53,205 bases of DNA from Planctomycetaceae bacterium (GTDB taxonomy: Bacteria > Planctomycetota > Planctomycetia > Planctomycetales > Planctomycetaceae). The stretch is taken from assembly GCA_900299185.1 (NCBI GenBank), contig OMIV01000093.1:1-53205 (forward strand). The letters are read 5' to 3'. Of the stretch, positions 1-53,205 are shown piece after piece. The notes under the pieces are model-generated. The model ran no database searches, was not told the origin of the DNA, and was given only the letters and a program-made list of their open reading frames with translations. Position 1 is the stretch's first letter; the number at the start of each line of letters is the position of its first letter. The position numbers and the translations under genes were made by a program.

Positions 1-11
1 ATAAGAGACAG
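1..11. other. Residual Tn5/Nextera mosaic-end adapter at contig edge
   Basis: The first eleven bases, ATAAGAGACAG, are identical to the 3' end of the 19-bp Tn5 mosaic end AGATGTGTATAAGAGACAG used in Nextera libraries. Read as part of the following gene they would put a TAA stop (2-4) inside a conserved xylulokinase domain. From base 12 on the frame matches the family cleanly. I infer untrimmed adapter, not genomic sequence. Confidence 0.88.
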
Positions 12-856
12 TTGGCGTACCAGTCGTCGGTGGCGGTGGCGATCAAGCGGCGAGCGCCGTTGGAAATGGCATCGTTCAAAGCGGTGCGATTTCTGCGACG
101 ATGGGAACCAGTGGAGTGGTCTTCGCTCATAGCGACGAAGTGCAAACTGACCCGCTCGGTCGCGTGCATACCTTCTGTCACGCCGTCGAAGGCAAGTGGC
201 ACGTCATGGGCGTCGTGCTCTCCGCAGGCGGCAGCTTGCAGTGGTATCGCAATCAGTTTGGTGAGATGGAAGCTGCGTTGGCCAAGGGCATGGGGACCGA
301 GGCTTATGAGCTGATGACTGCGGCGGCGATGAAAGCTCCGGCAGGCTCAGAAGGACTCTTCTTCTTGCCATATCTGACCGGCGAACGAACTCCGCACTGC
401 GACTCGAACGCACGCGGTGCTTGGGTGGGATTGTCATTGCGACACGGTCGAGCTCACATGATCCGCTCGGTCATGGAAGGCGCGACATACGCCATGCGCG
501 ATTGCCTCGAGATCATCAAAGGCATGCAAATCCCAATCACCGACATTCGAGTCTCTGGCGGCGGCGCCAAGTCCGCCTTCTGGCGACAACTGCAAGCCGA
601 CATCTACGGCCAAGATGTCAGCGTTACGAACTCTGTTGAAGGCCCGGCATACGGCGTCGCGTTGCTTGCCGCAGTCGGAACCGGTGCGTTCAAGAATGTC
701 GTCGAAGCCTGCACGGCAACGATTCGTACTGAGAACCGCACGAGTACTTGCTCGACAGCCAAGGCTGCCTACGACCGAGCCTATCCGACATACGGTGCGT
801 TGTACTCTGGCTTGAAGTCGTCCTTCCCAACGATTGCTAGTTTGGCCAATGGCTAA
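12..856 (+). CDS. xylB: Xylulokinase, C-terminal part (5' end cut by contig edge)
   Basis: FGGY-family sugar kinase that phosphorylates D-xylulose to xylulose 5-phosphate in the cytoplasm, feeding the pentose phosphate pathway. About 281 codons remain of the roughly 500 expected. They start in the conserved [13 protein letters not shown] segment, followed by [12 protein letters not shown], the [12 protein letters not shown] motif, and the C-terminal ATP-binding segment [19 protein letters not shown] with [12 protein letters not shown]. These motifs are closer to xylulokinase than to glycerol kinase or rhamnulokinase, but the substrate is inferred by similarity. The stop is at 854-856. The inositol-monophosphatase-family gene follows 55 bp later on the same strand. 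The missing N-terminus is due to the assembly edge and does not indicate a pseudogene. Confidence 0.9.
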
Positions 857-911
857 TCGCGGCAAGTGGCCAGGCATCTCACCAAGGTCTCAACCTTAAT
901 GAAGGATTCCA

Positions 912-1694
912 GTGACTGATCTGAATCAAACGCTCAAGGTCGCGATTGAAGCCGCTCGCAAAGCGGGTGCGGTCTTGCAGGAGTGGTCGAAGAAATTCAC
1001 GGTCAAAGAAAAGAGCCGAGCGAATCTCGTCACGGAGGCTGACGTCAACGCCCAAGAAGCAATCGTCAGCGTCATTCGAGCCAGCTTTCCCGATCACAGC
1101 TTTCTCGGTGAAGAGGATTTGAATATCGCTGGCGCCAAATCAGAGAACCGTTGGATCATCGACCCACTCGATGGCACGACGAACTACGTGCATGGCTTTC
1201 CGTTTTATGCGGTCTCGATCGCGCTCGAGTGCTCTGGCTTATTGACGGTCGCAGTGATCTACGACCCCACTCGCGACGAAGTCTTCTCGGCCATCAAAGG
1301 CCAAGGTGCCTTCTTGAATGGCAAGCCCATCACTCCGTCAGAGATCGGTCCGCTGAGCGACGGCTTTTGCGTCGCCAGCTTGCCGGTCGGGGCGAAGGGC
1401 AACGAACTGCAGGTCACTCAATTCCTACGAGTGCTCCCGCATGCTCGAACGGTGCAGCGCACCGGCTCGGCGGCGCTCAATCTCTCGTATGTTGCCTGTG
1501 GAAGAATTGATGCATACTGGTCCGGCAGCTTGAAGCCGTGGGATCAAGCGGGTGGAGCGTTAATCGTCACCGAAGCAGGCGGCAGAATCTCGAAGATGGA
1601 CGGTTCGACGTTTGATGTCGACTTGCCCAATCTGCTCGCCAGCAACGGACGCGGACTGCATAACGAGTTGTCCGCTCTGCTGTCGGCCAAGTAA
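912..1694 (+). CDS. Inositol monophosphatase family protein
   Basis: Mg2+-dependent phosphatase of the IMPase/FBPase superfamily, 260 residues, the normal size. Metal ligands are visible: Glu67-Glu68 in FLGEEDL, the signature DPLDGT at 84-89, and the C-terminal PWDQAGG with Asp211. GSAALNLSYVACGRIDAYW before it is also typical. The start is GTG at 912, placed after an AAGGA-like site in aatgaaggattccaGTG. The substrate could be myo-inositol 1-phosphate, a histidinol-phosphate-like compound or another sugar phosphate; the sequence does not decide. It lies 55 bp downstream of xylB and may be co-transcribed. It converges with the receiver gene, with a hairpin between them. Confidence 0.93.
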   Translation: MTDLNQTLKVAIEAARKAGAVLQEWSKKFTVKEKSRANLVTEADVNAQEAIVSVIRASFPDHSFLGEEDLNIAGAKSENRWIIDPLDGTTNYVHGFPFYAVSIALECSGLLTVAVIYDPTRDEVFSAIKGQGAFLNGKPITPSEIGPLSDGFCVASLPVGAKGNELQVTQFLRVLPHARTVQRTGSAALNLSYVACGRIDAYWSGSLKPWDQAGGALIVTEAGGRISKMDGSTFDVDLPNLLASNGRGLHNELSALLSAK

Positions 1695-1725
1695 CCCGAA
1701 GCCGTCGCCCCAATGACATGAGTGA

Positions 1726-1749
1726 CAGCCGGACCAAGAACTCCGGCTG
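1726..1749. terminator. Hairpin between converging genes
   Basis: CAGCCGGA (1726-1733) pairs perfectly with TCCGGCTG (1742-1749) across an 8-nt loop, in the short gap between the converging phosphatase and receiver genes. No clear T-run follows on either strand, so a bidirectional terminator role is inferred from position. Confidence 0.5.
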
Positions 1750-1754
1750 CGCAC

Positions 1755-3503
1755 CTATGTCGCTTGTACGGCAACAGCGACATCAGCAGGCTCTGGTGGA
1801 GCGAATGCCTTTTCGAGTTCTTGCACCAATTGATCGACTCGGAAGGGCTTGTAGAGCACCGACTTCAGCCCGGCTTGTCGCGACTTCACGATCGAATGCG
1901 AAGGGTCGTAGCCGTAGCCCGTCATCAAGATGACGGCGAGATTCGGATCGATGAGCTTTAACTGCGAGAACGTGGCGTAGCCGTCGTGATCGGGCAAACG
2001 GATGTCAGCAATGACTGCGTCATAGTGGAATGCTCGCGCGAGCAAGAACGCGCTCTCGGCCTCGGGCGCCGTTTCAACTTCGCAGCCGAAACGTCCCAGC
2101 AATTCGTGAGCGGCGCGACGCACTTCGTCATCGGCATCGACGACCAGCACTCGCTTGCTGACCATCTTCGATCGCAAGTTCGAAGGCACGTAAGACGACT
2201 GCCCGCCCTTCGGTCGCAAGTCGGCTCCGACCTGCTGAATCGACTGCTTGATGTCGCGCGTGAACTTCAAGATGTCGCGCAGACGGTCGGTTACCAGTCG
2301 ATCAACGCCAATCGTGTTTTCAAGCACCCATGTCGTCGAATGAATGATCTCATCAACGGGCTGCCCGACGTTGCAGAGGATCGTCTCGGCGCTTTGAGTG
2401 ACCGATGAGATCTTCTCAACCGTCAACAACTCAAGAGTGTTAAGCGCCATCGCAATTTCGCGAGCGAACAGTTCCAAGAACTGCAGATCGTTATCGGTGA
2501 AGGCACCAGCTCGAGGGCTTTCGACATTAAAAGTGCCTAAAACATCGTCATGCCACATCAACGGAACGGTCAGTGAACTGTGAGCCTCTGGAGCACCTCG
2601 CAAATACAACGGGTCAGACGTTGTGTCTTCGCAAAGATAACTCTTGCCGGTTGCCGCGACGAAACCTGTCACGCCGTTGTTCTGCGGATTCGCATGTAAG
2701 ATTCGCTCCTCAGCTTCTTGATTCATGCCGACGGCCAACAGTGGATCGAGACGCTTCGTCGATCGATCCAGCAGTCGGATCTCGACGGTGTCGTACTCCA
2801 GCAAGTCGCGTGTGAAGTGCAGGATCTTGGACTTCAAGAGTTCGATGCGATCTTCGACCGACATCTCCAAAAGTTCTTGCGGCGTGAGGTCGCTGAGTTC
2901 GAGACCAGCTTGATAGATCGCGTTGAGCTTTTGCTTCTGCAGGACCTCGTGCGAAGTATCGCGAATGACGATGGCGAGATACTCAGGGATCTCCAAGTTC
3001 CCTTCGAAGATGGGCGTGGCCTCAACTTCAAAGAAGGTCTTATCGCCCACACGGAGCGTACTGCGAGCAGACTCGTTGGTCGCGAAGGCAGTGTTCAACG
3101 GGCAGAAGTCGGGGCCCAAGATCTCCGCAGTCACGAAGCACTTGTAGAAGTTGCGACCAATCAATGAGTCAGTCGTCTTGGAGAGTTCTTGGAATCGAAG
3201 ATTGCGCCACAGCACGTTCTTGTTTTGGTCGAGCAGTACGAAGCCCGACGGCAGTGCTTGAATCACATGACCGATCTGCAGCAGCAAACCCGCCGTCGAA
3301 GCGTCGTCCCCAAACGTTAAGAGCCCAGAGACGCCGCCATGTTGGAGGCACTCTAGGCTCTTATCGAGAGTCCCACATTGCACGACATCGTAGTTCTCGC
3401 GCAACCGGTCAGAGGCTCGTTGCAATTGGTTTGTATCAGAACCAACCGCAATCAGTTTGGCTTTCGGGACGCCTGCCATCTGAGACATGTCAACATTTCT
3501 CAA
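1755..3503 (-). CDS. PAS-GAF-receiver signalling protein without a kinase domain
   Basis: 582-residue cytoplasmic signalling protein. The N-terminal ~75 residues look like a degenerate receiver without the acidic pocket. A PAS domain (about 85-190) and a GAF domain (about 225-365) follow. A ~80-residue helical linker resembling a dimerisation helix comes next, then a complete C-terminal receiver (from about 450) with the Asp pair 458-459, phosphoacceptor Asp500 in ADIRLPD, Thr528 and Lys552. There is no HATPase_c domain, so it cannot autophosphorylate and must be a target of a separate kinase; the membrane kinase at 9235-10659 is only a guess. The start is TTG at 3503 with AGGA just upstream on its strand. 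ATG at 3488 is an alternative without a good ribosome site. Confidence 0.88.
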   Translation of the reverse strand: MRNVDMSQMAGVPKAKLIAVGSDTNQLQRASDRLRENYDVVQCGTLDKSLECLQHGGVSGLLTFGDDASTAGLLLQIGHVIQALPSGFVLLDQNKNVLWRNLRFQELSKTTDSLIGRNFYKCFVTAEILGPDFCPLNTAFATNESARSTLRVGDKTFFEVEATPIFEGNLEIPEYLAIVIRDTSHEVLQKQKLNAIYQAGLELSDLTPQELLEMSVEDRIELLKSKILHFTRDLLEYDTVEIRLLDRSTKRLDPLLAVGMNQEAEERILHANPQNNGVTGFVAATGKSYLCEDTTSDPLYLRGAPEAHSSLTVPLMWHDDVLGTFNVESPRAGAFTDNDLQFLELFAREIAMALNTLELLTVEKISSVTQSAETILCNVGQPVDEIIHSTTWVLENTIGVDRLVTDRLRDILKFTRDIKQSIQQVGADLRPKGGQSSYVPSNLRSKMVSKRVLVVDADDEVRRAAHELLGRFGCEVETAPEAESAFLLARAFHYDAVIADIRLPDHDGYATFSQLKLIDPNLAVILMTGYGYDPSHSIVKSRQAGLKSVLYKPFRVDQLVQELEKAFAPPEPADVAVAVQAT

Positions 3504-3937
3504 GAGGATTCCTACTTATCTCTGTCGAGCGTCATTGAAGAAGATCGACTTCACAATGAACGACGACCTCAATCACTAACAGCAACTCTCGCCAGGATGA
3601 ATGCACGGAGCGAGTGAGTTTCGCTGCGGAAGGTGCAACAAGCCAATAAGGCGGTCCCTCCGTGACCGTCATCAGCTTTGCTCAAGGCCATTGAGCATTG
3701 ACGATTATACGCAGGCATGCTTTGCCTACAACTCGCGATGAGCACCAAGTTTGGTCGCGCATGACAGTCTCTGGTGAGCGCGATGGTGTCTTCAGTTGTG
3801 GACATTGCCGCGATGCTGGAACGTCTCGAAGCGTAGATCATCGATACTGTCTCGCGGTCAGCATTAATTCGTCGGCCCGATACAACAAACTTGTCGCACA
3901 GTCTCATTTGGCTCAATCACAATCGAATCACGAACTC
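3504..3937. other. Divergent intergenic region, no gene seen
   Basis: This 434-bp gap separates the divergent receiver protein and hydrolase and must hold both promoters. Open frames inside it have low-complexity, Arg/Ser-rich translations with no recognisable motif. I see no strong -35/-10 pair, tRNA or repeat. Confidence 0.5.
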
Positions 3938-4876
3938 ATGACTAACAACTCTTGCGCTTGTGGTTTGGAAGCGACAATCGCTCGCGTTGCAATCAAATGC
4001 ATGCTTCTGCTGTTAGGTACGACGAGCTTGCTTGCAGCTCCGCCGGTGACTCCAACAGCCGTCGATGTTTCCTATGGACCTCACGAGCACCAGATCTTTG
4101 ATCTCTATCAACCCACAGCGGGAGACGGACCATTCCCCGTCTTGATTTGGTTTGGTGGAATCTGGCTGCCGAGCAAGCACGTACCCGATTTGAATCGCTT
4201 CAGACCTCAAGGCATCGCTGTCATCGGAGTTGAAACTCGGACGATGACCGATGCCATGCATGACAAAGCGACGGTGCCCGTTTCGTATGTCCTGGAAGAC
4301 GCGGTGCGGGTCGTGCAGTTCGTAAGGCTCAATGCGGCAAAGTGGAATCTCGACGTTCGAAGAATTGCCGTTGGTGGCGGTTCTCAAGGTGCGTTGCCCG
4401 CCCTGTATGTGGGCTGTGTTGCCGATCAAGCCGATACTTCCGCAGACGAACCTTTGAAACGACAGTCTTCGCTAGTGACTTGCGTCGCTGCGTATCGCAG
4501 TCAGCCCAGTATCGATCCGCAGCGCATGCAGACGTGGGTCCCCGGAGTGAAGTGGGGAGCACCGGCACTGGGAGTAAGTTTTGAAGAGTCACTCAAACGA
4601 CGAGACGAATTTCTTCCGGCCATCAAACGATGGTCGCCAGAGAGTCTGCTCCATAAGAACGCGGCTCCGATTTACTTCGAAAACAACTGGGGCCTCACCC
4701 AGCCGCCAGGCATCACCGAAATGGACTACAAGGTTCATTCACCAGCATGGGCGTTGGGATTCCAGCAACTCGCCAAAGTCGCTGGCGCCGAGTGTCATGT
4801 GAAGTACCCGGACCATCCGACCGACGGATACGACGACATATGGAACTTCATTGTGAAGCGATTGAAGTCCCCGTAG
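3938..4876 (+). CDS. Exported alpha/beta-hydrolase (esterase-like)
   Basis: Predicted alpha/beta-hydrolase of 312 residues with a hydrophobic export segment near residues 17-33 ending LLAAPPV. The nucleophile elbow is VGGGSQGA, with Ser149 as catalytic serine. A conserved-looking FPVLIWFGG segment at 66-74 would form the oxyanion region, and HPTDGYDDIW near the end may supply the histidine and acid. This resembles the BD-FAE/PET-like esterase group common in planctomycetes. The substrate is unknown. The open frame runs upstream to 3698, but that stretch looks non-coding, so I chose the ATG at 3938 that places the signal peptide correctly. It converges with the aldolase gene. Confidence 0.8.
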   Translation: MTNNSCACGLEATIARVAIKCMLLLLGTTSLLAAPPVTPTAVDVSYGPHEHQIFDLYQPTAGDGPFPVLIWFGGIWLPSKHVPDLNRFRPQGIAVIGVETRTMTDAMHDKATVPVSYVLEDAVRVVQFVRLNAAKWNLDVRRIAVGGGSQGALPALYVGCVADQADTSADEPLKRQSSLVTCVAAYRSQPSIDPQRMQTWVPGVKWGAPALGVSFEESLKRRDEFLPAIKRWSPESLLHKNAAPIYFENNWGLTQPPGITEMDYKVHSPAWALGFQQLAKVAGAECHVKYPDHPTDGYDDIWNFIVKRLKSP

Positions 4877-4931
4877 GCGAAAGCACTACGACTCGAAATC
4901 GTTCTCGAATTATGTCGCCCATAATGGAATC

Positions 4932-4952
4932 GAGCATGATTTGATCGTGCTC
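4932..4952. terminator. Hairpin between converging genes
   Basis: GAGCATGAT (4932-4940), a TTG loop and ATCGTGCTC (4944-4952) form a 9-bp stem with one G-T pair. It lies between the converging hydrolase and aldolase genes, where a bidirectional terminator is expected. The T-run is weak. Confidence 0.45.
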
Positions 4953-4978
4953 AACTCCAGTCTGGAACTTGGCCGAGA

Positions 4979-5761
4979 TTAGACCTTCGCGAGCATCTCT
5001 CGCAGAGAGTTCATCCCGCTGCGCAAAGCCGATTGATAGACCCAAATATCCCCGCTCCAAGCCAGCATCTTGAAGCCTTTACTGACAACCCATTCGCCGA
5101 ACTCGGGAGTGGTCGTCATGAAGGCGCCGACTTTGTTGTGAGCGCGACAAGCAGCCATCACGCGATCAACAGCCGCGACAAATGTCGGATGCGTGAACTG
5201 CCCAGGTATGCCTAGCGATGCCGAAAGATCGAACTGTCCGATCCACAAGACATCGATGCCTTCGACGGCCGCGATCTCTTCTACGTGCTCAACGCCGGCT
5301 GCTGTTTCGATCTGAGCAATCAACATCACTTCGTCATTGCTGCTGTGCATCTTCGCGACAACGTCGCCGCCCGCGTACTCGTCGTGAGCGATTCCAAACG
5401 CACAGCCTCGACGTCCTACTGGCGGATACTTCGCGCACCGCGCAAATAACTGAGCCTGCTCCACACACTCGACCATCGGCACCATCACTCCCATCGCTCC
5501 GACATCTAGCACACGTGCGATGAAGTGGTACTCAGCCGCCGGAATGCGAACCATCGGGATCATCGACGTGCCGCGCGTCGCAATGATCAAGTTCTTGATG
5601 GTCTCGAACGACCAGCCAGTGTGTTCCATATCGAACAACGCAAAGTCTGCTCCGGCCATTGCCGTTGCTTGAGCTGCTCCGGGCGAGCTGAATTCAAACA
5701 TCATTGTGCCGATGGCCGTGCCACCGCTTTGGAGTTTCTGCTTCACATGATTGGGACGCAT
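4979..5761 (-). CDS. HpcH/HpaI-family aldolase
   Basis: Class II pyruvate aldolase of the HpcH/HpaI/citrate-lyase-beta family, 260 residues, full length. Such enzymes cleave 2-keto-3-deoxy sugar acids or 4-hydroxy-2-oxoacids to pyruvate or a related keto acid plus an aldehyde. Visible residues are Asp44-x-Glu46-His47 (LFDMEHTGW), Arg72 (MVRIP), and the metal ligands Glu152 (QIETAAG) and Asp178 (GQFDLSASLG). The protein starts MRPNHVKQKL with no signal peptide, so it is cytoplasmic. The closest named types are 2-keto-3-deoxy-L-rhamnonate aldolase and 4-hydroxy-2-oxoheptanedioate aldolase; neighbours do not settle the substrate. It is followed on the same strand by no gene of an obvious catabolic operon. 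Confidence 0.9.
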   Translation of the reverse strand: MRPNHVKQKLQSGGTAIGTMMFEFSSPGAAQATAMAGADFALFDMEHTGWSFETIKNLIIATRGTSMIPMVRIPAAEYHFIARVLDVGAMGVMVPMVECVEQAQLFARCAKYPPVGRRGCAFGIAHDEYAGGDVVAKMHSSNDEVMLIAQIETAAGVEHVEEIAAVEGIDVLWIGQFDLSASLGIPGQFTHPTFVAAVDRVMAACRAHNKVGAFMTTTPEFGEWVVSKGFKMLAWSGDIWVYQSALRSGMNSLREMLAKV

Positions 5762-5857
5762 GCTGCGATTCCTGAGTTGCTAGAAATGAAATCAAAGTGC
5801 GGTGTAACGCGGCTGTAATCAAACCGACACGCGCTATTACGGTCTGCCCGCCACGAA

Positions 5858-7600
5858 CTACTTCACGGCCTCGGTCTTGCCGTCTTCGTAGACCAGTCGA
5901 CCGCCCATCCATGTTTGTCGCACGTTGACGTCGCGAATGTCGTCAACTGGGCAAGTCAGAATGTCACGATCAATCACAACGAAGTCAGCCAGCTTGCCGG
6001 CTTCTAATGATCCCTTCTCCTTCTCTTCAAAAGTGAGAAACGCGTTGTTCGTCGTATAGAGCCGAATGGCTTGCTCGCGCGAGATGCTTTGCTCGGAGTG
6101 CAGCGGCTGATCCGTCCAACGCGGCAATCGAGTTAGCGTCGTCCAAATTCCCAGCCACGGGTTGTAAGGATTGATCGACCGAAGACTGCCGAGTTTTTGC
6201 ATGTGATCCGAACCACCACCAACCACAACGCCGTGCTCGAAGATCGTCTTGTATGGCTGGAAGTAGGCTGTGCGCTCTTCGCCAAACTGCTTCCGCAACG
6301 TCGCTCCGTCGAGGTACAGCCAAGCGGGTTGTAGGTCGGCAACAATGCCGAGCTTCTGCATCTTTTGAATGGCTTCGAGGCTCATGAAGTTGCAATGAGT
6401 GATACACGGTCGCAGTTTCTTCACGGGCAACTCTTTGTCGACATGCTCGTAAGCATCGATCAAAGCATGCACGGCACCATCGCCAACCGAGTGAGCTGTC
6501 ATTTGCAGATTGTTCGACAGCACGACCTTGGCGATCTGCCGCAACTTGTCAGGCTCAACAAACAGCACGCCGCGATACTCGGGATCGGTGATGGAATAAA
6601 TCTGACTCACGCCCCACGGCTTTCTCATGTAAGCGCTGCCGGTCAGCATGCCTCCATCCAAGAAGATTTTGACGCCACGCAACCACAGCCGATTGTCGTA
6701 GGCATGAGCGGGATGCTCGGTCGCCTTCTTGACTCGCTTTTCAATTTGGTCGATGGGGTCTTGAGCGTTGATGCCGTATGACAAGAAGACGCGACATGTC
6801 AGCTCGTCGCGCTGCTTGAGTTCATCGAAGAGATCGACCGCACCATCACTCGCAGACCGATCCGAGATGCTGGTTAAGCCCACGGCGTTATAGGCAGTCA
6901 TCAACTCTTTGAGCCGCGCACGTTGCTCGTCTTTGCTGGCCGACTTTGACTTACCTTTGGGCTTCGCCAATCGCGTGCAACTGCGAAGCATGCCCGTGAG
7001 CTCCCCGGTCTGCGGGTCCTTCTCCAAGAACCCTGGCTGCCCGTCAGTGATCTTGAAGTCCTTCGTCAGACCGCTGGCTTCCAATGCCAGAGAATTGAGA
7101 GCCGCGTCGGGGCCGGTGCTAAACATCACCGGGTTCTTAGGAGCCGCTTCATCGAGTTCTTTTCGTGACGGAAAGCGTTGATCACGGAGTCGAGTCACAA
7201 AGACTTGTCGGACGGAGATCCAATCGCCGGGTTCCACCGTCGCAGCTCTCTGACGGATGTAAGCAAGCACGTCGCCAATCGTCTGCATGTCAGGGATCGG
7301 ATGATCGAACTCATGCATCGCCGCGCCGGTCGGGTGCGTGTGAGTGTCGCTCAATCCGGGCAAAACCATCTGCCCCTTGAGGTCGATGAGCTTCGTCTTT
7401 TCTCCCGCGAGCTTTCGCACATCGTCGTTGCTGCCCACGGCTACAACGCGATCGCCTTTCACAGCAATTGCTTCCACGACTTTGAACTGCACATCAACCG
7501 TCACAATGCGACCGTGATGCAAAACGATGTCAGCCGGATCAGCGGCGAATGTGGCACTGGCCGCCAAGCTCAAGACCAATGACGTGAATGACAGACGCAT
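5858..7600 (-). CDS. Exported amidohydrolase (YtcJ-like, amidohydrolase family 3)
   Basis: 580-residue metal-dependent amidohydrolase with a clear signal peptide (MRLSFTSLVLSLAASATFAA, cleavage near residue 20), so it acts in the periplasm or outside. The metal-binding HxH is His87 and His89 in LSDTHTHPTGAA. Further conserved segments are GVKIFLDGGM, TAHSVGDGAVHALIDAYEHV, ITHCNFMS, GGGSDHM and the C-terminal ADFVVIDRDIL typical of family 3. Related proteins hydrolyse N-acyl or cyclic amide bonds, but the true substrate is unknown. It lies 97 bp upstream (in transcription) of the aldolase gene and could be co-transcribed with it. Confidence 0.9.
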   Translation of the reverse strand: MRLSFTSLVLSLAASATFAADPADIVLHHGRIVTVDVQFKVVEAIAVKGDRVVAVGSNDDVRKLAGEKTKLIDLKGQMVLPGLSDTHTHPTGAAMHEFDHPIPDMQTIGDVLAYIRQRAATVEPGDWISVRQVFVTRLRDQRFPSRKELDEAAPKNPVMFSTGPDAALNSLALEASGLTKDFKITDGQPGFLEKDPQTGELTGMLRSCTRLAKPKGKSKSASKDEQRARLKELMTAYNAVGLTSISDRSASDGAVDLFDELKQRDELTCRVFLSYGINAQDPIDQIEKRVKKATEHPAHAYDNRLWLRGVKIFLDGGMLTGSAYMRKPWGVSQIYSITDPEYRGVLFVEPDKLRQIAKVVLSNNLQMTAHSVGDGAVHALIDAYEHVDKELPVKKLRPCITHCNFMSLEAIQKMQKLGIVADLQPAWLYLDGATLRKQFGEERTAYFQPYKTIFEHGVVVGGGSDHMQKLGSLRSINPYNPWLGIWTTLTRLPRWTDQPLHSEQSISREQAIRLYTTNNAFLTFEEKEKGSLEAGKLADFVVIDRDILTCPVDDIRDVNVRQTWMGGRLVYEDGKTEAVK

Positions 7601-7828
7601 GATGAATCCCCAGTCGATGGTGATTGAAGTCGCAGGATCCTCGACATGTCCTGAAGGTCGAGCGTTGTAGTGCCCCGCAATCTCAAAAGCGCTGAAGCAG
7701 CGCGTAGGAACGTCGCTCGCGTTTGCGTTGGCTTGTTACCGACATCAACGCTGACGACAACTCCCAGCACCGCGACGATCATGCGTCGCAAACTCGGTTC
7801 ATCCCTATGAATTCTTCAGGATCACATC

Positions 7829-9103
7829 ATGCAGTTCCCTCGGATGCTGCGCGTTCGGCAGAAGTTTGACGCACCTCGACTCAACGACATCTCCTCAGAA
7901 GTGGCTCAGCAGTTGGCCAAGCTGAATCTCGGGCAGCAGGTCAAGCCGGGGCAGACTGTCGCGATTTCGGCGGGTAGCCGAGGCATCAACAACATCGCGA
8001 TCATCATCAAAGCCATCTGCGATCACGTGCGATCAATCGGCGGCGTGCCGATCATCGTCCCGGCGATGGGCAGTCACGGTGGTGGTACTGCGGCGGGACA
8101 ACGCGAGATCATTGAAGGCTATGGAATCACGGAAGAGTTCTGTGGTGCCGAGATTCGTTCCAGCATGGAAACAGTGATCGTCGACCACACGCCGCAAGGC
8201 ATTCCGGTCCATTTCGACAAGCACGCCTTTAACTGCGATCACGTCATTGTGTGTGGTCGCATCAAACCTCATACGGGCTTCGTGGGACCAATCGAATCTG
8301 GCCTTCACAAGATGATGTTGATCGGCCTGGGTAAGCACGAAGGTGCGAAGATCTACCACCGCGCCATCGCCGACTTCACGTTCCTCGAAATCATTCGAGC
8401 CGTTGCCAAATCCGTATTGGAAAAGTGCCGAGTCATTGCCGGTGTCGGCATCGTCGAGAACGCATACGACGAAACCGGACGAATCGAAGCCGTCGCTCCG
8501 GCAGACTTCTATGATCGCGAAGTTGAACTGATGAAGTTGGCTCGGCAATGGATGCCGCGACTGCCGTTCAAGAACGTGCAACTGCTGATCGTCGACCAGA
8601 TCGGCAAGAACATCAGCGGCACGGGCATGGACACCAATGTCATCGGCCGCAAGTACAACGACCACGCAGCCACCGAACAGGACGACTACAAAGTCCGCCG
8701 CATCTTTGTTCGAGGTTTGACCGAAGCCACTCACGGTAATGCGACGGGGTTGGGTATTGCCGAATTCACGAACAAGCACACGGTCGAGCAGATCGATCGC
8801 AAGATCACTCAGATTAATTGCATCACCGGCAATCACCCGTCGGCTGCTGGCACACCAGCTTGGTTCGATACCGATCGAGAAGTGCTAGAGAACGCTCTGC
8901 CTTCCGTAGGCATCGTCGAACCGCCGTTCGTGAAGGTCGTGCAAATTCCAAACACACTGCATCTGGGCGAAGTGCTTGTGAGCGAGTCTTACCTCGATGA
9001 GCTGAAGACTCGACCCGACTTGGAAGTCATCGAAGGACCGTTCGAGATGCAGTTCAACGCTGATGGCAGCTTGCAACCGGTGCTCGCAGCGGCCGGACAT
9101 TAA
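7829..9103 (+). CDS. LarA-like racemase family protein (DUF2088)
   Basis: 424-residue protein of the lactate-racemase N-terminal family. LarA enzymes use a nickel-pincer nucleotide to racemise 2-hydroxy acids. Family-like segments are PAMGSHGGGTAAGQ (79-90), IKPHTGFVGPIESGLHKMMLIGLGKHEGA (split over 145-173, with His148, His160 and Lys169-His170), and GAGVG-like IAGVGIVENA. The start ATG 7829 gives MQFPRMLRVRQ. No larB, larC or larE homologue that would make the cofactor is in this window, so either those genes lie elsewhere or the protein uses different chemistry. It stands alone between the divergent amidohydrolase and the histidine kinase. Confidence 0.85.
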   Translation: MQFPRMLRVRQKFDAPRLNDISSEVAQQLAKLNLGQQVKPGQTVAISAGSRGINNIAIIIKAICDHVRSIGGVPIIVPAMGSHGGGTAAGQREIIEGYGITEEFCGAEIRSSMETVIVDHTPQGIPVHFDKHAFNCDHVIVCGRIKPHTGFVGPIESGLHKMMLIGLGKHEGAKIYHRAIADFTFLEIIRAVAKSVLEKCRVIAGVGIVENAYDETGRIEAVAPADFYDREVELMKLARQWMPRLPFKNVQLLIVDQIGKNISGTGMDTNVIGRKYNDHAATEQDDYKVRRIFVRGLTEATHGNATGLGIAEFTNKHTVEQIDRKITQINCITGNHPSAAGTPAWFDTDREVLENALPSVGIVEPPFVKVVQIPNTLHLGEVLVSESYLDELKTRPDLEVIEGPFEMQFNADGSLQPVLAAAGH

Positions 9104-9234
9104 AGCTGGCTGAATACTGCAGGACGCCTAATCGACGACTCTGAATTGCATTCAATTCGAGTGCGTTTAGATGGTGCCCTGCCCGTCCTTCAACAAGCGA
9201 CAGGGAGCCACCTTCATCGGCCTTAACCCAAAGT

Positions 9235-10659
9235 TTGACCGTGAACTCAGCCGCATTGACGAGCCCCTCTGAAAGCACAAGCCACTCGATCGGCTTCCCG
9301 TTCGATCTGGCCGCCGAAGCCATCGCCGTTCGCATGCGCTGGTTCGGCGTCTTGGTGGGCTTTGCGCTCGTCAACTTGATCAGCAACGACTTCTTTCCGA
9401 ACGATCCGCAACGCAACGTTCCATTGCTGAATGTCATTCTGGGCATCGGCGTCATCTACACGTTGTTCGACACCTATTGGAGCCTGCAGGGCCGCGTCTT
9501 TCTCAGCAAGAGCCCACTTGTTGTGTCGGCACTGGAAGCCATTTTTATTGGTCTGCTGTGCCACTTTGATCTCGGCGAACAAAGTCCGTTCCGCATCTAT
9601 TACTTCATGTCGTTGCTCGTATGCGCGATCCGTTATCGCCCCATCGTCACGTATTCGACGCTGCTAGTTCATGCGGCCAGCTTTGGAGTTTTACTGATCG
9701 CCGTTCGCGAGCGCTTGTTTTTGAATTGGCTCATTCTGGCCGTTTCGCTGGCGTGGGTTGCGTGGGCAAGCACTCGATTGGCTGGACTGTTCCGAGCAAC
9801 CAGCGCGAGGCTGGCGATCGTCAATGAGGAACTCGAACAACGCATCGTCGAGCGAACGCAGCAACTCAAAGAATCACAAGCGATGCTCGTTCAACAAGAG
9901 AAGCAAGCAGCGTTTGGTTTGTTGGCAGCAGGCATCGCGCATGAAGTCGGAAATCCGTTGGCTGCGATTAGTTCGCTGGTCCAGTTGCTGAAGCGTCGCA
10001 CGACCGACCAATACACCTTGGATCGTTACCAAATGCTCGACGAGCAACTGCGTCGAATCCAAGGCACGCTTCGCGAGTTGGTCGATTTCAGTCGTCCGGC
10101 TACGAAAGTTGAAACACTGTGCAACATCCACGAAGTCATTGAAGACGCGCTGAGCATCGCCAAGTACTACAAGCGTCGCAAAGGCAAGCGAATCATCATG
10201 AGGTACGCCGAGAACCTGCCGCCGATCCGGCTGGTTCGGCCGCAGATCGCTCAGGTGTTTTTGAACCTAATCCAAAACGCGATGGATGCGACCAAGGAAG
10301 GCGGCACCATCGAGATCTCGACAAGCCTCGAACAAGGTTGGATTCGCATCGCCATCCGCGACACCGGCCATGGAGTCACCGACGATCATCACGATCGGAT
10401 CTTCGACCCCTATTTCACGACGAAGACAACCGGCACCGGTCTTGGATTGTTCGTCTGCCGCCATATCCTCGAACGCTTGAGCAATGGCCGAATCGAACTG
10501 TCGACCTCTAGTCCAGACGGCTCAACGTTTTCAGTCCTTTTAACGTCGGACGAAATTCGAACTTACGCCGACATTCCAGCACCAGCATACGGAGTCGATC
10601 ACAGCTTGTCGGTCACGGACGCGCTCTTGATGGAAGAAGACGACAGTGTCGCCAAATAA
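9235..10659 (+). CDS. Membrane sensor histidine kinase (NtrB-like core)
   Basis: 474-residue sensor kinase. About six hydrophobic helices lie between residues 35 and 185 (roughly 35-53, 62-79, 94-112, 119-138, 140-157, 163-185), so the sensor part is embedded in the membrane. A coiled coil (190-225) leads to the HisKA helix with phospho-acceptor His236 in AAGIAHEVGNPLAA. The HATPase_c domain has the N box NLIQNAMDATKEGG, G1 IRDTGHGV, F box FDPYFTTK and G2 GTGLGLFVC. The sequence start is TTG 9235 or GTG 9241; neither has a convincing ribosome site. No response regulator is adjacent, so it is an orphan kinase here. Its partner may be the receiver protein at 1755-3503 or lie elsewhere. Confidence 0.9.
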   Translation: MTVNSAALTSPSESTSHSIGFPFDLAAEAIAVRMRWFGVLVGFALVNLISNDFFPNDPQRNVPLLNVILGIGVIYTLFDTYWSLQGRVFLSKSPLVVSALEAIFIGLLCHFDLGEQSPFRIYYFMSLLVCAIRYRPIVTYSTLLVHAASFGVLLIAVRERLFLNWLILAVSLAWVAWASTRLAGLFRATSARLAIVNEELEQRIVERTQQLKESQAMLVQQEKQAAFGLLAAGIAHEVGNPLAAISSLVQLLKRRTTDQYTLDRYQMLDEQLRRIQGTLRELVDFSRPATKVETLCNIHEVIEDALSIAKYYKRRKGKRIIMRYAENLPPIRLVRPQIAQVFLNLIQNAMDATKEGGTIEISTSLEQGWIRIAIRDTGHGVTDDHHDRIFDPYFTTKTTGTGLGLFVCRHILERLSNGRIELSTSSPDGSTFSVLLTSDEIRTYADIPAPAYGVDHSLSVTDALLMEEDDSVAK

Positions 10660-10926
10660 AACCGTCCATCCAGGGTCTCAACGGAGACTCACTCATGGGA
10701 ACATCTCCAATCCAAACTCCCAAAGATTGGTAACGTCGATCCTCGCGAAAGCCCATCCCAGGGTTTTTTGGCCCGCCAAGTTGATCCTGCGGAGCGACGT
10801 CGTTAACTTTCTTGACCCTTTTGGCCCCGAAACCGGGGTTGATTGCCGTAACTCTAAGAATTGCATGCAATTGCGTAAAAGTTCGGCAGGCTCGTGTCGG
10901 AAGCATTTGCAACGAGAGGCATCGCA

Positions 10927-11421
10927 GTGGTCCCCCTTGTCCAACGAACAACGATCGTAAAGACCGAAGAAGCAAAGCCAGATTGGTTCGTCATTGATGG
11001 CGACAATCAAATCGTCGGTCGTCTCGCGACACAAATCGCAACTGTCTTGATGGGTAAGCACAAGGCGAACTACACGGCTAACGTCGTAAGCGGCGATGTG
11101 GTCGTCGTCGTGAATGCTCACCGAGTTCGCTTCTCTGGTAAGGCTGGCCGCAGTCCTCTGACGCCTTATTACACCAAGAAGTTCGAACAACGAACCTACG
11201 AGCGGTTCTCGGGTTATCCGAGCGGTCGTAAGGTTTTCACGGCCAGTCAAATGCTTCAACGCCGACCGCAGATGATTCTGCAAGAGGCTGTTCGTCGCAT
11301 GCTGCCCAAAAACAAACTCGGCTCTCAGATGCTGAAGAACCTGCGATTGTTCTGTGGTCCAACCCATGAACATCAGGCACAGCAACCAAAGCCGTTCCCA
11401 GAATATCTTCTCCCCAAGTAA
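10927..11421 (+). CDS. rplM: 50S ribosomal protein L13
   Basis: Large-subunit ribosomal protein, 164 residues, slightly longer than usual at the N-terminus. Recognisable segments are WFVIDGDNQIVGRLATQIATVLMGKHK, VVSGDVVVVVNAHRVRFSGKA and AVRRMLPKNKLGSQMLKNLRLF. I chose GTG 10927, which has GAGAGG at 10914-10919 with a 7-nt spacer; the frame also opens at GTG 10894 without such a site. In the upstream leader CCCCG (10825-10829) can pair with CGGGG (10834-10838), a short hairpin that could serve regulation, although its role is unproven. rpsI follows 24 bp downstream in the usual L13-S9 operon. Confidence 0.96.
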   Translation: MVPLVQRTTIVKTEEAKPDWFVIDGDNQIVGRLATQIATVLMGKHKANYTANVVSGDVVVVVNAHRVRFSGKAGRSPLTPYYTKKFEQRTYERFSGYPSGRKVFTASQMLQRRPQMILQEAVRRMLPKNKLGSQMLKNLRLFCGPTHEHQAQQPKPFPEYLLPK

Positions 11422-11445
11422 AGCCGTCGCTGACTGGAATTAGGA

Positions 11446-11973
11446 ATGAGCACAGACGCAGCCGTTTTGACTCCTGAAGAGCAACTTCAAGGCGCTGGAA
11501 TCCCTGAACTGAGCATTGGCGCCGGTATTTCGACCGAAGCCGTTGCCGCTCCGGCTCCCGTGATTCTGCGAGGTAAGGTCGATAAGGACGGTACCGGAAT
11601 TGGAACAGGTCGCCGTAAGACATCTGTTGCGCGAGTTCGCGTGAAGGATGGAAGCGGCAAGATCACGATCAACGGTCGTGAGTTCAAAGAATACATCCGA
11701 GTGAGTCGCGATCAGGCGATGATCCAAAAAGTGCTTGAGGTTGCTGGCGTCGAGGGCAAGGTTGACTTTTCGGTCAACGTCAACGGCGGCGGAATCACTG
11801 GCCAGACGGGCGCCATTATCCTTGGCTTGTCCCGTGCTTTGGAGGCTCGTAATCCATTGCTGCACGCCACGATGAAAGACCATGGCTTCTTGACCCGTGA
11901 CGACCGAATGGTTGAACGTAAGAAGTACGGTCGTCGCAAGGCACGCCGAAGCTTCCAGTTCTCGAAGCGCTGA
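11446..11973 (+). CDS. rpsI: 30S ribosomal protein S9
   Basis: Small-subunit ribosomal protein whose C-terminal tail contacts P-site tRNA. The conserved body begins at GTGRRKTSVARVRVKDGSG and ends ERKKYGRRKARRSFQFSKR, with the terminal Lys-Arg typical of S9. About 50 residues precede the body (MSTDAAVLTPEEQLQGAG...), acidic and Ala/Pro-rich, so the protein has 175 residues where about 130 is usual. This N-terminal extension is read from the ATG at 11446, which has AGGA-like sequence (attaggaatgag) just before it. It lies directly after rplM and is followed by a strong terminator. Confidence 0.96.
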   Translation: MSTDAAVLTPEEQLQGAGIPELSIGAGISTEAVAAPAPVILRGKVDKDGTGIGTGRRKTSVARVRVKDGSGKITINGREFKEYIRVSRDQAMIQKVLEVAGVEGKVDFSVNVNGGGITGQTGAIILGLSRALEARNPLLHATMKDHGFLTRDDRMVERKKYGRRKARRSFQFSKR

Positions 11974-12014
11974 GCTGGTTTGGCTCGTCGGAATCGTTGC
12001 TACATTCAATATCA

Positions 12015-12054
12015 GAAACCCTCGCTGCTTAGTCGGTCGAGGGTTTCTTCGTTT
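12015..12054 (+). terminator. Rho-independent terminator of rplM-rpsI
   Basis: GAAACCCTCG (12015-12024) pairs perfectly with CGAGGGTTTC (12038-12047) across a 13-nt loop, followed by a T-rich run (TTCGTTT). It lies 41 bp after the rpsI stop. Confidence 0.88.
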
Positions 12055-12071
12055 CTGCTGAGACACATGTC

Positions 12072-12536
12072 ATGGCTGCCGTGCATCGCATCGCCCTTAA
12101 GGGGCCTTGGCACTACGAATGGATGGGAGAAGTTTCAGGGAATTCCGACACGTCCAATCACGACGAAGTCGCAACTTCGACTGAGCAATCGAGTGGCAGC
12201 GCGGAAGTTCGACGGGTTCGTATGCCATCCGATTGGGAATCTCTGTTTGGAACAAGAGCTGGTCGAGTACGTTTTTCTCGTCGCTTCCACCGGCCGACGG
12301 GCCTCGAACCGGAAACTCGAGTGCTCGTGAATTTCACAGGCATTGGCGGTCGAGGCAGCGTGCTACTCAATCAACAGTTTTTGGGTGGAGTCCATCAATG
12401 CCGAGAACCGGTGGCCTTCGATGTCACCGCACTCTTGGAGCCCAGCAATATGCTGGAAGTAGTCCTCGAATACCGCCCAAACTTGGACGAATCGCCTGGT
12501 GGAATCTGGGGTACGGTCTATGTCGAGATCCATTGA
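12072..12536 (+). CDS. Stand-alone GH2-type sugar-binding (jelly-roll) domain protein
   Basis: 154-residue protein resembling the N-terminal galactose-binding-like domain of family 2 glycoside hydrolases. Typical features are WHYEWMGE near the start, VRMPSDWESLFG, VRFSRRFHRP, the segment LVNFTGIGGRGSVLLNQQFLG, FDVTALLEPSN and the ending GGIWGTVYVEIH. The catalytic barrel is absent and there is no signal peptide, so it is cytoplasmic and non-catalytic by appearance. Its role is unknown; it may bind carbohydrate or be a structural module. It starts at ATG 12072, 25 bp after the rpsI stem, so it probably has its own promoter in or after the terminator or depends on read-through. Confidence 0.7.
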   Translation: MAAVHRIALKGPWHYEWMGEVSGNSDTSNHDEVATSTEQSSGSAEVRRVRMPSDWESLFGTRAGRVRFSRRFHRPTGLEPETRVLVNFTGIGGRGSVLLNQQFLGGVHQCREPVAFDVTALLEPSNMLEVVLEYRPNLDESPGGIWGTVYVEIH

Positions 12537-12643
12537 GCGTCGCCCATTCGAATTGATTCCGAGGGCTTTTCGATCCGCTTCTCATTGGACTCGGCGTTCC
12601 TATCATCCGCCGCCCTCAAGTCACCTTTCTAGGAGTTGAACCT

Positions 12644-13789
12644 ATGAAGTCTGTGCTGTGGAACTTGTCGACTGTCGCCGCGTTGTTTGTCGCACCTTTG
12701 GGAATGATTGCCATGACGAATACGGTCAGTGCTGCTGATGTTTCTGTTCGCCCCTTCGGTAAAACCGCCGACGGTGCCGCTGTGGAAGAATTCACACTCA
12801 AGAATAAAGCGGGAGTCATCGCCAAGATCATTACTCGCGGAGCAACTCTGACTGAAATGCATGTGCCCGATCGCGCCGGCAAGTTGGCCGATGTCGTCTT
12901 GGGATTCGAAGACGTCGCAGGATACGAATCTGATCGCAATCAGTTCTTCGGATGTACGACGGGACGCGTTTGCAATCGCATTGCCAAGGGCAAATTCAGC
13001 CTTGGCGGGAAAGAGTACGCTTTGGCCGTCAACAACGGTCCGAACCATCTCCACGGTGGCGTGAAACGCAACCTCGATAAGGTGATTTGGTCAGCATCCG
13101 CGTCTCAAACAACGGATGGTCAGCAGGTTGTTTTCAGCTACACCAGCCCGGACGGCGAAGAGGGCTACCCAGGCGAGCTAAGAGTAAAGGTAACCTACTT
13201 GTTGACTGAGAAGAGTGAACTGCGAATTGATTACGAAGCGACAACCAACAAGGCGACTCCGGTAAACCTGACAAACCACAGCTACTTCAATCTGGCCGGC
13301 GCAGGTGCACCGACGGTGCTCGATCACGAACTGCTCATCAACGCGGACAAGTTCACTCCCACCGAGGAAACGCTGATTCCAACGGGTGAAATCGCCAAGG
13401 TGGAAGGCACGCCGCTCGACTTCCGAAAGTCCACGGTCATCGGAGCACGCATTGATCAAGTCGATCAGACTGCGGCGACCGGCTACGACCACAACTATGT
13501 ATTGAATGGCACTTCGGGCGAGTTGCGATTGGCAGCCAAAGTCAAAGAGCCAAAGTCCGGTCGAGTGCTCTCAGTGCTTACAACAGAGCCCGGCGTTCAA
13601 CTCTACACCGGAAACTTCCTGCACGACCAAGCTGGTAAGGGCGGGAAGAAGTACCCGCGCCGCAGTGCGTTGTGCCTCGAGACACAGCACTACCCGAACT
13701 CAGTCAACATCCCCAGTTTCCCGTCAACGATTCTCGAACCGGGCAAGACTTACCGACACACCTGCGTCTTCGGCTTCTCCGCCGAATAA
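12644..13789 (+). CDS. Exported aldose 1-epimerase (galactose mutarotase)
   Basis: Interconverts alpha and beta anomers of aldohexoses. It has 381 residues, with a signal peptide over residues 1-30 ending TNTVSAADV, which places it in the periplasm. Family segments are FFGCTTGRVCNRIAKGKF, NNGPNHLHGG with a conserved histidine, NLTNHSYFNLAG with the catalytic His, YDHNYVLNG, and LYTGNFL, with ALCLETQHYPNSVN carrying the catalytic Glu. The ribosome site is TAGGAGTTGAACCTATG. A terminator follows at 13836-13868. Export of a mutarotase fits planctomycete use of external polysaccharides. I use no gene symbol beyond family level because exported forms are paralogues. Confidence 0.93.
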   Translation: MKSVLWNLSTVAALFVAPLGMIAMTNTVSAADVSVRPFGKTADGAAVEEFTLKNKAGVIAKIITRGATLTEMHVPDRAGKLADVVLGFEDVAGYESDRNQFFGCTTGRVCNRIAKGKFSLGGKEYALAVNNGPNHLHGGVKRNLDKVIWSASASQTTDGQQVVFSYTSPDGEEGYPGELRVKVTYLLTEKSELRIDYEATTNKATPVNLTNHSYFNLAGAGAPTVLDHELLINADKFTPTEETLIPTGEIAKVEGTPLDFRKSTVIGARIDQVDQTAATGYDHNYVLNGTSGELRLAAKVKEPKSGRVLSVLTTEPGVQLYTGNFLHDQAGKGGKKYPRRSALCLETQHYPNSVNIPSFPSTILEPGKTYRHTCVFGFSAE

Positions 13790-13835
13790 CGCTCGATCGG
13801 AAACTGGTCTGTAACGACCATCTCTCGACCAAAAG

Positions 13836-13868
13836 AAAGAGCCAGCAAGCAAACTTGCTGGCTCTTTT
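13836..13868. terminator. Bidirectional rho-independent terminator
   Basis: AAAGAGCCAGCAAG (13836-13849) and CTTGCTGGCTCTTT (13854-13867) form a perfect 14-bp stem with a CAAA loop. T follows on the plus strand and A-rich sequence precedes it, giving U-runs both ways. It separates the converging epimerase and dxs genes. Confidence 0.92.
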
Positions 13869-13928
13869 CATTTCATCGTTACCGAGACGGCTGATTCGGA
13901 GTCTTGATGCGGCGAGCTTTGATACAGA

Positions 13929-15854
13929 CTACGAAGCCGCCGCTTGCTGCAACTCGTTCATCCGTTGCAAACAACGCTCGGCCATAGTGCGAGCCTTCGC
14001 TGCAATTCCCTCGGCATCAAGTCCTAGATCAGCGAGCAATTCGTCGCGTTCGCCGTGCTCAATGAACCGATCTGGGACACCCATTCGAGCGATGTGATCA
14101 CTGCGAAGACCTGCATCGTTCGCAGCTTCCAGCACAGCAGAACCAAACCCGCCACAAAGCGTCGATTCTTCAACTGTGATCACGAAGCCCGAGTTGCGAA
14201 TCGCCGCGAGCAACGTGTTCTCATCCAGAGGCTTCAGGAATCGAGCATTGATCACACCGATGTCGAGCCCCTCATCACGCAATCGATCAGCAGCTTTCAC
14301 GCATGCCCCGAACAAGGATCCGAAGGCGATCAACGTGCCATCCGTGCCGGCGCGATAGACTTCAGCGCGGCCTAGCTCGACCGGGCTCACCGTTCGCTCA
14401 ATCTTGACGGCAGCCGTCTTGGGATAGCGAATCGATGTCGGACCGTTGTGATGCACAGCAAAGTCGAACATCGCGGCAACATCAGTTAGGTCACCAGGAG
14501 CCATAACAGCGATGTTGGGGAAGGACCGCATGTAGGTGTTGTCGAACGTGCCATGATGCGTTGGTCCATCGGCCCCCACGACACCAGCTCGGTCGAGAGC
14601 AAAGATCACCGGCAAGTTTTGCAGCGATACCTCTTGGAAGATTTGATCGTAGCTGCGTTGCATGAACGTGCTGTAGATGTCGACGATTGGTCGCATGCCA
14701 GCCTTAGCCATACCGCCTGCAAACGACACCGCATGACTTTCGCAGATCCCGGTATCGAAGAAACGATCCGGGAAGTCCGAGCGAATCTTGCCGAGATCGT
14801 TTCCTGCACACATTGCTGCGGTCAGCACACAGACTCGTGCGTCGCGCTGCATCAACTTGTAGATCGATTCGCTCACGGCGTTGGTGTAGGCGAACTCTTT
14901 GGGCTTCTTGATCGGGACGATTTCGTTCTCGTCATTGCGGACAAATGGCGAAGGCGCATGAAACTTGACCGGGTCTTGGCAAGCTGGCTCAAAGCCGTGC
15001 CCCTTCTCCGTGAAGACGTGCAGCAGCACTGGCCCCTTCACGTCCTTCAACATCGTCAGATAGCGGCGCAGTGTCGGGAGATCATGCCCATCAACCGGTC
15101 CCACATAACGGAAGCCCATTTCCTCGAAGAGCATCCCGCCGTGTAAGAATCCTTTCACCGCTTCTTTGACGTCGCCGATCATCTTTTCGACCGACTCACC
15201 GACAACGGGCACCTTATTCAACAGCCAAGCCACGTCGCGTTTGAGCCCGTTGTAGAACGGTGCAACGCGAGCCTTGTCGAGATACTCAGCTACGCCACCG
15301 ACGCGAGGGCAGATGCCCATCTTGTTGTCATTGAGGATGACGAGGAGATCCTTCTTCAGGCCGACAGCATTACTCATCGCTTCCCACACCATGCCGGAAG
15401 GCAAGGCACCATCGCCGATGACACAGACTGACTTGCGATCGTCGAAGCCCATCAAATCATCGCCCGCCTTCAGCCCGAGCACCGTCGACACACTGGCGCC
15501 GGCATGCCCCGTGACGAAGAGGTCGTACTCGCTCTCAACGGGATTGGGATAACCCATAAGCCCGCCTTTTCGGCGAATCGTCGAGAACTCTTGAAAGCGT
15601 CCCGTCAGCAACTTATGCGGATAGATCTGGTGACCCGTGTCCCAAATCAGGCGATCCTTGGCAAAGTCAAAGGTCAGGTGTAACGCAATGCACAGCTCAA
15701 CAACGCCGAGGTTGCTGGCGAAGTGAGCGGCACGGTCTTCAACCACCGAGCAGAGAGCTTCGCGGATCTCTGCCGCGACGCGTTCGAGTTGTTGCTCAGA
15801 GAGTCCGTGCAAATCCTTTGGTGAACGAATCTGGGGGAGCAGTTCGAACTTCAT
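13929..15854 (-). CDS. dxs: 1-deoxy-D-xylulose-5-phosphate synthase
   Basis: Thiamine-diphosphate enzyme joining pyruvate and glyceraldehyde 3-phosphate, the first step of the MEP isoprenoid pathway. It has 641 residues, standard length. The TPP/Mg motif is GDGALPSGMVWEAMSN...NDNKMGI. The pyrimidine-binding domain has FDTGICESHAVSFAGGMA, with the catalytic Glu in CESHAV, where most homologues read AEQHAV. YSTFMQRSYDQI, ADGPTHHGTFD and the C-terminal FGSAVLEAANDAG are also present. The ATG (15854) directly follows the TAA stop of ispA (15855-15857), so translation is probably coupled. The ispA-dxs pairing supplies both the five-carbon units and the prenyl chain. Confidence 0.96.
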   Translation of the reverse strand: MKFELLPQIRSPKDLHGLSEQQLERVAAEIREALCSVVEDRAAHFASNLGVVELCIALHLTFDFAKDRLIWDTGHQIYPHKLLTGRFQEFSTIRRKGGLMGYPNPVESEYDLFVTGHAGASVSTVLGLKAGDDLMGFDDRKSVCVIGDGALPSGMVWEAMSNAVGLKKDLLVILNDNKMGICPRVGGVAEYLDKARVAPFYNGLKRDVAWLLNKVPVVGESVEKMIGDVKEAVKGFLHGGMLFEEMGFRYVGPVDGHDLPTLRRYLTMLKDVKGPVLLHVFTEKGHGFEPACQDPVKFHAPSPFVRNDENEIVPIKKPKEFAYTNAVSESIYKLMQRDARVCVLTAAMCAGNDLGKIRSDFPDRFFDTGICESHAVSFAGGMAKAGMRPIVDIYSTFMQRSYDQIFQEVSLQNLPVIFALDRAGVVGADGPTHHGTFDNTYMRSFPNIAVMAPGDLTDVAAMFDFAVHHNGPTSIRYPKTAAVKIERTVSPVELGRAEVYRAGTDGTLIAFGSLFGACVKAADRLRDEGLDIGVINARFLKPLDENTLLAAIRNSGFVITVEESTLCGGFGSAVLEAANDAGLRSDHIARMGVPDRFIEHGERDELLADLGLDAEGIAAKARTMAERCLQRMNELQQAAAS

Positions 15855-16742
15855 TTAGTGGTCTCTTTCCAAGACGAAACGCGCCAAGGCTTCCAGTCGA
15901 TGACCTCGATCACCCAAGAAGGCGATCGAGCGGCAGGCTTCTTCGATCAATCTTTCCGCCCGCCGGCGGCTTTCTTCTAAGTCTAAAAGTCCAGGATAAG
16001 TCAGCTTGCCATGAGCAGCGTCCTTACGCACGGCCTTGCCCATTTTGCTGGCGTCACCCGTCATGTCCAGTAGGTCGTCAGTAATTTGGAACGCGAGCCC
16101 GACACATTTTCCAAATTGGTCCAATCTGTCGAGAGTCTCTGGGCTCGCTCCTGCAATTCGGGCACCCATTGTCAGCGGCGATCGCAATAACCGCCCTGTC
16201 TTACGCAGATGAATGGCTTCCAACTCTTCAACGGTTCGGACACCTGATGTCTCTGCCTGTAAGTCGGCCATTTGACCGCCAACCATGCCTTCCACGCCGG
16301 CGGCAGAAGCCAGATCAAGCACACATGCAGCCGCGACTTCCGGCGGTCGAACATACTGAGCGATGACCTCGAACGCGCGAGTCAGCAAACCATCTCCAGC
16401 CAAGATGGCCGTCGCTTCATCGAACTGCTTGTGGTTCGTAGGACGGCCACGACGGAGATCGTCGTCATCCATCGCCGGTAAGTCGTCATGAATGAGCGAG
16501 TAGGTGTGAATCATCTCGATGGCGGCGGCAGCCGGCAGTGCATCTTCAATCTGTCCGCCACAGGCTTCGCAGGCCAACAGCACCAGTACGGGACGCAATC
16601 GCTTGCCTCCAGCTTCTACGCTGTAGCACATCGATTCGCGCAGCCGATCGGGACAATCGGAACTCACGGCGAGAAAGCGTTCGAGCGCTTCTTCAACTTG
16701 TTGTTTCAGAGCTTGCCAATGCTCAGAGAGTGCGTCGTTCAT
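15855..16742 (-). CDS. ispA: Polyprenyl (farnesyl/geranylgeranyl) diphosphate synthase
   Basis: Head-to-tail prenyltransferase of 295 residues. The first Asp-rich motif is DDLPAMDDDDLRRG and the second is FQITDDLLDMTGD, both needed for Mg2+ and allylic diphosphate binding. GGKRLRP and HTYSLIHDDLPA precede the first. Chain length (C15 or C20) cannot be fixed by reading alone, although the long first motif (DDxxxxD) is typical of bacterial FPP/GGPP synthases. It is the first gene of a two-gene operon with dxs. The 153-bp gap to the FKBP gene suggests a separate promoter. Confidence 0.94.
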   Translation of the reverse strand: MNDALSEHWQALKQQVEEALERFLAVSSDCPDRLRESMCYSVEAGGKRLRPVLVLLACEACGGQIEDALPAAAAIEMIHTYSLIHDDLPAMDDDDLRRGRPTNHKQFDEATAILAGDGLLTRAFEVIAQYVRPPEVAAACVLDLASAAGVEGMVGGQMADLQAETSGVRTVEELEAIHLRKTGRLLRSPLTMGARIAGASPETLDRLDQFGKCVGLAFQITDDLLDMTGDASKMGKAVRKDAAHGKLTYPGLLDLEESRRRAERLIEEACRSIAFLGDRGHRLEALARFVLERDH

Positions 16743-16895
16743 GACAGGGCCTATTTGCCAGTATGGAATGACACGGTTCCATCGCGACGATGCGAACGCA
16801 ATGAACTGGTCGATCCAACAATCAGGTGTTGATCCATCAACAGCACGACCCCGCTCGACGAAACATCGGCGGGGTCGCGTTCGATCAGCAGTAGG

Positions 16896-17642
16896 TTACT
16901 TGCCCGCGCCCTTCACTCCGACCAACTCGATGTCGAAGATCAAAGTGGCGTGTGGCGGGATATCTCCACCAGCACCGCGAGGACCATAGGCCAAGTCCGA
17001 AGGCAGATAGATCTGCCACTTGTCGCCAACCTTCATCAGTTGCAGAGCTTCAGTCCAACCCTTGATGACGCCGGTAACTGGGAACTCGGCAGGCTTCTCG
17101 GCGGGAGTTGGATCATCGCCTTCGTAAGAAGCATCAAACTGAGTGCCGTCGACCAAGCGGCCCTTGTAGTGAGCCAACACCGAATCTTTCGTCGTCGGAG
17201 TTGGGCCTTTGCCGCTGCGAATGACCTTGTATTGCAGTCCGCTCTTCAGCGTCTTGATGCCTTCCTTCTTGCCGTTCTCTTCGAGGAACTTCACGCCGAC
17301 GATCTTGGCTTTGTCGGCATCGGCCTTGGACTTCGCGGCCATTTGAGTTTCGAGTTCCTGGAAGACTTCTTGCAGCTCATCGTCAGACAGAGCTGGTGTC
17401 TTCTTCGCCAAAATGTCGGCGATCGCTTGAGCTACGAAGGCCGGATCAACGTCCAGCTTTTGCTTGGCGAGATTCCGTCCGATGTTCAGACCAATGCCGT
17501 AACTCAACTTCTCTTTGAACGTCTTCAACGCGGGTGCTCCTTGGGGCTTAGCTGGCTTTTCTTGTTTCTCGTCTTGAGCAAAGCCGGGCAAGGCCAGCAC
17601 CGCGACTCCTAAAACGAACAGACCACGAATCCAATTCCGCAT
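16896..17642 (-). CDS. Exported FKBP-type peptidyl-prolyl isomerase
   Basis: 248-residue folding helper with a signal peptide ending LPGFAQDEK, then an FKBP_N dimerisation segment (FKEKLSYGIGLNIGRNL through AAKSKADADKAK) and a C-terminal FKBP domain. The FKBP domain has LAHYKGRLVDGTQFDASYE, VIKGWTEALQLMKVGDKWQIYLPSDLAYG and PPHATLIFDIELV. The layout is that of FkpA/Mip-like periplasmic foldases. The ATG at 17642 follows the strong site GGAGAGGAG on its strand. The longer open frame to 17873 lacks sense upstream. There is a short Pro-rich spacer at residues 29-37. Confidence 0.94.
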   Translation of the reverse strand: MRNWIRGLFVLGVAVLALPGFAQDEKQEKPAKPQGAPALKTFKEKLSYGIGLNIGRNLAKQKLDVDPAFVAQAIADILAKKTPALSDDELQEVFQELETQMAAKSKADADKAKIVGVKFLEENGKKEGIKTLKSGLQYKVIRSGKGPTPTTKDSVLAHYKGRLVDGTQFDASYEGDDPTPAEKPAEFPVTGVIKGWTEALQLMKVGDKWQIYLPSDLAYGPRGAGGDIPPHATLIFDIELVGVKGAGK

Positions 17643-17730
17643 CAAAAACTCCTCTCCAGATTGAAGCATTGCCGTGCCGGAACGCCGCAAACCGTGAGGG
17701 GCTCGAGCGACAGCGGTCAGGGGATAATAA

Positions 17731-17758
17731 CGGTCGCTCGCGGATTCGCTCGCGACCG
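17731..17758 (-). terminator. GC-rich hairpin after the DUF6807 gene
   Basis: CGGTCGC (17731-17737) pairs with GCGACCG (17752-17758). On the minus strand the stem is followed by TTATTAT. The loop holds a second copy of the GCGAGCGA octamer, so alternative foldings exist. It lies 18 bp past the stop of the DUF6807 gene and before the FKBP gene. Confidence 0.55.
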
Positions 17759-17775
17759 CTGTAGGTCGTATGCCA

Positions 17776-18780
17776 CTACTCTTTCGCGTATCGCTCGTAA
17801 GCCTCGGCAATCTTGGCGGCCTTCTCATCACCTTCATGGAAGACATAGCGATGCTTGAGCAGCAGTTTCTCACCTGGCTTCAGAGTGTGAGGACCATTGG
17901 GCTGCTCTTTGTCGAGCGTTCCAAACGGGTTCGCCGTAAAGAGCCCATAAGTTCGCACATGCCACGTCGTCGGATGACGGAAGCTCGACGGATGATTGAG
18001 CACGGCAACGCCTAAGTGCTCGCCATCAACTGGACCGTGGTAATCACACCACTTGGCCTTCTTGCCCCAAGCAGCGGCGTCCGTCAGTCCTTCGCTGTTG
18101 ACAATCTTGCCACCCTTCTTTGAGTCGACCGACATCGAAGTTGGCACGCGGATGCTAAGCCCGGCATCTTTCTTATCGCCGAAAGTCACCTCGCCGTCAG
18201 AGGCGATGAATTGCTGATCTAAGTCGATCAACCGTTGGCCGTTCTCAACACGGAAGGTCATCGTGCGCAGCTCAGTGGCGACTCGCTTGCCGTCCTGTCC
18301 GATGTAGTCCAATTCGCTTTCGATCACGGCCTTATCGGGACAAACAAGCAATTGCTTGAAGCAGCGATGCTTCTCGGTGCCAATCTTCTTAAGCCGTTCC
18401 TTCTGAGCAGGCTTGGTGTTTTCGCCGATGTCGAAAGTCAGACGCTCGGTCCATGTGTCCCAACCGCCGATGTCTTCCTGGCCAAAACAGATACCTCGAT
18501 GGTGGTAGTGATCCTGTACTTCGCCATCGACTTTGGCCATGGGAAAGGCGCGAGTCATCGCCTTGCCGGTTGGACCATAGACGGGCCAGAGATATGTCTT
18601 GTTCGGCTCGGAGTCATTGATGACGTACTCAGCAAAGGGCTGACCGCCGACCTTCACTGCGACGCCCTTGGCCGTTTGCTCGATGGCAAATCCAGGGGCC
18701 TCAGCCTGAGCTGTCCCAACCGAAACAGCGGCCAGCATTCCAGCCAGACACGACAAGAACCAACGGCGAGTGTGCAACAC
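17776..18780 (-). CDS. Exported DUF6807 (PmoA-like) protein
   Basis: 334-residue secreted protein of the DUF6807 family, often annotated PmoA family in planctomycetes. The name is historical and does not imply methane oxidation. It has a twin-arginine-like but mainly Sec-type signal (MLHTRRWFLSCLAGMLAAVSVGTAQAEA) and family segments LWPVYGPTGKAMTRAFPM, DHYHHRGICFG, GGWDTWTERL, YHGPVDGEHLGVAVLNHPSSFRHPTTWHVRTYGLFTANPFG (read in pieces) and LLLKHRYVFHEGD. His residues in HYHHRG look like ligands. These proteins often sit near sugar oxidoreductases, and a role in carbohydrate turnover is inferred. It is divergent from hisG. Confidence 0.88.
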   Translation of the reverse strand: MLHTRRWFLSCLAGMLAAVSVGTAQAEAPGFAIEQTAKGVAVKVGGQPFAEYVINDSEPNKTYLWPVYGPTGKAMTRAFPMAKVDGEVQDHYHHRGICFGQEDIGGWDTWTERLTFDIGENTKPAQKERLKKIGTEKHRCFKQLLVCPDKAVIESELDYIGQDGKRVATELRTMTFRVENGQRLIDLDQQFIASDGEVTFGDKKDAGLSIRVPTSMSVDSKKGGKIVNSEGLTDAAAWGKKAKWCDYHGPVDGEHLGVAVLNHPSSFRHPTTWHVRTYGLFTANPFGTLDKEQPNGPHTLKPGEKLLLKHRYVFHEGDEKAAKIAEAYERYAKE

Positions 18781-19038
18781 AGCGTCTCCTCGAAGGCGGT
18801 TAGTTGAATGACATCAAAACGGCGGATGTTTAGGGCAGGCTCGCGCAGAATCGCAAGCGGCCCGAGCCCCTCACTCTAAGGCCCCTTGGTAATTCGAAGA
18901 GGCCCACAGAATGCAAAGCAAACCTTCTCGAAGTTCTTGAACTCCTCGATTCCCCGCAACACTCGCCTCGCTGATAGGGCCTCTCTAACATCCCGCCCGC
19001 GTTGCGAATTTAGCTTTGAACAAGGACTTTTTTCGATC

Positions 19039-19914
19039 ATGGCAAACGTGCTGAAACTCGGCATTCCGGCAGGCAGTCTTCAGGAAGCGACAGGCAAGCT
19101 CTTTCAACGAGCGGGCTACAACATCACTTTTTCGTCGCGGTCTTATTACCCGCAGATCGACGACCCCGAGATCGAATGCTTGCTCATCCGTGCTCAAGAG
19201 ATGGCGCGGTATGTCGAGCAAGGCATTCTCGACGCCGGCATCACCGGGCATGACTGGATCGTCGAGACGAACGCCGACGTGCATGAAGTCACCGAATTGG
19301 TCTTTTCGAAAGTCAGCCGCCGCCCCGTGCGCTGGGTGCTGTGCGTGCCGGAAGACTCGCCGATTCAGACCGTCCTAGACCTGCAAGGCAAACGCATCGC
19401 GACCGAAGCCGTCGGACTGACGAAAGCATTCCTCGCGCGGCACGGCGTGACCGCGAGCGTCGAGTTCTCTTGGGGAGCAACCGAAGTCAAACCGCCGCGA
19501 CTGGCCGATGCGATTGTCGAAGTCACCGAGACCGGCAGCTCGCTGCGAGCAAACAATCTCCGCATCCTCGCCGAGGTCTTGCAGAGCACGACGCGAATCA
19601 TCGCCAATCGCGCTGCATGGTCCGACAACTGGAAGCGAGCGAAGGTCGAGAACATCGCCTTGATGCTGCAAGCGTGCCTCGCCGCCGAAGGCAAAGTCGG
19701 CTTGATGATGAACGTGCGGCGGACGGACCTCGATACGGTCCTCGCGAACTTGCCCGCCTTGCAGACCCCGACGATCTCATCGCTATCGGACCCGGATTGG
19801 ATCGACGTCAACACGATCGTCGACGAGTCGATCGTCCGCACGATCGTGCCCCAACTCAAAGCCGCTGGAGCACGCGGCATCGTCGAGTATCCGATTAGCA
19901 AGCTGATTGAGTAG
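19039..19914 (+). CDS. hisG: ATP phosphoribosyltransferase
   Basis: First enzyme of histidine synthesis, joining ATP and PRPP. It has 291 residues, the long form with a C-terminal regulatory domain (from about 215: [22 protein letters not shown] through [12 protein letters not shown]). The catalytic part has [41 protein letters not shown], and [18 protein letters not shown] as the PRPP loop region. The ATG 19039 follows AAGGA at 19022-19026; the frame is open upstream to 18886, but that leader lacks family similarity. No other his gene is nearby, so histidine genes are dispersed here. Confidence 0.95.
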
Positions 19915-19934
19915 TTATTGCTCCAGCTCTTCGT

Positions 19935-19949
19935 GACGGCGAAGCCGTC
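19935..19949 (+). terminator. Hairpin after hisG
   Basis: GACGGC (19935-19940), GAA loop, GCCGTC (19944-19949), followed by the T/C-rich TGTCCTTCACTTT. It lies 20 bp beyond the hisG stop and can serve as its terminator. Confidence 0.55.
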
Positions 19950-19951
19950 TG

Positions 19952-20109
19952 TCCTTCACTTTGTAGCGTAGAGATTCATCTCCGCTTTGCGGTTTTGCCG
20001 CCTTCAGACTTCGGTCCATGCGGCCTCGTAGTCGAGGAGATCGCAGCGGAAAAAAGGAGCGGAGTACCGCTCAATGCGACCTTGAAACGCCGCACTACAA
20101 GGTGAAGGA
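19952..20109. repeat. MITE-like element with imperfect terminal inverted repeats
   Basis: TCCTTCACTTTGTAGCG at 19952-19968 faces CGCACTACAAGGTGAAGGA at 20091-20109; inverted, 15 of 17 positions match. Inside the 158 bp lie further short hairpins, for instance GAGCGG/CCGCTC around 20057-20072. There is no open frame. The structure fits a small non-autonomous repeat, with the right end close to the ribosome site of the next gene (ATG 20139). Genome-wide copy number is not known from this window. Confidence 0.5.
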
Positions 20110-20138
20110 GTTCTCTCTCCTTCAGAAAGCCCCTCAGC

Positions 20139-21065
20139 ATGAATCGTCGCTTCTTTGTTGCTGCGTTATCGCTCGCTGCGGTTGTTGCGGCGTCTGGTTG
20201 GTCGGTCGGTTGGTTCAAGCCGACGGAGACTGTCATCACCGAAGTCGCTCCCGGAGTCTTCTTCCGCAAGATGGAGACCGAGCCCAAATTCCTCGGCAGC
20301 AATCAAGCTTGGATCGTTTTCAAGGACTACGTGCTCGTGATCGAAGCGAGCTTCCCCAATCAGTCGGAAGAGCTCATCAAAGAGATCCGCAAGACGACCG
20401 ATAAGCCGATCCGCTACGTCTTCGACACTCACTATCACGGAGATCATGCCGACGGGAATCCGGTCTTCGTGAAGCAAGGTGCAACAGCGATTGCATCCGA
20501 GAATAGTCGGCAGCTCTTCGACACCAAGGGCATCGCCGGCTTTGAGAAGTCGAAGAAGGAAAAGCCGGATGAGTACGGCAAGCTCGACTACGCGAAGCCG
20601 TCGCTCACGTTCCCGCAGAAGATGATTCTCGACGACGGCAATCAACGCGTGGAGCTGATTCACTTCGGTCACGCTCATACGGCGGGCGACGCGTTCGCAT
20701 GGCTGCCGAAGCACGGCATCCTTTTCACCGGCGACGCCTGCGTGAACGGTGCTTTCAATTACACCGGCGACAGCAATACCGCGAGCTGGATCGGCGTCAT
20801 GACTGAAGCGGCGAAGCTGCCAGTCAAGAAGGTCTGTCCCGGTCACGGTGAGATGTCCGACGCGAGCTTGCTCGACACTCAGAAGCGGTACTTCGTCGAA
20901 CTGCGAATGGCGATTCAAAAGCTGATCGACGCCGGTAAGTCGCTCGATGACATCAAGAAGGAAGTCGACGTTCCGTTCTACAAAGAGTGGGCTGGAGTCG
21001 ACGTAAAGACCCGCGTTGAGAACATCGAGCATGTCTACGGCGAGCTGACCGGAAAGAAGAAGTGA
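20139..21065 (+). CDS. Exported metallo-beta-lactamase-fold hydrolase
   Basis: 308-residue zinc hydrolase of the MBL fold with an N-terminal signal or anchor (MNRRFFVAALSLAAVVAASG). The metal motif is complete: THYHGDHADGN (His98, His100, Asp102, His103), then HFGHAHTAGD, FTGDACVNG and CPGHGEM. This is the SoxH/quinoprotein-relay-like subgroup, not clearly a true beta-lactamase. The substrate is unknown. The C-terminal 60 residues are helical and Lys-rich. It lies 147 bp ahead of trpS on the same strand. Confidence 0.9.
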   Translation: MNRRFFVAALSLAAVVAASGWSVGWFKPTETVITEVAPGVFFRKMETEPKFLGSNQAWIVFKDYVLVIEASFPNQSEELIKEIRKTTDKPIRYVFDTHYHGDHADGNPVFVKQGATAIASENSRQLFDTKGIAGFEKSKKEKPDEYGKLDYAKPSLTFPQKMILDDGNQRVELIHFGHAHTAGDAFAWLPKHGILFTGDACVNGAFNYTGDSNTASWIGVMTEAAKLPVKKVCPGHGEMSDASLLDTQKRYFVELRMAIQKLIDAGKSLDDIKKEVDVPFYKEWAGVDVKTRVENIEHVYGELTGKKK

Positions 21066-21211
21066 GACGAGTCATTCGTGAGTGGTCCGTCGTCAGCGAC
21101 ATGAATTTGGCGACGTCTCAATCAGCAACCGACTACAGACCACGAACGACTGCCCCTTCACGAACCTCAACAACCTCGCACGGCTTACGCCATCTCTAAC
21201 GAACTCATCTC

Positions 21212-22174
21212 ATGAAAATCCTCTCTGGCATTCAGCCCACAGGTCGCTTTCACTGGGGCAACTACTTCGGCGCGATTCGGCAATACATCGACCTGCAACA
21301 CAACGAGCAGGCCTTCTATTTCATCGCCGACTATCACGCGTTGACGACGGTGCGAGATCCGCAAGCACTCCGCGGCTTTGTTCGTGACGCCGCCATCGAC
21401 TTACTCGCTCTCGGCCTGAAGCCCGAGACCGCAACGCTCTTTCGCCAGTCGGATATTCCTGAGGTCACCGAGCTGACATGGCTGCTGATGACGGTTACTC
21501 AGATGCACCTGCTCGATAAGTGCCATGCTTTCAAAGACAAGAAAGCGAAGGGGATCGCTGCGGACGCGGGACTCTTCACATACCCGGTGCTGATGGCTGC
21601 GGACATCCTGCTCTACGACAGCGACCTCGTCCCCGTCGGAGCGGATCAGATTCAGCACATCGAAGTCACGCGCGACATCGCAGGCCGTTTCAATCAGATA
21701 TATGGCGTCGAAGCTCTCAAGCTACCGAGCCCGCATGTTGTCGACTCGACCGCGAAGGTCGTCGGACTCGACGGCGAGAAGATGTCGAAGAGCTACGGCA
21801 ACACGATCGAGATGTTCGAGCCCGACAAGAAGCTGCGTAAGCGGATCATGTCGATCAAGACGGACTCGACGCCGGTGGAAGATCCAAAGAATCCCGAGAC
21901 ATGCAGCGTCTTCACGCTCTTCAAACTCTTCGCGAACGACGAGCAGCAAGCCGAGCTAGCTGCGAAGTACCGCGCCGGTGGAATGGGCTACGGAGAAGCG
22001 AAGCAGGCACTCTTCGACGCCGCGATGGCATACTTCGCCGATGCTCGTGCTCGCCGCGCCGAACTCGAAAGGTCACCCGACACGGTTGAGGACGTACTGC
22101 GAGAAGGCGCGCGAAAAGCTCGCGACGTGGGTCGCCAAGTCCTGGATCGAGTGCGATCTGCATGCGGTCTGTAA
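21212..22174 (+). CDS. trpS: Tryptophanyl-tRNA synthetase
   Basis: Class I synthetase charging tRNA-Trp. It has 320 residues, close to the bacterial norm (about 330). The HIGH-type signature is [13 protein letters not shown] (residues 9-21), and KMSKS is present in [11 protein letters not shown]. Other family segments are [54 protein letters not shown] and the C-terminal helical anticodon-binding part. The ATG 21212 has weak upstream ribosome-site similarity. The 146-bp gap before it was checked for a T-box-like leader and none is evident. Confidence 0.96.
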
Positions 22175-22207
22175 GTGGGCCTTCGGAGTTGAACGAGGGA
22201 CAGTCTG

Positions 22208-23197
22208 CTAGACCTCTGCAGTATCCAGTTCTAATCGACTCAGTTCGCGCGTGAGCTGCTGGCCGTCATGTCCCAAGACCATGCGAAAGGCTCCGTCTCT
22301 TCCGGCTCGCTTCGTCGCGTACATCGCTTCGTCAGCGGCTTCGTAGATTGTCTCGATCGAAAGTTGCTCGTACCCACCGCAAACAACGGCCGCTCCTACC
22401 GAGAGTGTGAAGGCTTCTCGCTTCAACAGCTCTGGTACAGGAAGATCCCTGACAGCTTGCCGCACGCGAGCAATCGGTGCGAGCACATCTTCAGAGCTGC
22501 AGTTACAGCAAATCGCTGCGAATTCATCTCCCCCAATGCGGCCCACGAGGTCATAGCTTCGCAGTTGGTTCTGCAGACAAGTTCCAACCTTTGAAAGCGT
22601 GGCATCCCCCACCAAGTGACCGCAGAGATCATTCACTTGCTTGAAGTTATCGAGATCGATGAGAAGTAGCGCAAACGCCGAACGCCGACGCCGAGTGCGT
22701 TCCCATTCTTCTCCTAGCCGACGCATGAATTGAGCGCGGCTGGCAAGATCCGTCAGTTGGTCCTTCGAAGCCGCATTCAACAAGCTCGAAATCTCCTTCC
22801 AACTGATGAAGAGATCGTCGTCGGTCAGGACGCTCACGATGCGACCGTCCTGAAGAACGGGCACGCAACGAGCTTCATCTCCGGGACACAAGCCTTGAGT
22901 CACCGACATCCGAAAATCAGACGGGCTACTTTTCAATCGAGTCGCCAAGAACGATTCGACCGTTCGCAACTTCCGTTTGTCGGCTCGATACATCTCGGAC
23001 TGCGTCAAGTCAGCTTCAGTCACAATGCCCGCCAGAGATCCACACTTCCCCGCCACCAGCAACTCGCGGCGCCCCGTTCGTTCCATCTGACAGAGTGCGT
23101 CTTCAGCCGTGGCATCCAGGTCAATGACAGGCGCTGCGCGTTGGCACGGACCAGCGACCATCAAGTAACCATCATGTAGTTTCAGTGACTCGGACAT
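22208..23197 (-). CDS. CBS-pair diguanylate cyclase (GGDEF)
   Basis: 329-residue cytoplasmic protein. Residues 8-135 form a tandem CBS pair (LLVAGKCGSLAGIVTEADLT and CVPVLQDGRIVSVLTDDDLF), a likely nucleotide sensor. The GGDEF domain follows from about 145 and has the active-site GGDEF intact at 222-226 and the inhibitory I-site RSYD at 213-216, spaced five residues before it. It should therefore make cyclic di-GMP and be product-inhibited. ATG 23197 follows TGAGG by a 7-nt spacer on its strand. It converges with trpS. Confidence 0.92.
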   Translation of the reverse strand: MSESLKLHDGYLMVAGPCQRAAPVIDLDATAEDALCQMERTGRRELLVAGKCGSLAGIVTEADLTQSEMYRADKRKLRTVESFLATRLKSSPSDFRMSVTQGLCPGDEARCVPVLQDGRIVSVLTDDDLFISWKEISSLLNAASKDQLTDLASRAQFMRRLGEEWERTRRRRSAFALLLIDLDNFKQVNDLCGHLVGDATLSKVGTCLQNQLRSYDLVGRIGGDEFAAICCNCSSEDVLAPIARVRQAVRDLPVPELLKREAFTLSVGAAVVCGGYEQLSIETIYEAADEAMYATKRAGRDGAFRMVLGHDGQQLTRELSRLELDTAEV

Positions 23198-23673
23198 GAG
23201 CAAACCTCAGGCTTTTCAAACTCTCAACAGACCAGTCGCGCCTCACGTCGAACGGAGATTGATCCCATGAAGACCATGCCGACTTGTGCTGAAGTGCTTA
23301 TAGGTCGCGACGCGACGCGCTGAGGTTTTTCACTGCCTTGTCCTAGCAATTCTGCGGTGTCTTCACCTGCGGGATGTGCTTGAGCAGGACAAATCACGCA
23401 ATCGTTAAATGCGACATGACCGTTCTACTTCCCTCGATCCCCAGGACCGCTTATCAGGACAACGAGGTTTCTTGTTTCCGAAGTAAGGCCAAAAATGAAC
23501 TCGCTTGCTCGACCATTCGTCACAGATTGAATCCTCTGAATGTTCGACGCGCAGTGCTGGAATCTGATTTCCCATCTGGTTCAAACCTGATTCACAATCC
23601 GCCCCCGTTCCACAAGCCTTGAGATGAGCGTCGTCACTCCAAGGCTCAGCGGTCGCGCAAGGCAATTCGGGCA
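23198..23673. other. Divergent intergenic region with a short palindrome
   Basis: This 476-bp gap lies between the cyclase and the 110-residue protein. The only structured element I see is GTCGCGACGCGAC at 23304-23316, symmetrical except for its central base, which could be an operator half-site pair. No credible gene, tRNA or promoter consensus is visible. Confidence 0.4.
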
Positions 23674-24006
23674 ATGAGCAACACACTCTTCAAACACGGC
23701 GATTGGATCATCTACCGGAAGACAAAGTACAGCACTCATCCTGGACCGCGCGCCCGCAACGTCGCTCCAACTCCAAAGGGCGACAACTACGTCTACAACG
23801 TCGATAAGTTTTGGATCGTCGTCGAGGTCTTGCCCAACAACATGATTCGCGCCGTGACTCGCCGACACAAAGAAGTGACCTGCAAGGCCAACGATCCAAA
23901 CCTACGCCGAGCGAATTGGCTGGAGCAGTTCTTACATCGTTCGCGATTCAACGAAATCGAATCGCAATTGCCGACTGGAGCGGTAACGCCAGCAGCTCAG
24001 TCATAG
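23674..24006 (+). CDS. Small basic protein of unknown function
   Basis: 110 residues, soluble, no signal peptide. It begins MSNTLFKHGDWIIYRKTKYSTHPGP and has alternating hydrophobic/basic strands (YVYNVDKFWIVVEVLPNNMIRAVTRRHKEV), which suggests a small beta-barrel, perhaps nucleic-acid-binding in the manner of OB or SH3-like folds. That is an inference from pattern. I do not recognise a family, but the composition and codon use look like a real planctomycete gene. The ribosome site before ATG 23674 is weak. It converges with the alpha/beta-hydrolase-like gene at 24109-25497. Confidence 0.65.
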   Translation: MSNTLFKHGDWIIYRKTKYSTHPGPRARNVAPTPKGDNYVYNVDKFWIVVEVLPNNMIRAVTRRHKEVTCKANDPNLRRANWLEQFLHRSRFNEIESQLPTGAVTPAAQS

Positions 24007-24108
24007 ACACGAGTTGAAACTGATCGCTCTCAACTCCGTGAGACTTAAGACCACTCGCATCCTGTTTCCAGAGAACGGTCGACATTCACAGCTCCACCGC
24101 ATCCTGAG

Positions 24109-25497
24109 CTAGTAGTCGAGTCGTAGGTTTCGATCTGCGAAGTCCGAGGCTTGGTCGTATGCGGCGCCAGACGGCCATATATGCGAATGCAACTCGACCG
24201 TCTCGACCACCACTCCGTGTGCTTTCGCCTTAGCCACCAGCTCTCTTGTCCGCTCGCGAATCAGCTCGTTGTGATCAGCAAAGATGAAGAACGGTGAAAT
24301 GTTCTTCGCCGGTTCTTGGCCCCAGGGCAGCATCTTGTCGCTGCGCATTTCATTGTTCGCGACACCGGCTCCCAGAATCGCACATGCAATCTCTGTTGAG
24401 AAATCGCTGTATGACGACCGAATGGACTTGTCTACTTCTCCAAGCCCCGTCCTCTTGAAGTCCACTTTGCCATAGAGGAATGGCGGAGTCGCTCTGAGCT
24501 TATTGACGAGCATGCCTGGAACCTCGCTGCCCTTGCTGTGCCCGAAGCAGCAGATTCGCTGAGTATCTAAGTGATACCTCGACGCATTCCCCTTCAAGTG
24601 CCGCATGAACCCGACGGCAAACTGATCGCCATAGAAGCCATAGCCCTTGGGGTAACCTCCAACCGGATCGTTGAAGTACTGCTGATGGACGATCGCCAAA
24701 TTCTTCAACGCGAAGGCATGCACCAGATATCGGTTTTCGAGCGGGTAATAGGTCTCTCGCCCTTTTTCGTCCGAGCCGTAGTTTGTCAGCACACCCACAG
24801 CGGGACCAAAGACTGGATAGATGATGTCGTAAGTGTTGGCCTTATCGGCATCGGCTTCGTTGAACGGCTTATCGAGTTGCCGAGCGATCTCTTTTCGAAA
24901 CGGTGCCGGGATATCGCCATATCGAAACCATGTCACATCACGTTCGACTGTGAACCCCGGCATCAGCGTGAAGTAGTCGTTGGCAAACGTGTCGGTCTTG
25001 CTCGACGCCGCTGGGCCACGTGGTGTCGGCTGAGGTCGCAATTGGACCACCCCATCTGCGACATCCCGTGCATCAGCAGTCAGTTGCACCACGTACTTCT
25101 CAAGATCAAGTCCTGAAAGTTTCTTGTCTTTGAAGTCCGCGACAATGACCGTGAACTTTCGATGTATCAAATCTTCCAGAATGGCTTTGTGGTGCTGGGG
25201 AGTAAGAGCAAGCTGCTTCCGACCCGTGTTGATGGCATAGATCGCCGCCGACTTTTTGATGCCCTGGTCAAAGTACACATCAAACTTCACGCCGTTCTTC
25301 ACCGAGGAAACGTGTCCCTCACTGACCACATCAATTGGCGAAATCACCTCGTGAGTAAAAGTCGGCGCCCCCGACAGCGGAAACCGCTCTACCAATCCGA
25401 TCTGCCTATCAACGGCGCTCGCCGATGATGCCACAGCCAGCAAACACACGAGCCCCCACAAAGCCACACACACCATTCGCATCCCAACGCCACTCAT
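24109..25497 (-). CDS. Exported large alpha/beta-hydrolase-like protein
   Basis: 462 residues with a signal peptide ending ASSASAVDRQ. A nucleophile elbow CFGHSKGSEV places the putative catalytic Ser at 321. A histidine candidate is ELHSHIWPSG near the C-terminus (about 440), and FFIFADHNELI may hold the acid. The N-terminal ~200 residues contain a beta-rich part without clear family. The overall design resembles secreted esterases or peptidase-like hydrolases of planctomycetes; the substrate is unknown. The start ATG 25497 has GAGGA seven bases upstream (GAGGATCGTTCAATG), which is better than the longer frame start at 25563. Confidence 0.75.
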   Translation of the reverse strand: MSGVGMRMVCVALWGLVCLLAVASSASAVDRQIGLVERFPLSGAPTFTHEVISPIDVVSEGHVSSVKNGVKFDVYFDQGIKKSAAIYAINTGRKQLALTPQHHKAILEDLIHRKFTVIVADFKDKKLSGLDLEKYVVQLTADARDVADGVVQLRPQPTPRGPAASSKTDTFANDYFTLMPGFTVERDVTWFRYGDIPAPFRKEIARQLDKPFNEADADKANTYDIIYPVFGPAVGVLTNYGSDEKGRETYYPLENRYLVHAFALKNLAIVHQQYFNDPVGGYPKGYGFYGDQFAVGFMRHLKGNASRYHLDTQRICCFGHSKGSEVPGMLVNKLRATPPFLYGKVDFKRTGLGEVDKSIRSSYSDFSTEIACAILGAGVANNEMRSDKMLPWGQEPAKNISPFFIFADHNELIRERTRELVAKAKAHGVVVETVELHSHIWPSGAAYDQASDFADRNLRLDY

Positions 25498-25670
25498 TGA
25501 ACGATCCTCGGCCATCAATTGAAACATCCTCAGCAAGCCGCCCCGCTCTCTTCTCTCCAACACGCTTCCACGGCCGATCTAAAAAGTACTTTCCTTCGAG
25601 AACGAACGATGACTCGCTCGACAGAGAGAAGTCAGCGAACAGCATGAAGGCCATCACGAGTCCCGTCGCA

Positions 25671-26741
25671 TCACTTCTTCAAATACCTCGCAGCCGGTCC
25701 GTCTGGCTTGATGAGCGGCTGCAGGTCTGACCACGGAATGACGATCTCTCCCGGTTTGGGCCATTCCGTTCTGAATCTCATTCCTGCGCGTTCAAACGCA
25801 AAACTCGAGATCACCGGGCGAAGCTCGCCCTCCGCCCATTTCTCTATTGGAAACTCAAAGCCATTCGCACGGCTTCGAGCTACGACGACATCACGGAAGC
25901 TGAGTTTGGCTCTTGAGCCGCCTGATGAAACTTCAACCGACTCGTGTAGCGCATCGTCAAGCCGGACGTTTTCAACATGGTCATTCTTTATGACCCAAGA
26001 CTGCAAATTCGAGCTTTGTCCTGGAGTAACGCCGACCCCGATTGCTGTTGTCATCGTTGAGAGAATCTCGGGGTCATAGACGGTCAATGAGTAATTCAAT
26101 CGATAGTACTCTTCACCGTCGTCGGACTTTGTGAACAACTTCTCGACCGACGGCAGGGCGCGCTCCCAATCGAAGGTCCAGTCAACCCCAAGCCATTCGT
26201 TTGAAACGGATACAAAACGCGAGGTGGGATCGAAGCGAGGAATCGTACTGTCGATGACACGTCTCTCGCCGAACGTCCAAATCCTGAACCCTGAAACGTC
26301 TCGCATTTGAACGACTTGAGCAACTCGCTTGAGTGTGACATTGCGGGGGCGTGAATCTCTCATCGCAGTAGAACAGATCAAGCCATTAAACGTGCCGTGA
26401 GTGGAATCCCATCGACCGCGCAGGCCTCCTTTCAACTGGCAGTTGTCGTCGACGATATCCCAAACGTGCTCTTCGCCTTCCACGCGATGACCGGGGATGA
26501 GCATTTGAGTTCCATCGGGAAACACAACGAGCCCAGTGCGACAAGGCCGCTTCGCAAAGTTGAGTTCCGCCAACAGCGGCTCACCGTCGATCGTGCCCGA
26601 GCACACATACGCGTCGATCGACTCAATGCTCGCGAAGTTGTTGCTCTTCCAAAGAGCCACCGCTCCCAGCACGAGCAGCAACAATGCCGCGCCACTGGCA
26701 TACAGCCAGAACCGCGATTTCGTCTGCATGGGATTGGTCAT
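25671..26741 (-). CDS. Membrane-anchored protein of unknown function
   Basis: 356 residues with a single N-terminal helix (FWLYASGAALLLLVLGAVALW, about 11-31) and a large extracytoplasmic part. No family is certain. The C-terminal part (FRTEWPKPGEIVIPWSDLQPL) recalls DUF3298/RsiV-type ends that finish in a strand-turn before a hydrophobic tail, but I would not name it on that basis. It contains two Cys in YVCSGT and RPCRTG and one in DNCQLKG, and GLICSTAM, possibly disulphide-bonded. It is part of a minus-strand run of exported or anchored unknowns. Confidence 0.65.
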   Translation of the reverse strand: MTNPMQTKSRFWLYASGAALLLLVLGAVALWKSNNFASIESIDAYVCSGTIDGEPLLAELNFAKRPCRTGLVVFPDGTQMLIPGHRVEGEEHVWDIVDDNCQLKGGLRGRWDSTHGTFNGLICSTAMRDSRPRNVTLKRVAQVVQMRDVSGFRIWTFGERRVIDSTIPRFDPTSRFVSVSNEWLGVDWTFDWERALPSVEKLFTKSDDGEEYYRLNYSLTVYDPEILSTMTTAIGVGVTPGQSSNLQSWVIKNDHVENVRLDDALHESVEVSSGGSRAKLSFRDVVVARSRANGFEFPIEKWAEGELRPVISSFAFERAGMRFRTEWPKPGEIVIPWSDLQPLIKPDGPAARYLKK

Positions 26742-26780
26742 GACTTCGAATCGGAATAAATGGAGGGTGAGGACGGATCG

Positions 26781-27368
26781 CTAGGTCGCGTTCCAGCGAC
26801 GTTCGGCATCGACCAAGAACTCTTCATGCTCTTTGACGATCCGCTCCCAATGCGGCGGTTGTTTCGTTTTCAGATAATCGAGCGTCTTGCGAAATCGGTC
26901 TCGGAATTCGTGGAAGTCTACTCGCTCAGAGAATTCGCCAGTGCGGACTTTGTCGTTCATCCCGCATGACTCCATCCCGATCGGCACGAGGATCCATTTC
27001 TTCTCTTCAAACACCGTCGGATAAGGACCATGCCAAGTCCAACGCGTCGGCTGATTGATGTAGAAGAGCACGAGGTCTTTGGGGTCATCTTCGCTGAGCC
27101 CAGGGATGTAGCTGTAATGAGAACCCCACCCGCTGAGTTCTCTCTCGACATTCAAAGCAGCCATTGACGCGACTTGCTCGCCGTCGACGTTGGGAAAGAG
27201 CCGAGTCCTCTGATGGCTCTCCTGCCAACTCACGATCATGAAGTAGAGAGCCTTATGGCAGACCGGACGGTTCTCGGTGTCGAAGACGAAGAAGATGATG
27301 CCACTGATACACGCCGCGAAGAATCCACAACCGATCGCCAACCACTTGACACTGCGTTTTAAAGTCAC
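26781..27368 (-). CDS. Membrane-anchored protein of unknown function
   Basis: 195 residues with one N-terminal membrane helix (WLAIGCGFFAACISGIIFFVF, about 9-29) and a soluble outer part. Distinct residues include Cys in PVCHKALYFM and ESCGMND, and an aromatic-rich RWTWHGPYPTVFEEKKW. I recognise no family. The short gap to the preceding anchored gene (39 bp) suggests co-transcription, but both lack a characteristic operon partner. Confidence 0.6.
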   Translation of the reverse strand: MTLKRSVKWLAIGCGFFAACISGIIFFVFDTENRPVCHKALYFMIVSWQESHQRTRLFPNVDGEQVASMAALNVERELSGWGSHYSYIPGLSEDDPKDLVLFYINQPTRWTWHGPYPTVFEEKKWILVPIGMESCGMNDKVRTGEFSERVDFHEFRDRFRKTLDYLKTKQPPHWERIVKEHEEFLVDAERRWNAT

Positions 27369-27422
27369 GTCGGCCCTCTGAGGCTGAAAGAGGTTTGTTT
27401 CGGTTACATCAAGTCGAACTAA

Positions 27423-28925
27423 TTACTTCGGCGACCAACCCGTCAGTGTTGTGAAAGCCGTTTGTTGGCGAGGAGTCAGCCGCGACCAAGCATCGCGTTC
27501 GCTTTGTTGCTTCTGCTCGCGGCGTGCCTCGTCTTGAGCACGCATTTGCCTGAATTGTTCTTCGGCAGGTTTCGCAAATTCTTCTGGTGACGGTGGCTTG
27601 GCTCCCGGTCTCACGAACGCTGGAAATGGCGAAATCGAAATGGGCAACGTCAGCGTTTCACGGATCTCGTCGCGCTGCGAATCATTCAACTCCAACTGTT
27701 CCGCGACCTCTGATTTGAGCAGCGCGTAAATCCCCAACACCATCCATCGTTCTTTGACGAGTGACTGCCATTGCTCAGCAGTGAGTATCGCCTTGGCCCG
27801 CTCGTGAAAGGGCAATTGAAGAGCAAGTACCCGATTGCGGAGTTGTTCGTAAGCGTCGGCAGTGGCTTGTTGATGGGCAGCGTTTTGGGCTGCCATCTCC
27901 TTCGAGAACTCTTCGCTGAAGACATCCAGAATACTTTGAATCCTGTCCTGCTGAGCGTCGGTCAGTTTCAACGCAGCCTTCGCATCCTGATCAGTAAACA
28001 CATTGCGATACTGAAACTGAATTGGGAATACCGGGAAGCTGAACATCGTATTGAGATACGGGGCACCATGCGGAAGAGCCTGCGTGAAATCCACAACCTC
28101 ATTCGGTTTGGCTGCCTGCTGTCTCGCAGCGAAATCAGCTTTTCGCTTTCTCATCAACTCGTCGAAAGCGGTTCGTTGAGGCTCGCTGAGCACTGCGAGG
28201 GTCGCTTTCATGAACTCGTCATGGCGACCATTCAAGATCGGTTTCGGAGCGACAGGAGCGATCTCTTGTTCGAACAACTGTTCGACGAACACCTTTGTTG
28301 CGGCCTCAGCTTCGGTTGAAAGAGCATCAATTTGCCGAACTTGCTCGACCGTCAGACCGCGTCCTCGCTTGAAAGGTTGTGACTCCAGCAGCGCCAGCAA
28401 GTCATTGCTACTGAGTGCATGATCGATGGTCGGGGGCGCGAGATTCATTGCTGCGCGTCGTCGATTTCTCAGTTGCGTCAATTGCGTTCGATTCACTCGC
28501 TCGATTTCTGCATGCTGCTCTTTCGTCAGCAAGTCAGCAGCTTTCCGTTCCAGTACCTCGATCGCGGTTGCCTCTTGTTTCGCGAGCACCTTGCTCCAGC
28601 GCGGAGTTGATGCCCCGGCTTGCGAGAGCATGCTCTCAAGATGTCTTCGCATAACGCGAGTCATATCGGCATTCCGGGCGATTGACCGTATCTCGCTCGC
28701 AGTCAGCGGAGTGATGCCGAGCCGATTCTGCTCCTTGGAATTCGCGAGCACGACAGTAATGACTTCCAACGGAATGAGATCCTCGGAAACGATTACTTTC
28801 TCTGCACTGTTTTGGGGCGGTTCGACAATCTCTTTTGCGATTGCCTCTTGAGCAACTGCCGCCGACGAACGGACCATTAAGGCTGCACCGGCCAGTCCAA
28901 CACCAAGCCATTGAACGCACCGCAT
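27423..28925 (-). CDS. Exported protein with repeated LTxxQ motifs
   Basis: 500 residues with a signal peptide (MRCVQWLGVGLAGAALMVRSSAAVAQ). It contains seven copies of the LTxxQ-type helix motif known from Spy/CpxP periplasmic chaperones: LTKEQHAEI, LTVEQVRQI, LSEPQRTAF, LTDAQQDRI, LTAEQWQSL, LNDSQRDEI and LTPRQQTAF. The protein is nearly all helix and rich in Gln, Ala and Arg. The motifs suggest repeated CpxP-like units, so chaperone or envelope-stress roles are possible but not shown. Such proteins are frequent and poorly defined in planctomycetes. The upstream gap to 29498 contains the palindrome array described separately. Confidence 0.75.
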   Translation of the reverse strand: MRCVQWLGVGLAGAALMVRSSAAVAQEAIAKEIVEPPQNSAEKVIVSEDLIPLEVITVVLANSKEQNRLGITPLTASEIRSIARNADMTRVMRRHLESMLSQAGASTPRWSKVLAKQEATAIEVLERKAADLLTKEQHAEIERVNRTQLTQLRNRRRAAMNLAPPTIDHALSSNDLLALLESQPFKRGRGLTVEQVRQIDALSTEAEAATKVFVEQLFEQEIAPVAPKPILNGRHDEFMKATLAVLSEPQRTAFDELMRKRKADFAARQQAAKPNEVVDFTQALPHGAPYLNTMFSFPVFPIQFQYRNVFTDQDAKAALKLTDAQQDRIQSILDVFSEEFSKEMAAQNAAHQQATADAYEQLRNRVLALQLPFHERAKAILTAEQWQSLVKERWMVLGIYALLKSEVAEQLELNDSQRDEIRETLTLPISISPFPAFVRPGAKPPSPEEFAKPAEEQFRQMRAQDEARREQKQQSERDAWSRLTPRQQTAFTTLTGWSPK

Positions 28926-29309
28926 TTCGTCATCCTGACTGGTTTAGATCGAGTATGTGAGACCGCCTACTTTGTAAGGACTTGCGAGGGACTCAGTAAC
29001 ATCCTCACGCTGGCCATGCTGAATGGCAAAGTCATAAACGCCACAACTTACACTCACCAGATATCTTTCGAATGAAGCCCGGATGATGGTGTGCGTTATC
29101 CTACAGGCTCAAACTCTCGTCGAGCTACTCGGCAGTTGACGTGTATGTTCTCAATGGCACCCTCGATCGATGGATTGTCGCGCTAATAGTCGAGTTGGCA
29201 TTCCGATGTGGAGTTTGGCAACGAATATGAGCCTTGCCCATTAGCAGCGAGAGACCTAGCGAGTCCGCAGTTGAAGCCGACGTTGCTCGTAAGCGGCTCA
29301 TTCATCGAT
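28926..29309. other. Intergenic region before the palindrome array
   Basis: 384 bp with no convincing gene. Its open frames are short and biased. It must contain the promoter of the LTxxQ gene and possibly that of the downstream ATPase. I looked for leftover toxin-gene sequence in reverse orientation and found none. Confidence 0.4.
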
Positions 29310-29344
29310 AGCACGAAATCTGCATCGTGTCGATTTCGTGCTAT
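29308..29344. repeat. Palindromic unit 1 of the 55-bp-period array
   Basis: AGCACGAAATC (29310-29320), loop TGCATCGTGTC, GATTTCGTGCT (29332-29342); the perfect stem extends to 13 bp with flanking AT/AT. The 3' half TGTCGATTTCGTGCT (29328-29342) recurs exactly at +55 and +110. Confidence 0.9.
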
Positions 29345-29364
29345 TACTTGTGATCTCGACGATT

Positions 29365-29397
29365 GGCACCAAATCGTCTTGATGTCGATTTCGTGCT
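29365..29397. repeat. Palindromic unit 2 of the 55-bp-period array
   Basis: Left arm GGCACCAAATC (29365-29375) with two changes against unit 1, 11-nt loop, right arm GATTTCGTGCT (29387-29397). The right half TGTCGATTTCGTGCT at 29383-29397 is identical to the other units. Confidence 0.88.
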
Positions 29398-29419
29398 CCC
29401 TTATTGGCTTCAGAGTGGC

Positions 29420-29452
29420 AGCACGAAATTGCCGTCATGTCGATTTCGTGCT
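29420..29452. repeat. Palindromic unit 3 of the 55-bp-period array
   Basis: Left arm AGCACGAAATT (29420-29430), 11-nt loop GCCGTCATGTC, right arm GATTTCGTGCT (29442-29452). It ends 46 bp before the ATPase start codon. The three units are evenly spaced: starts at 29310, 29365 and 29420. Confidence 0.9.
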
Positions 29453-29498
29453 ACGTTCGTGTCCGCTTCGAACAGCACCAACATGACGGACGCAGCTC

Positions 29499-30947
29499 AT
29501 GCCTGAACGATTTCCATTTCACGGTCGCCGACTTCTGATCGATCAGTTTGCGGGGCTATTCAACAAAGGCAGAGCGGCACTGGTTGTCGTGCAAGGACGG
29601 CGTCGAATTGGCAAAAGTGCCTTCGTGAATCACTGCGGTAATACCTATGCCGATCACTTCATTCGGCTCGAAGGACTGGGGCCGCGTGAGGGCATTGGTC
29701 GCACCGAGCAATTGAACGCGTTTGCCGAACAGATCGCCGCGCAGACTCGGTTGCCAAAGGTTCGATTGGAATCATGGCCGCAGGCGTTTCAGATGTTGGC
29801 CGGAGCACTGCCCGTCAAAGGACGCATTGTGCTCCTGCTCGATGAGATCTCGTGGATGGCGATCGGTGACAGTGACTTCGCCGGGCACTTGAAGATTGCT
29901 TGGGACAACCTCTTTAGTAAGCACCCCGGACTGGTCGTTGTGCTGTGCGGGTCGATGTCTTCGTGGATCGAGACCAATCTGCTGAACAACGCCGGCTTTG
30001 TGGGTCGCTGCTCGTGGGTCTTCACGATGCCGCCCTTGCCGCTACCCGAGTGCATTCCGTTCTGGCGAGGTAAGGCTGCTCGCACCAGCACGCTAGAAAA
30101 GATCAAGCTGTTGGCCGTGACGGGCGGAGTGCCGCGTTACTTAGAAGAACTCAATCCCGCCCAAACCGCCGAAGAGAACATGCAGCGGCTCTGTTTTGAT
30201 TCGGGCGGATTGCTGTTTCGTGAGTTCGACGATCTCTTCAACAGCGTCTTCAACCGCCGAGCTGAACGTTATCGGCAAATCTGCAAGGCACTCAGCGGTC
30301 CTGCTCAGACTCTGACACAGCTCAGTCACGCATTGGAAACCGCTCGTGGAGGCGTTCTTACAGACGCCCTGACGGAACTTGAAAACTCGGGTTTCATCAC
30401 GTGCGACTTGCCGTTCGCGCCACTGAGCGGAACCGATCAACGCGTCGCGAAGTATCGGCTCAGCGACAACTACACGCGGTTCTATTTGCGCTATGTCGAA
30501 CCCGAGAAGAAACGGATCGCCGCCGGACTCTGGCGCCATCGCTCGCTTGAAGCGCTTCCCGGATGGGACACGATCATGGGGCTGCAATTCGAAAACCTTG
30601 TCATCAGTAATCGCGATGCGCTGCTGCGACTCATTGATCTCGGCAGCCGATCGGTGCTCAACGCCGCTCCGTACTTTCAGAACAAGACACTGCGCCGCGA
30701 GGCATGTCAGATCGATTACCTGCTCCGCACTCGGAAGTCGCTGTATGTCGTCGAGGTCAAGCTGCGAAAGACGATCGATCACGCGTGCATCGCCGAAGTC
30801 CAAGAAAAGATCCGCCGTCTGAAATTGCCCAAAGGTACGCCCTGCCGCACGGTCCTCGTCTATCACGGCGAACTTGATCCCGACATCGAAGACGAGGACT
30901 ACTTCGATTACCTCGTCCCCTTCGAACGACTGTTCGAGTCTCAATAA
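29499..30947 (+). CDS. AAA ATPase with C-terminal PD-(D/E)XK-like (DUF234-type) domain
   Basis: 482-residue protein of the archaeal-ATPase-like family (ATPase_2 with DUF234), cytoplasmic, no signal. Walker A is GRRRIGKS (33-40), Walker B LLLDE (112-116), and VVVLCGSMSSWI (147-157) fits sensor 1. GGVPRYLEEL marks the lid region. A winged-helix-like part follows (TLTQLSHALE...LTDALTELENSGFI, about 271-300). The C-terminal part contains Asp406 (CQIDYLL) and Glu419-x-Lys421 (VVEVKLRK), the PD-(D/E)XK nuclease pattern. Homologues are multi-copy and of unknown role, thought to act on nucleic acids. Three palindromes precede it, and its 3' end abuts a truncated toxin-gene remnant. The start ATG 29499 lacks a strong ribosome site. 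Confidence 0.88.
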   Translation: MPERFPFHGRRLLIDQFAGLFNKGRAALVVVQGRRRIGKSAFVNHCGNTYADHFIRLEGLGPREGIGRTEQLNAFAEQIAAQTRLPKVRLESWPQAFQMLAGALPVKGRIVLLLDEISWMAIGDSDFAGHLKIAWDNLFSKHPGLVVVLCGSMSSWIETNLLNNAGFVGRCSWVFTMPPLPLPECIPFWRGKAARTSTLEKIKLLAVTGGVPRYLEELNPAQTAEENMQRLCFDSGGLLFREFDDLFNSVFNRRAERYRQICKALSGPAQTLTQLSHALETARGGVLTDALTELENSGFITCDLPFAPLSGTDQRVAKYRLSDNYTRFYLRYVEPEKKRIAAGLWRHRSLEALPGWDTIMGLQFENLVISNRDALLRLIDLGSRSVLNAAPYFQNKTLRREACQIDYLLRTRKSLYVVEVKLRKTIDHACIAEVQEKIRRLKLPKGTPCRTVLVYHGELDPDIEDEDYFDYLVPFERLFESQ

Positions 30948-30955
30948 CACATACC

Positions 30956-31005
30956 AGATGACCTCGCCGCAAAGGCATGTCGATGTCGAGCACGTAGAGA
31001 CTCAT
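30956..31005 (-). pseudogene. Fragment of a PIN-type (VapC-like) toxin gene start
   Basis: From ATG (31003-31005 on the minus strand) the frame reads MSLYVLDIDMPLRRGH. This matches the start of PIN-domain toxins, which usually begin MSLYVLDTD...RGH, including the first catalytic Asp. After about 16 codons the similarity ends and the frame runs antisense into the ATPase gene. The ATG overlaps the ancestral antitoxin stop as ATGA, the normal layout of such pairs. The rest of the toxin is lost. Confidence 0.6.
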
Positions 31006-31291
31006 AGTGGCTCCAGATCAGCTTCGACCTGCTGACTGTAGGCTCGATGACTTCGTCGACCGAAGGGTTGTCGCGCAAGTTGTCGACGATGGCTTTCAAT
31101 GGATTCTCGGGAGGGGCACCGGCTTCGACTTCGATGACACGCACTCGCGACAACCGGTCGTTCAAGAGTTGCTTCAATGAGGCGACGGATTCGTCGGGCG
31201 TTGCGCCTTCGACAGAGAGTTTGAATGGCCGTGAGGTCCATGCACGGAAGCGATGAACGCTGAGTTCTTCGAGCAGCACTTCAACTTCCAT
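31002..31291 (-). pseudogene. Antitoxin-like gene, frameshifted copy 1
   Basis: Starts MEVEVLLEELSVHRFRAW, then EGATPDESVASLKQLLNDRL and LKAIVDNLRDNPSVDEVIE. This matches small antitoxin-like (HicB/VapB-neighbour type) proteins with an EGAT-DEA signature. Compared with copy 2 at 32695-32905, ten bases (TAAGAACATG in copy 2) are missing just after GTCAT. The frame therefore shifts away from the original end AYSQQVEADLEPL-stop and runs on to 30941 with a nonsense tail. The original TGA stop (31002-31004) overlaps the toxin ATG. The frame as annotated by a caller would be 30941-31291 and look intact, but it is not. Confidence 0.65.
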
Positions 31292-31299
31292 AGTATAAC

Positions 31300-31370
31300 C
31301 TCTGTTGCTGTTGCTGGACGGCAAGCAACAGCTTGACGAGGCTGCATTCCCAAGCGGAGCTTGGGAACGA
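31300..31370. repeat. Dispersed palindromic repeat upstream of antitoxin copy 1
   Basis: TTCCCAAGC GGA GCTTGGGAA at 31347-31367 is a 9-bp-stem hairpin, preceded by ctggacggcaagcaacagcttgacgaggctgc. A shared pattern (GGACGG-AAGC...GAGGCTGC...CCAAG) occurs upstream of antitoxin copy 2. This sequence type is common as an intergenic repeat. Its translation AAFPSGAWERVKT extends the frame of the next gene artificially. Confidence 0.7.
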
Positions 31371-31403
31371 GTGAAAACCCGTCAGTTTATCGGGAGATGT
31401 ACC

Positions 31404-31967
31404 GTGACCGATCTTGTGCCAACGGAAGACCAGAAGATCAATTGGAGTATTTCGGCAGCACTTAGAGAAGGCAGGTTCGATGATGCCCGAGAATTACTGT
31501 TGCGTCATCCGCAGAAACGCCAAAACACGGGACTCATGCATCGCTGGTGCTTTTCGAACGCACAAAATGGGCGATTGCGTACGGTGACGTTTCTATTGAC
31601 TGAGTATGGTCTCGATATCAATCACGAGGAACCAATCAACAAAAATGAGCCGGATACCATGCTCCAGCAGGCCGTTCATAGTGGGAATCATGACCTTGTT
31701 GAGTGGCTGTTGAAGAACGGGGCGAACCCCAATGTGGGGCGTCCCATTATCGGTGCTATCAATATTCGCAACGACGGGAGCGAAGCTGATGCCGTCTCAA
31801 TGATTCGGCTCCTCGCTGAATATGGCTGCGATCTCAATCGCCATTACCCGTTGATGGGCGACGAGAATGACACATTTACGGCATTAGATTGGGCTGGAAG
31901 CAACACACTGGCGTTTGACGTTCTTCGGACTCTTGGCGCCAAGAGCACCGACGAATTGCCTAAGTGA
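31404..31967 (+). CDS. Ankyrin-repeat protein
   Basis: 187 residues, soluble, no signal. Repeats with the ankyrin pattern are visible: DARELLLRHP, LRTVTFLLTEYGLDINHE, MLQQAVHSGNHDLVEWLLKNGANPN and VSMIRLLAEYGCDLNRHYPL, then TALDWAGSNTLAFDVLRTLGAKS. Start GTG 31404 has GGAG seven bases upstream; the frame extends to 31305 only because it runs through the repeat. Ankyrin proteins of this size are a known immunity type for polymorphic toxins, and the neighbouring SUFU gene supports this, but no toxin is present. Base composition is more AT-rich than the surrounding genes. Confidence 0.8.
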   Translation: MTDLVPTEDQKINWSISAALREGRFDDARELLLRHPQKRQNTGLMHRWCFSNAQNGRLRTVTFLLTEYGLDINHEEPINKNEPDTMLQQAVHSGNHDLVEWLLKNGANPNVGRPIIGAINIRNDGSEADAVSMIRLLAEYGCDLNRHYPLMGDENDTFTALDWAGSNTLAFDVLRTLGAKSTDELPK

Positions 31968-32096
31968 CCAAGAGTTGTCCCAACTAAACGCACCGAGCAA
32001 CTTATTGCATTTTTTCGCCATGCTCTCAAAACCGTTCTCAGCTGGTTCGCAAAAGCCGCACTGACTTCTGAATCACTCCAAAAATCTGATAACTAT

Positions 32097-32750
32097 GTGA
32101 TGGCATTCTTTAGCCGCACTTTCGGACCTGTCTCTCGTCATTGTCTGACTGAGATCGTTCCCGGGTTACCGACTGTAAAGGTTCGCGTGATCGAACCCAC
32201 TGCATCGAGACGCTGCGTGACGCTCTTCACCGACGGAATGTCTGCCGTCCCAATGAAGACCACGAAAACAGATACGGGATATGAACTGGCCGAACTGTTT
32301 ATCGAGCTTCCGCCAGATTGGCCCTATCGCAAATTATCGAATGCAGAATTCAATTGGCCGATACGTTGGCTACGCTGGGCGTCTCGATTTCCGCATCAAA
32401 ATGCTCAGTCTCTCGGCGGACCAGTATTATTTGTCGACGTCAACGAGGCAGTGGCAATTGCGCCGAATCGCAGATTCTCTGCGATGCTGTTGCTGGCAGA
32501 AACAAGCTTTATGAGAAGCGATGGTCGTACAATTCACCTTTATCGCTTATTTCCACTCTACCCAGAGGAAGTTGCACTATCGCAAAACAAGGACATAGCC
32601 GTCCTCTTCAGAGCCTTCGACGCGAAGGGGGTGAAATTCGTAATCGACATGGATCGAGTGAGTGCGGCCCCCCCCGGATGTGACTCGTCGCGACTCATAG
32701 ACGCTTCGGATCGGCATCGGCCTGCTGACGGTAAGCTCGCATGTTCTTAA
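32097..32750 (+). CDS. SUFU (suppressor-of-fused)-domain protein
   Basis: The first ~190 residues match bacterial SUFU-family proteins: TEIVPGLPTVKVRVIEPT, LFTDGMSAVPM, YELAELFIELPPDWPYRKL, RWLRWASRFPHQNA and LYRLFPLYPEEVAL. Many such proteins are immunity factors against polymorphic toxins. The start is GTG 32097 or ATG 32100, with no clear ribosome site. The last ~25 codons (after KFVIDMDRVSA) are odd: a C8 tract at 32668-32675 is followed by codons antisense to antitoxin copy 2, so the original stop seems lost by fusion with that remnant. AT-richer than neighbours, which suggests transfer. Confidence 0.75.
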   Translation: MMAFFSRTFGPVSRHCLTEIVPGLPTVKVRVIEPTASRRCVTLFTDGMSAVPMKTTKTDTGYELAELFIELPPDWPYRKLSNAEFNWPIRWLRWASRFPHQNAQSLGGPVLFVDVNEAVAIAPNRRFSAMLLLAETSFMRSDGRTIHLYRLFPLYPEEVALSQNKDIAVLFRAFDAKGVKFVIDMDRVSAAPPGCDSSRLIDASDRHRPADGKLACS

Positions 32751-32905
32751 TGACGTCGTCGACCATCCGATTGTTCCGCTACGTTCCAACGATGGCCTTA
32801 AACGGACTTTCGGACGGCGTTCCGGATTCAACTCTTGGCACTCGCGATAGGCGGTCGTTCATGAAGGCGACCGTTTCGTCGGGCGTTGCTCCTTCGACCA
32901 ACGAT
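32695..32905 (-). pseudogene. Antitoxin-like gene, fossil copy 2
   Basis: Reverse strand codes SLVEGATPDETVAFMNDRLSRV, then GTPSESPFKAIVGT, a TAG stop, RNNRMVDDVIKNM and AYRQQADADPKRL with a final TGA (32695-32697). It aligns with copy 1 over its length, with small in-frame deletions and one nonsense codon where copy 1 has TTG. The first ~25 codons are gone, replaced by a palindromic repeat. The stop overlaps an ATG (32696-32698) exactly as in copy 1, but the toxin downstream is replaced by the SUFU gene end. Confidence 0.65.
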
Positions 32906-32960
32906 GTGTCCAACAGCAGGCTGTTGGACGGAAAGCGGCAGCAGGCTGCCGCACTCCAAG
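32906..32960. repeat. Twin palindromes upstream of antitoxin copy 2
   Basis: GTCCAACAGC AG GCTGTTGGAC (10-bp stem, around 32908-32929) and GCGGCAGC AG GCTGCCGC (8-bp stem, about 32936-32953). Together with GGAAAGC and CCAAG they parallel the repeat upstream of copy 1, which suggests both antitoxin copies carried the same 5' element. Confidence 0.65.
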
Positions 32961-32962
32961 TG

Positions 32963-36217
<3,255 letters not shown>

Positions 36218-36322
36218 GATGAGGCTTCTGTTTTGGAAAGTTTGACTGAAGTAAATCTAAAAATGTTTTCAGACTGGTGTGTCTTTTCTGTCCGTTGCGT
36301 GTTCGTGAACGGCTTTGGCATT

Positions 36323-36535
36323 TTACGCTCGTCGGCACAATCGTCGAATTAGTCGGTCAATGCATGTAATGAGAGCTATCGCCAACGCGGTCAGAATCAA
36401 CAGACCGGCCATCCCGACCAATCCGCCAATTGGAATTGCAATCCACAAACTCCATCCAAAGACAACCTTAAATAGGCTTGCTCCAATACACGCACCAATC
36501 CAACCGACTAACAAGACAAAGTCCGTTCCATCCAC
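36323..36535 (-). CDS. Small membrane protein of unknown function
   Basis: 70 residues, about two hydrophobic helices (FVLLVGWIGACIGASLFKVVFGW and WIAIPIGGLVGMAGLLILTALAIAL, quoted in pieces), Arg-rich end RLIRRLCRRA. AAGGA lies about 12 bases before ATG 36535. No family recognised. It sits between carB and the HEPN pair and may be unrelated to either. Confidence 0.5.
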   Translation of the reverse strand: MDGTDFVLLVGWIGACIGASLFKVVFGWSLWIAIPIGGLVGMAGLLILTALAIALITCIDRLIRRLCRRA

Positions 36536-36587
36536 GATTGATTTCCTTGCGAGTCGTCATCGAGTGACTGCGATAACCAACAACAAG

Positions 36588-36995
36588 CTATGAGGCAGTC
36601 ACGCGATGAGGCAGAGCGGCGTCGCCGTAGATGTAGACGTTCTCAACACCCATCTTGGCGAAGTAAGTGACGGGATACTCGATGACCTTTTCATCGGGAT
36701 GACGGTCTTTGATTTCGATGGACTGCACAGCGACCGGATCATCAAGACCAACTGGGGTCACATGACATTGATCGATCCATGGATTTCTAAATTCGATCTG
36801 AGCCACTGTCAGTTTGAGGCGGACGTCTTTGAGATGCTGTGATTCCAACTCGGGCGTCACGACATAGAGCCACCAGTCTTCCGTCGCCTGTCGATAGATC
36901 CAAACTGCGGCTGCGATATTGAGATGCTTTTCCGCTACCTCCAGAAACTTCATCCCAATGTCGAGCTGCTCAGCTACCAACGTTTTCTGATCCAT
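36588..36995 (-). CDS. Partner protein of the HEPN module, unknown function
   Basis: 135 residues, soluble, starts MDQKTLVAEQLDIGMKFLEV. Mixed alpha/beta pattern: IAAAVWIYRQATEDWWLYVVTPEL, LKLTVAQIEFRN and VIEYPVTYFAKMGVENVYIYG. No nucleotidyltransferase (MNT) GSxxR motif is present, so it is not the usual HEPN partner. Its start overlaps the HEPN gene by 22 bp, which implies co-translation and a shared role. I know no established family name and infer an antitoxin-like or partner function only from arrangement. Confidence 0.65.
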   Translation of the reverse strand: MDQKTLVAEQLDIGMKFLEVAEKHLNIAAAVWIYRQATEDWWLYVVTPELESQHLKDVRLKLTVAQIEFRNPWIDQCHVTPVGLDDPVAVQSIEIKDRHPDEKVIEYPVTYFAKMGVENVYIYGDAALPHRVTAS

Positions 36996-37393
36996 GGCAG
37001 GACTCCGTAATTGGGGTGCTCGATCGCTCTAATGAATTCTTCAGCCTGTTCCTGAGTCACAAATTCGTAGCGGCTCGCCTCATTCCATTCTTCGACGGCA
37101 TTTCGATAGGTTCGAATTGTCGAGTCTGTCTTCACCCAAGCTTCGAACTCATCCTTGAGCCCGGCCAAGAAGAGCAGATCAGCGAACTTGTGAGTCCAAC
37201 ACTTCTCTGAAAACTTCTTGTCCTTGAAGACAGTGCCTTCGCGTTCGATTAGCGCAAGGATGCAGGCTTTCAAAGCACATTCGACGGCGTATCCAGCGAG
37301 GTAATACGCACCGGACCACTTGCCAGCGGTCAATAAAAGCTGCGCTTCCGAGAGTCGCTCGTCGGACAAGCGTTGAAAGTCACCGCGATTCAA
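36974..37393 (-). CDS. HEPN-domain protein
   Basis: 139 residues, all helical. Core HEPN segment: LSEAQLLLTAGKWSGAYYLAGYAVECALKACILAL (read in pieces, about 13-47), followed by CWTHKFADLLFLAGL and IRTYRNAVEEWNEASRYEF. HEPN proteins are often RNases or toxin components with an RX4-6H motif. Here I see only RAIEH (three residues between Arg and His), so catalysis is uncertain. The start is TTG 37393 with GGAG eight bases upstream. It lies ahead of and overlaps the partner gene, a typical toxin-antitoxin layout. Confidence 0.8.
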   Translation of the reverse strand: MNRGDFQRLSDERLSEAQLLLTAGKWSGAYYLAGYAVECALKACILALIEREGTVFKDKKFSEKCWTHKFADLLFLAGLKDEFEAWVKTDSTIRTYRNAVEEWNEASRYEFVTQEQAEEFIRAIEHPNYGVLPWIRKRW

Positions 37394-37720
37394 TGCTCGA
37401 ACTCCATGCGTTCGCGATGGAGCCGAGAGTCAGCGGTTGAAGCGGCTTTTCCAGAGGCGGGGTGCTCAGGACCGAGCCTCGGCACGCTTCAACAAGTTCG
37501 TTGAGCACGCGCAAGACCTTCAGTCCCCAGGCGCGAAACGAGCGAACGGTAACAAGCTAGGAGTGAGTTTCAAGCCGCCTCAACATCGCTCTCAGACAGC
37601 AACCAAGACCAGCGAAACTAAAGGTATTCCGCGTCATCAGACTACATAAGGCGACAAAATTTCGTTTGAATCCGCGCCTCTTGATCTCACCGCTGTGACA
37701 GCTCACTGAGGAATGCGTTT
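37394..37720. other. Divergent intergenic region
   Basis: 327 bp between the HEPN gene and yceH-like gene. A 70-codon frame inside (37437-37649) has a basic, low-complexity translation with no motif and is not called. No repeat or clear promoter consensus was found. Confidence 0.4.
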
Positions 37721-38455
37721 ATGACTGATGGATCCGATCAACCAGCCGAAGTAAGACAACTGACACCAGCTGAACGCCGCATCCTCGGAACGCTTCTCGA
37801 AAAGGGTAAGACAACTCCCGAGTACTACCCCATGACCCTGAAGGGCCTGACGGCGGCGTGTAATCAAAAGAACAATCGCTTCCCGCTGGTGGAGTACAGT
37901 GAAGATCACGTCGAATCCACGCTCGACTCCCTGCAGAAGCTCGGGCTGACCGCCGTGATCTATCCCGAGTCTGGGCGAGCCCTCCGTTATCGACATTACT
38001 TTCGCACGCGGTACGCATTCCCCGAGCGACAAGTCGCCATTCTGACCGAGTTACTGCTTCGAGGTCGTCAAACTCTCGGCGAGTTACGAACGCGAGCAAG
38101 TCGCCTGGAACCCATTGAGGATCTCGACACGCTGCGTGAAGAAGTGAAGGGGCTGGTTGAACGTGGCTATGTGCAAGTCAACGGTCCGCTCGAAATGCGT
38201 GGTGTCGAGGTTGACCACACCTTCTATCTGCCGACCGAAAATCAAACTCTCCCGACGTACTCGGGACCAATAGAGTCAGACGGCGCCGGTCGCACCGCGA
38301 ATGCACCGGCGGTTGAAGCCGTCCCCAATGCCGAGATCACGCGACTGACCGAAGCTCATGATGCACTGCGCGAAGAAGTCGTAGCGTTAAGGGCGACCGT
38401 GGAACTGTTGCAGGACCGACTCGACAAATTGGCGAGCGACTTAGGTGTGAGCTGA
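37721..38455 (+). CDS. YceH-like DUF480 protein
   Basis: 244 residues, cytoplasmic, DUF480 family built of two winged-helix-like domains. Signature segments are LTPAERRILGTLLEKGKTTPEYYPMTLKGL, AACNQKNNRFPL, VESTLDSLQKLGL, RYRHYFRTRY, RQVAILTELLLRGRQTLGELRTRASRL and VKGLVERGYVQ. A C-terminal coiled coil (ITRLTEAHDALREEVVALRATVELLQDRLDKL, in pieces) is typical. DNA-binding is inferred from the fold; function is unknown. ATG 37721 follows GAGGAATG-like sequence. Confidence 0.92.
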   Translation: MTDGSDQPAEVRQLTPAERRILGTLLEKGKTTPEYYPMTLKGLTAACNQKNNRFPLVEYSEDHVESTLDSLQKLGLTAVIYPESGRALRYRHYFRTRYAFPERQVAILTELLLRGRQTLGELRTRASRLEPIEDLDTLREEVKGLVERGYVQVNGPLEMRGVEVDHTFYLPTENQTLPTYSGPIESDGAGRTANAPAVEAVPNAEITRLTEAHDALREEVVALRATVELLQDRLDKLASDLGVS

Positions 38456-38557
38456 AGAGCTTGTTTCTGAGGACTCACGCTGGTCTCTATGCCCAATTGA
38501 TAAAACACGCCACCCGCTCGCTCCGTCACTCACTCGTCTCTAATTGAGGAATCAGCG

Positions 38558-40303
38558 ATGTCGTCCGAGCAGCGTCCTTCGTCCGTCAGATTCCTCATCG
38601 TTGCCGTCGCGACGTTGATGTCGTTCCTGTTGTACGTCGACCGGTTCTGCGTCTCGTTTGCTGAGGTCTACATCAAGCAAGACCTTGGGCTGAGCTACAC
38701 GCAACTGGCTTGGTTCACGAGTGGCTTCTTTTGGACCTATGCCTTGGCGCAAGTCCCCGCCGGTTGGCTGAGCGATCGCTACGGTGCGCGCATCATGTTG
38801 ACGCTTTACATCGTCACCTGGTCCGTCTTTACGGCTGTCATCGGCGCGGCCAACGGATTTGCGTTGCTCATCATCGCACGCTTCGGATGTGGCATCGGCC
38901 AAGCCGGTGCATACCCGACTGCGGCGTCAGTGATCGCGCGATGGATGCCTACGACGGCGCGTGGCCTCGCCAGTTCGTTCGTGGGTAATGGCGGTCGAGT
39001 CGGTGCGGCGGTGGTGCCAATTATGACCGCCTTCTTGATCGTGCAATTCGTGCCGCTTGGCACTCCTGTCGAAATCACATCGGCCGAGATCGTCGGTCCG
39101 CACGCCATCGTGACGAAGCTGGCGCAACGACTGGATGCTTCTGAAACGCGATCTCTCTTTGAGTCCGTTGGAGTCGAACGAGTAACAGAGCTCAAGGCGT
39201 CATCAGATCGAACTGAAGCGCTCACGGACAAGGCGACTCAAGATTCCGAGCGACTCAAAACGGGAGAGAGCGTTCGCGAACTGCTGCGAGATTGGACTCG
39301 GACCGACGGGCTAATCGCGATCGCTCAGACGGACAAGCAACTGAAGTTCGAACGCGAATCAATCGCCACCCTAAAGAAGCTGCGCGATAAAGAATCGGTT
39401 TCCGAAGTGGAACTCGATCGATTGAAACGCATGACTCTCGAAGCGTTGTTTCCGAACGAGGTCATGAAGCTGTACCGACTTGGCTGGCGGCAAGTGGTGA
39501 TTGTCTATGGCCTGTCTGGAATCGTCGTCGCGGCGTTCTTCTGGTTCATCTTCCGCGAGCGACCTGACCTCCATCCCAAAGTGAATGCCGCCGAACGAGA
39601 GCTCATTCAACGCGGCAAACCAACCGACTCTGGCGAACGCAAACTCGACGGCATCCCGACAAAGGCTCTGCTGACGAGCATCAATCTGTGGGCAAACTCG
39701 TTCATGCAGTTCGGCACCAATGTCGGATGGCTATTCATCTTCACGGGGCTGTCTCGTTACCTGCTCGTTGAGCGGCAAGTGCCAATCATCGAACGCAGCT
39801 TCATGGCCATGCTGCCGGTTGTGATCGGAGTCATCGGCGGTTTCATGGGCGGCAAGCTGACCGATGTTTGGGCCACTCGTTTCGGTGTCCTGTGGGGCCG
39901 ACGCCTGCCGATCTTGGCGTCGCGAGTGTTGGCCATTGGCGGTTACGTTGGCTGCATCGGCGTGTCGTTCTTGCCGACCGATCATCCTTTGAATTCCGCT
40001 TGGACCGTCACGCTGTTGTGTGGCGTTGCAGCCTTTGCGACCGACTTTGGAGCCCCCGCAACTTGGGCGTTTGCTCAAGACATTGGAGGTCGTCATGTCG
40101 CTTCGGTTTTGGGTTGGGGCAACATGTGGGGCAACATCGGAGCGGCGGTCGGTCCCTTGATCTACAACTTCGTGCTGGGAGAAACACCCAAGACCACGCA
40201 GTGGAATTGGCTCTTCGCGACATGTGCTCTGGCCTTCGCGATCTCTGGCTGTTGTGCCTTTATCATGGACGCCACTAAGCCGCTGCTGCGAGATGGCGAA
40301 TGA
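38558..40303 (+). CDS. MFS transporter with a large insertion between TM5 and TM6
   Basis: 581 residues, about twelve membrane helices, of the anion/cation symporter (ACS)-like MFS branch. N-terminal half has YVDRFCVSFAEVYIKQDLGLS, WLSDRYGARIM and ARFGCGIGQAGAYPTAASVIARW, typical of sugar-acid or phosphate symporters. C-terminal half has ITGLSRYLLVERQVP-like FIFTGLSRYL and GGKLTDVWATRFG. Residues 165-305 form a charged, helical insertion between TM5 and TM6, where normal members have only a short periplasmic loop. Substrate unknown. It is followed by the channel gene 48 bp later. Confidence 0.88.
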   Translation: MSSEQRPSSVRFLIVAVATLMSFLLYVDRFCVSFAEVYIKQDLGLSYTQLAWFTSGFFWTYALAQVPAGWLSDRYGARIMLTLYIVTWSVFTAVIGAANGFALLIIARFGCGIGQAGAYPTAASVIARWMPTTARGLASSFVGNGGRVGAAVVPIMTAFLIVQFVPLGTPVEITSAEIVGPHAIVTKLAQRLDASETRSLFESVGVERVTELKASSDRTEALTDKATQDSERLKTGESVRELLRDWTRTDGLIAIAQTDKQLKFERESIATLKKLRDKESVSEVELDRLKRMTLEALFPNEVMKLYRLGWRQVVIVYGLSGIVVAAFFWFIFRERPDLHPKVNAAERELIQRGKPTDSGERKLDGIPTKALLTSINLWANSFMQFGTNVGWLFIFTGLSRYLLVERQVPIIERSFMAMLPVVIGVIGGFMGGKLTDVWATRFGVLWGRRLPILASRVLAIGGYVGCIGVSFLPTDHPLNSAWTVTLLCGVAAFATDFGAPATWAFAQDIGGRHVASVLGWGNMWGNIGAAVGPLIYNFVLGETPKTTQWNWLFATCALAFAISGCCAFIMDATKPLLRDGE

Positions 40304-40351
40304 GCCAGTTGAGATGATGCAACGGCGGACTGAGTCTTTGTTGGAAACGTC

Positions 40352-41338
40352 ATGAAGGTGTTGGTTCAAACCGTCGGGCTGCTGCTGGGGCTAACGCTCG
40401 CGGGCACCATCTGCTTTCGGTTTCTGACCGGACAAAGCTGGCTCGATTGTTTGCATCTCTCGGTGATCACACTGTCGACAGTTGGGTCTCGCGATGCTGG
40501 CGATGATCCTGCTACGCGAGCCTTCGTCATCGTCTACATCCTGTTGGGCCTGATTTTCTACAGCTATGCCGCGACTCGCTTGGGCAGCTTCTTGCTCAGC
40601 GATGAATTTCAACGGGCAATTGAGAGGCGTCGGATGCAAAAGCGGATTGATGGACTCAGCGGGCATTCCATCGTGTGTGGCCAAGGTCGCATGGGCATGA
40701 CGATCTGCCGTTACTTGCACGAGCGACACGAGCCGTTCGTCGTGATCGACAATGATGAAGACCGACTGCGCTCGCGCTGTGCAACTCACGATTGGCCGTT
40801 CGTCGTCGGAGATGCGACCAACGACGACATTCTCCGTCTGGCCGGTATCGACCGTGCGAACGCTTTGACGACAGTCCTGCCGACCGATGCCGACAACGTC
40901 TATGTGGTGCTGTCAGCTCGACTGCTCAACAACAGCATTCAGATCATCGCTCGCGCTAACGACGAACGTGCGGCCGAGAAGCTTGAGCGTGCTGGCGCGA
41001 ATCGCGTGGTTTGTCCGATCAACACCGGCGGACAAAAGATGGCTCGCTTTCTCCTTAACCCCAGCATCGAAGACTTCTTGGAGATCGCCGACGCGCATGG
41101 CAACAACTTAGAACTCGACGACATTCAGCTCGGCACCGATAGTCCCTACATCGGCAAAGTTCTCGCAGACACTGATCTCCGTCGCCGCGGCGTCATGGTC
41201 ATCGGCATTCGACGAGCCAACGGAGATCGACTGATGCCGCCGCCCGGTGACGCCCTGCTACACCCTGACGATTGCTTGTTCGTGTTTGGCAACGCCGATG
41301 CCGTCAACGGCGTGCTCGGCGAATCACCGATGAGGTGA
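40352..41338 (+). CDS. Two-TM channel with RCK (TrkA-N/TrkA-C) domain, non-canonical filter
   Basis: 328 residues. Membrane helix 1 (about 5-25), pore helix and filter TVGSRD (43-48), membrane helix 2 (58-80), then a cytoplasmic NAD-binding RCK domain with CGQGRMG (about 110-116) and ending VFGNADAVNGVLG as in TrkA_C. K+ channels read TVGYGD; here Tyr-Gly is Ser-Arg, so K+ selectivity is doubtful. The fold remains that of Kch/MthK-type channels. ATG 40352 has no strong ribosome site. It may be translated together with the MFS gene. Confidence 0.85.
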   Translation: MKVLVQTVGLLLGLTLAGTICFRFLTGQSWLDCLHLSVITLSTVGSRDAGDDPATRAFVIVYILLGLIFYSYAATRLGSFLLSDEFQRAIERRRMQKRIDGLSGHSIVCGQGRMGMTICRYLHERHEPFVVIDNDEDRLRSRCATHDWPFVVGDATNDDILRLAGIDRANALTTVLPTDADNVYVVLSARLLNNSIQIIARANDERAAEKLERAGANRVVCPINTGGQKMARFLLNPSIEDFLEIADAHGNNLELDDIQLGTDSPYIGKVLADTDLRRRGVMVIGIRRANGDRLMPPPGDALLHPDDCLFVFGNADAVNGVLGESPMR

Positions 41339-41541
41339 CTAAGAGTGCCGCGCAGAAGGATTTGAAATGGCCGCATCCCTGCCCTCTTCTTTGCGCCTTG
41401 GCATCTTCGCTACTTTGCGTTTTCAAGATTCAACACCAAAGTGCAAAGTCGACGGCATGGAGTGCGTGTTACATCTCGTTGGTCTTAGGCACAGCCTCAT
41501 TGGAAGTCTATACAACCCGAAATTACCCCAAGGGCTTTGAG

Positions 41542-43230
41542 ATGACATCGTTCTTACAGCGAATCGTATGGCGAGCCGCTTTGCAAATCGTGATTGGGAC
41601 CTTGTTCGCCAAGGCTTGCCCGGCTGATGAATCGGATACCACGATCATCACCACGATCTATAAGCACATTCGAGCGGGCTGGGAGAACAACGAGATCCAG
41701 CCATCGGACCGAGCAGAAGATGGCGAATACGCTCGGCGCGTGGCACTCGATGTTGTCGGCCATATTCCGAGCTATGCCGAACTGCAGGAGTACCTCAACG
41801 ACCAATCGCCGGATAAGCGTCGCAAGTTCGTCGATCAGCTTCTGGATCAAGAAGGTTACGTTCGCAATTGGACGACGATCTGGGGCAACTTGTTGGTGGG
41901 TCGAGCGAACAATCGCGGCGGTGGTCGAGCCCCCTTGGATAAGTGGCTGCGAACAGCGTTCTACAAGAACCTGCCTTACGACGAGTTCGTTCGGCAACTG
42001 CTTACGGCCGAAGGCGAGAGCGAAGACAACGGCGCGGTCGTGTTTCTCGCCAGCCATCTCAACGACATGCAAGTTCCAGCCACGGCGATCACTGCTCGTT
42101 TATTCTTGGGACGACAAGTGCAATGCACTCAATGCCACAATCACCCCTTCAATGATTGGCAGCAGTCTGCCTTCTGGGGCATGAACGCGTTCTTTCGAGC
42201 GACCAATCGTCGCGGCAATCCTCGTAACGGCGTCGCGATTTCAGATCGAGAATTCGCCGGTAGCGGCGTCGTTTACTACGAGAAGCGAAATGGCGAGCAG
42301 CGCGCCGTTTTTCCGACCTATGTCGATGGGACGATGGTCACCGAATTCAGCAAGTCGCCTCGTGAGACGCTGACCGACTTCGTGCTCGATCCCAAGAAGA
42401 CCGAACTCTCCGAAGCCATCGTTAATCGCATGTGGGGACACTTCTTCGGCTATGGCTTCACTAAGCCCGTCGACGACATGGGGCCGCATAACACGCCGTC
42501 TCACCCCGAGCTGTTGAAGTATCTGGCAAAGGAGTTTCAGGACTCGCGCTATGACCTCAAACGACTCATGCGTTGGATCACAGCCAGCGACGCTTACAAC
42601 CTGACGAGTCGGCTGAACGACACCAACAAGATCGACGAACCTGCCGCCGGAGAAACGCCACTCTTCAGCCACGTGTATCTCAAGCAGTTCCGTGCCGAGC
42701 AGCTTTACGACTCGCTGTTGATTGCGACTGCAGCGGACAAATCAGGCCGCAACGATGAGCAAGCGGAAGGTCAACGCCGTCAGTGGCTGCAGCAGTTCGT
42801 GACGACCTTCGGCACAGACGAGAATGACGAGCAGACGACCTTCAACGGAACGATCCCGCAAGCACTCACCCTGATGAATGGGCAACTCATCCGCGATGCA
42901 CTCAACGGCGGCGACGGCAGCTTCTTGAGACGAGTGCTTGATGCCCCCTCAGGACGTCCCGATGAGAAGACGGTCGCGTCAAAAGCCAAGCCCAAGACGC
43001 CGCCTGTCAAAGCGCCACCAGCAAAAGCAAATGCCGTCACTCAACGCAGCGCCGTGCCCAAGAAGATCGAAACGTTGTTCCTCGTGGCGCTCTCGCGCAA
43101 GCCCAGCGAAGAAGAACTGCAAGCACTCAACAACGTCTTCCAAAAGTCCGGCTACACCGACCCGATTCAGGGACTGCAGGACGTCTTCTGGGCCGTGCTG
43201 AATTCGAATGAGTTCATCATCAATCACTAA
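41542..43230 (+). CDS. Exported DUF1549/DUF1553 protein
   Basis: 562 residues with signal peptide (MTSFLQRIVWRAALQIVIGTLFAKACPA). DUF1549 part (AEDGEYARRVALDVVGHIPSYAELQEYLND, QCTQCHNHPFNDW with a CxxCH-like pattern) and DUF1553 part (SEAIVNRMWGHFFGYGF, HPELLKYLAKEFQDSRYDLKRLMRWITASDAYNLTS). Such proteins are restricted to planctomycetes and relatives and may act in carbohydrate-linked envelope processes; exact role unknown. Start ATG 41542 has AAGGG in front (41530-41534). A Lys/Pro-rich linker lies at about 450-475. The usual DUF1501 partner does not follow. Confidence 0.9.
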   Translation: MTSFLQRIVWRAALQIVIGTLFAKACPADESDTTIITTIYKHIRAGWENNEIQPSDRAEDGEYARRVALDVVGHIPSYAELQEYLNDQSPDKRRKFVDQLLDQEGYVRNWTTIWGNLLVGRANNRGGGRAPLDKWLRTAFYKNLPYDEFVRQLLTAEGESEDNGAVVFLASHLNDMQVPATAITARLFLGRQVQCTQCHNHPFNDWQQSAFWGMNAFFRATNRRGNPRNGVAISDREFAGSGVVYYEKRNGEQRAVFPTYVDGTMVTEFSKSPRETLTDFVLDPKKTELSEAIVNRMWGHFFGYGFTKPVDDMGPHNTPSHPELLKYLAKEFQDSRYDLKRLMRWITASDAYNLTSRLNDTNKIDEPAAGETPLFSHVYLKQFRAEQLYDSLLIATAADKSGRNDEQAEGQRRQWLQQFVTTFGTDENDEQTTFNGTIPQALTLMNGQLIRDALNGGDGSFLRRVLDAPSGRPDEKTVASKAKPKTPPVKAPPAKANAVTQRSAVPKKIETLFLVALSRKPSEEELQALNNVFQKSGYTDPIQGLQDVFWAVLNSNEFIINH

Positions 43231-43337
43231 GAGCCAGAACAAGTCACGCTCGATTCGACTGCGTTCGATGAGGACTCTTAGTTCAACTCACCGCCCTTGG
43301 CTGTCTCCCTCGCGAGTTTCGCTGTGACAAACAAAAA

Positions 43338-43367
43338 AAGGAGACGACGTGCATCCGTCGTCTCCTT
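43338..43367 (-). terminator. Rho-independent terminator after the Gfo/Idh/MocA gene
   Basis: AAGGAGACGACG (43338-43349) pairs with CGTCGTCTCCTT (43356-43367), perfect 12-bp stem. Read on the minus strand it ends in a T-run (A7 at 43333-43339 of the plus strand). It lies 30 bp after the stop of the oxidoreductase gene. Confidence 0.92.
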
Positions 43368-43396
43368 GAGTGAGGTGGTTCCAAACGGTGTGCGAA

Positions 43397-44872
43397 TTAC
43401 GACACCGTCGGAAGTTCGAATCCTTGGCGGTACTCGCGAGTGAAGAGTCGGTTCGCGGCTTCGTCAGTCGACAACTCGGTCTTCGGATCGATCGTCAGGG
43501 TCTGTCCCAAGAAGAACTTGGTGGCTTCAAAGTCGACGCCGCTCTCTTTGAGATGGCTTTCGAATAAGTCCAACGTCTCGATGACATGCTTGTTGTCAGC
43601 GTGCTCGCTCGGTCGCGTGCCAACTGGAACCGGCTTGCCGAGCCGATACGACACATTGCCAAGATGAGCCAACGCGCTGGAAAGATGGCCGTCTTCAATG
43701 TCGAGATGCAGGTCCTTGTAGTTGCGACTACGAATGGCCTTCACGAAGTTCGCGAAGTGAGCCTGATACTCGCCGCCGCTCCACTTGCCGAGCTGATTGC
43801 CTTCATAGTCGAACGCCACGCCCGACGTGTAATTCGGTCCGACCGCATAGCCTTCGGTGCCAAACCAAATGTTGGCCGCTCCATTGAATGGGCCACCTTT
43901 CAAACCAAACGTCACCGGAGTCTTGATCGGCAGGCCGCGCACGTCCGAGATCAGCAAAGCATCGTCCCACTGGAAGATCGAGACCTGGCTATTCGCGACG
44001 TCGCCATTGTCGATGTAGCCCAAGCGGCCTCCCAAGCTGACAACTCGCTTGGGCAGCTCTTGCTTGCCCAACACCCAGCGAGCCTTATCCAGCTCGTGAG
44101 GATTCTGGTTACCAAGGTCACCATTGCCCGTCGCGAAGTTCCAGTGCCAGTCGTAGTGCAGTCGCTTGCGCTTCGGGACCACCTTGGGAGCTGGCCCGCA
44201 CCACAGATCGAAATCCAGCCCCGTCGGAATCGGAGCTTCCGTATCAACCAACCCGATGCTGTCACGGCGTCGATAACAGATGGCTCGCGCCACCGAGACC
44301 TTTCCGATCTTTCCGCTTTGGATGAACTCAATGGTCTGTCGCATGCCAGTCATGCTGCGGCTTTGCACGCCCATCTGGCAAATGCGGCCCAGCTTGCGAG
44401 CCCACTGAGTCATCACGCGACCTTCGCGGACGTTGTGACTGCAAGGCTTCTCCACATAGACGTCCTTGCCTGCTTGCATGGCCCAGACGGCCATCAACGC
44501 ATGCCAGTGATTCGGCGTCGCGATCGACACGGCATCGATGTTCTTGTCGTCGAGCAACTTGCGAACGTCCTGCTCGTAACGCGGTGGATGGGCAAGGTTC
44601 TTGAACTTGCTGGCGTGCTTCTGATACGCCGCTGGATCAGCATCGCAGACCGCGACCACGTCGCATTCGGGGTTCTTCAGCCACTCACCCAAATGGCTTC
44701 CACCCTGGCCGTTCACGCCAATCACCGCAACACGCAGCTTCTCATTGGGGCTCACCTTTGGCGCCGGTTGAGCATCATCAGCCAACACCAAGGTAGATGC
44801 ATGACCACTCGCCAAAGCCGCCGAAGCAGCTATCAAAGCTCGCTCTACAAAGTCACGTCGAGACAGATTCAT
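43397..44872 (-). CDS. Tat-exported Gfo/Idh/MocA-family oxidoreductase
   Basis: 491 residues. The twin-arginine leader MNLSRRDFVERALIAASAAL marks export of the folded, cofactor-loaded enzyme. The NAD(P)-binding fold has VAVIGVNGQGGSHLGEW, VVAVCDAD and VSIATPNHWHALMAVWAMQAGKDVYVEKPCSHN with the conserved EKP. GRICQMGVQSRS and FDLWCGPAP follow, then the C-terminal sugar-binding part. Planctomycetes carry many such paralogues; the sugar or sugar-derivative substrate is not determined. The strand is opposite to both DUF1549/DUF1553 genes. No gene symbol is assigned. Confidence 0.92.
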   Translation of the reverse strand: MNLSRRDFVERALIAASAALASGHASTLVLADDAQPAPKVSPNEKLRVAVIGVNGQGGSHLGEWLKNPECDVVAVCDADPAAYQKHASKFKNLAHPPRYEQDVRKLLDDKNIDAVSIATPNHWHALMAVWAMQAGKDVYVEKPCSHNVREGRVMTQWARKLGRICQMGVQSRSMTGMRQTIEFIQSGKIGKVSVARAICYRRRDSIGLVDTEAPIPTGLDFDLWCGPAPKVVPKRKRLHYDWHWNFATGNGDLGNQNPHELDKARWVLGKQELPKRVVSLGGRLGYIDNGDVANSQVSIFQWDDALLISDVRGLPIKTPVTFGLKGGPFNGAANIWFGTEGYAVGPNYTSGVAFDYEGNQLGKWSGGEYQAHFANFVKAIRSRNYKDLHLDIEDGHLSSALAHLGNVSYRLGKPVPVGTRPSEHADNKHVIETLDLFESHLKESGVDFEATKFFLGQTLTIDPKTELSTDEAANRLFTREYRQGFELPTVS

Positions 44873-45151
44873 TGTCGTTGGTCCTCAGTTGAAATTAATG
44901 TGTAGGAGTTCTGCCAAGCCAGCTTGCAGGACAACCTCAGTCACTGCGAGCCACCCAAGTGTGGTGAGACTCGACCAAACTTGAAATCAACGCCGACAGT
45001 ATTCGCAAGCTGGTCGAACGCTCGCTTCAAATGAGCGAGACTTTTCCAATTCATCGAGATCCTTGGCCCCAGCAAGATTCTGAAGGCCAATGTTCCGTGG
45101 CGGCAGCGGTCGCAGCAGTGAGTCGAGTGACATCTAAAGTCTGCAGATTTT
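44873..45151. other. Divergent intergenic region
   Basis: Between the oxidoreductase and the 779-residue protein, this part together with the next hairpin spans about 400 bp. It shows no gene or clear promoter motif. Confidence 0.35.
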
Positions 45152-45178
45152 GTGGGACGGTCCGCTTGGCCGTCCCAC
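45152..45178. repeat. REP-like hairpin
   Basis: GTGGGACGG (45152-45160) and CCGTCCCAC (45170-45178) form a perfect 9-bp stem around TCCGCTTGG. It lies 101 bp upstream of the next start codon. No T-run follows, so a dispersed repeat is more likely than a terminator. Confidence 0.55.
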
Positions 45179-45278
45179 GTTCGTTTCCGGTAGCCTCTGT
45201 CGCCTTAACACTCACTCGCCCGCGTCAGAGTCCTGCATCAAATCGACCTCGATCAGCCTCGCTCAAAGAAAGCTCACC

Positions 45279-47618
45279 ATGCGATTCAATTGGCTCAGCA
45301 AACTGCGACGTCAGATTCTTGCTCTTGGTCTCGTCGGTTATTCGGCCATCAGCCTTTCGCCAATCGCTCATAGTGCTGAACCAACTCCCGGACCTACCCG
45401 GCAACTCCAAGAGTTCGGAGAGATCACTTCGAAGCAGTTAGTGGAGACTTACCAAAAAGCCGTCAGCGAGATGCGCAAGACCGGTGGTGTGTTGATCGTC
45501 CCGGCCAATGAATGGAAGCAGTTGCAGGGCAAGCAAGTACCACTGCAAGGACTGAGCCGCACTCCCGCCCCTCCCGCAGAGACGAAGCGTTGGACCGACG
45601 AAATGGGAGTGACCGTGCTCACTCACAACGGCAAGAGTGCAGTGCTGCAAGTCCCGCCGTTGTCGGGCATGCGCATCGAGCGCGAGATCCGCTTAGCCGA
45701 TGGCGACAGCTTGCCGCATTGGGGCACTCATCCCGCAATCACCATCGACAGCAACATCGTCGCCGGTTCGACGAGCTATCTGGATTGGTTGCAACTCCCC
45801 GTCGAGAAAGGGCTCGATCGCAAGTTCTATCTGCCGACTGTGCGCGGCATTCATCCCGGACAGTTTCTGAATCTGCACGGTGGCCCTGGTTATGGAGGCG
45901 GAGTGACTCGCGGAGTGGTGAAGTCCGTGGGCTATGACCCCGAAAAGAAGCTGCATTACTTCGTGGCCGATACCGACCTCAATCACGTGGCCGGAGCGAT
46001 CCTGCACAACAAGAGCAACACCGGGCTCTTGCACATGCTGCAGACCAGCAACAACGACAACCAAACCTACGACGTGAAGGTGATCCGCAATCAGTACGCT
46101 CACGGCGACACCTACATCTATTACTGTGACTTCAATTACATGACCAACGTCCATTCGGCGGCGGGTGACGAGAACGGCAACTGCTACGCCGCATTCATTC
46201 GTTCGAAGGAAGACACCTTCAAGAGCACCGTCGAGTCCGTGGATTGGACGACAAACCAGCTCAAGTTCTCGAACTCGGCCAACAACGTGCAGACGCTGGG
46301 CGACTCGCGTCCCATCATCAATCGCAATCCCAAGAAGGCGATCACCGCTGGCAAAGTCATGATCGTTACGGGACGTGGCGAATTCGATATGCCCAATCCC
46401 AAGATGAGTATCTTCGAAGGCGTGGACTACTCGACGAGCCTGATCAAGAGCCCCATCAGCAACACGACCGAGCGGAAATTCGGCGGCTTGATTCGAGGCG
46501 ACAAAGACGCGCCTTGGACCGAAGAAGTTGTCGGTCGGTATTTCGCGGTGAGCGATCCGTCCGAGAAGACACCCAAAGGCACGCATCGCTGGTATCTCAT
46601 CACGAAGTTCCAAGCGAATGCCGATGGCACCAAAGACATCGAGATCCAACGCTTCTGGTGGGGAGCCAAGAGCGCCGGTGGCCCGACACTCTACCGTAAC
46701 GAGAATTACACGTGGGATGGCCACATCAAACCGCTCGACTATGTCATCGCTCCGGGCGCTTATGTGAATGACGTCTCGCGAGCGATTCCCGGTGGCGATC
46801 GAGGCGGCCAAAAGACGCTGGGCGTTGCCCCTCACTCGGCGATGAATTCAGCCTTCGACTTCGAGAAGAGTGATCCCATCGAACAAGCCATCGGCCCGGA
46901 TCCGTTTAAGCCACAAGTCTTCCGCGCCTGGATGTGGGAAGACGTGCCGGGACAGTTCCCGTCGGCCGTGTTGGACGCTGCCAACAACGGAGCGGTCTCG
47001 CGGTACTCAGTGGTGACCGTTGCCGGTGGACCAGCCAACTTGGACGACCTCGCCAAGCGTCACGAACCCAAGCCTGCTTGGGACAATGTCCTCGTTGTGA
47101 ATTCGGCAGCCACAGTTGGTTTGAACTTCAAAGCCGACTTCGCCCGAGCCGCCATTCTCTTCCAACAACCGCATCACGAGCAGGCCATTCAATGGCATTA
47201 CGGCCAAGCTCCAGTCGAGAAAGACGATGGCGCCAAGACCGGCATCACCAAGGCCGTATCGACTCCGGCTAAGCCCGTCGAAGTTGCTTCGTTGAAAGTT
47301 CGACGCGACTCCGGCGAGTTCGAATTCACCGGCAAAGGTCTGCAAGCCGGCGGTGCAGTCTCGGGAGTGACGGGTCTCTCGGGTGACTCCAAGCCGGCCA
47401 AGAACCTGCGTGGCAAGAACGTGTCCGTTGAAGCCAACGCCACGACCTTCCAAGTGACATTCCCAACTCCCGAAGCCGATGCCGACTACGCGGTCTTCAT
47501 CGAGCAATCATGGCTCAGCAACCGAGCCATCTCCGACAAAACTCCCGAAGGCTTCACCGTCACCTTTGAAAAGCCCGCCCCAGCCAAAGCCAAGATCGAT
47601 TGGATGCTGGTGCGGTAG
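45279..47618 (+). CDS. Large exported protein of unknown function
   Basis: 779 residues with a signal peptide (about 1-33, ending LSPIAHSAEP). The middle part is rich in aromatic/Gly/Asn strands (LNLHGGPGYGGGVTRGVV, DTYIYYCDFNYMTNVHSAAGDENGNCY, RFWWGAKSAGGPTLYRNENYTWDGH), suggesting a beta-helix or beta-sandwich, and contains FFxxW-type motifs. The C-terminal ~100 residues (from about 680: VSVEANATTFQVTFPTPEADADYAVFIEQSWLSN read in pieces) resemble an H-type lectin or tail-fibre-like beta domain that ends in IDWMLVR. I recognise no enzyme family. Start ATG 45279 preferred over the longer frame because it restores the signal peptide. Confidence 0.7.
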   Translation: MRFNWLSKLRRQILALGLVGYSAISLSPIAHSAEPTPGPTRQLQEFGEITSKQLVETYQKAVSEMRKTGGVLIVPANEWKQLQGKQVPLQGLSRTPAPPAETKRWTDEMGVTVLTHNGKSAVLQVPPLSGMRIEREIRLADGDSLPHWGTHPAITIDSNIVAGSTSYLDWLQLPVEKGLDRKFYLPTVRGIHPGQFLNLHGGPGYGGGVTRGVVKSVGYDPEKKLHYFVADTDLNHVAGAILHNKSNTGLLHMLQTSNNDNQTYDVKVIRNQYAHGDTYIYYCDFNYMTNVHSAAGDENGNCYAAFIRSKEDTFKSTVESVDWTTNQLKFSNSANNVQTLGDSRPIINRNPKKAITAGKVMIVTGRGEFDMPNPKMSIFEGVDYSTSLIKSPISNTTERKFGGLIRGDKDAPWTEEVVGRYFAVSDPSEKTPKGTHRWYLITKFQANADGTKDIEIQRFWWGAKSAGGPTLYRNENYTWDGHIKPLDYVIAPGAYVNDVSRAIPGGDRGGQKTLGVAPHSAMNSAFDFEKSDPIEQAIGPDPFKPQVFRAWMWEDVPGQFPSAVLDAANNGAVSRYSVVTVAGGPANLDDLAKRHEPKPAWDNVLVVNSAATVGLNFKADFARAAILFQQPHHEQAIQWHYGQAPVEKDDGAKTGITKAVSTPAKPVEVASLKVRRDSGEFEFTGKGLQAGGAVSGVTGLSGDSKPAKNLRGKNVSVEANATTFQVTFPTPEADADYAVFIEQSWLSNRAISDKTPEGFTVTFEKPAPAKAKIDWMLVR

Positions 47619-47717
47619 TTGTGGAAGCTTCTGGCTCAAAAACAAATCGAGTCGAAGCTTTTTCAATGTGCGTTCGCGACGACAACCCCTATCTCCCTCA
47701 ACTGTAGAAGTTCCTCC

Positions 47718-48482
47718 ATGCGTCTTTGCCGCCTTCAATTCGTTGCCATCGTGGCGTTAGGTCTAAGCAGTCTGCTGAGCGTCAGTGGTTCGACAGCGCA
47801 TGCTCAAGAGAAGAATGACTCGGGAACGCAGCCGGCTCAGTCGGTTAAAGAGTTGCGAGTCGGTCAGCAGCGAGTGGGCAAGGTTCTGTTCTTGGGCAAC
47901 AGCATCACGTTGCATTCACCAGCTCCGCAGATTGGCTGGACCGGGAATTGGGGCATGGCCGCGTCGGCTCAAGATAAGGACTACGTCCATCTGCTGGTTG
48001 AGCGCATCACCAAGGCAGCGGGCGGCTCGCCTCAAGTGAAGATCAAGAACATCGCAACGTTCGAGCGACAACTGACGGATTTCAAACTTCGCGAGTCACT
48101 GAAGGAAGAACTCGATTTCCAAGCGGACCTTGTCATCGTCGCGATTGGAGAGAACGCATCCGGACTTCAGACGGATGAAGCGAAGGCTCGCTTTCGCACG
48201 GCGTTCGAAAGTCTCTTGGCCGAGCTAAAGCGAAACGGCCAACCAACGCTGATCGTGCGGAGCCAGTTTTGGGCCGACGCCGAGAAAGACCGCTTGATGC
48301 GCGAGACCTGTAAAGCGGCAGAGGGCGTGTTCGTCGACATCAGCAAGATCGGAGCCGATAAGTCGAACTATGCGCGGGCCGAGCGTCAGATCGACCATGC
48401 GGGAGTGGCCGGGCATCCTGGCGACAAGGGCATGCGAGAACTTGCGGAAGCTCTGTGGCTGGCGATTGCTGCGACGCGCTGA
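47718..48482 (+). CDS. Exported SGNH-hydrolase-like protein
   Basis: 254 residues with signal peptide (MRLCRLQFVAIVALGLSSLLSVSGSTAHAQ). Catalytic blocks are LFLGNSIT (Ser62), AIGENA for the oxyanion block and AGHPGDKGM for the Asp/His block near 235. Such enzymes deacetylate or hydrolyse esters in polysaccharides and lipids. ATG 47718 preferred over the frame start at 47619. It is followed 21 bp later by the cytochrome-domain gene and likely co-transcribed. Confidence 0.85.
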   Translation: MRLCRLQFVAIVALGLSSLLSVSGSTAHAQEKNDSGTQPAQSVKELRVGQQRVGKVLFLGNSITLHSPAPQIGWTGNWGMAASAQDKDYVHLLVERITKAAGGSPQVKIKNIATFERQLTDFKLRESLKEELDFQADLVIVAIGENASGLQTDEAKARFRTAFESLLAELKRNGQPTLIVRSQFWADAEKDRLMRETCKAAEGVFVDISKIGADKSNYARAERQIDHAGVAGHPGDKGMRELAEALWLAIAATR

Positions 48483-48503
48483 TTGAGATGGGACGAACGA
48501 GTT

Positions 48504-50837
48504 ATGACCAAGCTTCTGTTGCTTCTGATGTTGCTGCTGTCGTCGCGTCTGGCCGCTGTCGCTGCCGAGAACGACGACGCTCGCGCCGCTCATTTTCGCC
48601 AGAAGATCGAGCCCGTCTTGAAGACAGAGTGCTTCCTCTGTCACTCCTCAAAGTCGGATGAAGTCAAAGGTGACCTGCGACTCGATTCCAAGTCGGGCGT
48701 CATGAAGGGTGGCGAAAGCGGTGCCGCGATTGTGCCCGGTAAGGCTCGCGACAGTCTGCTGATTCAGGCGTTGAAACACGCCGACGGCATGGCGATGCCG
48801 CCGAAGAAGAAGCTCTCGGACCAAACCATTGCCGACTTCGAAAAGTGGATCGACGACGGTGCGTTCGATCCTCGAATCGGTGCCGCTCCCACGTTTGCCG
48901 ATGAGGTGCAGGCCGCTCGTCAACATTGGTCGTTTCAACCGATCAAGAAGCCAACACTCCCCAATGTCACTGACACGAACTGGGGACGCTCGCCAGTCGA
49001 TACGTTCGTGTTGGCCAAGCTCGAAGCACGAGGTTGGCGTCCGGCTCAGGCTGCTCAGCGAGCAGACCTGATACGCCGAGTGACCTTCGACCTCATCGGC
49101 CTGCCGCCCACGCCGGAAGAGGTCGACGAGTTTGTTCGCGACGGTGCCTCGGATGCTTACGAGCGGTTGGTGGATCGGTTGCTAGCCAGTCGACATTACG
49201 GAGAGAAGTGGGCGACGCATTGGTTGGATGTGGTTCGCTTCGCCGAGTCTGAAGGCTACGAGTACGACCGGCACATTCCCGATGCATGGCGGTTCCGCGA
49301 CTACGTCATCGACTCCTTCAATCGCGATAAGCCGTTCGATCAATTCATCACCGAACAACTGGCGGGCGACGAGTCCCTTTCGAATGCCAGTAACCCTCTG
49401 CAGCAATCATCTGACCGCGAGTTGCTCAGCGCTGCAATCTTCCATCGTCTGGGACCAGTGCGTCGCAACGCAGGCAACCCCGACATTGCGTTGAGTCGCA
49501 ACGAAGTGCTTACCGAGCGAACTGACATTGTTGGTTCGGCGTTGCTCGGACTGACAGTCGGATGTGCTCGCTGCCACAACCACAAACTGGAACCAATCTC
49601 ACAGCAAGATTACTACCGACTGCAGGCCTACTTCGCGTCGACTCACGAGCACAATCTGTCGCTCGCCACACAGACGGAGCAGCAAGCCTGGGAGTCAGAA
49701 ACAGCGAAGATCAAAGGCCAAATCGCTGAACTTCAAAAGCAGGCCAAGGGACTTACGGGACCAGCCAAAGACAAGCTCGATGCGAAGATCGAGGAGCTGG
49801 AAGATCAATTACCCGCGCCGCTCGCCACAATTCCGACCATTCGAAACGACGACGGCAAACGCACTGCGATGCATGTCTTGAAACGCGGTGTGTGGGAGCA
49901 GAAAGGTGAGGCCGTTGGACCGCGACCATTGAGCGTGCTGGTGCCAAACGAACTGGCGGAACTCTCGCCCGATGTCAGCCGTCCGCGCACCTTGCTCGCT
50001 CGTTGGTTGGCATCGCCCGACCATCCACTGACGGCCAGAGTCATCGTTAATCGCATCTGGCAACAACACTTCGGCACGGGGCTCGTCAAATCCGTCAATG
50101 ACTTCGGAACCAACGGCGAGCGGCCTAGTCATCCCGAACTGCTGGATTGGCTGGCGATGACGCTGATCGATCAGGGTTGGCGACTGAAGCCACTGCATCG
50201 CCTGCTCGTTCTGAGCAACGCCTATCAGATGAGTTCCGCAATCGAACATGCTCCGCCACAAGCCGCGATCGAAGACCCGGAGAATCGGTTGCTCTCACAC
50301 TTCTCGCGACGGCGTTTGAGTGCCGAGGAAGTTCGCGATTCGATGTTGGCTGTGTCGGGACGGATCAATCTGAAGTCGGGTGGTCCGAGCGTCATCGTGC
50401 CGGTTGATCCCGAACTGGTCGACTTGCTCTACAAGCCAGCGCAATGGTCCGTGACGAAGGACCCGCGCGAACACGATCGTCGCTCGGTCTACCTGATCGC
50501 GAAGCGCAACCTGCGACTGCCTTTCTTTGAGAGCCTCGATGCTCCGGCGCTGCTATCAAGTTGTGGTCGGCGCGAATCGAGCACTCATCCGCCGCAAGCA
50601 CTCGAGCTGCTCAATGGAAGTCTCTCCAATGAACTCGCAACCGCTTTCGCCGCGCGACTCGCACGCGAAACGAGTGGCAATCGTGAGCAATTCGTCGAGC
50701 GAGCTTTCCGACTGGCATGTGGTCGAGCCCCGACGCCGATTGAACGTGCGCGGTCGATCGAGTTTTTGCGCGAGCAACCTGAGTCGGAGTTTTGTCTGTC
50801 GCTCTTCAATCTCAACTCGTTCCTCTACGTGCCGTGA
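48504..50837 (+). CDS. Exported PSD1-type cytochrome/DUF1549/DUF1553 protein
   Basis: 777 residues with signal peptide. An N-terminal planctomycete cytochrome-c-like domain has CFLCH (43-47) and GVMKGGESGAAIVPGKARDS, MAMPPKKKLSD, the PSCyt1 layout. Then DUF1549 (VTFDLIGLPPTPEEVDEF, GCARCHNHKLEPISQQDYYRLQAYF), a coiled coil at about 395-440 (AELQKQAKGLTGPAKDKLDAKIEELEDQL in pieces) and DUF1553 (ARWLASPDHPLTARVIVNRIWQQHFGTGLVKSVNDFG, HPELLDWLAM, LHRLLVLSNAYQMSS). Heme binding at CxxCH is plausible. ATG 48504 chosen; TTG 48483 is the alternative. No DUF1501 gene follows. Confidence 0.92.
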   Translation: MTKLLLLLMLLLSSRLAAVAAENDDARAAHFRQKIEPVLKTECFLCHSSKSDEVKGDLRLDSKSGVMKGGESGAAIVPGKARDSLLIQALKHADGMAMPPKKKLSDQTIADFEKWIDDGAFDPRIGAAPTFADEVQAARQHWSFQPIKKPTLPNVTDTNWGRSPVDTFVLAKLEARGWRPAQAAQRADLIRRVTFDLIGLPPTPEEVDEFVRDGASDAYERLVDRLLASRHYGEKWATHWLDVVRFAESEGYEYDRHIPDAWRFRDYVIDSFNRDKPFDQFITEQLAGDESLSNASNPLQQSSDRELLSAAIFHRLGPVRRNAGNPDIALSRNEVLTERTDIVGSALLGLTVGCARCHNHKLEPISQQDYYRLQAYFASTHEHNLSLATQTEQQAWESETAKIKGQIAELQKQAKGLTGPAKDKLDAKIEELEDQLPAPLATIPTIRNDDGKRTAMHVLKRGVWEQKGEAVGPRPLSVLVPNELAELSPDVSRPRTLLARWLASPDHPLTARVIVNRIWQQHFGTGLVKSVNDFGTNGERPSHPELLDWLAMTLIDQGWRLKPLHRLLVLSNAYQMSSAIEHAPPQAAIEDPENRLLSHFSRRRLSAEEVRDSMLAVSGRINLKSGGPSVIVPVDPELVDLLYKPAQWSVTKDPREHDRRSVYLIAKRNLRLPFFESLDAPALLSSCGRRESSTHPPQALELLNGSLSNELATAFAARLARETSGNREQFVERAFRLACGRAPTPIERARSIEFLREQPESEFCLSLFNLNSFLYVP

Positions 50838-50864
50838 GAAGCTCCGATCGTCGTCGTCTTTGTC

Positions 50865-50931
50865 GGCGTTCTCCGTTGCTCGGCGGTAAAGCAGCGCCCT
50901 GAACCGCAGAGAAACGAAGCACGCGGAGAAG
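50865..50931. repeat. Imperfect inverted repeat upstream of argC
   Basis: TCTCCGTTGCTCGGCGGT (about 50870-50887) faces ACCGCAGAGAAACGAAGCACGCGGAGA (about 50902-50928) as a degenerate inverted repeat. The latter resembles the widespread cgcagaga...cgcggagaag intergenic motif. Copy number unknown. Confidence 0.35.
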
Positions 50932-51056
50932 ACATCAATCAGCACTCAAGGAGCCACGGTCACAGCTTGCGACCGGTCGCGATTCGCTGCGAGGTCTTCT
51001 AAAACCCGCCCTCGGTTTGTCCTTCTCTTTGAACTTCTTCTGCACGAGACCAAGTC

Positions 51057-52073
51057 ATGATTCGCGTCGCCATTCTGGGAGCCACTGGCTACACCGCCCT
51101 CGAAGCTATCCGCATCCTGTTGCGGAACCCGGAGGTGCAAATCACCGTCGCCACCACGCGGCAAGAAGGCAATCCTCAGATCTCGACCATTCATCCGTCG
51201 CTCACCGGTCGCTTGAACTTGCAGTGCTCGGACCTCAGTCCGACGCAGATCGCGCAGCAAGCCGACTTTGCATTCTGTTGCTTGCCTCACGGAGCCAGCA
51301 CGTCGGTGATTCCTCAGCTTCTGGCGGCGGGCCTGCGAGTCGTCGATCTCAGCGCGGACTACCGGCTGAACGATCCCGCCGTTTATCAGAAATGGTACGG
51401 ACTAGAGCACAGCGATCCGGCTCGCCTGGGCAAGACGGTTTATGGTCTGCCCGAGATCTACGGAGATCGCATCGCCGGACAGCAGTTGATTGCGAACCCC
51501 GGCTGCTACACGAGTACCTCGATCCTGGCACTCGCACCGTTACTGAAGCACGGCTTGGTCGAGCCTACGGGCATCATCATCGACGCCAAGAGCGGCACGT
51601 CGGGAGCAGGCCGAGCGGCCAAACAGAACTTTCTGTATTGCGAAGTGAACGAGAGCCTTTTGGCCTACGGTGTCGGCAAGCACCGGCATCAGCCCGAGAT
51701 CGAGCAAGTGCTGTCTGATGTCAGCGGCCAGTCGGTCGATGTCGTATTTACTCCACACCTCATTCCGATGGATCGCGGCATCTTGGCCACGATCTACGCT
51801 CGCCCCACCGGCAATCAAACGGATGCCGAACTCCTCGGAGTGATGCGCGAGTTCTATGCCGGCAAGCCGTTCGTGCATGTCGTCGATCATCTGCCCGCAA
51901 CGAAGGACGTCAGCGGCACGAACTTCGTTCACATGACCGTGCGCCGAACGAAGGGCGTGCTGACAGTAATTGCGGTGCTCGACAACCTCATCAAGGGAGC
52001 GTCTGGCGTCGCCGTGCAAAACTTCAATCTGATGGCTGGCTTCCCGGAAACAACAGGACTGATTCCCGCCTAG
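51057..52073 (+). CDS. argC: N-acetyl-gamma-glutamyl-phosphate reductase
   Basis: Third enzyme of arginine synthesis, reducing N-acetyl-gamma-glutamyl phosphate with NADPH to the semialdehyde. It has 338 residues, standard length. It begins [21 protein letters not shown] with the GxxGxxG-type nucleotide loop; the catalytic Cys150 is in [11 protein letters not shown], and [21 protein letters not shown] is family typical. carB at 32963-36217 serves the same pathway but is remote, so arginine genes are scattered. ATG 51057 follows GAGACCAAGTC, only a weak ribosome site. Confidence 0.96.
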
Positions 52074-52240
52074 CAAGCAGGTGCCAATAAGCACCACCGT
52101 CATGCAAGTCTTGGCGTGCTCCAGCTCGACGGAGCCCTCCCACTCAGCGACGCGAACCTTGCATTGCCCAAGAACGTGACCGTCACAAGTTGCGTTCGCG
52201 GGCGCGGCTGCACTGCTCACCAACTCAATTGCCGCGCCAC

Positions 52241-53205
52241 TCAGTAATAGAAGCCACCGCGCAGGAACCCAGTTGTGCCGGGGTCGTAGTCGCCAACATG
52301 CGATTCGTATTCGAGCTTGCGACCGAGCGCTGCTCCCACTTCGAGATACCACACCGCACGTGTCTGCAAGTGCGACTCGATGCCGAACCCGACTCGCCAA
52401 TCTGAGTACGTGACATCGTCGTTCACGCCAGAGCTGCGATTGATGTTCCAGGTACGGCCAAAGAACGAGCCGGACACATACATCCAACGTTCGTGATCAC
52501 GACCGGGATTGACGCGCCACGCCACTTTGCCTTCGGGGTAGAGCAACTCCAGCCGCACGTCGTCGTTCGGAGTGATCACCACACCCGCGATCGGCAGCAC
52601 TTTGCGATTCGCCAAGTTGACGTAAGCAGCGCCCAGCGCGAGCTGCAGATCTTCGTTTAACTCGAAGGTCCCGAGTGCCAATCCCGAAACACGCACGGCA
52701 TCGGACAAGTGGCTTTGATCGAAGTCGGTGTAGAGACCCACGGTGCCCGCGACTCGCACTGCCACTCGATCCGACAACGATTGAGTCCAACCGCCTTCGA
52801 CCATGACGTCGAACAACTGACTCGGCAGGTCCGTCGTCAGAGGCCCGGATAGCTCGTGAAAACCAAACTGAGGTCGCACGGTCAGACCATCCACCAACTG
52901 AGGGAAGCTGACGGTGAAGTTGCCTTGAACGGTGGTGATCCCCAACAAGTCTCGACGTCCCGCCAAGGCCGCCGCGTGATAGCCCCAATGCTCGAGCACG
53001 ACATAGCCTCGACGCGACACGCACAGATCTTCCAAGGCTTGATCACGGCTCTCTTGTTGCAAGTTATCGAGCAAGTCCGGCGTCACTTCGCCGAAGTCAT
53101 GCAGCTCTGTCGTCTCGCGATTCAACGGCAGCGAGATCTCTTCAGGCAACGGCGGCAGAGGCACCGTGCCGTTGAGCGACAGCGTTGGATTGGGAGCAGT
53201 TGGCA
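52241..53205 (-). CDS. Outer-membrane-type beta-barrel protein, 5' end outside the window
   Basis: At least 321 codons of an open frame that runs past the right edge. The frame reads PTAPNPTLSLNGTV before the GTG at 53164, so the real start and signal peptide lie beyond the window. Alternating amphipathic strands (QFGFHELSGPLTTDL, VRVAGTVGLYTDFDQS, LALGAAYVNLANRKVLPIAG, WYLEVGAALGRKLEYE) and a C-terminal aromatic end GGFYY fit an outer-membrane beta-barrel, possibly of the DUF6268 type. The stop is at 52241-52243. Function unknown. Confidence 0.75.
   Translation of the reverse strand, partial: PTAPNPTLSLNGTVPLPPLPEEISLPLNRETTELHDFGEVTPDLLDNLQQESRDQALEDLCVSRRGYVVLEHWGYHAAALAGRRDLLGITTVQGNFTVSFPQLVDGLTVRPQFGFHELSGPLTTDLPSQLFDVMVEGGWTQSLSDRVAVRVAGTVGLYTDFDQSHLSDAVRVSGLALGTFELNEDLQLALGAAYVNLANRKVLPIAGVVITPNDDVRLELLYPEGKVAWRVNPGRDHERWMYVSGSFFGRTWNINRSSGVNDDVTYSDWRVGFGIESHLQTRAVWYLEVGAALGRKLEYESHVGDYDPGTTGFLRGGFYY

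Follow-up and report, generated by a model that had tools for sequence, protein, structure and literature searches.

A two-transmembrane RCK channel of a Planctomycetaceae bacterium with TVGSRD in place of the potassium filter TVGYGD, and its relatives across bacterial phyla

In textbooks, K+ selectivity is recognized by the glycines of GYG; the filter of CNG channels reads TIGETP. Other filters are described in the papers cited here. NaK (TVGDG) has the sites S3 and S4 only and is non-selective (PMC9822992, PMC8689586), and measurements on NirBac1.1 and NirBac1.2, Kir-type channels whose P loops are foreign, showed them to be non-selective (PMC4607889). The RCK-gated GsuK (GFGD) showed a PNa/PK of about 0.2, for which its authors partly blame the Phe in place of Tyr; it is activated by ADP and NAD+, and the GxGxxG...D site lies in its RCK2 (PMC3510474). 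GYX homologues, in which Tyr is kept and the second Gly is replaced, occur in protozoa and in some prokaryotes, with selectivity and function given as unknown (PMC3283738, citing Kuo 2005), and the filters listed there are TIGYRD and GYSD/E. As these prokaryotic homologues are in print, the kind of filter described below is already known as a curiosity. Lastly, in the K+ systems KtrB and TrkH each P loop contains just one conserved Gly (PMC5449183); thus, one Gly need not mean a non-selective filter.

The DNA analyzed here, called the window, is a stretch of 53,205 nucleotides of a Planctomycetaceae bacterium (GCA_900299185.1, contig OMIV01000093.1) and carries planctomycete-type PSCyt/PSD genes. 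The channel gene in it comprises the following features.

40352..41338, forward strand: coding sequence of the 2TM-RCK channel (P0001), 328 aa, ATG start, intact open reading frame
40355..40429, forward strand: TM1 helix, residues 2-26 (AF2 helix; Ion_trans_2 match 11-81)
40439..40480, forward strand: pore helix, residues 30-43 (AF2 helix; contains residue 36)
40478..40495, forward strand: selectivity filter T43-V-G-S-R-D48 at the TVGYGD position (codons, alignment)
40508..40594, forward strand: TM2, residues 53-81 (AF2 helix; includes G66)
40670..41017, forward strand: RCK N-domain, TrkA_N residues 107-222 (Pfam; GxGxxG and D133)
41129..41308, forward strand: RCK C-domain, TrkA_C residues 260-319 (Pfam)

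The protein resembles MthK in the order of its parts and in having one RCK domain per subunit, and the two match in sequence over pore and RCK part. The Pfam domains found were Ion_trans_2 (35.4 bits, cut-off 22.5), TrkA_N (113.8, cut-off 23.8) and TrkA_C (47.5, cut-off 27) only; a cyclic-nucleotide-binding domain and a Kir cytoplasmic domain were absent. According to Pfam and the AF2 model, the 328 residues hold one M1-P-M2 repeat and not four fused ones. The model (mean pLDDT 84.6, input alignment of 61 sequences) consists of helices at 2-26, 30-43 and 53-81 and then an RCK part in which strands and helices alternate. When it was compared with the PDB, the first matches were MthK chains (E 1e-22), and GsuK appeared from rank 16. 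The global superposition was poor (rmsd about 13 Å, TM 0.49), as may be expected of a monomer with pore and gating ring freely placed, and the filter block (residues 41-50) had the lowest mean pLDDT of the membrane part, 70, in this monomeric model.

In the filter, residues 43-48 are encoded by ACA GTT GGG TCT CGC GAT within the context L-S-T-V-G-S-R-D, and in the phmmer alignment with MthK, 'stvgsrda' faces 'atvgygdy'. The preliminary description of this gene had read a two-TM core and an RCK domain with TVGSRD replacing TVGYGD; the codons and the MthK alignment confirm the replacement, and Pfam, the AF2 helices and the MthK fold matches agree on the architecture. The filter is neither TxGYG/TxGFG, as in MthK (TVGYGD), nor TVGDG, as in NaK, which retains the second Gly. 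Compared with the GYX form, the second Gly is likewise replaced, here by Arg, but Tyr has become Ser; moreover, the window family is set apart by being bacterial, widespread and RCK-linked. NaK and CNG channels share with the window protein a kept inner part and an altered outer half of the filter, although CNG channels lack an RCK domain. GsuK shares the GxGxxG...D motif of its RCK2, which also gave the best-scoring RCK stretch, but it has two RCK domains per subunit and the filter TLGFGD in the alignment. The NirBac channels likewise retain a K+ channel architecture around a diverged filter and differ in the filter between close relatives; however, they have a Kir domain and no RCK, and the P loops of NirBac1 are reported to be without homology, whereas TVG is invariant here. 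KtrB and TrkH are similar in their one Gly per P loop and RCK control, and different in their four fused repeats and separate RCK subunit.

Orthologues were then compared within the Planctomycetaceae. Any match at E 1e-3 occurred in 150 of the 170 genomes of the family, and an orthologue over most of the length in 112, the named relatives being Gimesia, Schlesneria, Planctomicrobium, Fuerstiella and Alienimonas. These orthologues were 113 genes at E 1.3e-66 or better, nearly all of full length and two cut by contig ends. The filter was read in all 113 and in 16 of the weaker matches; without the fragments L030 and L122 and the duplicate L043, 110 distinct rows remained. T43 and G45 were present in 110 of 110 rows, and position 44 was V in 102, L in 6 and I in 2. 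Position 46 varied (Y 45, S 39, C 7, F 6, L 6, A 4, H 2, N 1), as did position 47 (R 37, E 25, G 16, Q 11, S 8, A 5, gap 3, H 2, others 3). Among residues 30-48, the entropy was highest at position 47 and third highest at position 46. This pattern indicates that the inner conduction path is selected and that the outer half is not fixed. The second Gly was kept in 16 of the 110 orthologues (GYGE or GFGE) and missing in 94, and the variants included TVGSRD, TVGSRE, TVGCRE, TVGSQE, TVGYED, TVGYRE, TVGLSA, TVGHED and TVGYGE. A subgroup (L026, L027, L032, L035, L068, L073), in which the filter reads TVGLSAT or TVGLATR and an insertion follows it, was less canonical than the window gene. In the more distant paralogues L123, L126-L129, L133 and L135-L138, the filter was GVG(Y/F)GE or GIGYGE, in which the filter Thr is Gly and GYG is intact, so that the opposite half is altered.

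Outside the family, a scan of named contigs with the window protein alone as the query gave 0 confirmed matches; with an alignment as the query, 80 loci were kept out of at least 583. In this 80-locus set, most filters outside the Planctomycetaceae were (T/S)(V/I)G(Y/F)xE, with x mainly K, R or Q, under MAG titles naming Nitrospirae, Thermodesulfobacterium, Geobacter, Myxococcales, Krumholzibacteriia and Aminicenantes. With alignment A1 at E 1e-60, matches were obtained in 70 of 148 genomes of the phylum of the Nitrospirae MAG and in 143 of 247 of that of the Geobacter MAG. The second Gly was replaced in 60 of the 70 distinct rows read from the former and in 30 of the 69 from the latter, where the canonical Gly is thus the commoner state. 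The complete set of 317 distinct rows (from 360, after removal of duplicates and of the fragments L030, L122 and L185) is a similarity-picked sample and no census, and the other-phylum matches in it were fetched in part, the best-scoring being favored. In this sample, position 47 was G 88, R 72, Q 44, K 36, E 34, S 17, M 8, D 6, A 5 and others 7; D or E followed it in 278 rows, an aromatic residue (Y/F) stood at 46 in 255, and G66 of TM2 was the same in 293. The strict GYX form was present in many of these relatives. On these alignments, the altered filter is a stable trait of a large, apparently uncharacterized channel family and not a mutation. In two rows of the Geobacter MAG phylum (L359, L362), the aligned filter lacked TVG (TVAPFE, PATPVS) and may be misaligned or truly altered. 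Three loci, L150 (Opitutales MAG title), L177 (Kuenenia stuttgartiensis) and L184 (Oligoflexaceae MAG), hold channels near the planctomycete family although their contigs are titled as other lineages, and represent either mislabelled or misbinned MAGs, or transfer.

To reconstruct the history of the filter, a FastTree tree was computed from 172 rows without the filter columns and rooted on 13 of the 16 more distant paralogues. Parsimony gave 12 changes of the second Gly, of which one early loss spans a clade of 155 rows in the rooted reconstruction and nine are apparent regains, four of them inside the Planctomycetaceae clade; these event numbers are approximate because the rooting is imperfect (no branch has the paralogues alone on one side, as one row is misplaced), long branches meet and support around the window row is weak (82 or below). 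For the 111-row Planctomycetaceae clade, the ancestral state came out as non-Gly, at a cost of 12 versus 15. In the case of the aromatic residue at 46, the base of the family was a near tie (cost 10 for non-aromatic, 11 for aromatic), and the same reconstruction placed Ser46 of the window in a nine-row clade with its own aromatic loss. A quick IQ-TREE tree of the 110 family rows needed four changes of the second Gly and nine of the aromatic residue. By parsimony, the loss of the second Gly appears to predate the Planctomycetaceae, with apparent regains. Read across the rows, the change at the second Gly is old and shared between phyla, the loss of Tyr is later and repeated, and the half-filter is actively kept. 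The preliminary description, which expected K+ selectivity to be lost and proposed a non-selective or regulated pore or a sensor, is supported in part: it had named orthologues with canonical TVGYGD as a sign of a strain-specific mutation or error, and these numbered 0 among the 110 distinct family orthologues; it had missed the cross-phylum age of the second-Gly loss, the loss of Tyr and the retention of the half-filter.

Selection on the gene was examined in close pairs. Of 28 pairs chosen, the 16 closest had a dN/dS of 0.027-0.096, and the six filter residues were identical within 15 of these 16; accordingly, the channel gene is under strong purifying selection. When columns were ranked by mutual information with the aromatic state at 46, position 46 itself and position 50 were followed by residue 36 of the pore helix, which aligns with a Trp of MthK; in KcsA, the residue at this position packs against the filter Tyr. 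Of the 255 rows with Y/F46, 233 had Met36, and of the 50 with S/A/C46, 46 had L/Q/E36, an association consistent with repacking behind the filter. However, the phylogenetic pair test was not significant (only 4 supported pairs, median p 0.5), with residue 36 following in 1.8 pairs on average and unchanged in 2.2. The covariation is therefore only suggestive, and despite the strong raw association it was dropped as proof of structural compensation.

On balance, we lean towards a functional, homotetrameric, RCK-gated cation channel with half a filter that is non-selective or weakly K+-selective. In such a channel, Thr-Val-Gly 43-45 would provide the inner sites, the counterparts of S3-S4, much as NaK does, and Ser46 and Arg47 in place of Tyr and the second Gly would leave the outer sites dismantled or widened, with Arg and Asp side chains forming a ring around the outer mouth. 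Monovalent cations would pass through the pore with weak or little preference for K+, and the cytosolic RCK ring would probably open or close it with adenine nucleotides. Direct results of the analysis are the domain architecture, the conserved sequence, the purifying selection and the depth in the phylogeny; tetramer formation, ion conduction, low selectivity and the class of ligand are inferences. With NaK, NirBac1.1/1.2 and GsuK as precedents, the most likely outcome is an inner half-filter that conducts and prefers K+ weakly or not at all, and by analogy with NaK, NirBac1.1/1.2 and second-Gly mutants, the likeliest consequence would be loss of strict K+ selectivity. Several points stand against the half-filter: the window filter matches neither the NaK nor the CNG sequence; NirBac2.1 (TTGTD), the NirBac filter closest to it, is described as difficult in expression and purification, and its selectivity was not measured (PMC4607889); second-Gly mutants are said to lose both K+ selectivity and function (PMC3283738); KtrB and TrkH are K+ systems despite their single Gly; the pairing of residues 36 and 46 lacked significance in the phylogenetic test; and the filter block is the least confident membrane segment of a monomeric model.

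The strongest alternative is a one-glycine filter that is still substantially K+-selective in the manner of KtrB and TrkH, K+ systems with one conserved Gly per P loop (PMC5449183); we consider this unlikely, though it deserves serious attention. It is favored by the retention of Y/F46 in 255 of the 317 rows and by the residues used at position 47. In the 226 non-Gly rows, which exclude 3 others without a T/S-x-G motif, V, I or T occurred at 47 in 2 rows (both Thr) and Pro in 0, when V, I and T together make up 22% of the residues in the surveyed proteins; this avoidance of beta-branched residues and Pro would fit a left-handed backbone being kept. However, Asn, which tolerates such a backbone better than any other non-Gly residue, was found in 0 of the 226, and the simple version of this explanation was set aside, the residue usage being suggestive and the absence of Asn speaking against it. 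Moreover, the window protein is without the aromatic residue too, and the fused four-repeat SKT architecture is missing.

A membrane part that serves as anchor or sensor only, with RCK signalling as the function, we judge improbable. By the standard of K+ channels the filter is broken, and GYX proteins were termed possibly non-selective or non-functional (PMC3283738). Yet T43 and G45 are each kept in 110 of the 110 rows and V44 in 102, a retention that would be pointless for a pure anchor, and both the low dN/dS and the GYGE or GFGE filters of 16 orthologues argue against it. The sensor-only role is thus possible and less likely than conduction.

Mixing of this protein, as an accessory subunit, with a canonical K+ channel subunit appears very improbable. 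It would fit the distant paralogues from family genomes, of which 15 of the 16 fetched have the second Gly and 14 of the 16 come from genomes that also carry an orthologue of the window gene. In the source genome (7.87 Mb, 383 contigs, 97% complete), however, no second Ion_trans_2 protein was found at E up to 0.1, so that no canonical partner is visible; the only other match of the window protein there was one RCK stretch at 28% identity. One TrkH lies elsewhere in that genome, which provides another route of K+ uptake.

A sequencing error, a strain mutation or a decaying pseudogene, which the odd motif and the missing orthologue in the single other searched genome of the source genus might suggest, has a negligible chance, since 94 of the 110 family orthologues lack the second Gly, exact TVGSRD recurs in 15 of the 317 distinct rows from 15 genomes and 7 genus codes in independent assemblies, which excludes chance or sequencing error, and the reading frame is intact, with strong purifying selection in relatives.

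In the case of the gating ring, the window protein has G110, G112, G115 and D133 of the GxGxxG...D/E motif, and of the 317 rows, 317, 313 and 315 share the three glycines in this order and 317 have D or E at 133. The Glu pair of the MthK Ca2+ site aligns with R201 and N203; the PDB titles of the MthK matches name E212 and D184. As the aligned positions are not acidic here, MthK-like Ca2+ gating was rejected. With the motif of GsuK RCK2 kept and the MthK Glu pair replaced, adenine nucleotides are probably the likeliest class of ligand for the RCK ring.

In the open-licence literature, no description was found of the RCK-linked family, its spread, the Tyr-less GSR, GCR and GLS forms, the repeated switching or the linkage to hpnE presented below. 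Tentatively, and with more doubt than confidence, we propose that RCK-gated channels of three or more phyla make up a large, uncharacterized class with the one-glycine filter TVG-(Y/F/S/C)-(R/K/Q/E)-(E/D) and long polar side chains ringing the outer mouth. Inside a single orthologous family, the second Gly would have been switched off once and on several times and the aromatic residue toggled, K+ selectivity would be evolvable over a constant gating ring, and hpnE would tie the Planctomycetaceae channel to squalene synthesis. The orthologues form a natural series on the same pore and gating ring (GYG, GYR, GYQ, GYE, GSR, GSQ, GCR, GLS), which could reveal the filter residues that set selectivity where evolution has already adjusted the surroundings. 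The annotation 'potassium channel' may misname the ion of such proteins, and the ion preference of the family is a testable question.

Among the 107 Planctomycetaceae orthologue loci with at least 600 nt upstream (out of 113), hpnE lay directly upstream on the same strand in 47, compared with 0 of 45 loci outside the family with equally long upstream DNA. Three examples are given below.

L041, 2540-3949, reverse strand: hpnE upstream of the channel gene
L022, 2478-3941, reverse strand: hpnE upstream of the channel gene
L152, 4270-5931, forward strand: hpnE upstream of the channel gene

All 47 upstream genes matched the cluster representative over at least 440 residues (E 1.5e-126 or better), and the nine cluster members scanned all matched HpnE (hydroxysqualene dehydroxylase, TIGR03467) with 433-481 bits (cut-off 283). 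The spacing to the channel gene, with the stop codon included and start codons chosen by rule, ranged from start/stop overlap up to 172 nt. Among the linked loci, the S, Y, L, H, A, N and GYGE filter types are all represented. The window gene has no hpnE beside it, and a homologue lies on contig C201 of the source genome. This linkage hints at a possible membrane- or triterpenoid-related role of the channel in Planctomycetaceae.

The window gene itself follows two other genes.

37721-38455, forward strand: YceH (DUF480), upstream of the channel
38558..40303, forward strand: MFS transporter, ending 48 nt upstream of the channel

An operon with the MFS gene is not claimed, the window locus belonging to no MFS cluster among the 45 neighbor clusters listed. 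In the encoded MFS protein, the first MFS_1 match ends at residue 164 and is followed by a charged segment some 140 residues long. A YceH-like gene was near the channel in the window and at six other loci (seven in total), on either side, that of L163 being downstream.
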